Shown here one piece after another: positions 1 to 64,000 of a stretch of 64,000 nt of DNA. Numbering within the stretch: position 1 is the first letter of the stretch; each line of letters opens with the position of its first letter. The stretch comes from Acidobacteriota bacterium (GTDB lineage: Bacteria; Acidobacteriota; Terriglobia; UBA7540): contig JAMCXS010000012.1 of the NCBI GenBank assembly GCA_023474345.1, forward strand, positions 1-64,000, given 5' to 3'. The notes below the pieces were generated by a model that saw only the letters and a program-made list of their open reading frames with translations, made no database searches and was not told the DNA's origin. A program made the translations under genes and the position numbers.

Positions 1-1051
1 CGCCGCCACCAAATCCGCCCGCGCCGCCGTACCCATAGGTGCCCGTAGCGTCCATGCCCGCGCCGCCGCCGCCGCCAAATCCGCCGCTGCCACCGTTGCT
101 CCCGCCGGACTGGCCGCCTACTCCACCGCCCCCGCCGCCGCATGTAACAGAGGCACCGGAGGGAACGGCTACGCCGCCCCCGCCGCCACCATTCGCACCG
201 CCCGTGCCCCAGGGCTCTCCGCAATCGTACCCTGCCCCGCCGGCCGCCGCTCCCAAGGCAACAGTACCGTTCAAGCCGTTGACCGTGGTGCTGGTGTCAC
301 TTCCGCCAGTGGCCGCTACGCCCAGCCCGCCGCCACCGCCGAGTCCGTAGGCGGAACTCGACCCGCCATTGCCGCCCATGCCTCCGCCGCCCCCGAAGCC
401 GCTGCTGCTGCTGGTGGCCCCGCCCGCGCCGCCCGTGGCGTTGTTCGAGGAAAAGCTCACGTTCGAAAGCGTGACCGTGGCCTGGTTGGCCACAAAAATC
501 GCTCCGCCCAAGCCCGCGCCGCCGCCACCACCGTAATAACCGGCGCCGCCCGTGCCGCCCTGCGCTTCGCAGCCGCTGAAGGTCAGGTTCTCGATGGTGA
601 CGTTCACCGCAACCTGCGTGCTGCCCGAAAAGGTGCCAATAAAAAAACAACGGTAGGTATTGCCGCCGCTGATGGTGATGGTGGCGCCCGAGCCGTCAAT
701 GGTGAGTCCGTTGTCCTGGATGGCCGGAAGTTCGCTGGCCAGCGTGATCGTCCCGGAAAGCCCGGGAGAGAAATTGATGGTGTTCGTCCCGCCCCCCGTG
801 TTGGCCGTAATGATCGCCTCGCGCAGCGAGCCGGCTGGCGGAGTGGTCGCATTGTCCTCAGTGGTGGTGACGGTGTAGGTTGTTGCACGCAGAGAATAGG
901 CGGGAAGCAGGATAAGAGCCGCCAGTGCGGCCATTGTAACGCCGCTCAGCCGCAACAGAGATCTGTGGCCGGAACCTCCCCGGCTGTGACTTCCTTTAAG
1001 TCCACATGAATCTGCCGCAATCATCCCCGCTTCTTCAGCCGACATATTCAT
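1..1051 (-). CDS. Secreted glycine-rich beta-helix / PMP-like protein, 3' end missing
   Basis: This open frame starts at an ATG at 1051, behind a GGAGGGGAG Shine-Dalgarno stretch, and runs off the left edge with no stop (about 350 codons seen). Residues ~30-55 form a basic segment plus a hydrophobic stretch ending near LRATTYTV, consistent with a signal peptide. Next comes a region like CSLREA-type beta-helix proteins (SLREAI, then TINFSPGLSGTITL and LTIDGSGATITISGG). From ~residue 160 the chain is extremely glycine-rich, with PMP/autotransporter-like GGAI and FSSN motifs (GGAIFVAN, VSFSSNN). The glycine codons make the plus strand very C-rich. The family suggests a cell-surface or secreted right-handed beta-helix, but substrate and anchor cannot be judged because the C-terminus is outside the window. 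A second ATG at 1045 is possible. Confidence 0.8.
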   Translation of the reverse strand, partial: MNMSAEEAGMIAADSCGLKGSHSRGGSGHRSLLRLSGVTMAALAALILLPAYSLRATTYTVTTTEDNATTPPAGSLREAIITANTGGGTNTINFSPGLSGTITLASELPAIQDNGLTIDGSGATITISGGNTYRCFFIGTFSGSTQVAVNVTIENLTFSGCEAQGGTGGAGYYGGGGGAGLGGAIFVANQATVTLSNVSFSSNNATGGAGGATSSSSGFGGGGGMGGNGGSSSAYGLGGGGGLGVAATGGSDTSTTVNGLNGTVALGAAAGGAGYDCGEPWGTGGANGGGGGGVAVPSGASVTCGGGGGGVGGQSGGSNGGSGGFGGGGGAGMDATGTYGYGGAGGFGGG

Positions 1052-2055
1052 TACACTCCCCTCCCCGGTAGCAGGCTCAGGGCCCGAAAGCCCCTGCGCC
1101 TCTATCGCCCTTATCAATTCGTATCCTCAACATGAAGCGCCCCGCTCAGCGCACGATGGCCCCAGGGGATACCGTCTGCGCGCTCAAGCGAGTCTCACTT
1201 GAACCCAGGGAAAATACCGATGGCGAGGACAACGGTGCAGCGGTCGATGCCCACTTCCCCCTCCCAACGGATGAATTCAGTTTTCATACGTGAACTTGCC
1301 GCGCGCTCTGATCCACGCGTTTCCCGCTGCCGTGCCGGAGTGGCAGGAAAGAATACATAGAACTCCAGCGGAGATTCATTTTTCTATCATCCGCAACAGG
1401 CAGATGCAAGCAGTTTCTTGCAGGGTGGGCTCTTTGGCACGGCGCCACAAGGCCCATACGAGACGGCGGTCAGGAGCGTATTCGCGACGATTTCCGCGGG
1501 CAGCGCCCGGGTTAGCCGCTAGCCGCCGCACAGCCGCGTGCCCCCATGACTTTGTTCTGAACTCGCAATCTGCCGTCAGGCCCGGAAGGGCGACGGTAGC
1601 CGCGACACTGATTCTTGTGTCGCGGGTTCGTTCATCGTTGTGCGAGAATGCCCGCGACGGACAAAACACCGTCGCGGTTACCAATGCTTTTTTGGCTTAA
1701 TGCTGGGGCGGCGTCTCGTGATAGACTGCATGTGTAGGCTATAGGCACGCGGACATGTGTAAAATGGGACGAATGTGATTTTTGTGACATAAAGTGTCAA
1801 TTTAACAAGTAACCTATTATCAACCAGTTACATAAAGCCGTGGGTTTGAAAATAGCGTGTTCGCGCAAAAGTTGTTGCATTCCGGAACAGTGGGCAAAAA
1901 TTACAGGGTCTTCCCCGCCGACTGCCGCTACAGAAGTCTAGGACGGCATATGCAACCCTGCGCGTTTATGACAATCCGCAGAACTCATGTTTTAATGAGA
2001 TGTGACGATGCGCTATGGCGGTTGTGGAATTCTTCCATGAGGTTACCGGGCTGAA
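1052..2055. other. 1-kb stretch without a convincing gene
   Basis: This lies between two divergently oriented genes and must hold both promoters. Open frames near 1290-1700 on both strands overlap each other and lack family features or good ribosome sites. The part at 1740-1860 is AT-rich and could hold the promoter of the 2056 gene. Two hairpins at 1601-1677 are listed separately. I see nothing else that I can name. Confidence 0.5.
1601..1677. repeat. Two consecutive perfect hairpins
   Basis: CGCGACAC at 1601-1608 is the exact reverse complement of GTGTCGCG at 1617-1624, with an 8-nt loop. CCGCGACGG at 1652-1660 is the exact reverse complement of CCGTCGCGG at 1669-1677, also with an 8-nt loop. 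The two stems share the core CGCGAC. A short T-run (TTTTTT) follows at about 1688. They lie outside any recognised gene and could be a terminator or part of a structured RNA. Only the base pairing is observed. Confidence 0.55.
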
Positions 2056-3051
2056 ATGCGAAAGGGCGAACTTGTCATTTCGACAATTTTGGCGGCTCTT
2101 GTCATCTGCCTAGTTCTGGCGCTTCAACGCAACTGGCACGCGAACGGTCTGAAGAAAGTTGCTTCTTCCGCCGAACAGTTGGTGCTGGGGAAATCGACGC
2201 CGCCGGGGGGATACCCGGACATCCCGGGTTACCAGATGATTCACACTTACTATCTGGACCGCGAGTATCGAGCGGCGCTGTACAGGTCAAATTCCGTCAC
2301 CTTAGGATTTGCCCCTGGCCACCTGGTGATCTATAACCATGCGAACCAGCCTGTTTATAAGGTTGATACGCTCGAAGGCGCCCGGGAAGCGTGGACCGCA
2401 CTTTACGATTTCGCGGGGCGCCACGGATTACCGGTGCGGGGTGGAAGCCCTCGCCCCATTTACACCCGTGACCTTACCGCCGACGGTAAGCAGGAATTGG
2501 TTATTGGGCAATATTCAGGAGGGGATCGATGTTGCACCACTGTGACCGTTCTGGAAATCGAAAAGACTTCCCTCCGAACCATTGGCCGCATTGAAGGTTT
2601 AGGTGGCTGGCCCTTTGAGGACCTGGAAATCCGCAGGATCGGGCGAAGCCCACAGTGGGAATTGGTTGTTCACCGGCCGCAGATAACGGCCTGCGGATCG
2701 CGCGAAAACGCGGCTGACGTCATAGCGGTTTACGCTTACTCGGACGGGAAGTACACAGACCAGACTCTTCGTTTTTCCGAATATCTTCAAGGGGTTCTTC
2801 GAGAGAATCTGGCAAAGTGGTCCCGGGAGAAGAATCCTCCCCTCGGACTTCTCCAGTCGCTGGCCGCGCAGTACGGAGTTCTCGGCCAGCCCGATCGTGC
2901 CAAGAAGTTTTTCGCAGAGAACATGGCCCGCTTTCTTCCCCAAATGAAAGAGCAGGGTTTCGATCCCATCGCGTGCCGGGAGGACTTGGACAGCCTGGTT
3001 GATCGGCTTGCGAAACCTCAGTCCTCAACCAACTCTTCTCCGGCGCCCTGA
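2056..3051 (+). CDS. Hypothetical membrane-anchored or secreted protein
   Basis: I do not recognise this 331-aa protein. The N-terminus is MRKGEL followed by a strongly hydrophobic segment (~residues 7-24), then charged sequence, which fits an uncleaved signal anchor with the rest outside the inner membrane. Residues ~135-165 contain TRDLTADGKQELVIGQYSGG, which resembles one FG-GAP/VCBS-type calcium-loop repeat (DLTADGKQE), followed by a Cys pair (RCCTTVTVLE). Two more cysteines lie further on (ITACGS, DPIACR), so disulfides are possible. The C-terminal third is helical and charged. It ends 14 bp from the stop of the convergent E2 gene. Function unknown. Confidence 0.75.
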   Translation: MRKGELVISTILAALVICLVLALQRNWHANGLKKVASSAEQLVLGKSTPPGGYPDIPGYQMIHTYYLDREYRAALYRSNSVTLGFAPGHLVIYNHANQPVYKVDTLEGAREAWTALYDFAGRHGLPVRGGSPRPIYTRDLTADGKQELVIGQYSGGDRCCTTVTVLEIEKTSLRTIGRIEGLGGWPFEDLEIRRIGRSPQWELVVHRPQITACGSRENAADVIAVYAYSDGKYTDQTLRFSEYLQGVLRENLAKWSREKNPPLGLLQSLAAQYGVLGQPDRAKKFFAENMARFLPQMKEQGFDPIACREDLDSLVDRLAKPQSSTNSSPAP

Positions 3052-3065
3052 AGCCAGAGGCGCTT

Positions 3066-4322
3066 TTACAGCACCGGTTCCTGCCAGTTCTCCAACCTGT
3101 CTTTCAGATAGGCCATGAATTGGTCAGCCACAGCGCCATCGATTACCCTGTGGTCAAAGGTGAGCGCCAGGTAAGCCATGGGCCGAATAGCGATGGCATC
3201 ATTCCGGACCACGGGCCGCTTCTCAATGGCGCCGACTCCCAGGATTGCCACCTGCGGCTGGTGAATGATCGGCGTCCCGAAAAGACTGCCAAAAACGCCT
3301 GGATTCGTCAGAGTAAAGGTGCCTTCCTGCACGTCTTCCACACTCAGCCGCTTTGAGCGCGCCCGGTCGGCGAGGTCCTGGATGGCGCGGGCGATGCCGA
3401 GGAAGTTCTTCTCCTCCGCGTGCTTGATTACCGGCACGATCAATCCGGTTTCGAGCGCGACGGCGATTCCGAAATTGATCGCGCGCTTGTATACAATGTT
3501 CGTGCCTTCAATCGAAGAGTTAAAGATGGGAAAGCACTTGATTGCCTCGATGGCGGCCTGGACAAAGAAAGGCGTGTAGGTCAGCTTCAGGCCTTCGCTA
3601 CGCTCGAATTCCTCCGCCATGCGCTCGCGGACGGTGACGATCTTCGTCATTTCGGCCTCGAACACTGTGGTAACGTGCGCCGAGGTCTTCTTGCTGGCCA
3701 GCATGTGTTCGGCAATCTGGCGGCGGATGGGTGTCATCGGGACAATATGGGTTGGTCCGGTGAACTCAATGTGTTCCGGCGCCGGCCCACGCACAATTGA
3801 AAATCCGGCGGCTTCTGCTGCTATCCCTGCCGGAACCACGACTTCACTTTCAGGCGCAGTTTTTCGAGCCAGGAAGGTGAGAATGTCCTTTTTGCTGATC
3901 CTTCCACCCAAGCCTGTTCCCTGAATGTGGTTTAGGTCCACGTTATGCTCGCGGGCGATGCGCCGCACCAAGGGTGAGGAACGAATCTTCTTGCCGGGAC
4001 GAGGGGTACGCTCAGGTGCCGTCTGGGCTGGCACCTCGGATTCGATCCTTGCCGGACTTGGTTTGGCTTGCGCTTCGGCAGGGCCTTCACGCTCGATAAC
4101 GGCGACCACCGTATTGACTGCTACGGTTTCGTTCTCGGATGCCAGGATCTTTGAGAGAACGCCCGTGGCGGGCGACGGGATTTCCGCATCAACTTTGTCC
4201 GTGGTAATTTCAAACAAGGGTTCGTCGCGCTCAACTCGATCCCCGGCTTTTTTCAGCCACTTAATGATCGTCCCTTCGGCGACGCTTTCCCCCATCTGGG
4301 GCATCACGACATTTGTGGGCAT
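3066..4322 (-). CDS. 2-oxoacid dehydrogenase E2, dihydrolipoyl acyltransferase
   Basis: E2 is the lipoyl-bearing core of a 2-oxoacid dehydrogenase complex and transfers the acyl group from E1 to CoA. With start MPTNVVMPQMGES at 4322 it has 418 aa. A single lipoyl domain covers ~1-77 (ITTDKVDAE, lipoyl Lys43). A peripheral subunit-binding domain follows at ~115-150 (SPLVRRIAREHNVDL, GTGLGGRISKKD), and the catalytic domain carries the C-terminal DHRVIDG motif. An in-frame ATG four codons upstream (4334) is possible, but AGAGGA sits just before 4322. It is the last gene of the operon, about 110 bp after E1beta. Substrate (pyruvate or branched-chain oxoacids) cannot be fixed from sequence; separate E1alpha and E1beta genes fit a PDH or BCDH type. 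Confidence 0.95.
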   Translation of the reverse strand: MPTNVVMPQMGESVAEGTIIKWLKKAGDRVERDEPLFEITTDKVDAEIPSPATGVLSKILASENETVAVNTVVAVIEREGPAEAQAKPSPARIESEVPAQTAPERTPRPGKKIRSSPLVRRIAREHNVDLNHIQGTGLGGRISKKDILTFLARKTAPESEVVVPAGIAAEAAGFSIVRGPAPEHIEFTGPTHIVPMTPIRRQIAEHMLASKKTSAHVTTVFEAEMTKIVTVRERMAEEFERSEGLKLTYTPFFVQAAIEAIKCFPIFNSSIEGTNIVYKRAINFGIAVALETGLIVPVIKHAEEKNFLGIARAIQDLADRARSKRLSVEDVQEGTFTLTNPGVFGSLFGTPIIHQPQVAILGVGAIEKRPVVRNDAIAIRPMAYLALTFDHRVIDGAVADQFMAYLKDRLENWQEPVL

Positions 4323-4435
4323 CAGTCCTCTCATAAGGAGTCAAAAAGATGAACGTCTTCTCCGATTCCTGGCTGACTAACCTGGCATTCCATGGGCGGC
4401 GATACCTCCTCAGCCCCAGTCTGCAATCCTTAAGA

Positions 4436-5410
4436 CTAATAGGCTGCCAGCTTCCGCGCTGCTTCGACCACTTTCTGCACGCCCGGCAGAAAATAATCTT
4501 CGAGCGGCGGCGAAAAGGGAACCGGAGTGTCCGGCGCCGTTACGCGTACGACAGGACCATCCAAATCCTCGAATGCCTTCTCAGTGATCATCGCCGCAAG
4601 TTCACCTGCCATACCGCCAATACGCGTATCTTCGTGCAGCAGCATCACTTTGCTGCACTTGCGCACACTGGCCAGGATGCATTGCTCATCGTACGGCAAC
4701 AGGGTTCGGAGGTCAACGACCTCCACCGAGATACCCTCCGTCATGAGCTGACCGGCTGCTTCGAGGGCTGTCCGGACCATCGCACCGTAAGTGATGATAG
4801 CAAGGTCGCTGCCCTCGCGCCGAACCGCAGCTTTACCGAGCGGCACAACATAATCTTCCTCAGGGACTTCGTCCTTCACGCGGCGATACAAATACTTGTG
4901 CTCGAAAAAAATGACGGGATTATCATCGCGGATCGAAGCTTTGATCAAGCCCTTGGCATCGTAAGCTGTGGCCGGAACCACCACCTTGAGGCCGGGCGTG
5001 TGTACGAACCACATTTCATTGGACTGCGAGTGAAAGGGCCCTCCATGCACTCCCGCGCCGGCTGGGCCACGAATCACCAGCGGAACTCGCGCTCCCCAAC
5101 GGTAGTGGATCTTGGCTGCCATATTGACGATCTGGTCGAATCCGCAGGAAATGAAATCCATGAACTGCATTTCCGCCACCGGGCGCATGCCCATCAACGC
5201 CGCTCCTACCGCGGCTCCGACGATGGCGGACTCCGAGATGGGCGTGTCGATAACGCGCTCATCGCCGAATCTTTCGAGCAGCCCGGCCGTGACCTTGAAT
5301 GCGCCACCGTAAGCGGCAATATCTTCCCCGAGCAGGAAAACGGAGGCATCGCGCTCCATCTCTTCCCAGATTCCTTGCCGGATTGCTTCGAGGTAAGTCA
5401 GTATGGCCAC
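4436..5410 (-). CDS. 2-oxoacid dehydrogenase E1 beta subunit
   Basis: This 324-aa protein is the beta subunit of heterotetrameric thiamine-diphosphate-dependent E1, which decarboxylates the 2-oxoacid and acylates lipoyl-E2. Family segments are clear: FLLGEDIAAYGG, RVIDTPISESAIVGAAVGAAL, the RGPAGAGVHGGPFHSQS loop and EVVDLRTLLPYD. Length is normal for PdhB/BkdB-type proteins. The start is GTG at 5410 (GTG GCC ATA CTG) with only a weak ribosome site. It sits between E1alpha (124 bp upstream) and E2 on the same strand. Confidence 0.95.
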   Translation of the reverse strand: MAILTYLEAIRQGIWEEMERDASVFLLGEDIAAYGGAFKVTAGLLERFGDERVIDTPISESAIVGAAVGAALMGMRPVAEMQFMDFISCGFDQIVNMAAKIHYRWGARVPLVIRGPAGAGVHGGPFHSQSNEMWFVHTPGLKVVVPATAYDAKGLIKASIRDDNPVIFFEHKYLYRRVKDEVPEEDYVVPLGKAAVRREGSDLAIITYGAMVRTALEAAGQLMTEGISVEVVDLRTLLPYDEQCILASVRKCSKVMLLHEDTRIGGMAGELAAMITEKAFEDLDGPVVRVTAPDTPVPFSPPLEDYFLPGVQKVVEAARKLAAY

Positions 5411-5534
5411 GGATTTCGCTCAATTAACCTAAGTGTAGTGCGCCACAGATGAATTTACAGGCATAGCGCCACCCTTTAGGGCGGCACGTCTGGCTTAAGC
5501 CCGGCATGCTTTCGGCTCGCCGAGCGTTCATCCG

Positions 5535-6590
5535 TCAGCGGCTTGACTCCTTCCACCAGCAGTCCGGACCGCAATAGACGCCCTCCGCCGCACTCGCGCC
5601 CTCGGGAAGCGGGCTTGATTCGGCATACGCGACTGCGTCATCGACTTGCTCTGTGACTTCAGCGCCCAAGCGCTCGATCTGTTTTTCGGTCAGGAACCGT
5701 TTTGCGAGCAGGAATTTTTCGAATCTTGCAATCGGGTCTTTCTGTTTCCACTGTTCGAAAAGCTCGTGCGGAACGTACTCAGCCGCATCGTGCGCCGAAT
5801 GCCCGCTCATCCGGAAGGTCTTGCATTCGATAAAGCTCGGGCCTTCGCCCCGCCGGCCGCGAGCGATAGCCTCAGCCACCACCGAAAAGACCGCCAGGAT
5901 GTCGTTACCGTCCACGACGATTCCCGGCATGCCATAGGCGGCGCCGCGTACGGCAAGATCCTTTACCGCGTACTGTTTGGAAGTGGGCGTGGAGTACGCG
6001 TAAGCATTGTTGTTACAAATGAAGATGACCGGAAGCTTCATGACCCCGGCCATGTTCATGGCTTCGTGGACGTCGCCTCGGCTGCTGGTCCCTTCGCCAA
6101 AGTGGACCAGGGCCACATTGTTTTTGCCGCGCCGCTTCAACACCATGGCCACGCCGCAGGCCACCGGACAAGTGTCGCCAAGATGCGAAATGATTGGAAT
6201 CACGCCCCGGTTGACATCGCCGATATGTAAGGTATTGTCTCGTCCCCGCGTGGGGCCATTTGCCCGGCCCATCCAGTTGCAGAGGATCTGCCGGAGGGTG
6301 AAGCCGCGAATCAGGAAGCAGGAGAAATCCCGGTGGCTCGGCAACACCACGTCTCCTTCCACAAGCTGGATTGCCGAGCCAACGCCGATGGCTTCCTGGC
6401 CGCGGCCTACATAGACGCCTCCCACAATTTTCCCTTGGCGGTACAGGACTTGCTCGATCCGTGACTCAGCTTCGCGGGTCAGCTTCAGGTAGTAGAGCAT
6501 CCGCTCCAGAAGCTGTGGATCAGGGCCAGGAGTTTTTTTTCGGTCGGTTCTCGACTTTGCCAATGGTGAAGCGCCTCGGGCTGTTTCCAT
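5535..6590 (-). CDS. 2-oxoacid dehydrogenase E1 alpha subunit
   Basis: This is the thiamine-diphosphate-binding alpha subunit of E1, about 351 aa from the ATG at 6590; a TTG one codon upstream is also open. The ThDP/Mg motif reads GEGTSSRGDVHEAMN followed by ICNNN about thirty residues from its start; here the canonical GDG is GEG. Other family marks are PSHRDFSCFLIRGF, the TRGRDNTLHIGD region and the SGHSAHDAAEYVP loop, whose serines are phosphorylated in eukaryotic homologues. The gene lies between lipB and E1beta. The 124 bp that separate it from E1beta contain a small hairpin (GCCACCC / GGGCGGC, near 5467-5485). Confidence 0.94.
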   Translation of the reverse strand: METARGASPLAKSRTDRKKTPGPDPQLLERMLYYLKLTREAESRIEQVLYRQGKIVGGVYVGRGQEAIGVGSAIQLVEGDVVLPSHRDFSCFLIRGFTLRQILCNWMGRANGPTRGRDNTLHIGDVNRGVIPIISHLGDTCPVACGVAMVLKRRGKNNVALVHFGEGTSSRGDVHEAMNMAGVMKLPVIFICNNNAYAYSTPTSKQYAVKDLAVRGAAYGMPGIVVDGNDILAVFSVVAEAIARGRRGEGPSFIECKTFRMSGHSAHDAAEYVPHELFEQWKQKDPIARFEKFLLAKRFLTEKQIERLGAEVTEQVDDAVAYAESSPLPEGASAAEGVYCGPDCWWKESSR

Positions 6591-6667
6591 CAATTTCGTC
6601 CCACCGAAAGCGTGGTTTTCAACAGAAGAACAAACATCTCAGATGGTGAGCGCGTCTACCGGATCAA

Positions 6668-7360
6668 TTATCCTCGTGCGGGAGCATGATCTTCTGAGGG
6701 AACGTAGATCATCTCCAGACCAAACACCTCGCCGAAGGCCGGAATGACACGGTCGACAATGGTGTCCATGGGTACCGGATGACCCAGAAGCTTCTCAAGC
6801 GAAGTCACTCCTTTGTCATGCAATCCGCAAGGCACAATCCAGTTAAAGTATCCGAGGTCGGTATTCACGTTAAAAGCAAACCCGTGTGAAGTTACCCAGC
6901 GGGAGACGTGCACGCCCATTGCCACCAGCTTATCGTTGCCTACCCAAACCCCGGTGGCATGGGGGGTCCGTGCTGCCGTGATTCCGAATTCCTCGGCAAC
7001 TCGAATAAACACTTCCTCCAGCGAGCGCATGTACCAGCCAAGGTCTCTCCGGTGCTGTTTGAGGTCAAGAACCGGGTATCCTACCAACTGGCCGGGGCCA
7101 TGATACGTTACGTCACCGCCTCGATCTGTTTCAAAGACTTCGGCCCCCAGCTGCAACAGCCGTTCGCTTGAGAACAAGAGATTTTCGCGCTTGGCATTGC
7201 GCCCAAGTGTATAGACGTGAGGATGTTCCAGGAGAAGCAGGGTGTCTGGAATGCTTCCTGCCTTGCGTGCGGCAACCCGAGCTTGCTGCAACTTCAGCCC
7301 ATCCGAGTAATTCACTATTCCCAATTGTTCAACCCGGCAGAGCATTTGGAAGGCGTTCAA
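6668..7360 (-). CDS. lipB: Octanoyl-[acyl-carrier protein]:protein octanoyltransferase
   Basis: LipB moves the octanoyl group from acyl-carrier protein to E2 and GcvH apo-domains, the first step of endogenous lipoate synthesis. The 230-aa protein has the family's HPHVYTLGR segment, the RGGDVTYHGPGQLVGYP block, and the catalytic pair Lys144 (GNDKLVAMGV) and Cys178 (IVPCGLHDKGVTSL). The start is a TTG at 7360 behind GGAAAG; an in-frame ATG five codons later is the alternative. It lies in the operon of the complex it modifies, 77 bp upstream of E1alpha. Its first 55 codons also occur in the chimeric copy upstream (see 7407-8513). Confidence 0.96.
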   Translation of the reverse strand: MNAFQMLCRVEQLGIVNYSDGLKLQQARVAARKAGSIPDTLLLLEHPHVYTLGRNAKRENLLFSSERLLQLGAEVFETDRGGDVTYHGPGQLVGYPVLDLKQHRRDLGWYMRSLEEVFIRVAEEFGITAARTPHATGVWVGNDKLVAMGVHVSRWVTSHGFAFNVNTDLGYFNWIVPCGLHDKGVTSLEKLLGHPVPMDTIVDRVIPAFGEVFGLEMIYVPSEDHAPARG

Positions 7361-8349
7361 CCTCTGCTTTCCTGACCGGCAATCGCATTACTCCGATGGT
7401 GACGTATCAAATGTGGATCGCCCTGCCAAAGACGGCGTGCGCCGCTTCAGGTACAGCCTCCGTAAGTGTGGGGTGCGGGTGGATCGTGTGCTCCAAATCT
7501 TCAACCGTTCCTTCCAGGCGCATGACCGTGACAGCCTCGGCAATCATTTCCGTCACCCTCGGGCCGATCATGTGCACGCCCAGGATCTCGCCATAGCGTT
7601 CATCGCTGACAATTTTGACAAAGCCCGCTTGGGAACCCAGGATCGCTGCCTTGCTATTGCCCGCAAAGGGAAATTTCCCTACCTTCACGTTGTGTCCGTT
7701 CTCGCGAGCCTGGCGTTCCGTAAGGCCCACGCTGGAGACTTCCGGTTCGCAATAAGTGCAGTTTGGCACCTGGTGGTAGTTAATCGGCTCAGCAGGTTTC
7801 CCCGCCGCATGCGTCACAGCCACAATCCCTTCCATCGATCCGACATGCGCCAGCAGCGGGCTTCCGGCCACAAGATCCCCGATGGCGTAAACCCCGGGCT
7901 CATCCGTGCGCATGTAAGGATCAACCTTGACAAATCCCCGCTCCAACTTGACCCGCGTCTTCTCCAAGCCGATGTTCTGAGTGTTTGGATCCCGGCCCAC
8001 CGCAACCAGGCAAGTCTCCGCATCAAGCTTCTGAGTTTTCCCTTGGGCGTCGGTGAACTCCACAGAAACGCCCTTGGCACCCTTGGTGACTTTCTGGACC
8101 TTGGCCCCCGTGGAAACTTTGATTCCTTGCTTCTTGAACGCCTTCTCAAGTTCGGCGGAGATTTCCTCATCTTCGAGCGGCACCACGCGCGGCAGCATTT
8201 CAATGATCGTTACTTCGGTTCCGAATCGGTGGAAGATTGAAGCGAATTCTACGCCGACCGCTCCCGAGCCGATAACAATCATCGATTTCGGAATTTCCTG
8301 GAGATTCAGGATTTCCTTGTTGGTCAGAATGGTCTTGGAATCCGGCTCA
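7197..8349. repeat. 1,153-bp tandem direct duplication, copy 1
   Basis: The block 7197-8349 recurs immediately as 8350-9502. Every stretch I compared is identical, including long open frames in several phases, at a constant offset of 1,153 bp. The block holds the 5' end of lipB, the lipB-lpd intergenic region and the 3' two thirds of lpd. The dinucleotide CA occurs at 7195-7196, 8348-8349 and 9501-9502, so the junction used at most 2 bp of homology. Confidence 0.95.
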
Positions 8350-8513
8350 TTGCGCCCAAGTGTATAGACGTGAGGATGTTCCAGGAGAAGCAGGGTGTCT
8401 GGAATGCTTCCTGCCTTGCGTGCGGCAACCCGAGCTTGCTGCAACTTCAGCCCATCCGAGTAATTCACTATTCCCAATTGTTCAACCCGGCAGAGCATTT
8501 GGAAGGCGTTCAA
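7407..8513 (-). pseudogene. Chimeric lipB'-'lpd open frame made by the duplication
   Basis: This 368-codon frame is LipB residues 1-55 joined in frame to Lpd residues 157-469 (the junction reads TLGRN-EPDSK). It has the same upstream sequence and TTG start as intact lipB, so it can be translated. The product lacks the whole LipB active site and, from Lpd, the N-terminal FAD-binding glycine motif and the redox CxxxxC. It keeps the NAD-binding GSGAVGVEFA motif and the dimerisation domain. I expect no enzymatic activity, but it could form mixed dimers with Lpd. Both parent genes remain whole on either side. Confidence 0.9.
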
Positions 8514-9502
8514 CCTCTGCTTTCCTGACCGGCAATCGCATTACTCCGATGGTGACGTATCAAATGTGGATCGCCCTGCCAAAGACGGCGTGCGCCGCTT
8601 CAGGTACAGCCTCCGTAAGTGTGGGGTGCGGGTGGATCGTGTGCTCCAAATCTTCAACCGTTCCTTCCAGGCGCATGACCGTGACAGCCTCGGCAATCAT
8701 TTCCGTCACCCTCGGGCCGATCATGTGCACGCCCAGGATCTCGCCATAGCGTTCATCGCTGACAATTTTGACAAAGCCCGCTTGGGAACCCAGGATCGCT
8801 GCCTTGCTATTGCCCGCAAAGGGAAATTTCCCTACCTTCACGTTGTGTCCGTTCTCGCGAGCCTGGCGTTCCGTAAGGCCCACGCTGGAGACTTCCGGTT
8901 CGCAATAAGTGCAGTTTGGCACCTGGTGGTAGTTAATCGGCTCAGCAGGTTTCCCCGCCGCATGCGTCACAGCCACAATCCCTTCCATCGATCCGACATG
9001 CGCCAGCAGCGGGCTTCCGGCCACAAGATCCCCGATGGCGTAAACCCCGGGCTCATCCGTGCGCATGTAAGGATCAACCTTGACAAATCCCCGCTCCAAC
9101 TTGACCCGCGTCTTCTCCAAGCCGATGTTCTGAGTGTTTGGATCCCGGCCCACCGCAACCAGGCAAGTCTCCGCATCAAGCTTCTGAGTTTTCCCTTGGG
9201 CGTCGGTGAACTCCACAGAAACGCCCTTGGCACCCTTGGTGACTTTCTGGACCTTGGCCCCCGTGGAAACTTTGATTCCTTGCTTCTTGAACGCCTTCTC
9301 AAGTTCGGCGGAGATTTCCTCATCTTCGAGCGGCACCACGCGCGGCAGCATTTCAATGATCGTTACTTCGGTTCCGAATCGGTGGAAGATTGAAGCGAAT
9401 TCTACGCCGACCGCTCCCGAGCCGATAACAATCATCGATTTCGGAATTTCCTGGAGATTCAGGATTTCCTTGTTGGTCAGAATGGTCTTGGAATCCGGCT
9501 CA
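8350..9502. repeat. 1,153-bp tandem direct duplication, copy 2
   Basis: This is the second copy of the block at 7197-8349. It contains the 3' part of the intact lpd gene followed by a duplicated lipB start region, which now belongs to the chimeric frame. The absence of visible divergence points to a very recent event or to an assembly error. Confidence 0.95.
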
Positions 9503-9969
9503 AGACCGGGAATCATCTTGGCTTCTGACCCCGTCGCCAGAACAATATTCTTGGCCTGGATTTCCCGTGACTGGTCCTTTGCGTCGGTAACGCTGATGCG
9601 GCCGGGGCCGGCTAGCCGTCCGTAGCCCGGCATGATTTCGACTTTGTTTTTCTTGAGCAGGAATTCAACACCCTTGGACAGCTTTGTTACCACTTTGGCC
9701 TTGCGCGCCTGCACGGCAGTCCAGTCAAGCCTAAATTCCTTGCACTCGATCCCAAATTCCTTGGCGTGCTTGAAGTAGTCGTAAACCTCGGCGTTCAGCA
9801 GCAGATCCTTCGTGGGGATACAGCCGACATGCAGACACGTTCCCCCGAACTTGTTATCTTTTTCGATAAGGACGGTCTTCAATCCTAACTGTCCGGCGCG
9901 AATCGCTCCGACGTACCCTCCTGGACCGCTTCCAATTATCGCAACATCATACTGGGGCGTATCAGCCAA
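8560..9969 (-). CDS. lpdA: Dihydrolipoyl dehydrogenase (E3)
   Basis: E3 reoxidises dihydrolipoyl-E2 with NAD+. The 469-aa protein has the FAD-binding GSGPGGYVGAIRA motif, the redox disulfide CLHVGC (Cys45/Cys50), the NAD-binding GSGAVGVEFA motif, the second FAD motif GVYAIGDL and the C-terminal HPHPTLTE (His448/Glu453). The start is TTG at 9969, well placed 7 nt after GGAGG. It is the first gene of the operon: in the unduplicated arrangement its stop would lie 46 bp before lipB. The last 313 codons are repeated in the chimera. Confidence 0.97.
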   Translation of the reverse strand: MADTPQYDVAIIGSGPGGYVGAIRAGQLGLKTVLIEKDNKFGGTCLHVGCIPTKDLLLNAEVYDYFKHAKEFGIECKEFRLDWTAVQARKAKVVTKLSKGVEFLLKKNKVEIMPGYGRLAGPGRISVTDAKDQSREIQAKNIVLATGSEAKMIPGLEPDSKTILTNKEILNLQEIPKSMIVIGSGAVGVEFASIFHRFGTEVTIIEMLPRVVPLEDEEISAELEKAFKKQGIKVSTGAKVQKVTKGAKGVSVEFTDAQGKTQKLDAETCLVAVGRDPNTQNIGLEKTRVKLERGFVKVDPYMRTDEPGVYAIGDLVAGSPLLAHVGSMEGIVAVTHAAGKPAEPINYHQVPNCTYCEPEVSSVGLTERQARENGHNVKVGKFPFAGNSKAAILGSQAGFVKIVSDERYGEILGVHMIGPRVTEMIAEAVTVMRLEGTVEDLEHTIHPHPTLTEAVPEAAHAVFGRAIHI

Positions 9970-10215
9970 AATTGCACCTCCGCACGTTTCAGAACTTTAT
10001 CGATTTCCCAGCCCTTTACCCGTCATCATCTTACATGATGCCACAAAGGCGGACAAGTTGCCGCGGCGCCGCAGAGTGTTTTGGGAGCACGTAACTTATC
10101 GCCTTGATGGGGCTGACGGCGCCGTTGAGGCATAGGTGCCGCCTGTGATAGCTTGGTTAGTTGATTGGAACGCTCCTTCCCCCGTGATTTAACGTTTAAT
10201 TCGGGAGGGTACGAT

Positions 10216-11595
10216 ATGAGTTGGACCGCTGAACTGGTGCGTGAAATCCGTGGACAGGTTCTTGTGGATGATGCCTCGCGCGCGAGCGTCTCAACAGATT
10301 TTGGGCGCATCATCGTGCGGAAACCGGCTGCCGTGGTTCGGCCAGCATCGGCTGAAGATGTGGCGAGCGCAATCAAGTTTGCGGTTTGTCATGGCCTGTC
10401 AGTTTCCACTCGCGGCGGAGGGCACTCCCAAACCGGCCAGTCTCTTTCCGACCAAATCGTGCTCGACATGACCTCGCTCGATAAAGTCACTGAGGTGAAC
10501 CCCGGGCAGGGCACACTGACCTGCCAGACCGGGCTCAAGTGGCGGACGCTCGTCGAGCAGCTTTCTTCGCAGCAGCTCTCACCCTTTGTTCTTACCAATA
10601 ACCTGGACGTGACCATCGGCGGCACGCTTTCAACCGGCGGGCTGGGCGTGGCCTCCTGGCGGTACGGAACCCAGGCGGATAACTGCGCCGAGCTTGAAGT
10701 TGTAACCGGTGAAGGAGAAATTGTTCGCTGCTCGCGGGAGCAAAACCAAGACCTGTTCGATGCGGTTCGAGCGGGCATGGGCCAGGTTGGAGTCATCACG
10801 GGCGCCAAGTTGAGAATCCGTCGCTATTTGCCCGGATTTCGCTCGTTCTATCTGCTCTATGACGATCTGGGCGTTCTGCTCGACGATCTGAAAATCGTGA
10901 TGACCGACGAGAGGTTTGATTACCTCGAATCGTGGTGTGTGCCTTGTCCGCAAGGGTTCAAACAAGTTGGCGGAACGCGGCAGGCCTTTGCGCAGTGGTT
11001 CTATCCCTTGCACGCGACGGTCGAAACGGAGGGAAGCTCTGGCGTTGCGGACGATGAAAAACTGCGCGGGCTCAAGTTTTACAAGCATGTCCACACCGAA
11101 AACGGCAGCTTAATCGATTTCTTCGCGCGCCTCGATGCCCTTTTCGCAATCTGGAGGCGAGCCGGATTCTGGGAATACGCTCATCCCTGGATGGAGTGTG
11201 TTCTCCCGTGGCCATCGACGGCGCCTTATATCGGACAGGTTCTGCAGAACATGCCGCCGCAAGCCGTCGCGGGAGGGCATATTTTGTTGTGGCCGGCGCG
11301 CGGGAATTCCTCTTCGGTACCCTTGTTCATGCGCCCCACAAGCGATTTTTTGATGGGCTTTGGAATTCTCCCGGCGGTACCGCCGCGCTTTCTTGAAGAG
11401 GCGTTGCCGAAGCTGAACATGGTCAGCCAGACCTGCATGATGATGGGCGGAAAACGCTACCTTTCAGGATGGATTGCCTTTGATGCCGCGCAATGGAAGG
11501 CTCATTACGGCGAGAAATGGCCTGCGGTGGTTCGCTTGAAAAAGCATTTTGACCCGTACCGGGTATTGAATCCCGGCTTTATTAAGTATGAGTGA
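10216..11595 (+). CDS. FAD-linked oxidoreductase, PCMH / cytokinin-dehydrogenase type
   Basis: This 459-aa protein starts with MSWTAELVRE at 10216 behind GGGAGGGT. It has the VAO/PCMH FAD-binding fold: RPASAEDVASAIKFA, then TRGGGHSQTGQS, where the His is placed for covalent flavin attachment, then TIGGTLSTGGLGVASWRYG and AGMGQVGVITGA. The C-terminal part ends with HFDPYRVLNPGF, as in BBE and cytokinin-dehydrogenase-like enzymes. It has no signal peptide, so it is probably cytoplasmic. The substrate cannot be told; it stands alone between the divergent lpd operon and the ATP synthase promoter. Confidence 0.85.
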   Translation: MSWTAELVREIRGQVLVDDASRASVSTDFGRIIVRKPAAVVRPASAEDVASAIKFAVCHGLSVSTRGGGHSQTGQSLSDQIVLDMTSLDKVTEVNPGQGTLTCQTGLKWRTLVEQLSSQQLSPFVLTNNLDVTIGGTLSTGGLGVASWRYGTQADNCAELEVVTGEGEIVRCSREQNQDLFDAVRAGMGQVGVITGAKLRIRRYLPGFRSFYLLYDDLGVLLDDLKIVMTDERFDYLESWCVPCPQGFKQVGGTRQAFAQWFYPLHATVETEGSSGVADDEKLRGLKFYKHVHTENGSLIDFFARLDALFAIWRRAGFWEYAHPWMECVLPWPSTAPYIGQVLQNMPPQAVAGGHILLWPARGNSSSVPLFMRPTSDFLMGFGILPAVPPRFLEEALPKLNMVSQTCMMMGGKRYLSGWIAFDAAQWKAHYGEKWPAVVRLKKHFDPYRVLNPGFIKYE

Positions 11596-11630
11596 AAATG
11601 CGACGGTTGCAGATTTGCGAGGAGGGTTTC

Positions 11631-11659
11631 TTGACACCCTGACGATACGCATGTTAAAT
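11631..11659 (+). promoter_or_regulatory. Sigma-70-type promoter for the ATP synthase operon
   Basis: TTGACA at 11631-11636 is a perfect -35 box, separated by exactly 17 bp from TTAAAT at 11654-11659 (4 of 6 consensus). It lies 36 bp after the stop of the FAD oxidoreductase and 53 bp before the first ATP synthase gene, on the coding strand. Confidence 0.8.
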
Positions 11660-11712
11660 TTGCAAGTCTTTCGTATACCGATAATTCCAGCCTGTGAGGC
11701 TGATCAACTCCC

Positions 11713-12189
11713 ATGGGTCAGATAACGAGCCAGTTGGGGCAGCTTTTCGCCCAGACCATCCCGACCGTCATCTTTGTATTTTTCCTGATGCTGTTTCTCG
11801 ACCGGCTGTTTTTCAGGCCTCTTTCTCGAACTCTGGATGCGCGCGCTGAGGCCACCAGCGGAGCTCTGGCCGAGGCTCGTAAACAAGCTGCGGCAGCGGA
11901 AGAGAAGCTTTCTCAATACGAACATGCACTTCAGAAAGCGCGGCAAGAAATCTATCGCCTGCGGGAAGCAGCCCGCCGTGACGCCTTGAAAGAGCGGGAG
12001 GATAAGATTCAGAAGTCCCGGGCTGCGGCGGAATCCATGCTGAAAGAAGCCCAGGGCACTCTCGCTATGGAAGTGATGAAGTCCAAGATTGAATTGCGGC
12101 TAACGGTGGAATCGCTCGCGGCCGAAGTCACCGAAGCTCTTCTTGCTCCCGGCCTTGACAAAGGGGGACAAAGGGGGACGGAAGTATGA
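11713..12189 (+). CDS. ATP synthase Fo subunit b'
   Basis: This is the first of two b-type stator subunits, 158 aa. A single N-terminal membrane helix (~residues 16-33, PTVIFVFFLMLFLDRLFF) is followed by a long charged coiled coil (~40-140), the normal b/b' architecture. The peripheral stalk holds the alpha3beta3 head against rotation. The last codons contain two tandem copies of ACAAAGGGGG (12158-12177), giving a C-terminal KGGQRG tail that looks like a slippage product. Its TGA stop overlaps the ATG of the following leader frame as ATGA. I call it b' because it is the upstream copy. Confidence 0.88.
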   Translation: MGQITSQLGQLFAQTIPTVIFVFFLMLFLDRLFFRPLSRTLDARAEATSGALAEARKQAAAAEEKLSQYEHALQKARQEIYRLREAARRDALKEREDKIQKSRAAAESMLKEAQGTLAMEVMKSKIELRLTVESLAAEVTEALLAPGLDKGGQRGTEV

Positions 12190-12323
12190 ATTCGGCGCGG
12201 GGTTGCATGCTTCGCATCATTTTTCCTGGCCTTTGCCCATCAGGGTTCAGCCCTAGTCCAGTGGCTACGATCCCTTGGTTTGCGGCTGCGCCTCCTGCGG
12301 CCAAGGAGCCCCTGGCCGCTTAG
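12186..12323 (+). other. 45-codon leader frame, in frame with atpF but closed by TAG
   Basis: An ATG at 12186 overlaps the stop of the b' gene (ATGA), a typical coupled start. The frame runs 45 codons to TAG at 12321-12323, and three codons later the same frame enters atpF at the ATG of 12333. The peptide begins MNSARGCMLRIIFPGL and ends AAPPAAKEPLAA. This looks like a signal-peptide or N-terminal extension plus an Ala/Pro-rich linker, as found on b subunits of some bacteria. Either atpF once started at 12186 and a nonsense mutation (or read error) split it, or this is a short coupling peptide. Confidence 0.5.
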
Positions 12324-12332
12324 GAAATCGGT

Positions 12333-12818
12333 ATGGATCACGAACTGGTTTTTGACATTATCAACTTTATTTTGCTGGTCGGCGTCTTGGTATATCTTTA
12401 TCGGAAGCGCGGCAGAAGCTTTTACGACGAACGTTCTGATGCCATCCGCGCAGGCCTGGAAGAAGGCCGGCGAGCGCTTGAGGCTTCGCGGGCGCAGCTT
12501 GCCGCCGCAGAAAGCAAGCTGATACATTTTGAGGAGGAAGTGGCGGCGCTGAAGAAACGCGCGGAAGAAGAGATTGCGCGGGAGCAGGAAAGAATGCGCC
12601 AGGCGGCTGACGAGGAAGCCCTTAAGATTCAAGAAGCTGTCAAAGTCCAAATCCAGGCAGCTACTAATGCCGCCAAGTTGGAACTGAAGACTTATGTTGT
12701 CGAGCGGGCTCTCAGTCAGGCCGGAGGTTTAATTCAGCAGCGCCTGGATGATAAGAATCGCCGGAGGTTGGTAAGCTTTTTCCTCGCCGATCTGAAGTCG
12801 AAGATGAGCAAGAACTGA
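12333..12818 (+). CDS. atpF: ATP synthase Fo subunit b
   Basis: This is the second b-type stator subunit, 161 aa from the ATG at 12333. The N-terminal hydrophobic segment (~4-21, ELVFDIINFILLVGVLVYLY) is followed by RKRGRSFYDERSDAIRAGLEEGRRALE, a family-typical start of the dimerising coiled coil that continues to ~residue 130. No good ribosome site lies in front of this ATG, while the frame is open upstream except for the TAG at 12321. The true N-terminus could therefore be longer. The next gene, atpH, starts 64 bp downstream. Confidence 0.9.
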   Translation: MDHELVFDIINFILLVGVLVYLYRKRGRSFYDERSDAIRAGLEEGRRALEASRAQLAAAESKLIHFEEEVAALKKRAEEEIAREQERMRQAADEEALKIQEAVKVQIQAATNAAKLELKTYVVERALSQAGGLIQQRLDDKNRRRLVSFFLADLKSKMSKN

Positions 12819-12882
12819 GCGCAACGTACACCTGCCATTGGTGTTGCTTTCCGGCAGCACTGAACAGGAAGGGTCTTAAAAC

Positions 12883-13425
12883 ATGTCGATGGTGATCGCC
12901 AGCCGTTATGCGCGCGCCCTGGCCGATGTCCTGCGGTCGGCCGAGGGTTATCGAGCGGGGTTGAAGGAGTTGGAAGACTTTGCCGCTGTTTGGCAGGAAA
13001 GCGAAAGCCTGCGGGAAGTCCTGCTGACGCCAGCCGTCTCATCCGAGCAGAAGAGAAAAGTTTTGGATGCAGTTCTGGAACGGCTCGGAACGTCCGTACC
13101 AACCTCCAACCTCCTGCGGATTCTTTTGGCGAACTACCGAATGGCCCTGTTGGAGCAAGTTTTGGAGGCGTTTAAGAAGGTGGTTGACGAGCGTCTGGGC
13201 ATCGTTGAAGTGGAAATCCTTTACGCCCAAGACCTCTCCCCGGATGAACAGGAAGAACTGCGAGCTAAGTTTGCGGAGCTTACCGGGAGCAAAGTTGAAG
13301 TGAAGTTCCGTCAAGATGCAAAATTATTAGGGGGCGTGCAAGCGCGGATTGGAAGCACCGTTTACGATGGTTCCGTGCTGGGATACCTGGAGCGTCTCCG
13401 CGAGCAGTTGAGAGCAACTTCTTAG
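12883..13425 (+). CDS. atpH: ATP synthase F1 subunit delta
   Basis: Delta links the b stalk to the top of the alpha3beta3 head. The 180-aa sequence starts with the family-typical ASRYARALADVL, has the helical N-terminal domain to ~105, and a C-terminal domain with the conserved DAKLLGGVQARIGSTVYDGSVLGYLERL. Length is normal. It starts at the ATG of 12883 with AGGAAGGG upstream and ends 21 bp before atpA. Confidence 0.95.
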   Translation: MSMVIASRYARALADVLRSAEGYRAGLKELEDFAAVWQESESLREVLLTPAVSSEQKRKVLDAVLERLGTSVPTSNLLRILLANYRMALLEQVLEAFKKVVDERLGIVEVEILYAQDLSPDEQEELRAKFAELTGSKVEVKFRQDAKLLGGVQARIGSTVYDGSVLGYLERLREQLRATS

Positions 13426-13446
13426 CAGGGTGGTGAGGAAGGTCGG

Positions 13447-14979
13447 ATGGCAAAAATAAGACCAGATGAGATTACGGAAATCATCCGCGAACAGATTGAG
13501 AATTTTGACCGCAGCGTGAGCGTCAGCGAAGTGGGCTCCGTGGTGTCGGTCGGGGATGGTGTAGCGCGCATTCACGGGCTGGAGCGCGTCATGGCGGGCG
13601 AACTGCTGGAGTTGCCTCACGGGGTGACGGGGCTTGCCTTGAACCTGGAAGAGGACCAGGTAAGCGCGGTCTTGCTTGGAGAATACACGAAGATCCAGGA
13701 AGGTGACGTGGTCAAGCGCACCAAGCGGATCATGTCCGTCCCGGTCGGCGACGCTTTGGTCGGCCGTGTCGTTGACGCTCTGGGCCGCCCGACGGACGGC
13801 AAGGGACCGATCACGACCAATGAGTTCAATCCTGTAGAGAGGCTGGCTCCCGGTGTGGTCGATCGGATGCCGGTGCGCGAACCTCTGCAAACCGGTTTAA
13901 AGGGGATCGACGGTATGATTCCCATTGGACGCGGCCAGCGTGAACTGATCATTGGCGACCGGCAAACCGGCAAGACCGCCATCGGCCTTGATACGATTTT
14001 GAACCAGCGGGGCGGGGATGTCATTTGCATTTACGTGGCCATTGGCCAAAAGCGCTCCACGATTGCCCAGGTGATCAGCATCCTTGAGAAATACGAGGCC
14101 ATGAAGTACACGATTGTTATCGAGGCCAGTTCGGCGGATCCCGCGCCCATGCAGTATCTTGCGCCTTATGCCGGATGTGCCATGGGCGAATACTTCCGTG
14201 ACCGTGGTCGGCACGCGCTGTGCATCTACGATGACCTTTCCAAGCACGCTGTGGCTTATCGTGAGATTTCACTGCTGTTGCGCCGGCCCCCGGGCCGGGA
14301 GGCTTACCCGGGTGACGTTTTCTACCTCCATTCCCGGCTTCTGGAGCGTGCCGCGAAACTCAAGAAGGAACTAGGCGGAGGGTCCTTGACCGCGCTGCCC
14401 ATTATCGAGACGCAGGCGGGCGATATTTCCGCCTACATCCCGACTAATGTCATTTCTATTACCGATGGCCAGATCTATCTGGAGTCGGACCTGTTTAACA
14501 GCGGCGTGCGTCCGGCCATCAACGTGGGACTATCCGTTTCGCGCGTCGGTGGAAACGCTCAGATCAAAGCCATGAAGCAGGTGGCCGGGACGTTGCGCCT
14601 GGGCTTGGCCCAGTACCGGGAGTTGGCGGCTTTTGAACAATTCGGCAGCGACCTGGATCGAGCGACGCAAGCGCAACTCAGACGCGGCCGCCGTCTGACG
14701 GAAATCCTCAAGCAGGACCAGTTTTCCCCCTTAAGCGTTGAAAAGCAGATTATCGCAATTTTCGCTGGAACCAGCGGCTACCTCGACGATCTGGAGGTGG
14801 AGGAGTGCCGAAGCTTTGAAAAAGGATTGTACGAGTTTCTGGATGCTTCTTATCCATCGCTGGGGAGGAAGATTGCTGAAAAGAAGCAGCTCGATGAATC
14901 CATGCGGGTCGAAATCCAGAAGATGCTTGAGGAGTACAAGAAGAAATTTGTGGCAGAGCGCGAACCCGCGGCGGTGTGA
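13447..14979 (+). CDS. atpA: ATP synthase F1 subunit alpha
   Basis: The non-catalytic nucleotide-binding subunit of F1, 510 aa. It contains the N-terminal beta-barrel ([19 protein letters not shown]), the Walker A motif [11 protein letters not shown], the [32 protein letters not shown] region, and the C-terminal helical domain ([15 protein letters not shown]). The start at 13447 follows GAGGAAGG closely. All expected segments are present, with no lesion. Confidence 0.98.
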
Positions 14980-14991
14980 GGCAATAGGAAA

Positions 14992-15852
14992 GTGGCAACC
15001 TTACGGGACATTCGACGTCGGATTGGCTCCATCCGGAACACCAGGCAGATTACCCGGGCGATGAAAGTGGTGGCGGCTTCGCGCCTGCGGCACGCCCAGG
15101 AGCGCATCTTCAGCGCCCGCCCTTACGCCAATCAGATGATGGCGTTGCTGCAGAGCGTCGCCGGGCGCCTCGAACAGCAGGAGCATCCGCTGCTAGCGCG
15201 GCGGGCGGAGAACAAAATTCTTCTCGTGTTGGTCACGGCGGACCGCGGCTTGTGTGGGGCGTTTAACGCCAACTTGATTCGCGCCGCTCAGAGTTATCTT
15301 GAAGAGTATGGTAAAGACAGAGTGTCGCTGGTGACGGTGGGGCGTAAGGGCCGCGATTTTTTCCGCCGCCGTCCGGTCGAGATTGTTTCAGAGCATGTGA
15401 ATGTCTTCAGGTACCTGGACTTTTCCCATGCGCAGAAACTGGCGCGTGAACTCATTGAACTTTACACGCAGGAATCGGTGGATGCTATTGATTTTCTCTA
15501 CAATGAATTCAAGTCGGTGATGGTCCAGCAGGTGAAAGTGGAGCGCTACCTGCCTATCGAACCGATCTCGGCCCCGAAAGGTGAATTCCTGGTAGATTAC
15601 ATTTATGAGCAGCCGCCAGCCGATCTCTTGCGTGCTCTGCTGCCGCGCTATATGGAAGTTGAGGCTTTCCGCGCCTTGCTGGAATCGCAGGCGGCTGAAT
15701 TAGCGGCGCGCATGACGGCGATGGATTCTGCTACCAACAACGCTGACGAACTTATGGAAACACTCCGGCTGCGGCTGAACCGCCTGCGCCAGGCCGCTAT
15801 TACCAAGGAGATTATCGAGGTGGTGAGCGGCGCTCAGGCGTTGGAGTACTGA
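14992..15852 (+). CDS. atpG: ATP synthase F1 subunit gamma
   Basis: The rotor shaft of F1, 286 aa. The N-terminal helix reads TLRDIRRRIGSIRNTRQITRAMKVVAASRLR and the C-terminal helix ends with LNRLRQAAITKEIIEVVSGAQAL, both diagnostic. TADRGLCGAFN is also conserved. The start is a GTG at 14992, 12 bp after atpA, with GAGG about 10 nt upstream. Confidence 0.97.
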   Translation: MATLRDIRRRIGSIRNTRQITRAMKVVAASRLRHAQERIFSARPYANQMMALLQSVAGRLEQQEHPLLARRAENKILLVLVTADRGLCGAFNANLIRAAQSYLEEYGKDRVSLVTVGRKGRDFFRRRPVEIVSEHVNVFRYLDFSHAQKLARELIELYTQESVDAIDFLYNEFKSVMVQQVKVERYLPIEPISAPKGEFLVDYIYEQPPADLLRALLPRYMEVEAFRALLESQAAELAARMTAMDSATNNADELMETLRLRLNRLRQAAITKEIIEVVSGAQALEY

Positions 15853-15879
15853 GCCGGCGAGAAGGTCTTTGCGCTTTGA

Positions 15880-17364
<1,485 letters not shown>

Positions 17365-17405
17365 GGACTCTCAAAAGTTTTTAGACTCTACCAGGTACAG
17401 GTGAT

Positions 17406-17831
17406 ATGGCTGACACGCTTCCCATCGGGACTCAACTCCGCATCGTAACGCCGGAACGCGAGGTGGTTGAAGGGGAAATCAGTGAGGTTTCAATTCCCGG
17501 GAAGGGCGGCTATCTGGGCGTCCTTCCGGGACATGCGCCGCTCCTTACGGAGCTTCAACCCGGCGATCTTACCTATCGACAGGATGGGCTGGACTTTCAT
17601 GTCGCCATCCATTGTGGTTTCGCCGAGGTCCTTCCCGATCGCGTGATTATTCTGGCGGATGCCGCCGAGCGAGCGGAAGAAATTGACGTGGAGCGGGCTG
17701 AGCGTGCCCGGCGTCGCGCCGAAGAACGTTTAAAGCAGCCGTCTGAGTCTGAGGAAGAAATGCGAGAGGCTCGCGAAGCGTTGCGGCGGGCTATCTGCCG
17801 CCTGGAAACGGCCCGGCATGCAAAAGCTTAA
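17406..17831 (+). CDS. atpC: ATP synthase F1 subunit epsilon
   Basis: Epsilon joins gamma to the c-ring and can inhibit ATP hydrolysis. The 141-aa protein has the N-terminal beta-sandwich (LRIVTPEREVVEGEISEVSIPGKGGYLGVLPGHAPLLTEL) and a two-helix C-terminal domain. Length is normal. It is the last ATP synthase gene here; the a and c genes are not in the window. Confidence 0.96.
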   Translation: MADTLPIGTQLRIVTPEREVVEGEISEVSIPGKGGYLGVLPGHAPLLTELQPGDLTYRQDGLDFHVAIHCGFAEVLPDRVIILADAAERAEEIDVERAERARRRAEERLKQPSESEEEMREAREALRRAICRLETARHAKA

Positions 17832-18186
17832 CGGCTGTTCGAAAAGGCCACCCTGCTCAGGATAGACTTCGCCCACCATATGCTGCGTCTTCCTGAGAAT
17901 GAAGAACACAGGCCTTTCGGTGTGCCCGGGACCGCCGCGCAAGTGTTTTATCAGTAGTCATTCAAACCTTTGCAGTAACAATACCTCCGGAAGTCTCCGC
18001 CTCGGAAACCGGGCGGTACATCTTCAGGGAAACGGCATGGTTATTTTCAGGCTAGCTCTTATCTAACTAATTATAGGAACAGGATTGCTCCGTGCCGAGG
18101 GTTCTGATTTGCCCGGAAAGACTCTTCCTGCGTACTGCTTGGCTACGCTTGCCCCAGAGGGTTGAAACTGCTATCTTGGGGGTGGA
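17832..18186. other. Gap between atpC and the ECF sigma gene
   Basis: No gene is supported here. The 3' part must hold the promoter for the sigma/anti-sigma genes. A GGAAC at 18076-18080 resembles an ECF -35 box and would fit autoregulation, but I see no matching -10 element. No clear terminator follows atpC. Confidence 0.4.
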
Positions 18187-18816
18187 ATGGAAAGTGTACG
18201 TTTGATGGATGTTGCTCTTGATCTCACGGCTCCCGTGAGCAGTGATGAGGCTGCCCTAGTGGCGGAACTCAAAGCTGGTTCCGAAGAGGCCTTCAGGTAT
18301 CTGCTTGCTGTTTATCAGAACCCGGTCTTCAACTTGATTTGCCATATGGTTGGGGATCAGGCTGACGCTCCGGATGTCCTTCAGGATGTTTTCCTTAAGG
18401 TTCTGCGTGGAATCCATCAATTCAACGGGAAAAGCAGTCTTAAAACGTGGATATACCGCATTGCGGTGCATGAGGTCTTGAACCACCGCAGGAGCTGGGG
18501 CCGCCGTGTTTCTCATGAGCTCTTTTCTGTTGACGACGCATCGTCGCAACCAAAAGTCCAGGCTGTGATGCGCGGCAAGGATAGGGAAACACCATACCGT
18601 GTTTACGAGCAGGCCGAGCGCCAGGCCGAGGTCAATCGTGCCTTGGCAAGCCTTGCGCAGCCTTACCGGACGGTGGTGGTGCTCAGGGAAATCGAGGATC
18701 TCAGCTACGAGGAAATCGCCCAGGTCCTTGGAGTCGCCGAGGGCACGGTCAAATCACGCCTGCGGCGCGGGCGGGAGCTCCTAAAACGCAAACTGGCCGC
18801 CCAGATGAGCAGTTAG
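18187..18816 (+). CDS. ECF-type RNA polymerase sigma factor
   Basis: This 209-aa protein is a group 4 sigma-70 factor. Region 2 covers ~25-100 (AFRYLLAVYQNPVFNLICHMVGDQADAPDVLQDVFLKVLRGI, then FNGKSSLKTWIYRIAVHEVLNHRR). Region 4 covers ~140-205 (YRTVVVLREIEDLSYEEIAQVLGVAEGTVKSRLRRGRELLKRKL), including the DNA-binding helix-turn-helix. It has neither region 1.1 nor region 3. Its TAG stop directly abuts the ATG of the anti-sigma gene, so the pair is almost certainly co-transcribed and coupled. Confidence 0.95.
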   Translation: MESVRLMDVALDLTAPVSSDEAALVAELKAGSEEAFRYLLAVYQNPVFNLICHMVGDQADAPDVLQDVFLKVLRGIHQFNGKSSLKTWIYRIAVHEVLNHRRSWGRRVSHELFSVDDASSQPKVQAVMRGKDRETPYRVYEQAERQAEVNRALASLAQPYRTVVVLREIEDLSYEEIAQVLGVAEGTVKSRLRRGRELLKRKLAAQMSS

Positions 18817-19470
18817 ATGATATTCGAGTCTTGCGCGGAAATTCGTAGTTACTTCTCGGATTATTTGGATGGCGCCTGCGAAACGAGAGAGGTGCACGCC
18901 ATCCGCTATCATCTTGCGAACTGCATGGCGTGCTCGAGGGATCTTGAACGCTACCGATCGCTCCGGATGGAACTGCACGGACTGGCGCGGCGGCAGGTTT
19001 CAAGTGACTTGGCACTGCGGTTAAGAGTTCAAGTTTCTCATGAGTTGCACCGGAATGTCACCCAACGCTTTATGACTCGGCTGCAAAATATGTTCCGGCC
19101 AGTGCTGCTTCCTTCCATCGCGGGGCTTCTGGTGGCTCTGGCGTGCATCGGTCTGGTGTTAGGGGCGAACGCGCCTCGCAGCAGCAATATTCCTGATGTC
19201 CCTCTGCAAATCGTCACACCGCCGCGCATCCGGGAACTGGCTCCGATGGACTTTGATATGGGAAGTAGGCCCCTGCTCTTGGAGACCTACGTCAACGCCC
19301 GTGGCGAGGTGACATCTTATAAGGTCCTCTCGGGCCCGCACTCACCCAAGCTTATGAAACACCTCGACCGCATGATGTATTTTAGTCTCTTCTGTCCCGC
19401 AACGGCGTTCGGAGTGCCGACGAACGGCCACCTTTTGCTTTCCTTTCGGCAAATCACGGTCCGAGGTTAA
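18817..19470 (+). CDS. Zinc-finger anti-sigma factor, membrane-bound, with TonB-like C-terminus
   Basis: This 217-aa protein starts immediately after the sigma gene. Residues ~5-55 form a zf-HC2/ZAS domain (CAEIRSYFSDYLDG, then HLANCMAC with the H-x3-C-x2-C zinc site). A membrane helix lies at ~93-112 (LLPSIAGLLVALACIGLVLG). The periplasmic part (~140-217, LLLETYVNARGEVTSYKVLSGP) resembles a TonB C-terminal or energy-transducer fold. The likely role is to hold the ECF sigma factor at the membrane until a periplasmic signal is sensed. Confidence 0.88.
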   Translation: MIFESCAEIRSYFSDYLDGACETREVHAIRYHLANCMACSRDLERYRSLRMELHGLARRQVSSDLALRLRVQVSHELHRNVTQRFMTRLQNMFRPVLLPSIAGLLVALACIGLVLGANAPRSSNIPDVPLQIVTPPRIRELAPMDFDMGSRPLLLETYVNARGEVTSYKVLSGPHSPKLMKHLDRMMYFSLFCPATAFGVPTNGHLLLSFRQITVRG

Positions 19471-19475
19471 CCTGC

Positions 19476-21035
19476 TTGCATTCAAGATTCTTGTTATCCG
19501 GCCTTAGAACGTCGAAAACACGTAAAGGGAAAGGGAAGAGCGGGCTGGCGGGCGGAGGCTCGTTTATTGCCAGCGCTATGCTATTTGTTGTGCTCGCTTT
19601 ACCCCTGCCCACGTGGGCTCAGCAGGGGCAGGTTCTGCTCGAGTCCAACGAACAGCTTTTCTCAGTCCTTGCCGCCCTCAATGCCGCAGGCTATGATACC
19701 GGAATTACCGTTGACACGGGCGACCAAACCCGCGAGGGAGTTCGTGCCGCCCTGGCGAAAGAAAATATCCCGATTCTTCCTGAGATCAGGAAGTTTTACG
19801 AGGCCCACAGAATCCCCGGCCGTCCAGGCGCCGAGCTCGGGCAATACGTTTCCCTTGCCCTGTTCTTGGGACCGCCGCCGGATTTTCATTTCACCATCGC
19901 TCAGACCGATCTTCCTCCGGACGCCAGTGCGGTTGCCGGCCTGGTTCCCCTGCTGACGGTTTTTTACAAGCAGGCAGACTTGATAGATCTTTGGGCCCGC
20001 GCCCAGATCAATTACCGTACCCGGATCGAACAGTACAGTCCGTTGGTGCGTAAAGCCATCGAGCTTACTGATGCTTATCTGCGCTTCCCGGCGGGCGCCT
20101 ACCTGGGCCGGACCTATACCATCTACGTGGACCTTCTCGGCGCGCCGAACCAGGTTCAGGCACGAATCTACGGCTCGAATTACTACCTTGTCATAACTCC
20201 TTCCAAGAAGTTCCCGCTGGATGATATTCGCCACCAGTATCTCCATTTCCTCCTCGATCCGCTGGCGGTGAAGTACGCGCCCCAAATCCACCAAGCCATA
20301 GCGCTGGCCGCGATAGCCCGGAAGGCCCCGGCGCTCAAGAGTGATTTTAAGGAAGATTTTTCATTACTGGTAACCGAGTGCCTCATCCGGGCGGCTGAGC
20401 TGCGAATCGACAAGCTTCCTGAGTTCCAGGCGCGGAAGCGGGTCAACCAGCTAGCCAGTTCGGGGCTGATCCTGGTCCCCTACTTTTACGATGCCCTGGA
20501 GGACTACGAAAAGCAGGAAGCCTCGATGACCGTCTATTACCGGCAGATGATCCAGGGGATTAAACCTCTCCAGGAAGAAGCGCGGCTGGCGAACATCAAA
20601 TTTACGAAGCCGGCCGCGCCAGTGGCAGCGGCTCCGGAAGGCTCGGAGGTTCAGCAGTTACTCGACAAAGGCGACAACGCCATTTATGAGGGCAAGTACG
20701 ACGAGGCGCACACGGCATTCGAACAGGTGATCGCGAAAAATCCGCAGAATTCACGCGCTCTGTTTGGCTTGGCCGTCGTTGCCAGCAACACTCGCAAGCC
20801 TGATATTGCGCGGAAATACTTTGAAGAGACTTTGAAGGCCACACACGATTTGCGCCTGGTGACTTGGTCTCACATTTATCTTGGGCGCATTTATGACCTT
20901 AGCGGCGAGCGTATGCAGGCGCTTGCCCAGTACCGTGCTGCTTCGTTAACCGCGGGGGCGTATCCAGAGGCCCTGCGCGCGGTCGAAAGCGGGCTTAAAA
21001 TACCTTACGGCGCAGAACCACAAGGCCAGAATTGA
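19476..21035 (+). CDS. Exported TPR-repeat protein
   Basis: This 519-aa protein has a TTG start at 19476 with GAGG 9 nt upstream, or alternatively an ATG at 19578 that starts right at the signal peptide. The hydrophobic stretch ending PTWAQQ is a good signal peptidase I site. The central part (~60-370) is unfamiliar: it recalls peptidase-like domains of acidobacterial secreted proteins but shows no HExxH motif. The C-terminal ~120 residues hold TPR repeats (DKGDNAIYEGKYDEAHTAFEQVIAKNP and the next units). It starts 5 bp after the anti-sigma gene and may belong to that operon. Confidence 0.8.
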   Translation: MHSRFLLSGLRTSKTRKGKGKSGLAGGGSFIASAMLFVVLALPLPTWAQQGQVLLESNEQLFSVLAALNAAGYDTGITVDTGDQTREGVRAALAKENIPILPEIRKFYEAHRIPGRPGAELGQYVSLALFLGPPPDFHFTIAQTDLPPDASAVAGLVPLLTVFYKQADLIDLWARAQINYRTRIEQYSPLVRKAIELTDAYLRFPAGAYLGRTYTIYVDLLGAPNQVQARIYGSNYYLVITPSKKFPLDDIRHQYLHFLLDPLAVKYAPQIHQAIALAAIARKAPALKSDFKEDFSLLVTECLIRAAELRIDKLPEFQARKRVNQLASSGLILVPYFYDALEDYEKQEASMTVYYRQMIQGIKPLQEEARLANIKFTKPAAPVAAAPEGSEVQQLLDKGDNAIYEGKYDEAHTAFEQVIAKNPQNSRALFGLAVVASNTRKPDIARKYFEETLKATHDLRLVTWSHIYLGRIYDLSGERMQALAQYRAASLTAGAYPEALRAVESGLKIPYGAEPQGQN

Positions 21036-21085
21036 CAGCGTCGGTGCGCACGGCTTTGCGAGGAGCCCGGGAATCGAACCAAACC

Positions 21086-22027
21086 TTAGCGGCCGCCGCT
21101 TGTCGCTTTCACGATGGCGTCGGCTAGGCGCACAGCGGGAACCATATGCTCTACGTCGTGGACTCGAACGATATGAGCGCCATTCAGAATGGCTGCCGTC
21201 ACCGCCGCCGCATCCGCAAATTCGAGGGATGACAGGACTTCGCTCCCCGGTTTTGCACTCGGATTAGCGAGCGCGGGTCGCTTTCTGCGGGCCGCGCCCG
21301 AAATTTTCTCCCCCTGCGTGGCGGCTCGCACAAACGATTTTCTTGAAGTCCCCACCAGGATCGGCAGCCTGAAACTTCGCAACCGGCCCAGATGACCCAG
21401 AATTTCATAATTCTGGGTTCTTGATTTGCCGAATCCGAGACCCGGATCAATAATCAACTGTTCCCGGCGAACTCCGCGGGCGAGAGCTCGCTTGACGGAC
21501 CATTCGAGCCCGTCATGAACCGAGCGCCAGATGGACCGCACAAAGGGTCTTTGCTGCATGTTTTCGGGCCGTCCGCGAATATGCATCAGAATAAGCGGCA
21601 GATGGTACCGCGCGGCCACTTCGGCCAGTCGCTCGTCAAAGCGCAGCCCGCTGATGTCGTTCACAATATTGGCTCCGGCGCGTACCGCCTGCGCAGCGAC
21701 GGAGGCTTTGGTCGTGTCAATGGAAATGGGGACAGCCCCCAACTTGCGCCGAAGGCCGCGAATCACCGGCAACACCCGCTCCGCCTCTTCCTCCGCGGAG
21801 ATTGGGCGGGACCCCGGCCGGGTGGATTCGCCGCCGACGTCAATCCAGTCGGCTCCCTGGCGGACCATTTCGACTCCGTGCGCGACCGCCGCGCCCGAGT
21901 CCATATAGAGGCCTCCGTCGGAAAAAGAATCCGGCGTTGTGTTCAGCACTCCCATGACGAAAGTGCGCAAGCCGAGCCGTACCTTTTTGCCCATCATGTC
22001 CAATTCAAAAGCATCGCGGGTTTCCAT
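21086..22027 (-). CDS. folP: Dihydropteroate synthase
   Basis: FolP condenses p-aminobenzoate with the pterin pyrophosphate in folate synthesis. Diagnostic motifs in order are VMGVLNTTPDSFSDGG, DWIDVGGESTRPG, PISIDTTKASVA, NIVNDISGL, PLILMHIRGRP, LIIDPGLGFGKS, LVGTSRKSF and IVRVHDVEHM. I start it at METRDAFELDMM (22027), giving 313 aa. The frame stays open another 62 codons to 22213, but that extension is basic, non-conserved and would nearly reach the divergent PASTA gene. No strong ribosome site marks either start. Confidence 0.95.
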   Translation of the reverse strand: METRDAFELDMMGKKVRLGLRTFVMGVLNTTPDSFSDGGLYMDSGAAVAHGVEMVRQGADWIDVGGESTRPGSRPISAEEEAERVLPVIRGLRRKLGAVPISIDTTKASVAAQAVRAGANIVNDISGLRFDERLAEVAARYHLPLILMHIRGRPENMQQRPFVRSIWRSVHDGLEWSVKRALARGVRREQLIIDPGLGFGKSRTQNYEILGHLGRLRSFRLPILVGTSRKSFVRAATQGEKISGAARRKRPALANPSAKPGSEVLSSLEFADAAAVTAAILNGAHIVRVHDVEHMVPAVRLADAIVKATSGGR

Positions 22028-22256
22028 CTTGATCAGAAAACCTTTTCCTCCTTCCCATGCTTTGACGCCATTCCTTCTTCCGGCTTGTCCAACGCCCACC
22101 GCGATCTTGCGCGATTTCGCCGCCAGACCGCGCTTGTTTCGCTTTTCGATGATTTTCAGACATTTTGCCACAAGAAATGATGTGCTTCCAACACCGCCGA
22201 AAGAAACTGGCACACACCCTTGATAATTTTTGGTACGTCATCCATTATTACTGGAG

Positions 22257-22985
22257 ATGAAACTTGAGAGCGAAATCCGGACTCTTTTTCGTTTATTTTT
22301 TCTCTTTGCTATCCTGGTCACGGTCGCTGTGGTGTCCGCCATTACGACGATTCGTTTGACGGTCCATGGGCGGCAGGAGATTTTGCCCAACTTGGTTGGT
22401 TTGCCGGTCGCCCAAGCCCAGAAGGCCGTGGACGGGTTGGGCCTGAATCTGAAGGTCGAAGACAAACTTTTCAGTACCAAAGTTCCCGCCGGCAGCATCG
22501 TTTCCCAGATGCCTACTGGCGGAACCCACATGAAACCGCTCCAGGATGTTCACGTACTGGTCAGCCTGGGTGCTCCGCAAGTGACAGTTCCCGACGTCAT
22601 TGGGCGGAGCCTGCGCGTGGCGCAGATCACCGCCATTCAACGCGGGTTGAACATTGGAGACGTGGCCGCGCTCTATTGGCCGCAAACCCAGCCGAACGAT
22701 ATTGTGGCTCAGAATCCGCCGCCTTCCGCAACCGATTTGCAGAGCCCCGCCGTCAACTTTCTGGTTTCGCTGGGTGAGAGGCCGCCCGCATACCTCTGCC
22801 CAAGTTTCCAGGGCAAACCGCTTGCAATCGTTGAGGCGGAACTTCAGCAGGCAGGTTTTCAAAACCCGAAGGCTACTCGCGTTCCATCTTCCGGCGCGGC
22901 TCGCGGCGTCATTCTTTCGCAGCAGCCTCCTGCCGGCAGCAGAGTAACTCCCGACACAGTGTTTACGTTTGAAGTTGCCCAGTAG
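22257..22985 (+). CDS. Membrane-anchored protein with three PASTA domains
   Basis: This 242-aa protein starts at MKLESEIRT; a TTG at 22230 would add nine residues. A single membrane helix lies at ~13-36 (FRLFFLFAILVTVAVVSAITTI), and the rest is outside the membrane. Three PASTA domains follow: ~46-110 (ILPNLVGLPVAQAQKAV), ~111-180 (VTVPDVIGRSLRVAQITAIQRG) and ~181-242. Each ends with the typical SQxPxxGxxV pattern. PASTA domains bind peptidoglycan fragments in Ser/Thr kinases and PBPs, but no kinase or transpeptidase domain is attached here. Damaged copies of its 3' end recur downstream. Confidence 0.9.
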   Translation: MKLESEIRTLFRLFFLFAILVTVAVVSAITTIRLTVHGRQEILPNLVGLPVAQAQKAVDGLGLNLKVEDKLFSTKVPAGSIVSQMPTGGTHMKPLQDVHVLVSLGAPQVTVPDVIGRSLRVAQITAIQRGLNIGDVAALYWPQTQPNDIVAQNPPPSATDLQSPAVNFLVSLGERPPAYLCPSFQGKPLAIVEAELQQAGFQNPKATRVPSSGAARGVILSQQPPAGSRVTPDTVFTFEVAQ

Positions 22986-23056
22986 CCTGGAATATTCCGC
23001 TGGTTTTAGCTTATATAACCGACGCGGAAAGTCTCTAGGGCTTTCTTGCAGGAAAA

Positions 23057-23079
23057 GCTCCGTCGGGTTTCGGCGGAGC
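23057..23079 (-). terminator. Terminator of secreted paralog 1
   Basis: GCTCCGTCG (23057-23065) pairs with CGGCGGAGC (23071-23079) around a GGTTT loop, with one G-T wobble. Read on the minus strand it is followed by TTTT. It sits just beyond the stop of the gene at 23108 and in the 3' flank of the convergent PASTA gene, so it may serve both. Confidence 0.75.
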
Positions 23080-23107
23080 CTTCAAGTTTGCGGGAGGGCA
23101 ACGATGC

Positions 23108-23698
23108 CTATGAGCTGGCTTTCTTGCTTACGTGCCGCCGCGGTTCGGCCATTTTTTGAGCTGCATGAACGTAATGTGTAAACGTCCCAACCGTCCCAGC
23201 CACCTGATTGGCATTGTGATAGATGGCGTTGAGGAAGTCGGGATAGTTGGTTAGGGAAAGCGCCATCGTATCTTCTTGGTTTCTCAACATTTGGATTGCA
23301 GCTTCAGTCTGATATACCAGTTCGTGGACGTTTGGAACCATGCGATGCAGAAGCTGCTGCTGCCAGGGATCCAGATCTTTCTTCATTTGAGAAAGTTTCC
23401 AAAGGTCCACGCTCATCTTGTTGACGTGGTCCCTGATCCTGGCCAGTATGGAGGCATGGATCATCCAGGGCAGTTGTTCCCCCTCAACTTGCAGGGGCCC
23501 CACCTCTTTGGTTACTTTCATAGAAAGATTTCGGATTTGATTGATCATCGCCGTGGCCTCTTGCGTATCCGCCAGGTTGGCGGTCGGAGAGGTCAAAGCC
23601 ATCGGCTGCGGGGTTTCAATTGCGAATAAAAGGCCCACCGGCGAGACTAGGGCAAAGGCAAGAAGATATCCAAGAACTCGAAAGCTTTTCGCGCGCAT
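23108..23698 (-). CDS. Small secreted helical protein, array paralog 1
   Basis: This 196-aa protein of unknown function is the first of four related genes. It starts MRAKSFRVLG at 23698, preceded by AAGGAGGT. A signal peptide spans ~1-27 (LLAFALVSPVGLLFAIE). The mature part is predicted mostly helical. Family-wide motifs are SPTANLADT, LDPWQQQLLHRMVPNVHELVYQT and YHNANQVAGTVGTFTHYVHAAQKMAE, ending in a basic KKASS tail. There are no cysteines in the mature part and no recognisable catalytic motif. A periplasmic or surface structural or binding role is possible, but this is inference only. Confidence 0.8.
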   Translation of the reverse strand: MRAKSFRVLGYLLAFALVSPVGLLFAIETPQPMALTSPTANLADTQEATAMINQIRNLSMKVTKEVGPLQVEGEQLPWMIHASILARIRDHVNKMSVDLWKLSQMKKDLDPWQQQLLHRMVPNVHELVYQTEAAIQMLRNQEDTMALSLTNYPDFLNAIYHNANQVAGTVGTFTHYVHAAQKMAEPRRHVSKKASS

Positions 23699-23844
23699 AG
23701 TACCTCCTTTTTTACAGTGAGCTAGCCATGGGTAGCATCTCTGAATATTATGAGCCGCCGCACATCTCACATTTTTACGATGCCCCCGCCGCTCATTCTC
23801 GTTGCTTAAAACGCGTTGGAAACGGAATTTGCTTGGATTCGCGT

Positions 23845-24058
23845 GCCGCGCCGCGTCCTTTTGGGCGCAACGCTAGGCGCAAGGATGCTGCAACTTAAAC
23901 CCCCCAGCTTCCGCGGCCTATTTCTGGAGCCTCGCTGTCAACTGGGTAGCCTCGCCTGCGGTTTTGTCCTCGCGCAACAACCTTATGCCGGCAACAGAGC
24001 AGCGCCCTGCAGAGTTTTTGCGTTTCAGGTTGCCGAGCAGCCTGGAATATCTCACTGG
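23845..24058 (+). pseudogene. Decayed copy of the PASTA gene 3' end, relic 1
   Basis: This stretch aligns by eye with the last ~300 bp of the PASTA gene and its 3' flank. Examples are CGCGCAACAACC, TGCCGGCAACAGAG and GCGTTTCAGGTTGCC, against CGCAGCAGCCTCC, TGCCGGCAGCAGAG and ACGTTTGAAGTTGCC near 22918-22980. CAGCCTGGAATAT follows where the functional gene has TAGCCTGGAATAT. It contains indels and no usable start, and it lies between secreted paralogs 1 and 2. Confidence 0.7.
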
Positions 24059-24106
24059 TCCCAGATTGAGTTGCCCGCGGGTATCGTCAAGGGTTTTGGA
24101 GACGGG

Positions 24107-24135
24107 AAAGCTCCGCCGGCATTCGGCGGAGCTTT
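24107..24135. terminator. Terminator of secreted paralog 2 (bidirectional form)
   Basis: AAAGCTCCGCCG (24107-24118) and CGGCGGAGCTTT (24124-24135) form a perfect 12-bp stem with a 5-nt loop. A-runs and T-runs on both sides make it workable in either direction. It lies 26 bp beyond the stop of the gene at 24161. Confidence 0.85.
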
Positions 24136-24160
24136 CAAGTTTGCGGGAGGGCAACGATGC

Positions 24161-24751
24161 CTATGAGCTGGCTTTCTTGCTTACATGCCGCCGCAGTTCG
24201 GCCATTTTTTGAGCTGCATGAACGTATTGTGTAAAGGTCCCGACATTGTCCACCACCTGATTGGCATTGTGATAGATGGCGTTGATATATCCAGGATAAT
24301 CAGTCAAGGCCAGTGCCGAGCGATTCTGGTGGCTACTGAGCGTTGTGATGGCAGCCTGAGTCTGGTAGATCAGTTCATGGACATTTGGCACCATCTTGCT
24401 GAGGAGTTGTTGCTGCCATGGGTCCAGCTCGGCCTTCATTTGAGACAATCGTGTAAGGCCGCTGCTCATCTTGTTGACTTGGCTCTTGATCCTGGCGAGT
24501 CTCCAGGCATTGATTTCCCAGCTTAATTCTCCCCCCTCAACTACTAAGGGTCCCACCTCTCGCCGTACTTTCAGGGAGAGGTCTTGAATTTTGTTGAAGA
24601 TCGCCGTGGCCTGCTGCGTATCCGCTAAATTGGCGGTCGGAGAGGTCAAAGCCATCGGCTGCGGGGTTTCAATTGAAAATAAAAGACCCACCGGCGAGAT
24701 TAGGGCAAAGGCAAGAAGATATCCAAGAACTCGAAAGCTTTTCGTGTGCAT
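24161..24751 (-). CDS. Small secreted helical protein, array paralog 2
   Basis: This 196-aa paralog starts MHTKSFRVLG at 24751 behind AAAGGAGGT. The signal peptide (LLAFALISPVGLLFSIE) and the SPTANLADTQQAT segment closely match paralog 1. The central helices (LTRLSQMKAELDPWQQQLLSKMVPNVHELIYQT) and the C-terminus (GTFTQYVHAAQKMAELRRHVSKKASS) are very similar. Most differences lie in the region around residues 60-90 and 140-160. It is the same length as paralog 1 and is flanked by its own terminator and a decayed PASTA fragment. Confidence 0.8.
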   Translation of the reverse strand: MHTKSFRVLGYLLAFALISPVGLLFSIETPQPMALTSPTANLADTQQATAIFNKIQDLSLKVRREVGPLVVEGGELSWEINAWRLARIKSQVNKMSSGLTRLSQMKAELDPWQQQLLSKMVPNVHELIYQTQAAITTLSSHQNRSALALTDYPGYINAIYHNANQVVDNVGTFTQYVHAAQKMAELRRHVSKKASS

Positions 24752-24894
24752 AGTACCTCCTTTCGATAGTGAGCTAGCCATGGGTAGCATCTCTAGGTCT
24801 TGCGTGCCGCCACACATCTCACACTTTTACGATGCACCCGGTGCTCATTGCCGTTGCTTAAAACGCCTATAGGAGCGGAATTGCATGGATTCGT

Positions 24895-24995
24895 GCTGCG
24901 CCGCGTCCTTTGGCCGCAGCGCCAGGCGCAACGATGTAGCGGCTCAAGGTCCCAGCTTCCGCAGCCTATTTACGGAGCCTCGCTGTCAACCGATT
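24895..24995 (+). pseudogene. Decayed copy of PASTA gene internal part, relic 2
   Basis: Bases such as CGCGTCCTTTGGCCGCAG, CAGCTTCCGCAGCC and GGAGCCTCGCTGTCAAC correspond to the PASTA coding segment near 22668-22760 (CGCGCTCTATTGGCCGCA, CCTTCCGCAACC, AGAGCCCCGCCGTCAAC). The final part of the gene, still visible in relics 1 and 3, is missing here. It lies between paralogs 2 and 3. Confidence 0.6.
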
Positions 24996-25030
24996 CGCCG
25001 GTGAGTATGATCATGATTTTTTAGGCGGGC

Positions 25031-25057
25031 AAGCTCCGCCGGGTTTCGGCGGAGCTT
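25031..25057. terminator. Terminator of secreted paralog 3
   Basis: AAGCTCCGCCG (25031-25041) and CGGCGGAGCTT (25047-25057) form a perfect 11-bp stem around GGTTT, with T on the plus side and A on the other. It is the same hairpin as those after paralogs 2 and 4. Confidence 0.85.
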
Positions 25058-25083
25058 TTAAGTTGAAGGTAGGGATGCCAAAT

Positions 25084-25674
25084 CTACGTGCTAGCCTTTG
25101 TACTTGTCTGTTCCTTCAGTTCGGCCATTTCTTGAGCCGCGTGAGTGTAATTTGTAAACGCTCCAACTTAGCCGACCAACTGGTTGGCGTTGTGATAAAT
25201 GACGCTATAGTTGGCTTTACTCATCGCCGCCATCGTGTACCGTTGGTAGTGGCGCCTATTGAGCCTTTGGATTACAGCCTGCGTCTGGTAGACTAGTTCG
25301 TGAACATCCGGGGTTATGCGACGCAGAAGCTGTTGCTGCTGCGGATCCAAGTTTTCCCTCATTTGCGAGAGTTTCCAAAGGTCCTTGCTCATCTTGTTGA
25401 CGTGGTCCTTGATCCTGGTAAGTATGAAGGCTTGGGTCCTCCAAGCTAGGTGTCCGCCTTGAAATTGCAGGGGACCTACCTGGTTTCTTACTTTCAGAGC
25501 AAGGACTTGAATTCGGTTGAAAATCGCTGAGGCTTCTTGCCGATCTGCCAAGTTTGCGGTCGGTGAGGTTAAAGCGACCGGCCGCGGGGTTTCAATTGAA
25601 AATAAGAGACCTACCGGCGAGATTAGGGCAAAGGCGAGAAGCGATCCAAGGACTTGAAAGATTTTTGAACGCAT
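25084..25674 (-). pseudogene. Small secreted helical protein, array paralog 3, with premature stop
   Basis: The frame starts MRSKIFQVLG at 25674, behind AAGGAGGT, with the family signal peptide and motifs (SPTANLADRQEAS, LDPQQQQLLRRITPDVHELVYQTQA). A TAA at 25168-25170 stops it after NANQLVG at 168 aa. Beyond that stop the same frame continues for 27 codons with the conserved family C-terminus (VGAFTNYTHAAQEMAELK ... TSTKAS) to TAG at 25084. This is a single nonsense change in an otherwise well-kept gene, so the loss is recent or the shorter product is still made. Confidence 0.8.
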
Positions 25675-25814
25675 AATACCTCCTTTTCTTACAGTGAGTT
25701 AATTAGATGCAGCACTTTCAAACCTCATGTGATGCCCCGTAACCCACACTTTTACGATGCACCCGGCGCTCGTCGTCGTTGCTTAAAACGCGTTAGGAGT
25801 GGAATTGCATGGAT

Positions 25815-26025
25815 TCGCGTGCTGCGCCGCCTCCTTTGGGCGCAGCGCCAGGCGCAACGATGGTGCGGTTCAAATCTTCAGCTTCCGCAGCCCATTTACA
25901 GAGCCTTGCTGTCCATTGGCTAGTCTCGCCTTCTAGTGGACGGGTTCATCTATGCGCAACAACCTTACACCGGCAAAAGGGCAGCGTCCTACACAGTTTC
26001 TGTATTTCAGGTTGCCGAGCCGTCC
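25815..26025 (+). pseudogene. Decayed copy of the PASTA gene 3' end, relic 3
   Basis: This is the third relic, between paralogs 3 and 4. TGCGCAACAACCTTACACC, ACACAGTTTCTGTATTTCAG and GTTGCCGAGC line up with the last codons of the PASTA gene (CGCAGCAGCCTCCTGCC, ACACAGTGTTTACGTTTGAA, GTTGCCCAGT). The upstream half (CTCCTTTGGGCGCAG, TCAGCTTCCGCAGCCC, GAGCCTTGCTGTCCA) also matches. Frameshifts and substitutions abolish coding. Confidence 0.65.
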
Positions 26026-26088
26026 GCATGCTCCGCCGGCTTCAAATCCAGTCGCCGGCGGGTATGACCATGATTTCTTTAGGCGGGT

Positions 26089-26115
26089 AAGCTCCGCCGG
26101 GTCTCGGCGGAGCTT
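26089..26115. terminator. Terminator of secreted paralog 4
   Basis: AAGCTCCGCCG (26089-26099) and CGGCGGAGCTT (26105-26115) form a perfect 11-bp stem with a 5-nt loop, followed by TTG on the plus strand. It lies 26 bp beyond the stop of the gene at 26142. Confidence 0.85.
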
Positions 26116-26141
26116 TTGTGTTGACGGTAGGGATGCCAGGC

Positions 26142-26738
26142 CTACGAGGTGGCCTTTGTGCTTGTCTGTTTCTGTAGTGCAGCCATTTGTTGAGCTGCGT
26201 GCACGTAGTGTGTGAACGTTCCAACTGAGCCAAACAACCGGCTGGCATTCTGATAGATGGCCTTATAGTTGCCAAAGCTAATCTGCGCCAACGTAATTCG
26301 CTGGTATTTCTGGTGGTTCAGGGCCTTGATTGCAGCCGCAGTCTGATAGACCATTTCATGGACTTCCGGGGTCATGCGACGCAGAAGCTGTTGCTGCCAC
26401 GGTTCCAGCTTTTTCTTCATTTGCGCCAGTTTCCAAAGGTCCAGGCTCATCTCGTTGACGCGGTCCCTGACTCGATTTAGTGCGGAGGAATGTGCCCACC
26501 AACTTAGCTGTCTCCCTTGAAATTCCAGGGGAGCAATCTCTCTTCGTACTTTCAGAGCAAGATACCGAACGTTGTTGAACACCGACGAGGCCCCTTCCGT
26601 ATCTGCCCAGTTTGCAGTCGGGGAATTAGTAATGATCGGCATGGTAGGACGGGCCTCGATTCCAAATAACAGCCCTACCGGCGAGATTAGAGCTACCGCA
26701 AGAAGCGATCCAAGTACTTTTAAGATTTTAGCACGCAT
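26142..26738 (-). CDS. Small secreted helical protein, array paralog 4
   Basis: This 198-aa protein is the most divergent array member. It starts MRAKILKVLGSLL at 26738 behind AAAGGAGA. The signal peptide (LLAVALISPVGLLFGIE) is kept, followed by SPTANWADTEGAS. The hallmark core LEPWQQQLLRRMTPEVHEMVYQTAAAI and the end GSVGTFTHYVHAAQQMAALQKQTSTKATS are clear. It lies furthest from the PASTA gene. No function can be assigned. The 5' flank carries the same conserved block as the other three (GCATCGTAAAA near 26817-26830 on the minus strand). Confidence 0.8.
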   Translation of the reverse strand: MRAKILKVLGSLLAVALISPVGLLFGIEARPTMPIITNSPTANWADTEGASSVFNNVRYLALKVRREIAPLEFQGRQLSWWAHSSALNRVRDRVNEMSLDLWKLAQMKKKLEPWQQQLLRRMTPEVHEMVYQTAAAIKALNHQKYQRITLAQISFGNYKAIYQNASRLFGSVGTFTHYVHAAQQMAALQKQTSTKATS

Positions 26739-26927
26739 AGAATCTCCTTTCCTTGCAGTGAGTTAACCGCAGGCGCCACCTGCAAATCTTATGTGGTGTT
26801 GCCCCATAACCCACACTTTTACGATGCCCCCGCCGTTTGTTCTTGTTGCTTGAAAACCAGCAGGGGTAAAACAGACGGAATTTGTTCGGGTTAGCGTGCG
26901 GTTGCCGGCATCAATATGGGCCGCTAA

Positions 26928-28280
26928 TCAAGGCAGGCTGGCAAAGGGAAGCAGAAGAGGTTTTTGGACAAGGAAAGGCAGACGTGCAATTTCGGCAACA
27001 GCCTTTCGCACGGCGCGCTCTTCGACAGGCTCAAGCGTCATCACGAAGGGTAGATGATTCTTGGGCATTCCCGGTTCCTGGAGCACGGAGTCGATATTGA
27101 TCCGGTGGCGAGCCAGAATGTTGCACACGCGGGCGAGAATGCCGGGACGGTCGCGCACGACCAGGCGGAGATAGGAAGTGACAATATTTTCTTCCGTGGA
27201 AGTTCTTTTTGCCGCGTGCCATTCAGAATAGCCGAGCGGAGTACTGCCCACGCCGCCTCCGGCCATCGCGCGCGCAATCTCCACAACGTCGGAAAGGACG
27301 GCCACGCCCGTAGGTTCACCGCCCGCGCCACGCCCGGTCAGCGTGGTAGTTCCTCCCTTATTGCCGACCAGCAGGATGCCGTTGGTGCTGCCCCGGATGC
27401 CGGCAAGCTGCGAGGATTGTGGGATCATGGTCGGCTGCACGGTGATTTCCAGCCGGTCGCCCTGGAGCTTGCGCGCCGCCGCAATCAGCCGGATGGTGCG
27501 GGCAAGCCGGTGCGCGTACGCGAAATCGACCTGTTCAATCCGGGTGATTCCCTCGGCCGGGATATCCCGGACCCGCACCGTCTGCCCGAAGCACACCATG
27601 GCCAGGATGGCAATTTTGTACCGGGCGTCAAACCCTTCCACGTCGAAGGTCGGGTCAGGCTCGGCGTAACCAAGTTCCTGCGCCTTGGCGAGGGCATCGG
27701 CAAAGGAAGTGCCGTGTTGTTCCATCTCGGTCAGGATGTAATTGGTCGTGCCGTTCAGAATTCCGTACACCGCCGCAAAGCTTTCTCCCGCCAGTCCCGC
27801 GCGAATCGCATGAAGGATCGGAGTCCCTCCGGCCACGCAGGCTTCGATTCCCAATTTCACGCCCTTGGCGCGGCTGCGCTCGGCCAGTTCAATCCCGTAC
27901 TCCGCCACAAGCTGCTTATTGGCGGTCACCAGGTGCTTGCCGGCCGCTATCGCCGCAAAAGCAATCGCGCGGGCCGTCTTGAGTTCACCCACCAGTTCGA
28001 TCACGGCGTCTACGTCCGGGTCATTTACCACGTTTTTCCAGTCGGAAGTGGTTTCCACCCGGCCGCGCAGCCAGGATAGGTCGCGCTGCTGGATCGTGCG
28101 CGAGCAGACCACCTTCAACTCCAGCTTGCACCCCAGCCTCCGCTCGATCTCCTGCCGGTGCTCTTGCAATACCTTTGCTGTCCCGGTTCCTACCGTTCCC
28201 AGGCCGACCATCCCCAAGCGCACCACTTTGGCCCCGCCTGCTTCCGGCCTGTAGCCCCGTGTTTTGGCGTCCTTGCTCAT
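26928..28280 (-). CDS. hom: Homoserine dehydrogenase
   Basis: This enzyme reduces aspartate semialdehyde to homoserine in the threonine/methionine branch. Started at MSKDAKTRG (28280, behind AAGGGA) it has 450 aa. The NAD(P) motif GMVGLGTVGTG, the catalytic-domain segments KHLVTANKQLVAEYG, GGTPILHAIRAGLAG and LNGTTNYILTEM, and YAEPDPTFDVEGFDA are all present. A C-terminal ACT domain (~365-440, RDRPGILARVCNILARHRINIDSVLQE) suggests feedback control by an amino acid, usually threonine. An upstream ATG (28322) is open but has no ribosome site. Confidence 0.96.
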   Translation of the reverse strand: MSKDAKTRGYRPEAGGAKVVRLGMVGLGTVGTGTAKVLQEHRQEIERRLGCKLELKVVCSRTIQQRDLSWLRGRVETTSDWKNVVNDPDVDAVIELVGELKTARAIAFAAIAAGKHLVTANKQLVAEYGIELAERSRAKGVKLGIEACVAGGTPILHAIRAGLAGESFAAVYGILNGTTNYILTEMEQHGTSFADALAKAQELGYAEPDPTFDVEGFDARYKIAILAMVCFGQTVRVRDIPAEGITRIEQVDFAYAHRLARTIRLIAAARKLQGDRLEITVQPTMIPQSSQLAGIRGSTNGILLVGNKGGTTTLTGRGAGGEPTGVAVLSDVVEIARAMAGGGVGSTPLGYSEWHAAKRTSTEENIVTSYLRLVVRDRPGILARVCNILARHRINIDSVLQEPGMPKNHLPFVMTLEPVEERAVRKAVAEIARLPFLVQKPLLLPFASLP

Positions 28281-28333
28281 GCGTCGATTCCCTTGTGGCG
28301 GCCCGTAACCTCCTGCGCGCACAATGAATTATC

Positions 28334-28339
28334 ATTATA
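28334..28339 (-). promoter_or_regulatory. Candidate -10 box for hom
   Basis: On the minus strand a perfect TATAAT lies 54 bp upstream of the hom start. The -35 region at 17-bp spacing reads TAGATC, which is a poor match. It is one of the few AT-rich spots in this gap, which supports it as the promoter. Confidence 0.5.
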
Positions 28340-28928
28340 CAGGCAGCCGGTTATTCGATCTAACTATTTGCATGCACAGCGGTGGGGTAGGCCCGTCGCA
28401 ATTTCTCGGCCTGGCACCTTGGCGGGCCTTTCTAACCGAATTCTCAGGGTGGGTGGACTAAGGTGAAGCTAAACGGCCCTGCGCTCAACGCGTCGAGCCT
28501 CCGCAGAGGAGGCAAGAGAAGGAGCACCTAAAATGAAACGGGGGAACCCCCTGGCTCCCCCGTTCCCTCACTTCGTCATTGCCGTGGTGATACTCCGGAA
28601 GCATCACCAGCGGTCCGCACCGCAAAAGCGGTGTGTTTATTCAGCCCTTAATTCAGTGCCCGGTGGAGTAACTGCTCCTTCCGTTTGCACACCTTCTTTC
28701 TACTACCGCTCGCGGCAAATTGCAAGAGAAAATTCAGAGAAAATTTAGAAAAATTGAGTCGCACCGAACGGCGTTATCCGCACGCGCCTTTCGCCACCCG
28801 TAGCTCGACGTCTCCCATTCGGTTTGTCATTGCACTGAAAGGGCGTTCGGAGTATGTTACCTCTCGTTCGACTGGCCAAAATTCAAAATCCTGACAGAAG
28901 GTATTGCTAAAAAGGAGGTGTTGTCCGC
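28340..28928. other. Divergent gap between hom and the phosphoesterase gene, with a hairpin
   Basis: No gene is supported. AACGGGGGA at 28537-28545 pairs perfectly with TCCCCCGTT at 28556-28564 (9-bp stem, 10-nt loop), but no T-run follows. A short open frame starts behind GGAGCACC at 28533, but its first codons are the hairpin itself. The promoter of the phosphoesterase gene should lie in the AT-rich stretch after 28700. Confidence 0.4.
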
Positions 28929-30350
28929 ATGAAGAAAATGCGTCTCGACCACTTCTTGATTTTAGCGTGCACGACTCTTCTCCTGGCGATGGGCGGAGCC
29001 TGCACGGCCAGCCACCAGGGCGAAAAGGGCGAATCTACAGCCGCGGCCGGCCCTCAGAAAATCAAGCACATCATATACATGATTCAGGAAAACGAGTCTT
29101 TTGACCGGTATTTCGGGACCTACCCGGGCGCGAATGACATTCCCCAAAATACGAAACTTCCTTACCAGCCCGGCGGCCCGCCGGAAGTCGCGCCGTTTCA
29201 CCTGCATGCGACTGCGATTCCTCACGACCTTTCGCACGCCTGGCAGGCCGCCCGTACGGCATATGACAACGGCAAGATGGATGGTTTTCTGTGGGCGGAG
29301 TGGCCCGCGGCGCTGAGCTACTACTGGGACAATAAGCCCGTTCCGCAACCCAATCCGGCACTGGTTCACCCCCTGACGCCGGCACAGATGAAGCGGCTGA
29401 GGCCTGGCAGGCGGCCGGAGTCAGAGGCCATTTACGCCGGGCAGTTTCCGCGCGGGCCCGCCGGCCCTAAGCCCGCGGGACCGCCCCCGAAATGGGTGCT
29501 GAACACGCTTTCCTATTACGATTACCACGAGATTCCGAACTATTGGGAGTACGCGCGGCGGTACACGCTCTGCGACTATTTTTTCTCCTCGCTGATGGGA
29601 CCGAGCGAGCCCAATCATCTTTACACGGTTGCCGCTCAGTCCGGCGGCATGGTCAATAACCCCGGACCTGGCCTCGGTGGCCAGCCTGGTGTTTACAGCT
29701 TTCCTACCATGGCAGAGTTGCTCGAAGGCTCGCACGTCTCCTGGCGTTACTATGATCAGAAGACCAATCCCCACCAACACAGCCTGTGGAATCCCTTGCC
29801 CGGCTTTGTGGCTTTTCAGCAGAATCCCCAACTCATGGACCATCTGGTACCGCTCGGTGACTTCTACAACGATATCCGCGACCACCAACTCCCGGCGGTT
29901 AGCTGGATTGTTCCCACCTTCGAGGACAGCGAGCATCCGCCCGCCGACGCCGCGCAGGGAATGTGGCATATGACACACCTGATCAACGCGGTCATGCGCA
30001 GCCCGTACTGGAAAGATAGCGTCATCATTCTTACCTGGGACGACTACGGAGGGTTCTACGACCATGTTCCGCCCCCCAAGGTGGATGAGTATGGCTACGG
30101 CCCGCGCGTGCCGGCGATCATCATTTCGCCTTTTGCTCGGCCGGGCTTCATCTGCCACACCTATTTTGACTTCACCTCGCCGTTGAAGCTGATCGAAGAG
30201 CGCTTTGGCCTGAAGTCCCTTACCGCCCGCGACCGCGACGCCAAAGACATGCTCGATTGCTTCAATTTCCAGCAGAAGCCGCTCGCTCCCGATATCATCA
30301 CCACGGCCACCAAGCTCGATTTCAGCAACATGAAAACCACTTTACCCTAA
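28929..30350 (+). CDS. Secreted phosphoesterase (phospholipase C / AcpA family)
   Basis: This 473-aa member of the bacterial phospholipase C / acid phosphatase phosphoesterase family (PF04185-like) starts behind a strong AAAAGGAGGTG. The N-terminal hydrophobic segment ends in MGGACTAS, so it is either a lipoprotein with a non-canonical lipobox or simply secreted. Family motifs are [54 protein letters not shown] and [16 protein letters not shown], which carry the metal-binding residues. It probably hydrolyses phosphomono- or diesters outside the inner membrane; the exact substrate is open. Confidence 0.9.
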
Positions 30351-30419
30351 AGACGGTACCTGACCGGGCAGAGCCACGCAGGGGCAATTCAATGAATTGC
30401 TCCTGCGGGCTGCCTGGCG

Positions 30420-31355
30420 TCAAAGCTTCGTATCGCCCACCTCGCGAATCCAATTTCTTGTCCATTCCACGGTCTCAAGCCCCAGATCGCAAATGCAACT
30501 GGCGAGGAAAATCATGCCGTCGATGCGCCCCTGGTGCAGCCACTCGAGTCCGAGCGTGCACTGCTTCTCCATCATGGCGATAGGCATCGGACGATGATCG
30601 CCGTAGTCCCACATGTAGCACCCCAGCACCTTACGGGCGTTAGGCGCAGCCTTTTCTGCTTGAGCGAATCCCGCCTCTAAACCCTCAATATTTTTTGCGT
30701 GCCAAGTCCAGTAGGTCACTACGTCCACATGATCCAGGTACTGGGAGAGGTCGTGCTTCAAATCATGCTGATAGAGCGTCACCCAAATGTCGAGTTTGCG
30801 CCCGCCCACGTCCAGGTGTTTCTGGAGATACGACAACTCGCCCGGAGTCAGAACGCCAATCCGCTTCCCGTCCAGGGTGTCCCGGAAGAAATCGTCCATC
30901 TGCGTGCCCACGATGTTGGGATATTTCCCGGCCAACTCCTGGAGAGCCTCGACGCCATGCCGGTTGACGTGCCCGCCCGCCCCCACCATCGACCAGACCA
31001 CCCGCTTCAAGGGCAGAAACGAGGTGGCGTATTCGTCATATTGGGCGGGCTCGGGCAACATCTTGCAGGGCTCTTTGGGGTCGCCATAGGCCACAAAAAT
31101 GATGTTGGGGACGCCAAGATAGAACGCGCCTTCCGCCGGCGTCATGCGGGAATTGCCCGGTATCCCGAATTGGCCGTTGTGGCTTCCCGCAACATGCCCC
31201 CAAATCCAAAACTTGTCCCGCACGGTCGATCCGCTGGCCTCCTCCGCCCCGGCCGGAGCGGATGCCCCGGCGCTCGCGTGCGCTGCGCCCAGCGAGGCCA
31301 GGCCGCCCGTTATCCCTGCAATCCCCATTAAGAAATGCCTCCGATCATCTTGCAT
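30420..31355 (-). CDS. Tat-exported hypothetical protein
   Basis: This 311-aa protein has an ATG at 31355 with GGAGG 6 nt upstream. The N-terminus has a twin-arginine signal (DDRRHFLMGIAGITGG) and an Ala-rich h-region. The mature part contains YLGVPNIIFVAYGD, VVWSMVGAGG, GTQMDDFFRD and LDHVDVVTYWTWHAKNI, a pattern of beta strands ending in acidic or aromatic residues that suggests a TIM-barrel of glycoside-hydrolase type. I recognise no named family. It is convergent with the phosphoesterase gene, 69 bp from its end. Confidence 0.75.
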   Translation of the reverse strand: MQDDRRHFLMGIAGITGGLASLGAAHASAGASAPAGAEEASGSTVRDKFWIWGHVAGSHNGQFGIPGNSRMTPAEGAFYLGVPNIIFVAYGDPKEPCKMLPEPAQYDEYATSFLPLKRVVWSMVGAGGHVNRHGVEALQELAGKYPNIVGTQMDDFFRDTLDGKRIGVLTPGELSYLQKHLDVGGRKLDIWVTLYQHDLKHDLSQYLDHVDVVTYWTWHAKNIEGLEAGFAQAEKAAPNARKVLGCYMWDYGDHRPMPIAMMEKQCTLGLEWLHQGRIDGMIFLASCICDLGLETVEWTRNWIREVGDTKL

Positions 31356-31382
31356 CCGCCACCTCCAAGGTTTGCTCCACAT

Positions 31383-32068
31383 TGCTGCGTGGTCCGTGAG
31401 ATCGCGTCGGGGAAGTCTCCGCCCTCCCGCTGGCCGTAAATTAACCGGAAGCCCGGAGTGCCCCCCGCCAACCGGCCATGATCGATCGTGCAGGCTTCTT
31501 CCGCTATGCGTCCGCGATCTTGCCGCAGGGCATTATACACCGCGCCTGCCGGCTGTCCACGGGCGATTTCCCTTGACATTTGGGGATTTTATGGTAGCCT
31601 AGTGTAATGGATTTGTGGGCCCAGACCGGTGGTAGCGATAGCCACGGCTGGCACATTTGCAAGCGTGGCTTTTAAGCGTCCGAGGAGACGCGGAGAACTG
31701 TGGGCCGTGCGGATACGGTCCCTACAGAGGCGCAAAGGACAATAGTTCGTAACAGGTTGTTGCACAAGCACTTGCGCGATGGCTCGAATGTCGAACGAAG
31801 AAACAGAAGAATTTATGTGCGCTGTGGAAGGCTGCTAACTTGTTTAAATATGAACAAGATAGCTCTTAAACCGGGCGAAAACGCAGAAAAAAAGAATTCT
31901 TTTTTTGGCCAAACGAAGCTAGGAAGTTGTTGAAAACAAAGGATCGCTGTGGAAAAAACGGGCAAAACGAACCGAAAATGAACCTAAAACGAAGCTAGCC
32001 AAGTTATTGAAAACAAACGAATTCCTAAAAAACGAACCGAAAACGAACCGGAAACCCTCCCATCCGGA
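31383..32068. other. Gene-free stretch with a plus-strand promoter-like site and hairpin
   Basis: A perfect -35 hexamer TTGACA at 31573-31578 points along the plus strand, where no gene follows for over 3 kb. TAGCCT at 31595-31600 is a weak -10. AGCCACG (31640-31646) pairs with CGTGGCT (31664-31670), followed by TTT, so a ~70-nt transcript could end there. At 31887-31906 lies a 20-bp palindrome (A7, GAATTC, T7). The A-rich end carries direct repeats listed separately. Confidence 0.4.
31911..32051. repeat. Two imperfect A-rich tandem repeats
   Basis: AAACGAAGCTAGG-AAGTTGTTGAAAACAAA (from 31911) recurs as AAACGAAGCTAGCCAAGTTATTGAAAACAAA (from 31987). Within each copy, AAAACGAACCGAAAA follows about 50 bp later (around 31963 and 32030), and a third GAACCG follows in the second copy. 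The unit length is about 65-76 bp. The block ends just downstream of the beta-galactosidase stop. Confidence 0.7.
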
Positions 32069-34864
32069 TTACCAGGCAAACTCCACCCGGGTGCGGCGCG
32101 TCGCATACTCTTCGTAGGGACCGATCCGCAGCGTGCGAATGTGTCCGGCTTCCTCGGCATAGGCTACCACGATAGTGAGAACATTATTCTTCCCCTCGTA
32201 CACGAAGAAAGGCTCCGGCAGGTAGAAATCCTTCTGCGGCCCTTCGGTGACATAGCGTCCCACGAACTTGCCGTTCAGGTAGAGCAAGGCGTCGCGGTCG
32301 GCTTCAAAGGTTACCTTCCAGGGAGCAAACCACTCCGCCGAAGGCCGCTCCATGGTGAACTCGGCGCGGCACCAGGTGAAAGCCGGCGCAAGCTCCTTGG
32401 GACCTCCGGTTCCTATTTGAACGGGTTCGCTCCATCCGCCCACTGGCGCTTCGGGATCGATCTTTCTGCCCTGCATGGGCGCGGGAAAGCGCTGAATCTC
32501 GAACGGGCCGAGCGGAGTTGCCGACTGCGGGTTTTCACCGAGGCGGACGGACTCAATTCCTTTCAGCTCACTCATGTTCGCTCCACCGTTGGGCGAGCCG
32601 AAAAGCTCGTAGGCGATCTCCAGCGTGTTGTCCCCGCTTTGGCTGTATTTCGCAAGTTCAAATTCAACTTGCTTGCCGGTGGTAGACGCTTCAGCCACCA
32701 GCTTGCCATTGAGGAAAACCTTCTTCCCGTCGTCGGCGAAAGCGGAAATGAACACTTTGCCTTGGCCGTTGGGCTTGAGATGATCGAAGCGATATTTAAC
32801 GTAATCGTAGGGAATGAGTCCGAATTCTTCGAGCGGCTTGAGCGCCGAGGTGACCCACTGGCCGGACTGCGCGTCGGAAATTTTCTCGATCCAGGTGCGA
32901 ACTCTTTGAAGGTCGAAAGATTTGTAAGGGAGTTCGGGTGTGGCAAGCGTCAGGCGAGCTATCCTGTGGGCCTGGTCGTATTGAAACCGCGTGCCCGCGC
33001 CGTCCACATGACACTGCGTAGGCATAGGCGGCAGCAGCGCACTGACCTGATGCTCGCCGGGTCGAAAATCCAGGTCTGCCCAGGCGTGGCTCCCGCTGGA
33101 ACCCGATGCCGCCAGCAGGCTGCCGTCCGAAATAAACGGAATGGAAATGGGCACGTTTCCTTGGGTTTCCGGCACTGTTTTCGCAGGGAACTCCGCTACC
33201 CAGGTTCGCAGGGCCCGTTCGCGAGGAACCAGCGCGACCACCAGTTCCTCATTGATCACCAGCGTCTGCTCGCTCTTTTCGACGCGGGCTCCGACCACTA
33301 CCGAATCATATTCACTGTCCCAATAGATGTAGACGGTATTCCCCTCGACATGGGGCTCCCCGGAGGTGGCCAGGGCAAATTCCACCAGGTGTCCCGGGTC
33401 GTCGTAGAGGATCAGGAATTGCCGGTTCAGGTTCATTCCCTGCGCTAGAACCTCCGCCGTCGAGTAGCGAAGTACGCCGCCCGCAATGCGGACCTGGACA
33501 GGCAGCATCTTCATGTTCCGTGGTGCGATGCTCAGTTCCCCTTGGCGCGGAACGCTGATGATCCGATGCGACGGGCTGGCCGGGTCCACAAAACTCAATT
33601 TGAATCGCTGCTCGGCGTTGGCGTTTTCGCGGACAAACAATACACCGCTCCTGCCGTTGATTCGCTCGGTCACGCTGACGGCCTGGTTGGTCGACTGCGC
33701 GGCGTCATCCTGCTTTTGGGCCCGCGTCAGCACAGAACCAAACATTCCGACGAACTGGGCAATCCCTCTCGCTTCGTAGTACTTGTCCCACAATCCGCCG
33801 GGCTCGCGAACCGGCGCAGCGTAATCGTAAGTGGTGGTCAAGCCTTTGGCGGCCCAATCGAAATTGGTGCCGCCGAAGCCCATGTAATAGTTGTAGAAAG
33901 TTACGCCGTCCTCGATGACGGTCTTGGTGAGTACGTTCAGTTGGTCCGGCCCAAGGCCCTCCTGGTCCACGGAAAGTTGTCCGCCGAATTTGCTGAACCA
34001 TCCTCCTTGCAACTCGGTCACCCCCTCGGGAGAAGAGGGCTCCTCAGCCCGCAGTTTCTGAAGAGAGGGAGGCACGTCTTTCTGAATGTTCCAGCGCGGA
34101 TAAAAATTGCAGAAGTCGGCGATGCGCGCCATGGCGGGGTAGGAATTCTCCCGCGCCACTTTGGTCCAGCAGGTAATGAGGGGAACGTCGATCCCGGCAT
34201 TCCAGGCCATTTGAGCCAGAGCGGTAATGTACGCGCGCTTCTGGGCGTCCGGCACAAATCTCCAGAAATCGTATTCGTTTTCAATCTGCATCAGGATGAT
34301 CGGTCCGCCGGAAGTAATCAGATGCCGTTGGATCACCGGCAAAACCAGGTTGTACCAATGCTGGGAAGTTTTCACGCTTTCCGGATCGTCGCTGCGCAGC
34401 GGGAAGCGCTTCAAAATCACCCAGTGCGGAAAGCCGCCCACGTCCCACTCGGCACACGCGTAGGGGCCTACCCGGGCGATCATATAGAGCCCGGCGTCCT
34501 TAACAGCGTTGATAAAGGCTTCCAGTTCGCTCATGTCCGCGTGGCCTTCTTCGGGTTCGTGATAATTCCAGAAGACATAGGTTTCCAGAGTGTTGAAGCC
34601 AGCCCGCTTGAACTTCAGAAGGCGGTCCCGCCACAAATACTGAGGGCACCGGGCATAATGGAAGGAGCCACCCACAAGGAACGTGTCGCGGCCGTTGATC
34701 GTGAAGCAGTCGCGGTCGTAGCGAATGATTTGAGGATTTGGGAACAGTGCCTGGCCGGCCGGAGGCAACAAGGCCGCAAGGCCGTCAAGACCCGGCCGCC
34801 CTAGCGCCACAGCAAAAGGAGCAGAGAGAGCTGATTCGAGAAACTTGCGCCGCCCGAGCTTCAT
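32069..34864 (-). CDS. Tat-exported GH35 beta-galactosidase-like protein
   Basis: This 931-aa protein has a twin-arginine signal (GRRKFLESALSAPFAVALG). The GH35 catalytic barrel covers ~50-390: GGSFHYARCPQYLWRDRLLKFKRAGFNTLETYVFWNYHEPEEG, ARVGPYACAEWDVGGFPHW and GGPIILMQIENEYDFW (acid/base Glu197 of the NEY motif). The expected nucleophile Glu284 lies in TELQGGWFSKFG. Beta-sandwich domains fill the rest, including two jelly-roll-like carbohydrate-binding parts (FISAFADDGKKVFLNGKLVAE; FEADRDALLYLNGKFVGRYV). It should release terminal beta-galactose in the periplasm or outside. It stands alone in its orientation. Confidence 0.92.
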   Translation of the reverse strand: MKLGRRKFLESALSAPFAVALGRPGLDGLAALLPPAGQALFPNPQIIRYDRDCFTINGRDTFLVGGSFHYARCPQYLWRDRLLKFKRAGFNTLETYVFWNYHEPEEGHADMSELEAFINAVKDAGLYMIARVGPYACAEWDVGGFPHWVILKRFPLRSDDPESVKTSQHWYNLVLPVIQRHLITSGGPIILMQIENEYDFWRFVPDAQKRAYITALAQMAWNAGIDVPLITCWTKVARENSYPAMARIADFCNFYPRWNIQKDVPPSLQKLRAEEPSSPEGVTELQGGWFSKFGGQLSVDQEGLGPDQLNVLTKTVIEDGVTFYNYYMGFGGTNFDWAAKGLTTTYDYAAPVREPGGLWDKYYEARGIAQFVGMFGSVLTRAQKQDDAAQSTNQAVSVTERINGRSGVLFVRENANAEQRFKLSFVDPASPSHRIISVPRQGELSIAPRNMKMLPVQVRIAGGVLRYSTAEVLAQGMNLNRQFLILYDDPGHLVEFALATSGEPHVEGNTVYIYWDSEYDSVVVGARVEKSEQTLVINEELVVALVPRERALRTWVAEFPAKTVPETQGNVPISIPFISDGSLLAASGSSGSHAWADLDFRPGEHQVSALLPPMPTQCHVDGAGTRFQYDQAHRIARLTLATPELPYKSFDLQRVRTWIEKISDAQSGQWVTSALKPLEEFGLIPYDYVKYRFDHLKPNGQGKVFISAFADDGKKVFLNGKLVAEASTTGKQVEFELAKYSQSGDNTLEIAYELFGSPNGGANMSELKGIESVRLGENPQSATPLGPFEIQRFPAPMQGRKIDPEAPVGGWSEPVQIGTGGPKELAPAFTWCRAEFTMERPSAEWFAPWKVTFEADRDALLYLNGKFVGRYVTEGPQKDFYLPEPFFVYEGKNNVLTIVVAYAEEAGHIRTLRIGPYEEYATRRTRVEFAW

Positions 34865-35149
34865 AAGGAACCTCCCAGGGTTACATCGCTAACCTGAAAA
34901 TTCTTGGGCCGCGGCGAACTTCCATCCCGTTGCGCCAAGTGGTAAACACAAAACTTTACCGCAAAGCGACGCTGGGAACAACATTAAGGCTGGACAAAAA
35001 GGATTGTGACTATGCGGAGGTCAGATTTCAGGGTGGGTAAGCTTGGGTCGGCGTGCCTGCCGGGCAGGTGTAACAGGAATCTGCCCGGCACGCACACACG
35101 TCCATTAGCCTCAGCGGCTACTTCTAACCCCACCCTCACAGGAGGATGA

Positions 35150-35500
35150 CTAATTTCTTGAGCGTAGTTCTTCGCAGGTGAGACAATATTCCGCCCACGG
35201 GACGGCCTTGAGCCGGTTAGGAGAGATCTGCTCTCCGCACGCTTGGCATTCCCCATAGGTCCCACCAGCGACTCGCTCAAGTGCGTAATCGATTTGTTTG
35301 AGCATGCGGCTTCGGACACTTGCTGTGGTGACATTTACATCCTGCTCAACGGTCTGAACCGCAAACTCCATATCGTCCGGAGACTGCACGCTAACAGAAA
35401 GGGCCTCCGGCCCACTTCTGGCGCGAGCAAGAAGCTCCTCGCGTTTTTTTAGCAACAGCGTCCGATACGTGTTGTTTTTCGACTTCGATAATGCTGGCAT
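35150..35500 (-). CDS. DksA/TraR-family zinc-finger protein
   Basis: This 116-aa protein starts MPALSKSKNNTY at 35500 behind AAGGAAGG. A helical N-terminal part is followed by the C4 zinc finger CQAC-x17-CLTC (GTYGECQACGEQISPNRLKAVPWAEYCLTCEE), the hallmark of DksA/TraR proteins that bind the RNA polymerase secondary channel and often act with ppGpp. The acidic tip expected between the coiled-coil helices is not clear, so it may be a DksA-like paralog rather than true DksA. It is divergent from the LutC-like gene. Confidence 0.9.
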   Translation of the reverse strand: MPALSKSKNNTYRTLLLKKREELLARARSGPEALSVSVQSPDDMEFAVQTVEQDVNVTTASVRSRMLKQIDYALERVAGGTYGECQACGEQISPNRLKAVPWAEYCLTCEELRSRN

Positions 35501-35699
35501 TGTGCAACCTTCCTTTTTGGGACCCCTATATCGTCTTTCCGAAACTTCAGATGGTTTGGAGAGTACGAAGGTTGCTCGAAATTTAGCACGAATCTTAAAA
35601 AACTGCAAGCGCACTATTTTGTTATCGATTGCGGAGTTGACCGTTGTCATACATGGTAGAATCTGAATCGAAATACCAGCTTTGAGGTCGGAGGGTGGG

Positions 35700-36428
35700 T
35701 TGGCCAACCGCAACGAGTTTCTGAGTTCGGTCCGTAATGCACTGAAAATACAGGAGGGAGATGATTTGTCCGCGGCAGAGCGTCTTCTGCCACCCCCACT
35801 TGAAAGCGTGATGCCAGTGATCCCTGCCGAGGAACTGCTTGAGCGGTTTGAGGCGGAACTGCGGGAGCTTGGTTGCAATGCCTACCGGGCTTCCAGCCTA
35901 TCCACGCTTGAGGAGATCCTTCGCCCAATCGTGGACCGAGCCCCGGCCTGCCCCGTGGTGCTTTCCCGCAATTCTCTTCTCGGCCAGCTCCAGCTTGCTG
36001 CCATGCTCGACCGGTGGGGCAAGAAGGTGAGCACGTGGCCGAATGGTGCGTCAGAGCAGCCGGAAGCCGGCACGTATCGCAACGACTGCTTTGCCGCCGA
36101 CGTAGGAATCACGGGCGCTGATTTTGCGCTGGCTGAGACGGGCAGCCTGGTTTTGACCAGCTTCACCGAAGGCAGCCAACTGGCTTCTCTGGCGCCTCCC
36201 ATTCATGTCGTGCTCTATCGGCGGTGTCAGCTACGCGGCTCGCTCGAGGAGGTGCTGCAAAATTTGCCTGTCTCCCGTGACCCCGACCGGCCCAGCCCGG
36301 CCCGTTCCGTGGTGTTTGTTACGGGCACAAGTCGAACTGCTGATATCGAACAAATTCTTGTGCGCGGTGTGCATGGTCCGCGCGAGGTTCATGCAATTCT
36401 GGTTGAGGAAGCTTGTCTGGCTGGATAG
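35700..36428 (+). CDS. LutC/YkgG-family (LUD domain) protein
   Basis: This 242-aa protein has a TTG start at 35700 just after GGAGGGTGGG; a TTG at 35682 is also open. The LUD-domain pattern is clear: NRNEFLSSVRNAL, VGITGADFALAETGSLVLTS, LASLAPPIHVVLYRRCQL, VFVTGTSRTADIEQILVRGVHGP. In Bacillus LutC works with LutA and LutB in L-lactate oxidation, but no lutA or lutB gene is near. Here it may support another oxidoreductase or act alone. Confidence 0.87.
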   Translation: MANRNEFLSSVRNALKIQEGDDLSAAERLLPPPLESVMPVIPAEELLERFEAELRELGCNAYRASSLSTLEEILRPIVDRAPACPVVLSRNSLLGQLQLAAMLDRWGKKVSTWPNGASEQPEAGTYRNDCFAADVGITGADFALAETGSLVLTSFTEGSQLASLAPPIHVVLYRRCQLRGSLEEVLQNLPVSRDPDRPSPARSVVFVTGTSRTADIEQILVRGVHGPREVHAILVEEACLAG

Positions 36429-36621
36429 TCATGCGCTCGCATGCAACGAGAGATCGAACTTATATGGTGTGTTGAGCCAATCCTTATGATCTATTTTTAT
36501 TTCAGTGCGATGCGAGTTCAGCAGCGTGCCGTGACCCTCGTCGAAAGGTTCCGCATGCTCTTAGGGGTAACTCAGGCGAGCGGATGTGAATACCCTTGCA
36601 TCGCGCCCTCGTGAAAAATAA

Positions 36622-36650
36622 TTGTTGAAATTGTGGCAGTATGGCACAAT
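36622..36650 (+). promoter_or_regulatory. Candidate promoter of the cold-shock gene
   Basis: TTGTTG (36622-36627) and CACAAT (36645-36650) are spaced by exactly 17 bp on the coding strand of the cold-shock gene. This would give a 5' leader of about 135 nt, in line with the long structured leaders usual for cspA-type genes. The rest of the 36429-36792 gap shows nothing else that I can name. Confidence 0.5.
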
Positions 36651-36792
36651 AGGGTTGCGTTTGTCGCTCTTGTGTACCTTTCGAGTTGTACTCAAAGGCT
36701 GCGGAGTTAGCGCGTGGCCGTTTGCGTTTTTCAGCCCTGGAAGTGAAGCAGAGAATTGACGGCGCCATTTACCAAAAGGAGTAGAAGTAAAC

Positions 36793-37005
36793 GTGAGTAA
36801 CAATCGCGAGCAAGGAACCGTAAAGTGGTTTAATGCCAGCAAAGGCTATGGTTTTATACAGCGGCAAGGTGGTGAGGATGTTTTTGTCCACTTTTCTGCC
36901 ATCCAAGGGGACGGTTACCGCAGCCTGCAAGAAGGATCGCAAGTGGAGTTCGAGGTAGTCAAGGGCCCAAAGGGACTCCAAGCGGCAAATGTTGTTCAAC
37001 TGTAA
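36793..37005 (+). CDS. Cold-shock domain protein
   Basis: This 70-aa CspA-type protein has a GTG start at 36793 with AAAAGGAG about 12 nt upstream. The two RNA-binding motifs are intact: KGYGFI (RNP1) and VFVHFSAI (RNP2), inside [20 protein letters not shown]. It binds single-stranded RNA or DNA as a chaperone. It is monocistronic with its own terminator. Confidence 0.96.
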
Positions 37006-37013
37006 GGTTCATG

Positions 37014-37036
37014 AGGGCCGGATAACATCCGGCCCT
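37014..37036 (+). terminator. Rho-independent terminator of the cold-shock gene
   Basis: AGGGCCGGAT (37014-37023) and ATCCGGCCCT (37027-37036) form a perfect 10-bp stem with a 3-nt loop. A T6 run follows about 8 nt downstream. It begins 9 bp after the stop codon. Confidence 0.85.
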
Positions 37037-37407
37037 TAACCTCTGTTTTTTGTAATAGCTCTTCAGATTTCCTCTTATTATTCGGCTTGAAAAATTCTCT
37101 TCTCAGGCGGAGGTGGTAGATTGTGTGAATACCTCCAATCAATATATGCCCAGTGTTCAGGGTATAACTGGCCCGGGAGTCTGTGTTGTGGCTTAAATTG
37201 CTTTGCGGATTGTAGCGACAAAGTCTACCCTTTGAATTGTGGGGCCGCATTGACCGCAACCTATTGTTGCTCCGGCACTCGCAGCCGGTGTTAGAATCGC
37301 TTGGGAAGTGCCAGGCAGACCCAAACATGGTTTGAGTCTGCGGGAGTGCTGATGATGCGCTTCTACGTAGTTTCATGTACACCAATCTTGTCGGCTAGGC
37401 TGATGCT
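37037..37407. other. Gap before the SIS-domain gene
   Basis: I see no gene. A minus-strand open frame (36996-37385) overlaps the terminator and has no family features. The promoter of the SIS gene should lie here; several TTG-starting hexamers are present, but none has a convincing partner. Confidence 0.4.
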
Positions 37408-38472
37408 ATGACCCCTTTAATGGAAGAAATCCTGCAGCAGCCTGGCGCTCTTGCGAATGTCCGGAAATACTATGCAAGTCCCGGCGCCATTTCGCAGAAG
37501 GTTCTGAAGAAGCTTGGAGTATCGCGCCATCCAACCGTGATGTTCACAGGGATGGGTTCTTCGCTTCATGCCGCCTACCCGGCACAGGCATATCTGACGG
37601 CGATGGGGTATCGCGCGCTTGTTTGGGAAACCGCAGAACTTGTGCATCACCACTTGAAGATCCTAACTCCTGACACGCTTTTGGTGGTGGTTTCGCAGTC
37701 AGGAGAAACGGCTGAAGTTGTGCGCCTTCTGGACGACCTGCCGGCCAGGATAAACGTCGTCGCCGTTACAAACATGGAAAGAAGCCGGCTGGCGCAGCAG
37801 GCCAAATTAATGTTGCCGATGATGGCTGGCATGCAGGCTGCTGTCAGCACGAAGACATACACCTGCGCGGTAGCCGTGCTGATGTACCTGGCGTTTGCCA
37901 TTGCCGGCGAGCATCATCGGTTGCTTTCTCAGGCGCTGAATCGCGCCGTGGAGGCCGAAGAAAGAATCCTCGACCGTCGTGATGTCCTAATTCCCCCGAC
38001 ACTTCAGTTCTTGAATCGCCCGCCTTACGTTGCTTTGATGTCGCGAGGAGCTGACTTGGCTTCAGCCTATCAGGGAGCTTTGATGCTCAAGGAAGTTGCA
38101 CGGCTGGCAGCCGAGCCCATGAGCGCTGCGCAGTTTCGGCACGGTCCTATCGAAATCGTCAATCCCGCGCACTGTTACATCATTTTCCGCCGCTATGCTC
38201 AGCCGATCTCGCACGGTGGGAAGACGGCGCAGCTTCTGCTGCGGTTGGCAGAGGACATCCGCGCTCACCACGGCCGGGTGCTGCTTCTGTCCGACCGTCC
38301 GGTGGAGAACATCGCCGATATGAGGTTGATCCAAGTTGATCCCATCCGACTGGGCCTGGGGACATTGGTGGATGTTGTGATCATCCAACTCCTTGCCCAC
38401 GATTACGCTATGCAAGCCGGATACGAGCCCGGCAAATTCTGGATTGCCAAGGGTGTGACACGCCGCGAGTAG
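37408..38472 (+). CDS. SIS-domain sugar-phosphate isomerase/deaminase-like protein
   Basis: This 354-aa protein has two SIS domains, as in the isomerase half of GlmS and in AgaS/NagB-II, without the glutaminase domain. Domain 1 (~35-165) has FTGMGSSLHAAYPAQAYL and VVSQSGETAEVVRLLDDLP. Domain 2 (~205-345) has MSRGADLASAYQGALMLKEVARLAAEPMSAAQFRHGPIEIV. This matches the ALKLKE...GELKHGP pattern that binds the sugar phosphate. It likely acts on an amino-sugar or keto-sugar phosphate. It stands alone; the ROK regulator 3 kb on may be related. Confidence 0.87.
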   Translation: MTPLMEEILQQPGALANVRKYYASPGAISQKVLKKLGVSRHPTVMFTGMGSSLHAAYPAQAYLTAMGYRALVWETAELVHHHLKILTPDTLLVVVSQSGETAEVVRLLDDLPARINVVAVTNMERSRLAQQAKLMLPMMAGMQAAVSTKTYTCAVAVLMYLAFAIAGEHHRLLSQALNRAVEAEERILDRRDVLIPPTLQFLNRPPYVALMSRGADLASAYQGALMLKEVARLAAEPMSAAQFRHGPIEIVNPAHCYIIFRRYAQPISHGGKTAQLLLRLAEDIRAHHGRVLLLSDRPVENIADMRLIQVDPIRLGLGTLVDVVIIQLLAHDYAMQAGYEPGKFWIAKGVTRRE

Positions 38473-38909
38473 GTGTCGAGCGGCAGATTACAGGCTGGGT
38501 GAAAGCAGGATCGCATTTGGTTGATTGATCGAGCAGACCCTTTAACGGGTGGGGCGAAAACCACTTTTGCCCTCCTGAAGTGTAAAGCTGGCGATGGTGG
38601 GAACGTACCGAAGGCTACCATGCTTGCCTTGGGGCTAAACTATTTCCAATCTGTCAGGCCGTGCTTGATCATCGCGACCAATCAACCCTGCGGGAAATGA
38701 CCAGTCGATTTTTCCGGTCTCTGGATGCCGCACTGTTCGCCTATATCCAAACTCTATAAACAGACTATATAGCAGAAAGCGCTTGCTCCTGTGGCTTGGG
38801 CCAGCTATTGTGAATCTCAAAAGGAGCTCGGGTTCAGGTCAGCAAGGCGGCGGGCCGTCGGAACTTACTTGAGCTGCTCGATGGCCTCGACGGCTACCCG
38901 AACCTCAGC
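38473..38909. other. Gap before the CRTAC1 pseudogene
   Basis: No gene is supported here. The last part may hold further, unrecognisable remains of the CRTAC1 gene: LLELLDGLDGYPN is readable just upstream of the first clear motif. Confidence 0.35.
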
Positions 38910-39525
38910 ACTTCCGCCTTTTGGTTTGATTACGACCGAGACGCCATCTCGATTTGCTCGTGGCCAAAGGCAAAGGCCACAACGAGGCGATTTTCAGCCG
39001 CGTGGAAGGCAGTATTGCCTATGCAGAACGGACTTAGTTGTTCCATAATCGAACATATGGGAACTTCCGTGATATCAGTGCGTTGGTCGGGGAGTCGTTT
39101 GCGGAGCCGAAGGTTGCCCGCGGTGCCGCATACGGAGATATTAACAACGATGGGGAGTTGGACGTGCTCGTTACCACAAATAACGGACCGGCGTGTTTTG
39201 TCGGAATAATCGGCGGATCGATTGTAGCATTCGTTTCTCTGTCGTCGGGGTGCGGTGGAACCTGGACGGAATCGGCGCCGACATATACATCTGGATACCC
39301 AAAAGGCAACGGTGGCTGACGGTGAAGAGCGATTCAAGTTACCTTTCCTCGTCGGATTGCAGAGTTACATTTGGCGTAGGACCCCAGCGACACATCAAAA
39401 GGGTTGTCGTGGAATGGCCGAGCGGTCTAAGACAGGAACTGGGGATGCTGGAGGCAGACCGCACCTACGCGATCGAGGATGGTAAGGGTACCATTGAAGA
39501 CATCCCCTTTCAAGGCTCTGCTTAG
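38910..39525 (+). pseudogene. CRTAC1-family (VCBS + ASPIC/UnbV) pseudogene, C-terminal part
   Basis: Family segments are spread over three frames. STSAFWFDYDRDA (from ~38911) is followed, after a frameshift near 38950, by HLDLLVAKGKGHNE and SRVEGSIAYAERT. A TAG at 39035-39037 interrupts, then the same frame gives LFHNRTYGNFRDIS and RGAAYGDINNDGELDVLVTTNNGPA. After a second frameshift near 39195 comes the ASPIC/UnbV domain: NLDGIGADIYIW, SSYLSSSDCRVTFGVG, IKRVVVEWPSG. Intact family members are secreted beta-propeller proteins. The N-terminal part is absent. The relic ends 3 bp before the histidine kinase start. Confidence 0.8.
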
Positions 39526-39528
39526 ATC

Positions 39529-40947
39529 ATGACTGGGTCTGTGTCCCAGCACGATGAGCTACGGGAAATGCCCTCGCCCTCGGCCCGTCTTTGGGTCGGC
39601 CTCTGCATCATCTTTTCCATTTTCCTGATTTTTGTCATTCACGGCGGCCGTCAGATCCGCTGGCTGGAAAACTTCCAGACCAACGTCGTTCAGAAAAACC
39701 GCAAGGCTTCCTTGCAACTTCTGCGTTTACAGAACGATGCGTACCTGCTGGGAATTTCCTTTCGGAACTTGGCACTTTCGAAAAACCGCTATTCGATTCT
39801 TGATTGGAAGCCTGAATTTACCCGACTTCGCCACGACATGGAGAATGCGGCCATGCTCGAAGGACGGTTCGCGGTCGATACTCCGGCAGCGCGAGACAAA
39901 CGCATTCAGCTTCGAGATACTCTCGTTCACTTCGGCCGGATATCGGACCACATATTCGCCCTGGCGCAACAAGGTCACGATTCGCAAGCGCGGGTTCTGA
40001 TTCAAACCGACCTTGAGAGTCGGCGGGCCGTTATCTCGGAAATCGTGGCGCGGCTCCTATCTCTCAATGCGGATGCCCAGGCGGAGGCGGCCGGCCGTAT
40101 CAATAGCACGTACGAAAACGTCAAAACGGAGATCCTTCTTTTCACGGTGCTCCTGTTCCTGCTGGCGCTGGGGGCAGGACTGTACACGCTCCAAGCCAGC
40201 CGCAAGACTTATGCAAAGTTGCATCAATTGGCCGAGCAGCTCCACACCCAATCCGGGCAACTACGCAAACTCTCCTGGAAGCTTATTGACGTCCAGGAGG
40301 AGACGCTTCGCCAGGTGGCGCACGACTTGCACGACGAATTCGGCCAAATCCTCACGGCAATCGGCGTTATGCTCAATCGTGCGGGCTGCAAGGCGCACAA
40401 CCTTGATCCCGCGCTCCTGCAGGATCTTGAAAGCATCAAAACGATTGTCGAGGAAACGCTGCGAAAGGTCCGTGACCAGTCGCAGATGTTTCGTCCGGGA
40501 ATTTTGGATGACTTTGGACTTGACCAGACGCTCGAATGGTTCGCCCGGCAGTTTTCCCGGCAAGCGGGGATCGACGTCCATTTCAGTGCCACGCTGACGA
40601 AGGACTTTTTCCCAGCGGACGATGCTATCCATGCCTACCGGATTGTCCAGGAGGCGCTCAACAATGTTGCGCGCCACTCCAAGGCCAAAGAAGCTTGGGT
40701 TAAGCTGGAAGAACGCGGCAGCGAGATCTGTTTGGAAATTCGCGACAATGGTGTGGGCTTTGAAACCGGCGACCGGGCGGATCGTTCGTTGGGCGAGGGG
40801 ATTGGCTTAATGGGCATCCGGGAGCGCACTAAACATTTGAACGGCACGCTTGTGATACAATCCGCCCCGGGGAAGGGCACTGTCATCAGCGTTCGAATAC
40901 CACTGAAAAACGTTGCAGGCTCTGCCATGGCTGAAAGGGTGGGATAA
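39529..40947 (+). CDS. Sensor histidine kinase, NarL-type (HisKA_3)
   Basis: This 472-aa membrane sensor kinase has a first membrane helix at ~21-40, an extracytoplasmic helical sensor of ~160 residues resembling a four-helix bundle, and a second helix at ~201-222. The HisKA_3 dimerisation domain has RQVAHDLHDEFGQ, with His268 as the likely phosphoacceptor. The HATPase_c domain contains EALNNVARHSKA (N box), DNGVGF and GIGLMGIRER. It precedes its response regulator by 3 bp. The start ATG lies just beyond a pseudogene and lacks a good ribosome site; an ATG at 39568 is the alternative. Confidence 0.93.
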   Translation: MTGSVSQHDELREMPSPSARLWVGLCIIFSIFLIFVIHGGRQIRWLENFQTNVVQKNRKASLQLLRLQNDAYLLGISFRNLALSKNRYSILDWKPEFTRLRHDMENAAMLEGRFAVDTPAARDKRIQLRDTLVHFGRISDHIFALAQQGHDSQARVLIQTDLESRRAVISEIVARLLSLNADAQAEAAGRINSTYENVKTEILLFTVLLFLLALGAGLYTLQASRKTYAKLHQLAEQLHTQSGQLRKLSWKLIDVQEETLRQVAHDLHDEFGQILTAIGVMLNRAGCKAHNLDPALLQDLESIKTIVEETLRKVRDQSQMFRPGILDDFGLDQTLEWFARQFSRQAGIDVHFSATLTKDFFPADDAIHAYRIVQEALNNVARHSKAKEAWVKLEERGSEICLEIRDNGVGFETGDRADRSLGEGIGLMGIRERTKHLNGTLVIQSAPGKGTVISVRIPLKNVAGSAMAERVG

Positions 40948-40950
40948 ACG

Positions 40951-41625
40951 ATGGCGTCCGTCAATCCGGAAAAGAAGATTCGTGTTTTCCTTGCGGAAGA
41001 TCACATCCTGGTTCGTCAGGGCTTTCGGCGTCTTCTTGAAGATGATCCGCGCATCGAGGTAGTGGGTGAGGCGAGCACGGGGCTTTCCGCTATCGAGCAA
41101 TGCGCGAAGATTAAGCCGGAAGTCGTGGTCATGGATCTGCTGATGCCGGAAATTGGAGGGCTCGAGGCAACGGCGGAGATCCTAAAGGCCAACGCAGACA
41201 CTAAAGTGCTGATTTTGAGCATGTACTCGAATCCCGCTTATGTGCGCAAAGCCATTGAAGTCGGCGCCAAAGGTTACATCCTGAAGGATGCCATTGATGT
41301 TGATTTGCCTCAGGCGGTGGTTGCCGTCGCACAAGGAGGTGCTTTCATGAGCCCCGCCATTTCTAATTTGGTCCTTGAGGGCTTAAAGACAGGGTCCATG
41401 CAGAGCTCCGCTCAAGACCCTTACGAGCGCCTCACCCTGAGGGAGAAAGAAGTCCTTCAGCTCATTGCCCAGGGAAAATCTAACAAGGAAATTGCCGCGT
41501 TGCTGGATATCAGTATCAACACGGTAGCTGTCCATCGCGCGCGCTTGATGGACACGCTCGGTTTTCATCGCACGGCGGAGTTGGTGCTCTATGCGGTGAA
41601 AAAAGGTATTATTCAGTCCGAATAA
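40951..41625 (+). CDS. NarL/FixJ-family response regulator
   Basis: This 224-aa regulator has a receiver domain (~10-125) with acidic ED at 16-17, phosphoacceptor Asp62 (VVVMDLLMPEIGG), and conserved Ser (ILSMYS) and Lys (GYILKDA). The C-terminal LuxR-type helix-turn-helix (~155-215) reads LTLREKEVLQLIAQGKSNKEIAALLDISINTVAVHRARLMDTLG. It is co-transcribed with the histidine kinase. Confidence 0.95.
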   Translation: MASVNPEKKIRVFLAEDHILVRQGFRRLLEDDPRIEVVGEASTGLSAIEQCAKIKPEVVVMDLLMPEIGGLEATAEILKANADTKVLILSMYSNPAYVRKAIEVGAKGYILKDAIDVDLPQAVVAVAQGGAFMSPAISNLVLEGLKTGSMQSSAQDPYERLTLREKEVLQLIAQGKSNKEIAALLDISINTVAVHRARLMDTLGFHRTAELVLYAVKKGIIQSE

Positions 41626-41715
41626 ATGGCAGCCGGAACCTCTGTGATCCCTCGGAGACGGAGCGAAGTGCATTCCTGAGCGTCGGAGGCGACGGCATCT
41701 TCATAAGCGTTTTCC

Positions 41716-42894
41716 TCACCCTTTATTTCGGCGCTCGGGCGCGCGGCACAGCGCAGTTTTGCATGCGGCCATCATTGCCGAAAAGATGGCGCCGTGGGTT
41801 TGTGCTTTGTCTCCGAGAGCGCTCAAGCAAATCTGCGGACAGTCGGGCTGGACCTTTTTTGCAACGCGGTTAACTGTCGCCAGCATGAAGTCCGGTGCGC
41901 CACGGCTAATGCCGCCACCCAACACGATCAGGTCGGGATCCAGAACAGCTACGACATTGGCAATGCCAACTCCCAGGATCGCGAATGACTTTTTAAGAAC
42001 CTTGCGTGCTGCGGAGTCGCCACGATGAAACGCTTCGAAAACAAAATGGGCATCGCGCTCCCGTGCCATGCATCCCCGGTTGCTTCGTTTACCAGCCTTC
42101 ATAAGTTCCCGGCCCAGCCTTGATATTCCCAGTCCGGAGACGCGGCTCTCAAAATACCCAGTGCTGCCAAAGTCCTCTTGCCAGCGCCGCCATTCGACAT
42201 TCATGCGATATAGCTCCCCGGCTGCTCCGCCCCTTCCCACGTAGAGCCGTCCGTTTACAAAAATGCCCGATCCGATACCCGTTCCCAGGGCGATGAAGAT
42301 GAAATTGTCGGCGCCCTGAGCGATGCCCCGCCAATGCTCACCAATTGCGGCCATGTTCACGTCATTTTCAAGAATGACTGGGACACGAAATTCCTTTTGC
42401 AGTTCATTCTTCAAGTCGATGTTGGTCCATCCCGGCAAATTGTTGGCGAAAAGCACCAACCCGGTTCGAGGATCGACGGGGCTGGGGACACCGAGCCCGA
42501 GCGCGCAGAGTCTGGCTTGGCTCTTAAAAGGAACCAGCTTCCTGATGCTTTTCTTAATCTGGGCGATCGTTTTGCGTGGGCTGTCTTCCGGCCGCACTTT
42601 CACTGTGAAGCTGTCGATAACCTCGCCGGAAAAATCAGCCAAGGCAAGATGGAGATGACTGGCGCCCATGTCAATGCCGACCAGGTAGCCGAAATCACGG
42701 TTCAGCCCAATCACGCCACGGATATTGGCAGGGATCACAATCCGCTTCCTGCGAAGCTTGAGGAGTTGTTCTTCGATGTGCGACTTTTTTACGCCAAGCC
42801 GCCCAGCCAGATCGGCCATCGAGATGGAAGGGTATTTTGAAATTTCCTCGACTATCCCGCACAGATCAAGTTCAAAGTCGTGTGTGTTCGTCAT
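41716..42894 (-). CDS. ROK-family transcriptional regulator / sugar kinase
   Basis: This 392-aa protein has an N-terminal winged helix (~10-60, ISMADLAGRLGVKKSHIEEQLLKLRRKRIV) followed by a ROK domain. The ATP-binding start is VGIDMGASHLHLALADFSG, the substrate region is PVILENDVNMAAIGEHWRG, and FIFIALGTGIGSGIFVNGRL follows. The usual ROK zinc motif CxCGxxGC is absent: the position holds a sequence around ESRVSGLG and NRGCMARERD. Architecture suggests a NagC/XylR-like sugar-responsive repressor. No sugar operon is adjacent. Confidence 0.88.
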   Translation of the reverse strand: MTNTHDFELDLCGIVEEISKYPSISMADLAGRLGVKKSHIEEQLLKLRRKRIVIPANIRGVIGLNRDFGYLVGIDMGASHLHLALADFSGEVIDSFTVKVRPEDSPRKTIAQIKKSIRKLVPFKSQARLCALGLGVPSPVDPRTGLVLFANNLPGWTNIDLKNELQKEFRVPVILENDVNMAAIGEHWRGIAQGADNFIFIALGTGIGSGIFVNGRLYVGRGGAAGELYRMNVEWRRWQEDFGSTGYFESRVSGLGISRLGRELMKAGKRSNRGCMARERDAHFVFEAFHRGDSAARKVLKKSFAILGVGIANVVAVLDPDLIVLGGGISRGAPDFMLATVNRVAKKVQPDCPQICLSALGDKAQTHGAIFSAMMAACKTALCRAPERRNKG

Positions 42895-43097
42895 CAGTTT
42901 TCTTGCGAATCAGTGCGTTCCATTTCTTGCGCCAAGCCCGCGCTGCATCGCGGGAATTGGCCGCCAATGATTTTTAACCTCAAAGGTTCACCGCGGTCGA
43001 GTCTATCGCGCTTTCGCAGCCTTGCCAACCATTGGGACCCGCGGCTATTGGAAGAACGAGCACGGAGACCAAGCCGGACAGCCACAAAGGGAGTATT

Positions 43098-43820
43098 ATG
43101 AGAACACCGAAGCTTATGAAACCCACGTTGCGCAGCCGTTGGAACCTCACTCCGCAGCAGGCTATGCGGCTTCAGGAGCGACTGCGCGATCGCGTGGTGC
43201 TTTCCGACCGCTTCGGACGCATTCGATACGTGGCGGGCGCGGACATTGCGTTTGAGCCTGAAACGCAAATGGCATTTGGCGGGGTCATTGTTTACAGTTT
43301 CCCGGAGTTGGAGGAGGTTGAACGCCACATGGCACGTCGTAAACTGCGATTTCCTTACGTGCCCGGACTGCTCTCCTTTCGCGAAAGTCCCATTCTGATC
43401 GCAGCCTTTGCTCGTCTACAAACTCAGCCCGATCTGCTCCTGATTGATGGTCACGGCCGGGCCCATCCGCGCCTGTTTGGAATTGCTTGTCACATCGGCG
43501 TCCTCTTTAACAAGCCGACGATCGGCTGTGCCAAATCCCTCCTGGTGGGAGAGCATAAGGATCCTGCTTCGAAGGCGGGCTCGGCCACGCCGCTGAATTT
43601 TCGCGGTGAGCAGGTGGGTGTTGTGTTGCGAACGCGCGACAACGTGAAGCCGATCTATGTGACTCAGGGACATTGCGTTTCATTAGGATCTGCTGTGAAG
43701 CTGGTACGCCAGTGTGTTGATGGATACCGAATCCCCAAGCCCACGCGGGAGGCAGACCATTACGTTCGGGACCTCCGCCGGGCTTATCAACAATCTCTTC
43801 AGCGCCGTTTTGGGGGTTGA
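43098..43820 (+). CDS. nfi: Endonuclease V
   Basis: Endonuclease V nicks DNA one base 3' of deaminated bases such as hypoxanthine. Started at MRTPKLMKPT (43098, behind GGGAG) it has 240 aa. Catalytic-site segments are present: VAGADIAFE (Asp), YVPGLLSFRESP (with the DNA-binding wedge and Glu) and LLLIDGHGRAHPRLFGIACHIGV (Asp). GCAKSLLVGEH and VYVTQGH-like IYVTQGHCVSL also match the family. Length is typical. It stands alone between divergent ROK and the inverted-repeat element. Confidence 0.95.
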   Translation: MRTPKLMKPTLRSRWNLTPQQAMRLQERLRDRVVLSDRFGRIRYVAGADIAFEPETQMAFGGVIVYSFPELEEVERHMARRKLRFPYVPGLLSFRESPILIAAFARLQTQPDLLLIDGHGRAHPRLFGIACHIGVLFNKPTIGCAKSLLVGEHKDPASKAGSATPLNFRGEQVGVVLRTRDNVKPIYVTQGHCVSLGSAVKLVRQCVDGYRIPKPTREADHYVRDLRRAYQQSLQRRFGG

Positions 43821-44005
43821 TATTAGCGTTTTTAGAGATTGCCCGTTTTGCTCATCCGAACGAATTGCTCGCAAGGAATCAGCCTGCCGTTACGCCTTCT
43901 AACGAGCACATAGAACGAACGGGTCGATAGGTTATTACGGCTAACTCGGAAAACCTTGCAATTGCGTGCAGGTAGTCAGCAGGGAACTCTCGATCTAAGG
44001 AGCGC

Positions 44006-44111
44006 TGCAAAATACAGTGACAACCCTGGTGGTAGCGCTGTGTCCTCACCGGCGGATTCTAACGGCACTGGGACAGCGCCGCTACAAAAAAAGACGTCAC
44101 TATATTTTGCA
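44006..44111. mobile_element. 106-bp MITE-like inverted-repeat element
   Basis: TGCAAAATACAGTGAC (44006-44021) and GTCACTATATTTTGCA (44096-44111) are inverted repeats matching at 15 of 16 positions. A second, looser inverted repeat lies inside: GGTAGCGCTGTGTCC (from 44031) against GGGACAGCGCCGCTAC (from 44070). The whole 106 bp can fold into a long cruciform and carries no gene. The size and terminal repeats fit a miniature inverted-repeat element, but no target-site duplication is evident and no second copy occurs in this window. A structured RNA is the alternative. Confidence 0.5.
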
Positions 44112-44128
44112 ATCCTCAATAATTGTCC

Positions 44129-44809
44129 TTAATTCTTGTACTCTTCTTCCGGAGTCTGAAGGCTGAGGCCTACCCCCTGGGTCCGGAGGTTTTCGTCGAC
44201 TTGTGCCAGGACATTTGTGGGACAGCCTTCCCAGTCGGCCACGACCTTATTGCCGAGGTACGGCAGGTCTTTCACACCCATTTCACTTGAGAAAAATCCT
44301 TCCACCACCAGGTCACGGAAGCGGTTGAAAAAGGCTACGTAGTTTGAATCCTCGGGTGACGCTTTGTCGGGGTAGGCGATGCGGTCGAGGATCTTCTTTT
44401 GCTCCATGGGAGCGCAGCCGACGAATTCATGGCCGAACTGATGCTTGCATTCCAAATCCAGCCAAACCAGCCCGCCGCGAATTTCCGCCAGCAAGTCGCC
44501 TCCCTGAAAGTCGAGCCAATCGTCAATAAATTGCGGCACACCGGCTTCGCTGGCGCTGCCGCTGCGTTCATCGGCGGGGATGATCAGATCGCTTAACGCC
44601 TTGACTGTTTCCCATTCGTGCGCGGTCAGCACCTTTCGATGATAGACTGCAATAGTTTGTGCCTCCGCGGCGGTCTTTGGTTCCTGCTGCTCTGCGGCTG
44701 TTGCTGATCCAAGAGGAATTAAGGCTGCTGCAGGCACCGCTGTGATTGCCTTCAGCATGTCACGCCGCTTGAGCTTCGCCCCCTGACTCGTGTTACGGTC
44801 GTCTCTCAT
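44129..44809 (-). CDS. Gluconate 2-dehydrogenase subunit 3-like protein (Tat-exported)
   Basis: This 226-aa small subunit partners a membrane or periplasmic GMC dehydrogenase. It starts MRDDRNTSQ at 44809 with AAGGGGA upstream. A twin-arginine signal (KLKRRDMLKAITAVPAAALIPLG) is followed by the family segment LTAHEWETVKALSDLIIPADERSGSASEAGVPQFIDDWL. The subunit typically carries the Tat signal that exports the folded FAD subunit along with it. It lies 37 bp downstream of the GMC gene in the same operon. Confidence 0.92.
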   Translation of the reverse strand: MRDDRNTSQGAKLKRRDMLKAITAVPAAALIPLGSATAAEQQEPKTAAEAQTIAVYHRKVLTAHEWETVKALSDLIIPADERSGSASEAGVPQFIDDWLDFQGGDLLAEIRGGLVWLDLECKHQFGHEFVGCAPMEQKKILDRIAYPDKASPEDSNYVAFFNRFRDLVVEGFFSSEMGVKDLPYLGNKVVADWEGCPTNVLAQVDENLRTQGVGLSLQTPEEEYKN

Positions 44810-44846
44810 GATTTCAGTCCCCTTCACGGAAACGCTATCAGCGTCT

Positions 44847-46553
44847 TTAAATGTTTCTTTTGTTCACTTGGTCCCTGATGTATTCCGAGGTGCGCCAAGC
44901 CAGCGCCAAGATCGTAAGGGTGGGATTTTTGGCGGCGTTGCTGACGAAGGGTGCACCGTCGGTTATGAAGAGATTTTTGCAGTCCCACGCCTGGCAATAA
45001 GGGTTCAACGCGGAGGTGCTGCGATCAGCACCCATTCTTGCCGTGCCCACCTCGTGGATGATCGAGCCGCCTTTTGAAATGCCCCAGTCCTCATCAGCGC
45101 CTGCGGTTTTGACAACCTCTCCGCCTGCGGTCTCAATGATTTCCCGGAAGGTTTCGCGGGCGTGCCGGGCCTGGAAGATTTCTTCGTTCGTCCATTTGAA
45201 ATGGAACTTCAGCACCGGAATTCCCCATTGATCCAGAACATTCCTATCGACCTCACAGTAGCTCTGGTCGTTGGGAATCATCTCACCTCGGCTTGAAAAG
45301 CCGATGAAGGCGCCATACAGTTTTCGGCAGCCGCGCTTCAGTTCCACTCCATAGCCGCCACCCAGGTAGCACTGGGAATCTCCGAAGATCCCCAATCCTG
45401 GCATGTGGCGTCCGCCACCCATCTCAATGTGATAACCACGCGAGAAAGGCATCTCGTGCCGGAATTGTTTTTCGTAGTTCCACCAGGGCATGTAGAGATG
45501 AAACCCGCCGGTCCCGTCGCCATTATGCGGCGGAAGATCCATCAAGACGGGGAAAAATCCCACTGTGCCGTCGGCGCCAACTGTATCCATCAGGTAACGG
45601 CCCACGATCCCGCTCGAGTTTGCGAGGCCGTTCGGGTGCCGCGGGCTGTGGGAATTCAGCAGCAGCCGCGCAGTCTCGCAGGCGCTTGCCGCCAACACCA
45701 CGATCCTCCCGTGGACTTGCACTTCCTTGCGTGTTTTCTTGTCGATGTAGGCAACTCCGGTTGCCAACCCGTCGCGTCCCACCGGGACTTCCCGCGCCAT
45801 GGCATTGCAGCGAATTTCCAGATTTCCCGTCTTCATTGCCGGAGGGAGCAAAACGGTGGGTGCGGAAAAGTTTGAGGATGTCGCGCAGGCCCGACCACAC
45901 TGCGCACAGTAGTGGCAAGCAGGCCGGCCATGCAGCGGCCGCGTGAGAATTGAAAGCCTGGAGGGAATACAGGGGATGCCGAGCTTCCGGCAGGCTTGCT
46001 GAACCAATAACTCGTAACAACGAGGTTTGGGCGGCGGTAGAAACTTGCCGTCCGGGTCGTTTACAAGATGTTCGTCAGATCCGAAAACCCCAATCAATTC
46101 TTCTGTCTTGTCATAATACGGTGCGAGGTCTTCGTAAGTGATGGGCCAGTCAAAACCTTTGCCGTCGCGACTGTAAGGTTTAAAGTCATAAGGCCCCAAG
46201 CGGAGTGAGATGCGTCCCCAGTGGTTCGTCCGGCCTCCCAACATTCGTGAACGGAACCACCTCCAGTCTGTCCCCGGAGCGTTGAGATAAGGCTCGCCAG
46301 GAACCTGCCAACCGTCCACGGCGGCATCGAAATAATCGAAAGTAGTGTTCGGAGGTACAGCGCCGCGGTGCGGCGCTTGGTAGGTCCATTCGAACATCTT
46401 CGATTGCCTAGCCGTGTCGTACCAGACGCCCGCTTCCAGCATCAGACACTTCGCCCCAGCCTGGGTCAGGATGTAGGCCGCCATCCCGCCCCCTGCGCCT
46501 GAGCCTACAATAATAGCATCATAAATCTTTGGACTCTTATTGATTTGCGCCAT
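44847..46553 (-). CDS. GMC-family FAD dehydrogenase, catalytic subunit
   Basis: This 568-aa GMC oxidoreductase (start MAQINKSPKIYD at 46553) has the N-terminal FAD-binding motif IIVGSGAGGGMAAYILTQAGAKCLMLEAG, the SRMLGGRTNHWGRISLR region and the ACETARLLLNS segment. The C-terminal active-site block contains HEVGTARMGAD and DGAPFVSNAAKNPTLTILALAWR, which carry the conserved His and Asn. A four-Cys cluster (CHYCAQCGRAC) is present, as in gluconate and other periplasmic sugar dehydrogenases. It has no export signal of its own, so it presumably leaves with the Tat-bearing small subunit. Electrons may pass to a c-type cytochrome. Confidence 0.93.
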   Translation of the reverse strand: MAQINKSPKIYDAIIVGSGAGGGMAAYILTQAGAKCLMLEAGVWYDTARQSKMFEWTYQAPHRGAVPPNTTFDYFDAAVDGWQVPGEPYLNAPGTDWRWFRSRMLGGRTNHWGRISLRLGPYDFKPYSRDGKGFDWPITYEDLAPYYDKTEELIGVFGSDEHLVNDPDGKFLPPPKPRCYELLVQQACRKLGIPCIPSRLSILTRPLHGRPACHYCAQCGRACATSSNFSAPTVLLPPAMKTGNLEIRCNAMAREVPVGRDGLATGVAYIDKKTRKEVQVHGRIVVLAASACETARLLLNSHSPRHPNGLANSSGIVGRYLMDTVGADGTVGFFPVLMDLPPHNGDGTGGFHLYMPWWNYEKQFRHEMPFSRGYHIEMGGGRHMPGLGIFGDSQCYLGGGYGVELKRGCRKLYGAFIGFSSRGEMIPNDQSYCEVDRNVLDQWGIPVLKFHFKWTNEEIFQARHARETFREIIETAGGEVVKTAGADEDWGISKGGSIIHEVGTARMGADRSTSALNPYCQAWDCKNLFITDGAPFVSNAAKNPTLTILALAWRTSEYIRDQVNKRNI

Positions 46554-46943
46554 CGCCCATCGCCCCGACGTGATGACCCAGTTGCAGTGTACCACGAAAC
46601 CCGGCTGATAGTTTCCTTCCCGACCATGAAAATTGAGTTGGCACGCGTCTCATCGCAGGGGAAAAGCCAACCTAAACTCCTCTAGCCACACCATCGAAGG
46701 ATTATTCCTCCGCAGGAAGCAGCCAAAGATGGTGGCGTGGGCGTAGAATATGATGGGGCAAGTTTGACGATGCCAATCACCAAAGGAAAGGGGCCTGGCA
46801 CAGGGTTATAGCGGCACGCTGGCACTAAACCGCATGATGATTTCTCACCCGTGGAATATTGGGAAGTCTTCTGGTTGCTGGGCTTCCGATAAAGTGCCAT
46901 GCTAACATTTAAAGAGGGCGCCTTGCTAGAGTCAAAGGACAGA
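46554..46943. other. Divergent gap between the GMC operon and the START-like gene
   Basis: I see no gene or RNA. Promoters for both flanking units should lie here. An ATG at 46899 would extend the next gene by 15 residues into this gap. Confidence 0.4.
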
Positions 46944-47870
46944 ATGCGAGATCGATCATCGAGAACACTCCTTCTCGTGCTGGCGGCGACATTCGGGATT
47001 CTGGCGGTTGAACCGATCAACCTTTCGGCGGCGGACCTCTCTCCCGCTACAGTGAAAGCATTCGACCGTTACGTCAAAGTCGCCGAAGCGCAGATGGATT
47101 GCGAGGGAAATCATCCTGGTCACTTCCTCTATATTGATCGGTTGCCGAAGCCCCAGTATGACCAAGTGATGGCGATGCTCAAACAAGGCCAAGTCTACGT
47201 GGCACGGTTGCAAGCGCGCGAGCCGTCAGGGAAGGAAATTGAAGTGCCCGGCGGGATGATCCACCACTGGATCGGTGCGGTTCTTGTGCCCGGAAGCTCG
47301 TTATCGATGGCCTGCAAGGTGCTGCAGAATTACAATGACTATACGGCGATGTACAAGCCTGAGGTTATTCGTTCCCGCCTGATCAGCCATGAAGACGACA
47401 ATTACAAGATCTATTTGCGATTGCAGAAAAAGTCGATTGTCACGGTAACCCTTGATACCTGGTATGACGTCCACTTTTCACGGCTCGACGCTACCCGTGC
47501 ATGCAGTCGGAGCTATTCTACCCGCATCCAGCAGGTTGAAGATGCCGGAACGCCCAGCGAGCATTTGGACCCCGTAGGCCACGATAGCGGCTATCTTTGG
47601 CGTATCGATTCGTACTGGCGGTACGAGCAGCGCAAGGACGGCGTGATTATCGAGTGGGAATCCATTTCACTCTCGCGCCAGATCCCTTTTTGGCTTGCCT
47701 GGTTTGTCAGGCCTCTGGTGCGCAACATTGCCCGCGAGACAGTTCAAGATATGTTATTGGCCACGCGGAAGGCAATCCTTGCCGAAGAAAAACCCGCACA
47801 GACTCAGGTCAAAAGCTTGCACCGGCCGCTGAAACCCGCAGTCTCGGTCGAAGCGGCACGGCTCAGGTGA
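46944..47870 (+). CDS. Exported hypothetical protein, START/SRPBCC-like
   Basis: This 308-aa protein starts MRDRSSRTLLL at 46944 behind AAAGGA. A signal peptide ends near NLSAAD. The C-terminal ~200 residues suggest a START/SRPBCC lipid-binding fold: ARACSRSYSTRIQQVEDAG followed by GYLWRIDSYWRYEQRKDGVIIEWESISLSRQIPFWLAWFVRPLVRNIARETV. That end, with an acidic strand then a long amphipathic helix, is a pattern I associate with acidobacterial secreted proteins of unknown role. No ligand can be named. Confidence 0.78.
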   Translation: MRDRSSRTLLLVLAATFGILAVEPINLSAADLSPATVKAFDRYVKVAEAQMDCEGNHPGHFLYIDRLPKPQYDQVMAMLKQGQVYVARLQAREPSGKEIEVPGGMIHHWIGAVLVPGSSLSMACKVLQNYNDYTAMYKPEVIRSRLISHEDDNYKIYLRLQKKSIVTVTLDTWYDVHFSRLDATRACSRSYSTRIQQVEDAGTPSEHLDPVGHDSGYLWRIDSYWRYEQRKDGVIIEWESISLSRQIPFWLAWFVRPLVRNIARETVQDMLLATRKAILAEEKPAQTQVKSLHRPLKPAVSVEAARLR

Positions 47871-47896
47871 GCGCGGATAAGACACGCCGGCGGTTC

Positions 47897-48304
47897 TCAC
47901 CCGGCCTTTTTACGAACCCAATGATCCAGACTCGCCGGTCCGGGGCCGGCTGAAAACAGGTAAAAGAAAATGAAGCAGTAGAGGACGGCCAGTTCGCCAC
48001 CGTTGCTAATCGGCAAAAAGCCTCGGGGGTAATGTTGGATAAAGTACGCTACTGCCATTTCGCCGGAGAGGATAAACGCCACCGGCATCGTGAAAAGCCC
48101 CAGCAGAATCAAAGGCCCGCCAATTGTTTCCAGAACTCCGGCAAGACCCAATAGAGAGAAGAAAGGAACCCGGTGTCCTCCGATCCCTCCGAACATCCCG
48201 AACAGTTTTTGTAGCCCGTGCAAGGAAAAGGTGAATCCTACAACAATCCGCAGCAGAGAACGCACCCAGGGTTCAACAGAAGGAATTGCAGTTTGATGAG
48301 CCAT
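47897..48304 (-). CDS. DoxX-family membrane protein
   Basis: This 135-aa protein has four membrane helices and the DoxX signature: RIVVGFTFSLHGLQKLFGMFGG, then LLGLAGVLETIGGPLILLGLFTMPVAFILSGEMAVAYF. Length and topology are typical. DoxX proteins are linked to oxidative stress or quinone-related functions in several bacteria, but specific activity is unknown. The ATG at 48304 follows AAGGAGA. Confidence 0.92.
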   Translation of the reverse strand: MAHQTAIPSVEPWVRSLLRIVVGFTFSLHGLQKLFGMFGGIGGHRVPFFSLLGLAGVLETIGGPLILLGLFTMPVAFILSGEMAVAYFIQHYPRGFLPISNGGELAVLYCFIFFYLFSAGPGPASLDHWVRKKAG

Positions 48305-48659
48305 CGGTTTCTCCTTGCAGCAGTTCGCGATTAAGGTCCATTCAGCGATCTCGGTTTGGCGCCGAGCGTTTCTTGCTCTTAAGACGTCCCTTTGGCTTCT
48401 TCGTTCATTATCTCACACGCCGCGCCGCAACTGTTTCTAGTCACCCTGATGAATGCGTAGTCGAAAAGCGGAGCGCCCCCTTGCAAGTTTAACCGAGTTG
48501 TCGGAGTTCGACGGGCAATACCGTTAATGGGGTTCAGGCAATGTGGTGTGAGCTTCGCGTCAGGGAGGTCGCAGTTTTGGGAAGGGCTAGCAATGAAAGA
48601 AGTTGCCGAAGTGATGTCGGCCCGGCGACAGCCCTCCAAACCCTTTTTCAGCACCGTCG
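48305..48659. other. Gap upstream of DoxX
   Basis: The gap separates the DoxX start from the 3' end of the porin gene; both are on the minus strand. I see no gene and no clear terminator. The promoter for DoxX should lie in it. Confidence 0.4.
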
Positions 48660-49784
48660 TTAGTGCGCAAACAACTGGAACTGCAATAGCAGTGCATTGT
48701 TCGGGAAGCTATCACGAGCTTCGTGCTTGAAGACGTAGTCGGCACTTATCCGGACACGATTGCCGCGGATGAACCAGTTGAGGCCCATCGTGTTCCAGCG
48801 CAGGTCGTTCCGGCTCCGAACCGCACGGTTGGGATTAAATCCCTCCCGCTTAGCAACGGCCTGGAGCTTTCGCCAGAAGCGGTAGGCGCCCTGAACATAG
48901 AAACCGCTGGCGCGCACTTCGACGAGCGGCGCACGGTTTGGGTCGAAAAACGCGTAAAAGTACTCGCCGCTAAGGCTCAGAGGGCTAAAATCCGCGCTGG
49001 CCTCTAGGTTCAGTCGCGTGTCACGGCCTGAGAACTGCGCGTATCCCAGAGCCGCGGTTCCCGGAAGCGTGGCAGTAAAATCCTGACGGTGATCCTTCCT
49101 GGTTGAGACCGCCCCTCCCAAGCTAATCCGGTCGTGACGTGAACTCTGAGTTGGGGCTCTGTAGAGAACTCCAACGATGCGCCCTACTACAAGCGGGCCG
49201 TTCCCCTTAAAGCTCATGTTTGCGCCGTTGCCATCGAATACAGCGGCAGCATAATAGAAACGATTTGCAGCCAGCCATGCGTCCAGTTGCAGACCGCGGT
49301 CGCGCCCGAACGAATCGCCCAATTGTCCGTCGGGGATGAGATGGTCGGTCGCCTGAGCCCGGTCAATGGAGACAAGTTCCCAGTCTCGCGTCATGCGCTC
49401 CATGCCGAACGGAGGTTTAAACTGGCCTATTGTCAGATGGCCGTACTTCCAGGCAGTGTACCTGACCCAAGCCTCCTGGAGGTAGGGTCGGCCGTCGGTG
49501 TCGCTGCGATTCCCATCCTTGAAAATTCCCTGCACAAAGTATTCGACCTCAGGTTTCAGGTGACCGCTGAACATTACCTTAAAACGCCTTAAGGCGTAGA
49601 GATCCTGCCCGTCCTCAACTCCGGTATACCGCAGTTGCATGTAGCTACTCCATTCAAAGCGCTTTTGGGTCTGCTCGTCATTCGGGGGGGCCGGATGTTC
49701 CTGGCCGGGAAGATAAGCTGGCAGAAGAAGACAAAGGAGTGGAACGGTGAAAAGAAGAAACGAATACTTGCGAACAGCATTCAT
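48660..49784 (-). CDS. Phosphate-selective porin O/P family outer-membrane protein
   Basis: This 374-aa protein has a signal peptide (FLLFTVPLLCLLLPAYLPGQE) and a beta-barrel of OprO/OprP type: LYALRRFKVMFSGHLKPEVEYFVQGIFKDG, then YLQEAWVRYTAWKYGHLTIGQFKPPFGMERMTRDW. Alternating hydrophobic residues continue to the end (NALLLQFQLF). The substrate need not be phosphate; the family also includes polyphosphate and general anion porins. The start follows AGGAAG. It lies just upstream of the TauE/SafE relic and reads away from it. Confidence 0.88.
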   Translation of the reverse strand: MNAVRKYSFLLFTVPLLCLLLPAYLPGQEHPAPPNDEQTQKRFEWSSYMQLRYTGVEDGQDLYALRRFKVMFSGHLKPEVEYFVQGIFKDGNRSDTDGRPYLQEAWVRYTAWKYGHLTIGQFKPPFGMERMTRDWELVSIDRAQATDHLIPDGQLGDSFGRDRGLQLDAWLAANRFYYAAAVFDGNGANMSFKGNGPLVVGRIVGVLYRAPTQSSRHDRISLGGAVSTRKDHRQDFTATLPGTAALGYAQFSGRDTRLNLEASADFSPLSLSGEYFYAFFDPNRAPLVEVRASGFYVQGAYRFWRKLQAVAKREGFNPNRAVRSRNDLRWNTMGLNWFIRGNRVRISADYVFKHEARDSFPNNALLLQFQLFAH

Positions 49785-49796
49785 TTTCTACGCTTC

Positions 49797-50283
49797 CTAG
49801 TTCAGTATGGTGCGAATGATTAAAAACCCAGCCAGAGCAGCAAGCACATAGCCGAAGAAACGTTTCATTTTTAGTTTTGTCGACTTTAACCGACGTCGGG
49901 CTCCATACCGCCTTCCCAGGAAAATACCCGGGACCAGGGCCGAGGCTACCTTCCAATCGAAGTGTCCTGCGGCCAGGTGGCTCAGGAACCCGCCGAAAGC
50001 CGTCAGCCTAACCATGAGAGGGGAACTTCCCACGGCAATATTCATTGGCACGCCAAACACGAGGACCAGCATCGGCACCTTAAGGATACCTCCAGACACG
50101 CCGATCAATCCGCTGATAACCAGCAACAAAGGGCAGGGGAAGGGCCAAACCGAGGTTGGCGCAGTAGGTTTCGAAGCCAATGCCCCGCCGCCAGCGAAAG
50201 AATCCGCCGGGCCGGTATCGCCGAATACACACCGCGACGCTGAACATCACCACGTAAAAGAAAGCGAACCCCAGGATGCTCAT
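49797..50283 (-). pseudogene. TauE/SafE-family permease, truncated and frameshifted
   Basis: Two overlapping frames hold one protein. The upstream frame gives LGFAFFYVVMFSVAVCIRRYRPGGFFRW and TYCANLG. Near 50130-50150 the reading shifts to PFPCPLLLVISGLIGVSGGILKVPMLVLVFGVPMNIAVGSSPLMVRLTAFGGFLSHLAAGHFDWKVA, ending GFLIIRTILN. These are the linker and C-terminal half of a sulfite/organic-anion exporter. The N-terminal half (~130-150 aa) is missing. One base indel plus 5' loss make it a pseudogene unless a separate N-terminal half exists elsewhere. Confidence 0.8.
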
Positions 50284-51075
50284 GCCTGCCTATTCTTTAT
50301 CAACGCACGGAATCCAGGCCTTCTTCCCGGCCTCCACGCGAACATACTCTTTAGCGAGCATCTCATCACATCTTCCACGAACCAAGCAGTTGCAAGAAGG
50401 GGCCCCTTCGCCGAAGGCGCTGCCCGTGATTGCGTGGACACGCCATCAAACCGCCGGCGCCGCAATGACCGCCCAGTTCGGCCGTGCCGCCGTTTGCTGT
50501 GACCTCTGCTTCAGACCTGACTCGTTCATTACCGCCGCCGTGGCCCCCAACCCCAAGGCACCGCCGGGCACCTATGCGCACGCAGCCTCAGTTCGTCATC
50601 GAGGAGTCATCTGTGTTAACCCTCAAACTCTCATTTTCCATCGTTACTCCGTGCTGCGATAAATGCCAGCCCCTACGCCTTGCATCCTATCATTAGCGCA
50701 CTCATCACAATGTGAGGCGGATCACGATTGGGTGTGACCTCGCCGTAAGAATTATGCCCGGTTTTCCGACTGCCGGCTCAGTCAATCGCCGGATAGGGTA
50801 GGCGCCCGAAGTTTGTGCCGGCATCGCTGCTTTCAACCCTTCCGGCGGCGGAATGCGGATGTCCTTGGGGGGCCTTTCGGTTTTAATCCCCACCTCTTAT
50901 GAAGTCCGAGGTAGGTGTAGCCCTGGGGTGGTCCGGCAGTACGGTCCTCCGCTATTGTTACTGCCCTTCGGTTGCGGAGGCATCCCCGAGTTGCGAGCCG
51001 GGGTCGTGGGTCTTGTGAGAGAATTCGAGACTATTAGCCGCGCCCGCGTGACAGCTACTAACTACTTCTGACGCC
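50284..51075. other. 0.8-kb stretch without a recognisable gene
   Basis: This follows the truncated end of the TauE/SafE relic and may be debris of the same rearrangement. Short open frames exist on both strands, but none shows motifs, a good ribosome site or a signal peptide. I cannot find the missing N-terminal half of TauE/SafE in it. Confidence 0.4.
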
Positions 51076-52308
51076 CTAAAAAGAGTATTGGATTCGGACC
51101 AGGAAGAGGAATGAATTGGGCGTTGTCATGCCGCCGGGGTGCTGCCAGTACTCAACGTCGGGCTGGATGGTCAGGCGACGAGAAACGTAAATCTGGTAAT
51201 AGCCCTCGATCTCGTTTTCAAAGCCATGCGAGAAGCTGTTTTGCGCGGTTAAGAGGCTATCACTGAAGGCCAAGCCAATTTCGTCGTGGTTGCGCGCCGC
51301 TGTGGGTCCGGTCCAAACCAAGCCTGCGCCAAAGTGCCGCCGCACCGCCGCCACGGCCGGCGGTCCTGTGCCGAACTGGAAGAACATGCCGACCCCGCGA
51401 TCGCTCGAAGGAGCAGGCTGCCATAATTTCCGGCTGCCGACGAAGTACACGCCGGACGCATGATGTACGGTGCCGCCGATGAAGCGTCGAAACCTGCCGG
51501 TATCCCGCCAGCCGCCGATCTGCAGCTTGTAAGGCAGGCCATGCCAACTGCTCTTCCAACCCTCTTCGGTAAGGTACAGATTGCCGCCCGGATCATAGGG
51601 CAGCTCTGTGCTGTGGTCGTTGAACACGCCGGCGGAGAAATACAGACCTTTGACGGGGTAGACGAAAGCATCACCGCCAAACGAGCCTTTGGGGTACGTG
51701 GGTAGGACGAAGGTGCTGATGGAGGCGTCTGAGGAGAAATCCAGCGATACGAAGTTCTGGCCGTAAGGGACGGTGAGAAACTGTTCGTCCACATACATCA
51801 GTCCAACCCTCAGTTGAAGCCTCTGGCGCAACAAATCCTGTTGGAACCAAACCCGATCAATCGAAGTCTCCGAGTAGGCATCCATGTTGTCCGGGTCCTG
51901 AATGCCTGGGACTTGGTGCGTTACGATGTTGGGGCCGCTGTGGCTCTGCATGTCCACGAGGAATGCTCCGTTCTTCCACCCGATTAGTTGCTTCATGTCC
52001 ACCGTGGCGGAGATGTCAAGAAGATACTGCCCGTCAAAAGCGATGGATCTCGGCAGCCCTCCTGAAACCACATGCGAGCCGTCGAACTGCAGCCAGCCGC
52101 CGATTGTGACACCGTGTTTGTCGAGAACGGAACGTGCGCTTATGACGTGCTTCAGCGGAGTGAAGTGCAGAAAGCCATCCGTGGGATTTTGCTGGGACGC
52201 AGTGGGAGTTGCCTGCCCGCTGGAGTTTTCTTCCTGGGCATAAGACTGTGCCCATAATCCCATCGGGAATGAGACGATCAGAAGGAAAAGCGGAAGCAAT
52301 AACCTCAT
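51076..52308 (-). CDS. OprB-type carbohydrate porin
   Basis: This 410-aa outer-membrane protein has a signal peptide (LLLPLFLLIVSFPMGLWAQ) and the OprB family pattern: HGVTIGGWLQFDGSHVVSGG, IDRVWFQQDLLRQRLQLRVGLMYVDEQF, and a terminal aromatic strand ending RIQYSF, the usual BAM signal. OprB porins admit glucose and other sugars. Its ATG overlaps the stop of the PadR gene as ATGA, so translation is coupled. Confidence 0.92.
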   Translation of the reverse strand: MRLLLPLFLLIVSFPMGLWAQSYAQEENSSGQATPTASQQNPTDGFLHFTPLKHVISARSVLDKHGVTIGGWLQFDGSHVVSGGLPRSIAFDGQYLLDISATVDMKQLIGWKNGAFLVDMQSHSGPNIVTHQVPGIQDPDNMDAYSETSIDRVWFQQDLLRQRLQLRVGLMYVDEQFLTVPYGQNFVSLDFSSDASISTFVLPTYPKGSFGGDAFVYPVKGLYFSAGVFNDHSTELPYDPGGNLYLTEEGWKSSWHGLPYKLQIGGWRDTGRFRRFIGGTVHHASGVYFVGSRKLWQPAPSSDRGVGMFFQFGTGPPAVAAVRRHFGAGLVWTGPTAARNHDEIGLAFSDSLLTAQNSFSHGFENEIEGYYQIYVSRRLTIQPDVEYWQHPGGMTTPNSFLFLVRIQYSF

Positions 52309-52625
52309 CGCTCGTCCTTGAAGAGCTCGCCAAAGAGTTCCTTGACGCGATGTTTGGCGGTTTTCAGTGCCCTCCGGCCTGCTGGAGTGGCTTGATAGAC
52401 CCGGCGGTACCTGCCATCGACTAGCACACGGGTAGAGCGTAGCAGCCCCTTCTTCTCCAACCCGTCGAGCAAGGGATAGAGCGTGCCGGGACTCATGCGG
52501 TACCCATGGCGGGCCAACTCTTCAATCATGCCAAGGCCAAAGATGGGCTCCCGGCAGGCATGATGAAGGACGTGCAGACGAATCAGGCCGGAGTATAACT
52601 CGCGCTGGAAATTTAAGTGAGACAT
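52305..52625 (-). CDS. PadR-family transcriptional regulator
   Basis: This 106-aa winged-helix protein of the short PadR type reads HACREPIFGLGMIEELARHGYRMSPGTLYPLLDGLEKKGLLRSTRVLVDGRYRRVYQATPAGRRAL. The YPLLDGLEKKGL recognition helix and the wing are typical, with a short C-terminal dimerisation helix. It lies immediately upstream of, and overlaps, the OprB-type porin gene, so it probably controls the porin and itself. No operator palindrome is evident upstream of 52625. Confidence 0.94.
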   Translation of the reverse strand: MSHLNFQRELYSGLIRLHVLHHACREPIFGLGMIEELARHGYRMSPGTLYPLLDGLEKKGLLRSTRVLVDGRYRRVYQATPAGRRALKTAKHRVKELFGELFKDER

Positions 52626-52710
52626 GCGATGTGAAGCCCCGCTAGTAACACAGTCACTGTTGGCATCAACCAGACGTCGCCAGCCGACGAAATCTTGTGA
52701 ACTTTTTACA

Positions 52711-53286
52711 CTATGCCCTTCTGTGCTTTAAACCAGCATGGCGTACTGAGGGTGAACTCGGTTCCTGCGTCTTCGCAGGGCGAGTCTTCAGTACGGCCAT
52801 TGCCGCGGGAGGAAGGGCTGTGGCCTCTTCCAGAAAGCCGGTCAATTCCAGTATCTGCGCGTCACTTAGAGAAGCGCGAAAACCTGGCATACCGGTAAGG
52901 CGGATGCCATTCTTAACCTTCCAATAAATCTCGCTGGCGGGATCATCAATCTTCTTTGCATTTGGCCGAAAGAATTGCGGTGGCGGGGGAAACATTCCTT
53001 TGGCAGCTACAGTAGGAGTTTGGTTCGGAAGTCCATGGCAGAAAGCACAATTTTGCTGGTAAATATGCGCTCCGACCACCAGCGAGCCGTTACTGATTTT
53101 TCCTAGGTGGATTGGAGTTTCCTCGTTGTCAATCGTTGCGCGCATGGCCGTCTTAACAAGGAATCGCTCGAACGGCATTGGCTGCGCCCAGGTCGCCACC
53201 GGCGCGTCACCAGAGCGCAGGTACAAATAGAAGCCTGCTGGAACCAAAATAATCCCGATTAAAAGCCCAATGAGAAACCTGCTCAT
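52711..53286 (-). CDS. Membrane-anchored mono-heme c-type cytochrome, paralog A
   Basis: This 191-aa protein has an N-terminal membrane anchor (FLIGLLIGIILVPAGFYLYL) followed by a periplasmic domain. The single heme site is NCAFCHG, and RLTGMPGF supplies the likely Met ligand. PPPPQFFRP and EIYWKVKNGIRLTGMPGF are shared with the paralog at 54429-55025. A cytochrome_CBB3-like class I fold is likely, serving electron transfer at the periplasmic face. It is divergent from the gene at 53594. Confidence 0.9.
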   Translation of the reverse strand: MSRFLIGLLIGIILVPAGFYLYLRSGDAPVATWAQPMPFERFLVKTAMRATIDNEETPIHLGKISNGSLVVGAHIYQQNCAFCHGLPNQTPTVAAKGMFPPPPQFFRPNAKKIDDPASEIYWKVKNGIRLTGMPGFRASLSDAQILELTGFLEEATALPPAAMAVLKTRPAKTQEPSSPSVRHAGLKHRRA

Positions 53287-53593
53287 CGTCGAGGTGCCCC
53301 TTCCTAACGAAGTCCGATATCGGAAACAGATTGTATCAATCTCGTCGGATTAAGTCAATGCCTCGAATCCAGACATTTCACATGTAACTGATAACACTGG
53401 AAAGTTACTTTCTTAAGAGTCCTGTTAGGTGCCTGGTATTTGAAGGAGCCGTACTCCACGGGGAGATTTGGTAATGCCTCCCACAATTGCGATGACATAA
53501 CTTTAAGCTGGTTCGTCTGGACTTGACCTGTGATACCCGTCACAGCAGTTCGTTCCCAAAAGGAGGATCGTAAGGACGGAGCCGGAGGTCCTT
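53287..53593. other. Divergent intergenic region between two cytochrome genes
   Basis: This holds promoters for the cytochrome at 53286 (minus) and the heme protein at 53594 (plus). AT-rich parts lie near 53325-53420. I see no clear paired boxes and no operator palindrome. Confidence 0.4.
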
Positions 53594-54256
53594 ATGATGA
53601 AGCATTGGATCAGCGGCCTGGCAGTTCTCGGCTGCGCCTTGCTGGCGCTTTCAATTGCGCAGAGCAGGACTAGGGCGCAAGATCAAGGTGTGAAATTCGA
53701 AGATAAACAAGCCGGCATTTTAACCCTGGGTCCGGCAATTCGCGTCCTCGTTACAGAGCCTCTGTCTCGCCGGGAACTTCGCAAGTTGGTAACAGATTCC
53801 CGAACCGCCCGCGATCATCCGGATCTCGCCGAATACTACCGAATCGAGGCTGATCGGCTGCAGGCTGATGCGGAAAGAGACGGGCGACTTGCCCGCGCCT
53901 TTGGTGACACCGTTCCTCTGAGCGGTGACAGCCATTTCAGCGTAGGTCGAGATACGTTCTACTATCACGTTAGGGCTAAGGGATGCCTCAGGCAGGCCCA
54001 AGCCGACAGACTGTTGGCGGCTCTTAATCGTCAGGCAGCAGAGCGAGAAGGCTGTTTCAGTTGTCATAGCTTTCATGGCCGCGGCGGAAAAAAGGCAACG
54101 GATCTGGCGATCGAAGGCAGTCGCTGCCGGTCGAAGGCTTGGCTGATCCGCTATTTCAAAGACCCACAGACCTATGCGGGAAAAGCTCTGAGTGGACTTA
54201 CAGACCAGCAACTCGAAGTGCTGGCCACATTCCTTGAGTATCAGAAAGAAAAGTAG
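53594..54256 (+). CDS. Exported protein with C-terminal c-type heme domain
   Basis: This 220-aa protein starts behind GGAGG at 53594. A signal peptide (LAVLGCALLALSIAQSRTRAQ) is followed by a charged helical part (~65-145; AEYYRIEADRLQADAERD) and a C-terminal heme domain with EGCFSCHSFHGRGGKKATDL. A terminal segment (WLIRYFKDPQTYAGKALSGLTDQQLEVLATFLEYQ) is typical of class I cytochromes, though the axial Met is not obvious. It lies between two paralogous cytochromes on the opposite strand, so a shared electron-transfer role is plausible. Confidence 0.85.
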   Translation: MMKHWISGLAVLGCALLALSIAQSRTRAQDQGVKFEDKQAGILTLGPAIRVLVTEPLSRRELRKLVTDSRTARDHPDLAEYYRIEADRLQADAERDGRLARAFGDTVPLSGDSHFSVGRDTFYYHVRAKGCLRQAQADRLLAALNRQAAEREGCFSCHSFHGRGGKKATDLAIEGSRCRSKAWLIRYFKDPQTYAGKALSGLTDQQLEVLATFLEYQKEK

Positions 54257-54428
54257 CAGGGGAGATCTCTTGACGCTTAACGCTTCCTCACGGACGATTC
54301 GTCCCGAATGTTAGCCTGACGGTCGCAGATGGGACGGGCAAGCAGAAGCTGGTTGGCATCAGCGTTAGACGGAGACGCCACGATCCCCCGAAGCAACTAC
54401 ATCATCCGAATTAAAAGCGAGACGAGGT

Positions 54429-55025
54429 CTACTTATGGTTCGAAGGCATGGTCTGGCGTGACCTGGATACCGTAGCCCTCTGCTGTGCTTCCTGCGGCTT
54501 GCCTTCGACTGCTGCCGCTGCAGCAGCCGGCAGATTTCTGGCATTGCTAAGAAACTGGCTCACCTGCCAGAGTTGTTGTTCTGTGAAAGATCCCTTGAAG
54601 CCGGGCATTCCCGTTAGCCGCACGCCGTTCTTGACTTTCCAGTAGACCTTCCGGCTGGCGGGACGGTAAGGGCGGTTAGAATCGTACGAAGGGATTGGCC
54701 TGGAGTGGAAGAACTGCGGTGGATGCGGGTACATTCCCTTTGCGATTATAGTTGGCGGTTTGTTCGGAAGTCCGTGACAAACGGCGCAGTTTTGCCGATA
54801 TATTTGCGCGCCACTCACTAAGTCGGTTTCCGTCGGCGGTCCCGCGTCTGTTTTGGGGAGTTGGTGCGCCATGGTAGCGTGCATAGCAAGCTTGGCAAAG
54901 AAACGCTCAAACGGCAAGGGTGACGCAGAAGTCGCGACCGGGACATCCCCGGAACGAAGGTAAAGATAGAATGCCGTGGGAACCAAAATGATTCCTATGA
55001 TCAGCGCAATTAAATATTTCCCCAT
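54429..55025 (-). CDS. Membrane-anchored mono-heme c-type cytochrome, paralog B
   Basis: This 198-aa paralog of the protein at 52711-53286 starts MGKYLIALIIG at 55025. The anchor (LIALIIGIILVPTAFYLYLRSGD) and flanking PFERFFAKLAMHATMA are nearly the same. The heme site is NCAVCHG and the Met ligand lies in KVYWKVKNGVRLTGMPGF. An insertion of ~12 residues (SYDSNRPYRPASR) sits before the YWKVKNG motif. The C-terminus is Ala- and Gln-rich. It may be an alternative partner in the same electron route. Confidence 0.9.
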   Translation of the reverse strand: MGKYLIALIIGIILVPTAFYLYLRSGDVPVATSASPLPFERFFAKLAMHATMAHQLPKTDAGPPTETDLVSGAQIYRQNCAVCHGLPNKPPTIIAKGMYPHPPQFFHSRPIPSYDSNRPYRPASRKVYWKVKNGVRLTGMPGFKGSFTEQQLWQVSQFLSNARNLPAAAAAAVEGKPQEAQQRATVSRSRQTMPSNHK

Positions 55026-55178
55026 AGTCTGGGTGACCTCTCTTGATTGTGCCCCCCGCCGCACAGCGTGAAAAGCGTCGCCGGTCTTTTCCTTTCCTCT
55101 TGTAGGCTGACTCTATCTTCCCAGAGGTGTGCAGTGAGAGAGTGGCCTGCACGTAGAGTGGGGAGGCGTTTGGTGTTA

Positions 55179-55595
55179 TTAGCCTCCTCCCATGATGACC
55201 GCGTACTGTGCGTGGCAGCGGACGGCAGGCCAATAGTGGACGCTTTTGGTCATGCCATTGTATTTCACGACAAAGGTGAGCGGAGGATTGTGGACATTCG
55301 TGGGGAGTCCCTCAAAACGGGCCTTCCCTTCGCTATTGGTCCCGATCTGCAAATTCATCTTTTTCATGCCAAGAAAACCGTAGGCGATGCGGACTGAGAT
55401 CTGAGCGTTAAAGATGGGGTGGTTGAGACTCTGACTCACCGTAAAATCTACGGTGCAAGGCCCCAGGTTTGCATTGACTACGGGTACAGGGGTCTCGGGC
55501 GGACGGGCGAAGGCCCATCCTGCAAGGCAGAAAGCAAGTGCCAGGGTTGTGAGCGTTTGCCGAAAAATTCTACTGCTGCGGATTGTATGGATCAT
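55179..55595 (-). CDS. Small exported hypothetical protein
   Basis: This 138-aa protein (start MIHTIRSSRI at 55595; an ATG four codons upstream is open) has a signal peptide ending near LAGWAFARP. The mature part is predicted beta-rich: GPCTVDFTVSQSLNHPIFNAQISVRIAYGF, GTNSEGKARFEGLP and LTFVVKYNGMTKSVHYWPAVRC. This fits a small immunoglobulin-like or transthyretin-like (CarboxypepD_reg) fold with one possible disulfide. Function unknown. Confidence 0.72.
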   Translation of the reverse strand: MIHTIRSSRIFRQTLTTLALAFCLAGWAFARPPETPVPVVNANLGPCTVDFTVSQSLNHPIFNAQISVRIAYGFLGMKKMNLQIGTNSEGKARFEGLPTNVHNPPLTFVVKYNGMTKSVHYWPAVRCHAQYAVIMGGG

Positions 55596-55914
55596 GATCA
55601 CTACCACGAACCTCGTTTGAGACTTCCTTTGAAGGATACGGTACCTCTTTTCAGATGTCCAACTGTGCCAATGGAGTTGCCGGGTGGTTCTTTGAAAAGA
55701 CCAATATTTCGCTTATCGGAGTTTAATTGCACGTGCGTGAACGCGTGGGCACCTGCAAGCGGCAAGCACGAGTTCCTGGCCACTGAATTTGCTTCGGAGG
55801 CCTGGGGCAGTCCGGCCGGGGCAGAAGCATACGCGCACAGCCGATTTTTGGAGCAACGCGGCTTGGTTTTCGATAAAATTCTTCAACCATTAAATCTAAG
55901 CAGGAGGTCGCATC
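55596..55914. other. Divergent gap before the esterase gene
   Basis: I see no gene in this gap. The plus-strand half ends in AGCAGGAGGTCGC, the ribosome site of the esterase gene. No promoter boxes are convincing. Confidence 0.4.
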
Positions 55915-56790
55915 ATGAAATCCATCACGGTCTCACTTTGCGCGGTAATAATTCTACTTGCTGCCGGGCCAGCGGATGCCCAAAAAGTTGAACTCTTATG
56001 GCCGGCTGGTGCGCCGGGTGCGGTTGGCAGCACAGCGGCGGACCGTCCCAGCTTGACGATTTTCTTGCCGGAAGCGTCGAAATCCGTAGGCACGGGCGTG
56101 GTTGTCTGCCCGGGAGGTGGGTACGGAGTGGTGGTCATGGATAAAGAAGGTTACCAGCCGGCAAAGTGGCTCAACTCCCTGGGAATTGCCGCCTTTGTGC
56201 TCCGATACCGGGTGGCGCCCCGCTACCACTATCCGGCTGAAATTGAAGACGGCGAGCGTGCTGTCCGTTTTGTTCGCTTTCATGCTCAGGACTACGGCAT
56301 CTCACCGGACCGCATCGGTATTTGGGGATTCTCCGCCGGCGGGCACCTGGCTTCTAGCGTCGGCACGCATTTCGATGGTGGCAAGCCGGGCGCGGCTGAT
56401 CCCATTGACCGTGTTGGCGACAGACCGGACTTCATGATTCTTTCTTATGCGGTGATATCTTTTACGACTCCTTATACCCACCTGGGCTCAATGCATAACC
56501 TTCTCGGTCCCCATCCCAACCCGAAACTTGTTCGATCCTTTTCGAATGAGCTTCAAGTAACCTCCAAAACCCCGCCGACATTTCTGTTCTCAACCGACTC
56601 AGACACAACTGTTCCGGCTGAAAACAGCGTTCTGTTTTACCTGGCGTTGCGGAAGCACCATGTCCCGGCGGAGCTGCACATTTTTCGCCTTGGCCCACAT
56701 GGCGTAGGTCTTGCGCAGGACTACTCCTCGCTTTCGATCTGGCCCACTTTGCTGGCCACTTGGCTTCGCGTGCAAGGAATGCTGAGATAG
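55915..56790 (+). CDS. Secreted alpha/beta-hydrolase, BD-FAE / acetylxylan-esterase type
   Basis: This 291-aa protein has a signal peptide (SLCAVIILLAAGPADAQ) and an alpha/beta-hydrolase fold of the carbohydrate-esterase kind. The oxyanion region is VVVCPGGGYGVVV, the nucleophile Ser140 lies in IWGFSAGGHLASS, the acid is probably Asp in STDSDTTVP, and the His is in GPHGVGL. The absence of lid motifs and the GGGY box match BD-FAE and xylan esterases. It likely removes acetyl or feruloyl groups from polysaccharides. The start lies 6 nt after AGGAGGT. Confidence 0.88.
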   Translation: MKSITVSLCAVIILLAAGPADAQKVELLWPAGAPGAVGSTAADRPSLTIFLPEASKSVGTGVVVCPGGGYGVVVMDKEGYQPAKWLNSLGIAAFVLRYRVAPRYHYPAEIEDGERAVRFVRFHAQDYGISPDRIGIWGFSAGGHLASSVGTHFDGGKPGAADPIDRVGDRPDFMILSYAVISFTTPYTHLGSMHNLLGPHPNPKLVRSFSNELQVTSKTPPTFLFSTDSDTTVPAENSVLFYLALRKHHVPAELHIFRLGPHGVGLAQDYSSLSIWPTLLATWLRVQGMLR

Positions 56791-57081
56791 AGTCGCACGA
56801 CGAGTTCGAAGAGCAAGAGAGCCCGAAAAAGATGGCTGGTTTGTTGCTTTGTCGTGTCGCAATGCATACTGTGAGTGAGTTTCGGACCTGCGCACCCGTA
56901 ACGTGCTTTTCGCCAGGTGATTGCTAATCATTGCCAAGGCTGTAGAAGACTGATTCCTTGGGGATTAGCGTTTTCCTAAGGGCCGTCACAGGCCCTTGTG
57001 ATAGGGGTCATAGCCGATCCTGGGGGCTTTGATATATAAAGGTTCTAAATGTAAGTCTTGCCTAGCAAGGAGGGTGAAAGC

Positions 57082-57399
57082 ATGTTTGCGAGAATTGTTC
57101 GAATGAACCTGAAGCCGGGTGAGGGTCCGGGCTACACACGAACCATCGATGAGATTATCCCTACGCTGCGCAAATTCACCGGATTTACGGGTGAAATTGC
57201 GATGGTCTCGAGCGATGGCAAAGAGGCAATTGGCATTAGCCTGTGGGACCGTAAGGAAAATGCCGAAGCTTATCACACCAAAGGGTACCCAGAGGTTGTC
57301 AAGGCGTTGGAAAGGCACATCGAAGGCGAGCCCGAGTTGCTGACCTATGAGGTGACAAACTCGACCTTCGAGGTACTCCCGGTTCGCAAAGCCGCGTAG
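57082..57399 (+). CDS. Small dimeric alpha-beta barrel (ABM-like) protein
   Basis: This 105-aa protein starts MFARIVRMNL at 57082, 8 nt after AAGGAGG; an upstream ATG-free extension to 57058 is unlikely. The pattern MFARIVRMNLKPGEG, TLRKFTGFTGEIAMVSSDGKEAIGISLWDRKENAEAYHTKGYPEVVKALE fits the antibiotic-biosynthesis-monooxygenase / stress-response A/B barrel superfamily, with one ferredoxin-like unit that dimerises. Catalytic function cannot be inferred. It is monocistronic. Confidence 0.82.
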   Translation: MFARIVRMNLKPGEGPGYTRTIDEIIPTLRKFTGFTGEIAMVSSDGKEAIGISLWDRKENAEAYHTKGYPEVVKALERHIEGEPELLTYEVTNSTFEVLPVRKAA

Positions 57400-58096
57400 T
57401 GAACCGCCTGCGATACGCTCAGTTGAAGGATTAGCGTTTCGGCTGGTTGCACGTTGTTTCAACCGGGTGGGGCGCTAATCCTGTTCTTGTCTTTAGAGAC
57501 CGAAGGAGAAGAATGCAGGTCGTTAGCTCGATTGCCCGGTGTCATGCCGCGAAGCCATATAGTAGACGAAGCAGTTTACCTAGACTAAGAACGTCGCCGC
57601 GGTCGTCAAGATTTTTGCCGGATGCTGTTGAGGCAAAGGACTCTCGGGGCGGGAGAACCGGCCCTGCTGTTGCTCAGTGGTCAATTCCATCGAGAGCAGA
57701 AGCGTGTGCGCTCAATTGACGAGACGTTTCATGCTCAGTATTCTGCGCTGCGCGAGGCGATGCCATCACAATCAATTCCACAACAATTGTCCAAATCAGA
57801 GGATGGAAAGTAGGTCGGATTTGACGGACATTCCTCACCTTCCGGCATTTCAGGAAAAAATCCCCTGACCAACAACGCGCTCCAGCAGGCGCCCTTAAGG
57901 GGTATCCTAACTTATTTACGCAGATTGTAACTCAGACGCCGCCGAAAGGTATTTCCCTTCGCGGGCGTACTGTCTGAGCAAGTGGTTTGGCTTGGCCGGC
58001 TCGTCCAGCGCGGCGCACTGAATCGAACGCATAGTTGAGGCTTTGGGCGGAACGTGGTAAAAGCTGTTATGAGTTTGTTAAAGGAGGGACAACATC
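57400..58096. other. 0.7-kb gap before the fucosidase gene
   Basis: No gene is well supported. A plus-strand frame at 57622-57813 reads GEPALLLLSGQFHREQKRVRSIDETFHAQYSALRE, which looks protein-like, but it has no ribosome site and no recognisable family. It may be the remains of a gene. The fucosidase promoter should lie in the last 150 bp. Confidence 0.35.
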
Positions 58097-59554
58097 ATGG
58101 GTGACAGGAGCAAGCAATGGAATCTGAGCCGTCGGGCGCTGCTTCGTGCGGTGGGCGCCGGAACCGCTGCCGCGTTTTCAAGTGAATCCCTTTCAAGCTC
58201 TCCAGCGCCTGCCCATCAGCAGCCTGCAGACGATCATCCTTCTTGTTGGGATGAGGTGAACGATGTGGATGCCGCCAGGGCACGCCAGTGGGAGCGGCGA
58301 ATGGCTTGGTTTAATGAAGCCAAGTTCGGCATGTTCATCCATTGGGGACCATGCTCGTTAGCCAGCGTGGAGATTTCCTGGCCGATCATGCGGCCGGCGC
58401 GCAAATGGCATATTACTCAAGAAGAATACGTCAACCTCTACAAGCGGTTTAATCCTGTGAAGTACGATCCTGATGCCTGGGTCGAACTGGCGCGGCAGGC
58501 TGGCCAACGCTATATGGTTCTTGTCACCAAGCACCACGATGGCTTCTGCATGTTCGACAGTACTTTCACTGATTACAAGATCACCAACAGCCCTTACAAG
58601 AAAGATATCGTGCGGTTGCTGGGAGATGCCTGCCAGCGGCACGGAATGCCCCTTGGCTACTACTATTCACCCCCGGACATGCATCACCCCGATTACCGTG
58701 ACACCACAAAACTCGTTAAAGAAAATTGGGAGGGCGAGCCGACCCGCCACCAGTGGCCCAACTACCTCCAATACATGCAATTACAAGTTCGGGAACTAAT
58801 CTGCCGCTACCCGACCCCGTTTGTCCTCTGGTTCGATGGTCTCGGGCATCAGGAAAAGTACGATGGCTATCATGTCGTGCGGATGATTCGAGAGTTGTCT
58901 CCCGCTACCCTGGTCAACAATCGGATCGGTGTTCCCGGCGATTTTGGGACGCCGGAGCAGGTCGTGCCGCGAAGTATCCCGGTCAAAGGCGCGGCAATTC
59001 AAGGCATTGGTCGCTCGCAGCAGAAAGAACTCCCAACCGGATTACCGAACCAGGAAGAGCTCCTCCACTGGGAAACCTGCATGACCATCAACAACACCTG
59101 GGCCTACAACAAGAACGATAGGAGCTTCAAATCAACCGAGTACTTGATCCAGACCCTGGTTGATGCCGCCAGCAAAGGCGGAAACTTTCTTCTGAATGTA
59201 GGTCCCACGCCGGAAGGAACCATTCAACCGGAGTTTCAGGAGCGACTGCGAGGTATTGGCCGCTGGATGAAAAATAACGGTGATTCCATATACGGCACCA
59301 CGTTCGGACCTCTTCAGAACCTTCCTTATGGCAGAACCACAGCCAAAGGGGATATGGTTTACCTCCACGTTTTTGACTGGCCTGCCGGGCAGAAATTGAT
59401 GGTCCCGGACCTGAACGCCCGGGTCTTGGATGTACAAATGCTCGACGGTGGCAAGCGGCTGGAATTTATCCCTAACGCAAGCGGGCTGACCATCAAAGTG
59501 CCCGCTCGGGCGCAGGATCAGGCGGATACCGTACTGGCTATCAAAACGGGATAA
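58097..59554 (+). CDS. Tat-exported GH29 alpha-L-fucosidase
   Basis: This 485-aa enzyme has a twin-arginine signal (SRRALLRAVGAGTAAAFS) and the GH29 barrel: AWFNEAKFGMFIHWGPCS, MVLVTKHHDGFCMFDSTFTDYK, GYYYSPPDMHHPDY, and PFVLWFDG with nucleophile Asp247. SKGGNFLLNVGPTPEGTI is also diagnostic. A short C-terminal beta-sandwich follows from ~400. It releases alpha-L-fucose from glycans in the periplasm or outside. The ATG lies ~9 nt after AAGGAGG. Confidence 0.94.
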   Translation: MGDRSKQWNLSRRALLRAVGAGTAAAFSSESLSSSPAPAHQQPADDHPSCWDEVNDVDAARARQWERRMAWFNEAKFGMFIHWGPCSLASVEISWPIMRPARKWHITQEEYVNLYKRFNPVKYDPDAWVELARQAGQRYMVLVTKHHDGFCMFDSTFTDYKITNSPYKKDIVRLLGDACQRHGMPLGYYYSPPDMHHPDYRDTTKLVKENWEGEPTRHQWPNYLQYMQLQVRELICRYPTPFVLWFDGLGHQEKYDGYHVVRMIRELSPATLVNNRIGVPGDFGTPEQVVPRSIPVKGAAIQGIGRSQQKELPTGLPNQEELLHWETCMTINNTWAYNKNDRSFKSTEYLIQTLVDAASKGGNFLLNVGPTPEGTIQPEFQERLRGIGRWMKNNGDSIYGTTFGPLQNLPYGRTTAKGDMVYLHVFDWPAGQKLMVPDLNARVLDVQMLDGGKRLEFIPNASGLTIKVPARAQDQADTVLAIKTG

Positions 59555-59745
59555 CGGGCCAATGCTTGCTGTAGCGGCGCGCCGCAGAGCACCGAGACTT
59601 GGCGCACTGGTGCTTCCTACACTTTCGCGAGGGGTGCCTGTCCGTCACCTCCGCCGACAATGCCGGAACCGGGAAACCTGAGGAGCGCTCTTTGTATGTG
59701 AGCGCGAAGTCTCCCGGTGCATTTGAATTCACCAAGTCTGGCCGT

Positions 59746-60072
59746 TTAGTAATTGCGGCGTGGTTTAAAGCCGCCCCGCCGGTTTCCACCTCGGCCTTCG
59801 CGTGGTCTTGAGAAGCCGGTACGCTGCGGTCGAGCCTCGTTCACGGTAAGCGGACGTCCTTCCATGGCCTGTCCGTTCAAGCGGGCGACGGCCTTCTGGA
59901 GGTCTTCACCTTCCGCCAGCTCGACAAATCCGAAGCCTTTACTTTCGCCGGTCATCTTGTCGCGAATCACCACGGCCGAAGCCACACCGAAACCCGCGTT
60001 GGTCACAAACTCAGCGAGGGCATTATCGGCAACACTCCGAGGGAGATTGCCTACAAACAGTTTCGAAGCCAT
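59746..60072 (-). CDS. RRM-type RNA-binding protein
   Basis: This 108-aa protein has one RRM domain (residues 1-80) with RNP2 KLFVGNL and RNP1 KGFGFVEL, followed by an Arg/Gly-rich tail (RPREGRGGNRRGGFKPRRNY). It resembles the small RNA-binding proteins of cyanobacteria and other bacteria, which bind single-stranded RNA and are often cold-responsive. The start follows GGAGGAG. It is 112 bp downstream of the small basic gene on the same strand. Confidence 0.95.
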   Translation of the reverse strand: MASKLFVGNLPRSVADNALAEFVTNAGFGVASAVVIRDKMTGESKGFGFVELAEGEDLQKAVARLNGQAMEGRPLTVNEARPQRTGFSRPREGRGGNRRGGFKPRRNY

Positions 60073-60183
60073 AACTCCTCCAAAAGGCGGCGACTGACTT
60101 GCCCCCGCCTGATTACTTTCTCACATTCTTACCGCTGTTGCTGAAAGAACCGGACGATTGCCACTCGGACATCAGCCGCCAAA

Positions 60184-60384
60184 CTAGGCATTTTCCTCGA
60201 TCTCCAGTTCGCTTTCGGAATCGAATTCTATAATGGGCGGATAAATAGTGCCAGGTTCCGGCTGGCCCTTCTGCGCTTTTTTCTTCTCGCTTCGTTCTTG
60301 CCGGCGCTCGCGTTTGCGCTGGGCTTTTTCGCGCAGCTTGTTTTCGCGCTGGCGCTTTTGGAATGTCTGGCTGCTTTTCGCCAT
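60184..60384 (-). CDS. Small, highly charged hypothetical protein
   Basis: This 66-aa protein has an ATG at 60384 with GAGGAG 6 nt upstream. Residues 1-40 are almost entirely Lys/Arg/Glu/Gln (KRQRENKLREKAQRKRERR), predicted as one helix or coiled coil. The end is acidic (FDSESELEIEENA). The basic part could bind RNA, and the gene precedes an RRM protein on the same strand, so a joint RNA-related role is possible. I know no family name for it. Confidence 0.75.
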   Translation of the reverse strand: MAKSSQTFQKRQRENKLREKAQRKRERRQERSEKKKAQKGQPEPGTIYPPIIEFDSESELEIEENA

Positions 60385-60760
60385 AATGACTCCTCGTACC
60401 TGGAAGCTCAGGATGGAAGGCGAAGTCGGTACGGTGGCCGGATCCGTTTGTTGGGGAACCTGGATTGCCGTAGTGACTTCTCGAGCCGCCAGAACCGTTC
60501 CCTTCGAGCGCCCGCGGGATTACCGTTTCGGATTCTAGTTGCCTGACACCTTGAGGTTCACTCCTCCACTATAACAGAGAGCTGTGGCGCAAGTTGATAA
60601 TAATCCTTTGCAGACTCGCGCGGGCACAGGCTGGCTGTGCTCCGGATGTTTTGTATAAGAGCGCAAAACCAAAACCAATCCGGTTTAAGATCGCGTGACT
60701 CTTCGCAACTGCTCTTTGCGTTTTATGGTTTCCCGGCAATTGCCCCTCGAACAAATTTGG
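60385..60760. other. Gap between the small basic gene and the putative glycosidase
   Basis: I see no gene here. The minus-strand promoter of the small basic gene should lie in it. Short frames on both strands have no features. Confidence 0.4.
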
Positions 60761-62650
60761 CTAAGGATTTAGAACAAGCAGCGCGTAGGTCCTCAAACTG
60801 GGAACAGTTACTTCCTCGGAATGGTTGGAAGATCCTGCAATGGCAAGCGGCAGTGCGTGAGGTCTGTCCGGCGAGAGCAGGGTTGCGCTTCGATACTTCC
60901 CGTGCCACCTGACTCTGATCTTCCCGGCGGAGGTGGACTGGTAGTTCAGTAGATGCACAATCAAACGCCCGCTTCGGGGCTGCCTCATGACGTTATACAC
61001 AATTCCCGGCGGCGCTTCGAGGGTGGGAAATCCTGTGCCTTCGTCCGCCCGCAGGATTTCCGCCAGTTTATCGACGGGTGGAATTTGATCGAAGTAGTCG
61101 CACTCGCCCTTCCCAATTTTGCGGCCAAAAAAGAACGGCCTACTTCTGGGCTGGCCCTTCTCGTCAAGATTGGCGCACCGCCCGGCGACCAGCAGTTTGC
61201 CGCCTCTCCGGACGTTATCTTCCAAAGCGGCCAGCGCTCCATTGCTCACGCAGTCGGCGGTTAGAAGCGCCACCGCGGCGTAACGCGCCAGCTTGTTCGG
61301 CGCAAGGTCGCGTGCGTAAAGGACGTCGAAAAGAACGTTGCGAGCTCCCAGACCGTTGAGCAGCGGGACGCCACGGCTGGAATCATCGAGCACCACCGCA
61401 ACCGGAGCAACAGAACGCGCGCCCGTGTAATATTCTGCGTGGTCTTGAAAGAAGTGGTTGTATTTCCCGATGGCTTTCCACACCGCCATGGCTTGGGGTT
61501 CGTGGTTCCACAATTCATTGGCGAAGGCATCTTCGACAAACACTTCTTCCGCCACCCCAAAGCTCATCGCTTCGGCTAGCGCCAGTTGTTGCCGCTCCGG
61601 AGACATGGGGGTTGTTTCACGCGTTCCGTATTCCCTGCGCCCGTCTTCCACCAGGTTGGGCTTCCAACCTTGCGATAGCGTATCGAGCACGCGAAACAGC
61701 CCCACGTTGTCCACCAGAAACCCCTGGCCGACGGGCAGAAGGTAGTCTTTGTTCCCCATGTGGCGCAGGTGTGCGGCATCGTAGATGCCCGGCTCCCTGC
61801 CGTCTTCCGTCGTCATGCAATTTGTCAGACGGTTCAGAACGTACGTGTTTTCATGGAAGTTACCCATCAGCAGGAAATCTTTTTTGCGGCTCGACCCGTA
61901 TTGATAAAGCATGTGATAAGCATTCAACAACTCAGTCATTTGGGGAGCAAAGTTGTTGTCATAGATGATGCCGTCCGCGCCGGCATCCAGAGCAAGTGCT
62001 ACGCGCTTGCGTAGATATGCCATCCATCCGGGATCCCCCAGGTTTGCCAGGTAGCGGCTGATGTATCCGACCTTCTTGTAGGCCGCAGCGCCATATGGGA
62101 TTGGTTTGCCATTTCTGCCGAGGCTCACCCAGTTGCGTGACTCCGGAACACGCTTGTACATGTCCTGCCAAAACAGATTTGTGATCGATTCGTAAGCCAT
62201 CACATGGATCCCCTCGCGGTGGCACTCCGCAATATAACGGGCGAGTTGTTCCTGATTTGGCTTCTCGGTCTCGTTCGAGAATCCGTTGCTGAAGGTCACC
62301 CAAATCATGTTGATTCCGGCCTCGCGCAGCAACTGGATCGTGCGCGGGTCATACCAGTTGGTTGTGGTGTAGAGGACGTTCGGATTAGGAGGCCAGAAGT
62401 GGGGCCAGCCTGAAAGGATCCCTTTAGCGGTTTCAATGCGGCCTCCATCCCAACGCGAAAAGCGAATCAGCCCCTGCCGGGCCCAGGAGGGGACGGAATT
62501 CCGTGTGGGGCCGGCAGGCCATTCAAGAGGGCGTCCAAAACGCGAGGCGCTCGAGGTCTTCTCCACCGTTGTTTGCGCCGTAAGCGTCAACGGCGCAACT
62601 CCGAGAGCAATCATCAGCACGCAAGCTCGAGCTACGAATCCGAGTTTCAT
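60761..62650 (-). CDS. Exported putative glycoside hydrolase
   Basis: This 629-aa protein has a signal peptide (ACVLMIALGVAPLTLTAQ). Residues ~85-400 look like a TIM barrel: TIQLLREAGINMIWVTFSNGF, YIAECHREGIHVMAYES, ALDAGADGIIYDNNFAPQMTELL and DFLLMGNFHENTYVLN, with carboxylates at strand ends. A Rossmann-like GATase1-type domain follows at ~420-530, as in GH42 beta-galactosidase trimerisation domains (VAPVAVVLDDSSRG, YAAVALLTADCVSNGALAALEDNVRRGGKLLVAG). The C-terminal part is beta-sandwich (RLIVHLLNYQS). I cannot assign a GH family number. Confidence 0.8.
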   Translation of the reverse strand: MKLGFVARACVLMIALGVAPLTLTAQTTVEKTSSASRFGRPLEWPAGPTRNSVPSWARQGLIRFSRWDGGRIETAKGILSGWPHFWPPNPNVLYTTTNWYDPRTIQLLREAGINMIWVTFSNGFSNETEKPNQEQLARYIAECHREGIHVMAYESITNLFWQDMYKRVPESRNWVSLGRNGKPIPYGAAAYKKVGYISRYLANLGDPGWMAYLRKRVALALDAGADGIIYDNNFAPQMTELLNAYHMLYQYGSSRKKDFLLMGNFHENTYVLNRLTNCMTTEDGREPGIYDAAHLRHMGNKDYLLPVGQGFLVDNVGLFRVLDTLSQGWKPNLVEDGRREYGTRETTPMSPERQQLALAEAMSFGVAEEVFVEDAFANELWNHEPQAMAVWKAIGKYNHFFQDHAEYYTGARSVAPVAVVLDDSSRGVPLLNGLGARNVLFDVLYARDLAPNKLARYAAVALLTADCVSNGALAALEDNVRRGGKLLVAGRCANLDEKGQPRSRPFFFGRKIGKGECDYFDQIPPVDKLAEILRADEGTGFPTLEAPPGIVYNVMRQPRSGRLIVHLLNYQSTSAGKIRVRWHGKYRSATLLSPDRPHALPLAIAGSSNHSEEVTVPSLRTYALLVLNP

Positions 62651-62787
62651 CTTTCAACTCCGCGGGCGCGCCACCCCTTGAACGACCTTGTTGCGTACGC
62701 GCCAAATTGTTTCCAGGTGATTCGTGTCCTGTCTATATACGCCCGGGCCACGAAATCACACAAGACGGAATTATGCAGACAGCGAGC

Positions 62788-64000
62788 TTACTTGATCCCT
62801 GCAAGCCATAGGTAGCCGAACAGAAGAGTCAGAACCGTGATGGGTAGCCCTACCGCGAAGTAGTCGCGGAAAGTAATTACCTCGTCGGGTTTGGCCCTTT
62901 CGACCACAATGATGTTGGCGACCGAGCCTGTGATCGTCAGATTGCCAGCCAGCGTGCTGGCCATCGCCAGAATCAGCCAGCCGGTGTGGGCGTTTACAAA
63001 CCCCGGTACAGCAGACTTCAACAGCATGACCGCCGGAACGTTGCTGACCAGGTTCGAAATGCCTGCCACTACCACTGTGAATAATCCGGCGTTTTGCAGG
63101 TTCCAGGATTTTGCGGCATTGAGCAGCAGGCCGGCCATGCTGTTCTCCTCCGCGCCCCCCACGATCACGAACAGACCTACGAAAAAGACCAGTACGCCCC
63201 AGTCGACCTGTCGATAGACCTGCTCCGGATCGCGCGAGCGGGTCATCAGCATGACTGCCGCGCCGAGCGCCGCCATCATGGCGGGAGGAACTCCTGCCAT
63301 GAAGCCCGCAATAACGCATGCCACAACAATTCCTGGCTTGACGAGCTGCCCGTGGTCTACGGTTCCAACTGATACAGGGACTTCGAGTTCCGGCTCCCGT
63401 GATCCGGACCGTGTGAAAACCATATGCAGGACCAGCCAGTCGAGTAGCAAACCCACCAAAGCGACTGGACCCAGATGCGACAGGAAGGAACGGTAACTGA
63501 TCCCCGAGTACGACCCGATCAGCATATTCTGCGGATTGCCGGTGATGGTGGCGACGCTTCCAATGTTCGACGCCGTCGCCACGGCAAGCAGGTAGGCAAG
63601 CGGCTTGACACGCATTTGCCGCGCGGCTGAGAGTACAAAAGGCACCATCACCAGGCAGATGATGTCGTTCACAAAAAAGGCTGAGAGGAGCCCGCAGGTG
63701 AAAATTACCATGGGGAGCAGGTTACGGGGCTTGAGCCGGGTTAATACAAGCTGAGTAACCCAATCGAAAAAACCGGCAAGGCGCAGGTAAGCGACGATCA
63801 ACATCATTGAAAAGAGCAGCACGATCGTCTTGAAGTCAATGAAGTGCAGCGCCTCGCCCGGCCGCACGATTCCAAAAGCTACCATCAATACTGCGCCGAT
63901 GATCGCCGCGCCGGGGCGGTCGATTTTCATACCAGGAAATTTCCCAATTGCGAAGACGATGTAGCTTCCAAGGAAAATTGCGTATGCGGCGACAATTTTG
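62788..64000 (-). CDS. ArsB/NhaD-type anion or Na+ transporter, 5' end missing
   Basis: The frame stays open to the right edge (VAAYAIFLGSYIVFAIGKFPG precedes the first internal Met at 63930), so about 404 codons are present and the N-terminus lies outside. There are 10 or more membrane helices with the ion-transporter-superfamily signature: FFVNDIICLVMVPFVL, ASNIGSVATITGNPQNMLIG, and in the second half NLVSNVPAVMLLKS and LAGNLTITGSVANIIVVERAK. These duplicated hairpin motifs are typical of SLC13 / ArsB / NhaD permeases. The substrate is not fixed. Confidence 0.9.
   Translation of the reverse strand, partial: KIVAAYAIFLGSYIVFAIGKFPGMKIDRPGAAIIGAVLMVAFGIVRPGEALHFIDFKTIVLLFSMMLIVAYLRLAGFFDWVTQLVLTRLKPRNLLPMVIFTCGLLSAFFVNDIICLVMVPFVLSAARQMRVKPLAYLLAVATASNIGSVATITGNPQNMLIGSYSGISYRSFLSHLGPVALVGLLLDWLVLHMVFTRSGSREPELEVPVSVGTVDHGQLVKPGIVVACVIAGFMAGVPPAMMAALGAAVMLMTRSRDPEQVYRQVDWGVLVFFVGLFVIVGGAEENSMAGLLLNAAKSWNLQNAGLFTVVVAGISNLVSNVPAVMLLKSAVPGFVNAHTGWLILAMASTLAGNLTITGSVANIIVVERAKPDEVITFRDYFAVGLPITVLTLLFGYLWLAGIK

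Follow-up and report, generated by a model that had tools for sequence, protein, structure and literature searches.

The question raised by this locus is how four copies of a gene for a small, apparently exported helical protein came to lie side by side in an Acidobacteriota genome, and what that protein may do. The window, that is, the whole stretch of 64,000 nucleotides that was analysed, carries four paralogues in tandem on the minus strand at 23108-26738, arranged as head-to-tail units between a plus-strand PASTA-domain gene, which ends at 22985, and the minus-strand homoserine dehydrogenase gene hom, which ends at 26928 (Table 1). The units are spaced by 1053, 923, and 1058 nt. The original prediction had described a four-gene array with the same parts in every unit, a terminator hairpin, a gene, and a 5' block, and both the array and the shared parts were recovered, the latter in all four units. 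The hairpins 3' of the copies have z values between -3.5 and -6.7, and an equivalent hairpin is present in the genus-mate G001. A gene of about 196 codons for a predicted secreted protein was found in the units of g1, g2, and g4, but not in that of g3. Protein identity to g1 declines from g2 (Table 1) to 62% in g3 and 56% in g4. The homologous frame of g3 would run on to about 195 residues (25084), but is cut by an in-frame TAA, which removes about half of the predicted helix 4; g3 is also the sole copy of the four whose PWQQ motif has lost its W, and is probably decaying.

Table 1. Coordinates of the array, its parts, and its borders in the window
Feature	Position	Strand	Remarks
PASTA-domain gene, intact	22257..22985	+	Pfam PASTA 2.3e-29, three stretches; 3' end copied with the unit
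Hairpin 3' of g1	23053..23083	-	between g1 and the PASTA stop
g1 (copy 1)	23108..23698	-	predicted exported helical protein, 196 aa
Promoter-like element of g1	23779..23805	-	GCAAC-N17-GCATC, 80 nt before ATG
PASTA remnant a, 3' of g2	23860..24040	+	matches 22676-22770 and 22903-22985; internal deletion of about 130 nt; stop codon lost
Hairpin 3' of g2	24106..24135	-	
g2 (copy 2)	24161..24751	-	196 aa, 73% identity to g1
Promoter-like element of g2	24831..24857	-	
PASTA remnant b, 3' of g3	24910..24990	+	matches 22676-22757 only; larger deletion
Hairpin 3' of g3	25031..25058	-	
g3 (copy 3)	25084..25674	-	TAA at codon 169; ORF 25168-25674, 168 aa
Promoter-like element of g3	25756..25782	-	
PASTA remnant c, 3' of g4	25836..26024	+	matches 22676-22770 and 22903-22985; frameshift, and internal deletion as in remnant a
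Hairpin 3' of g4	26089..26117	-	
g4 (copy 4)	26142..26738	-	198 aa, adjoins hom
Promoter-like element of g4	26823..26849	-	
hom, homoserine dehydrogenase	26928..28322	-	Pfam 3.2e-58; far border of the conserved interval

Scans against Pfam and NCBIfam gave no applicable family, the weak matches being to scattered coiled-coil types, and a PDB sequence search returned no credible relative. An AlphaFold2 model built from seven sequences (mean pLDDT 71, pTM 0.65, most of the bundle at 79-93) begins with a signal helix, followed by long helices at 38-72, 78-108, 111-143, and 152-184 that together form a bundle of four. Foldseek recovered generic bundles only, including designed ones, all with E > 0.001 and none significant. 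The conserved core comprises W78, N93, PWQQ at 111-114, and P122. The anatomy of the signal peptide, judged by eye from alignments of the window copies and their close orthologues, shows a basic N-end, a hydrophobic core, and a small residue (A, S, or G) at the likely cleavage point, between LF[ASG] and I, and the protein would, on this anatomy, be exported to the periplasm.

PASTA sequence was found in all three gaps between units, with alignment scores that were reached by none of 400 dinucleotide shuffles, the gap between g4 and hom serving as the negative control. The PASTA pieces originally noticed in these gaps are thus not chance-level matches, and their presence in every one of the three supports the proposal that the duplicated module extended into the 3' end of the PASTA gene. 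Each remnant lies to the left (3') of g2, g3, or g4 and is convergent with it, as is the intact PASTA gene with respect to g1. A one-base insertion, seen as a frameshift in alignments and reading frames, is common to the remnants, and remnants a and c also share the deletion of about 130 nt; the remnants therefore descend from one fragment, which was already decaying before the later copies arose. The accompanying idea that the secreted genes were kept while the PASTA pieces decayed is right as to the PASTA pieces and the coding copies, which are constrained (Ka/Ks 0.30-0.47), but does not extend to the broken g3. The PASTA gene is present once in 35 of the 39 genomes of the taxonomic family, and in at least nine genomes it is directly adjacent to hom by coordinates, with an empty interval (G011, G028, G007, G032, G023, G013, G017, G005, and G021). 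On account of this empty interval and of the other neighbours of dispersed relatives, a functional tie to PASTA is not supported and was rejected; the link is incidental and the fragments are hitch-hikers.

Across genomes, copy number in the PASTA-hom interval ranges from none to four. In G001 (L032), the one genus-mate genome compared, a single copy with 64% identity to g1 occupies the interval, and the flanks (sigma - anti-sigma - TPR - folP) are conserved. One copy each was found there in G024 and G029 and three in G004, while in G020 one copy adjoins hom. Near 3348-3360 the hom gene of G001 (L032:2536-3914) breaks into two reading frames, which probably reflects either a frameshift or a sequencing error in the MAG. 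The family as a whole occurs in 17 of the 39 genomes of the taxonomic family and, when a typical member is used as the query, in 59 of the 399 genomes of the class; homologues searched for across Acidobacteriota are therefore present beyond the strain, in other genera, and a strain-specific orphan is ruled out. The first phylum-wide profile search, which scored few candidates per genome, had matched two genomes, a false low. A search of viral contigs and plasmids gave no match to the family. Tandem pairs or triples also occur elsewhere, in G004, G030, G017, and G469, and since the sets of G004 and G030 form their own clades in the tree, tandem duplication has recurred.

The codon tree separates the four window copies from the G001 gene with a support of 91, the protein trees being weaker. 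Synonymous divergence (dS) among the copies is 0.58-1.18, similar to the 0.76-1.03 of flanking orthologues compared with the genus-mate, which suggests that the array dates from roughly the time of the split from that genus-mate. Since gene conversion has acted and the dS values of the copies come so close to the genus-mate distance, the duplications may also predate the split, G001 having then collapsed to one copy. Ka/Ks between the four genes was 0.30-0.47 (NG86), not near 1, and the copies are under purifying selection; with 0.10-0.17 in the flanking genes, constraint on the copies is 2-4 times looser than on their neighbours. The highest values belong to the g3-g4 pair, at 0.47-0.56 (NG86, ML) and up to 0.63 (YN00). 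Between g1 and g2, dS is as low as 0.07 in the signal-peptide segment and as high as 0.98 in helix 1, and the runs of shared sites exceed the permutation expectation (0 of 5000). On this evidence the copies are mosaic through gene conversion. No segments with dN clearly above dS were found among the copies, and of the selection for copy number or diversity that had been suggested, the diversity part falls away, the heterogeneity fitting gene conversion; selection for copy number is no more than hinted at, by the independent arrays of other genera.

Clues to function come from a stress-linked subclade in other taxonomic families, whose proteins are about 21-30% identical to those of the window. 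The neighbour survey covered the 1.5 kb flanks of 28 loci of this subclade, taken as the best-scoring ones, and the test was framed after the neighbours had been seen. Usp genes occur at 5 of these loci, where about 0.2 would be expected (P about 4e-6), and YfdX genes at 3, against an expectation of about 0.006 (P about 4e-8); two of the three YfdX genes were identified through the genome search. The expectations derive from genome-wide counts over 125 Mb, in which Usp domains numbered 291 and YfdX matches 8. BON is found at 2 loci, and Ysc84, ferritin/Dps-type, DUF308 (HdeD-type), and YtxH genes at one each. Neither the window array nor its closest orthologues have stress genes beside them. 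A fifth, distant member lies on another contig of the same genome (G000:C17:79848-80393 = L044:7843-8397); it has 44% identity to a G030 protein and is nearer to the stress-linked subclade than to the array. Because relatives adjoin stress genes far beyond chance, the family protein may be an exported envelope-stress protein, a reading held tentatively, at somewhat less than even confidence, which reaches the window copies through homology at that low identity and through neighbour association.

Several known systems bear comparison. YfdX reportedly acts in the periplasm as a chaperone under acid stress (PMC6394985), and has also been reported as part of heat-resistance islands (PMC8067161). 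The YfdX (PF10938) and Hde acid-stress chaperones are, like the family, small and helical with a signal peptide, and YfdX genes are direct neighbours of family relatives in three genomes. They are neighbours rather than homologues, however, as the motifs differ, and YfdX was absent from the first 25 Pfam families listed for the 24 family members scanned. Spy and CpxP (LTXXQ) are likewise exported, small, all-helical envelope-stress proteins, but the family is predicted to form a long four-helix bundle, and no LTXXQ-family Pfam match was listed for the window genes or the 24 members. The sensor domains of Tar and PcaY_PP share an up-down helical bundle with the predicted model, but the fold match is non-significant, the family is without a transmembrane or signalling domain, and no significant profile or fold match to a 4HB_MCP-type sensor domain was obtained. 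With known tandem paralogue arrays shaped by unequal recombination and gene conversion, which also show head-to-tail units, mosaics, a decaying member, and captured fragments of neighbours, the window array has no difference in principle.

All four window copies carry the box GCAAC-N17-GCATC 79-84 nt before the ATG. Boxes with N15-17 lie at 71-84 nt in orthologues from G001, G028, G007, G020, and G004, with proteins down to about 30% identity. The exact box, with N16 or N17, is present in 9 of the 13 clade members scanned, always 71-84 nt before the ATG, and weaker versions occur at 79-81 nt in two more (G024 and G029). It was undetectable in the clade member G004a, in most other paralogues or other families, and in the stress-linked subclade. 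Because it is conserved within the subclade and mostly not detectable outside, the box is read as promoter-like and subclade-specific. With its -35-like GCAAC and -10-like GCATC it resembles an ECF-sigma-type promoter and has the features expected of one: an AAC-containing -35-like and a -10-like element about 16 nt apart, a fixed distance, and conservation. In its own genome, the exact box has 18 matches outside the array, compared with 7 for a reversed control; in a regulon search of that genome, the matches examined were mostly inside coding sequence and none was tied to a plausible promoter. A further trait expected of an ECF-sigma promoter, occurrence of the box before a sigma gene or a set of co-regulated genes, was not found. 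A conserved block of ECF-type sigma, anti-sigma-like, and TPR genes, shared with the genus-mate, adjoins the array (18187-21035) and is a candidate regulator of the GCAAC-GCATC box. Other upstream motifs were seen in relatives. At L033-L037 a second motif, roughly GTTAACTAAACAGT, lies some 160-190 nt ahead of the family gene, in orthologues from genomes labelled g7 and g11, and is not present in the window copies. In another subclade (L040, L041, L043, and L048) a motif like CATCGAAACTTTCTACTTTTCTAA lies upstream of the family gene; in two genomes this gene and one for a LysR-like regulator are divergently oriented, and the two may form a pair of regulator and target.

The best explanation joins a history of the array, which is well supported, to a function drawn by association. 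The ancestor would have been a single gene for an exported four-helix bundle that had hom just upstream of it and met the PASTA gene tail-to-tail. A first tandem duplication would have taken along the last 0.3 kb or so of the PASTA gene, and this fragment would have decayed, acquiring the shared frameshift and deletion. Recombination between repeats would then have produced more units, each of PASTA fragment, terminator, gene, and 5' element, while gene conversion mixed the copies, leaving three intact and constrained and one truncated. Each copy would be transcribed singly from its own upstream element, and the product may be an abundant envelope-stress protein in the periplasm, perhaps an acid-stress chaperone comparable to YfdX or HdeA, of which extra copies would give a higher dosage. 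Taken whole, history together with a dosage-amplified exported envelope-stress protein, this explanation is given a little less than an even chance. Against it, the stress neighbours belong to another subclade and not to the window copies, known chaperones matched the family neither in sequence nor significantly in fold, the missing GCAAC-GCATC element in the stress-linked subclade means that regulation need not be shared, and the decay of g3 speaks against strong selection for four copies. A wider proposal is doubtful: that exported four-helix-bundle envelope-stress (acid) chaperones form an undescribed family widespread in the class, and that one of its subclades gained an ECF-type promoter of its own and was expanded in the PASTA-hom interval to raise dosage.

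Of the alternatives, neutral tandem amplification, in which a lightly constrained gene for an exported protein was duplicated by chance and its copies are being lost, g3 first, with no adaptive value, is somewhat unlikely. The nonsense codon of g3, the high Ka/Ks of g3-g4, the looser constraint (2-4 times) than in the neighbours, and the range from none to four copies at the same interval would all suit it, but three copies have stayed open and constrained despite a synonymous divergence of 0.5-1.2 per site, every copy retains its export signal, its hairpin, and its upstream element, and independent tandem arrays exist in other genera. That the protein binds or scavenges a small ligand, its modelled bundle being like the periplasmic sensor domains of chemoreceptors, is quite improbable: the top Foldseek matches do include the ligand-binding domains of PcaY_PP and Tar and a histidine-kinase sensor, but none of these hits to generic four-helix bundles, designed ones among them, passed E 0.001, and no kinase or chemoreceptor partner is linked. 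A diversifying surface or secreted array, its copies kept for variation in interactions with rivals, phages, or hosts, could be suspected from the mature domains of g1 and g2, which differ more than their signal peptides and flanks. It is very unlikely, as dN and dS climb together in the divergent segments, a pattern that conversion explains, dN is nowhere clearly above dS, and the search of defence families gave no convincing match.

The locus had been singled out as a candidate for an undescribed system; it is instead an expansion of a one-gene family, not a multi-part system, and the duplication process itself is ordinary. The only new element is the uncharacterised family, which is widespread in the class yet has no Pfam or NCBIfam model, and the interest lies in its link to stress. 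The passenger PASTA fragments preserve with unusual clarity the steps by which a tandem array grew in a bacterium. If the stress-protein reading is true, an unlisted family would explain part of the envelope protection of acidobacteria, which are abundant soil bacteria, and the array would amount to an experiment of nature in copy number.
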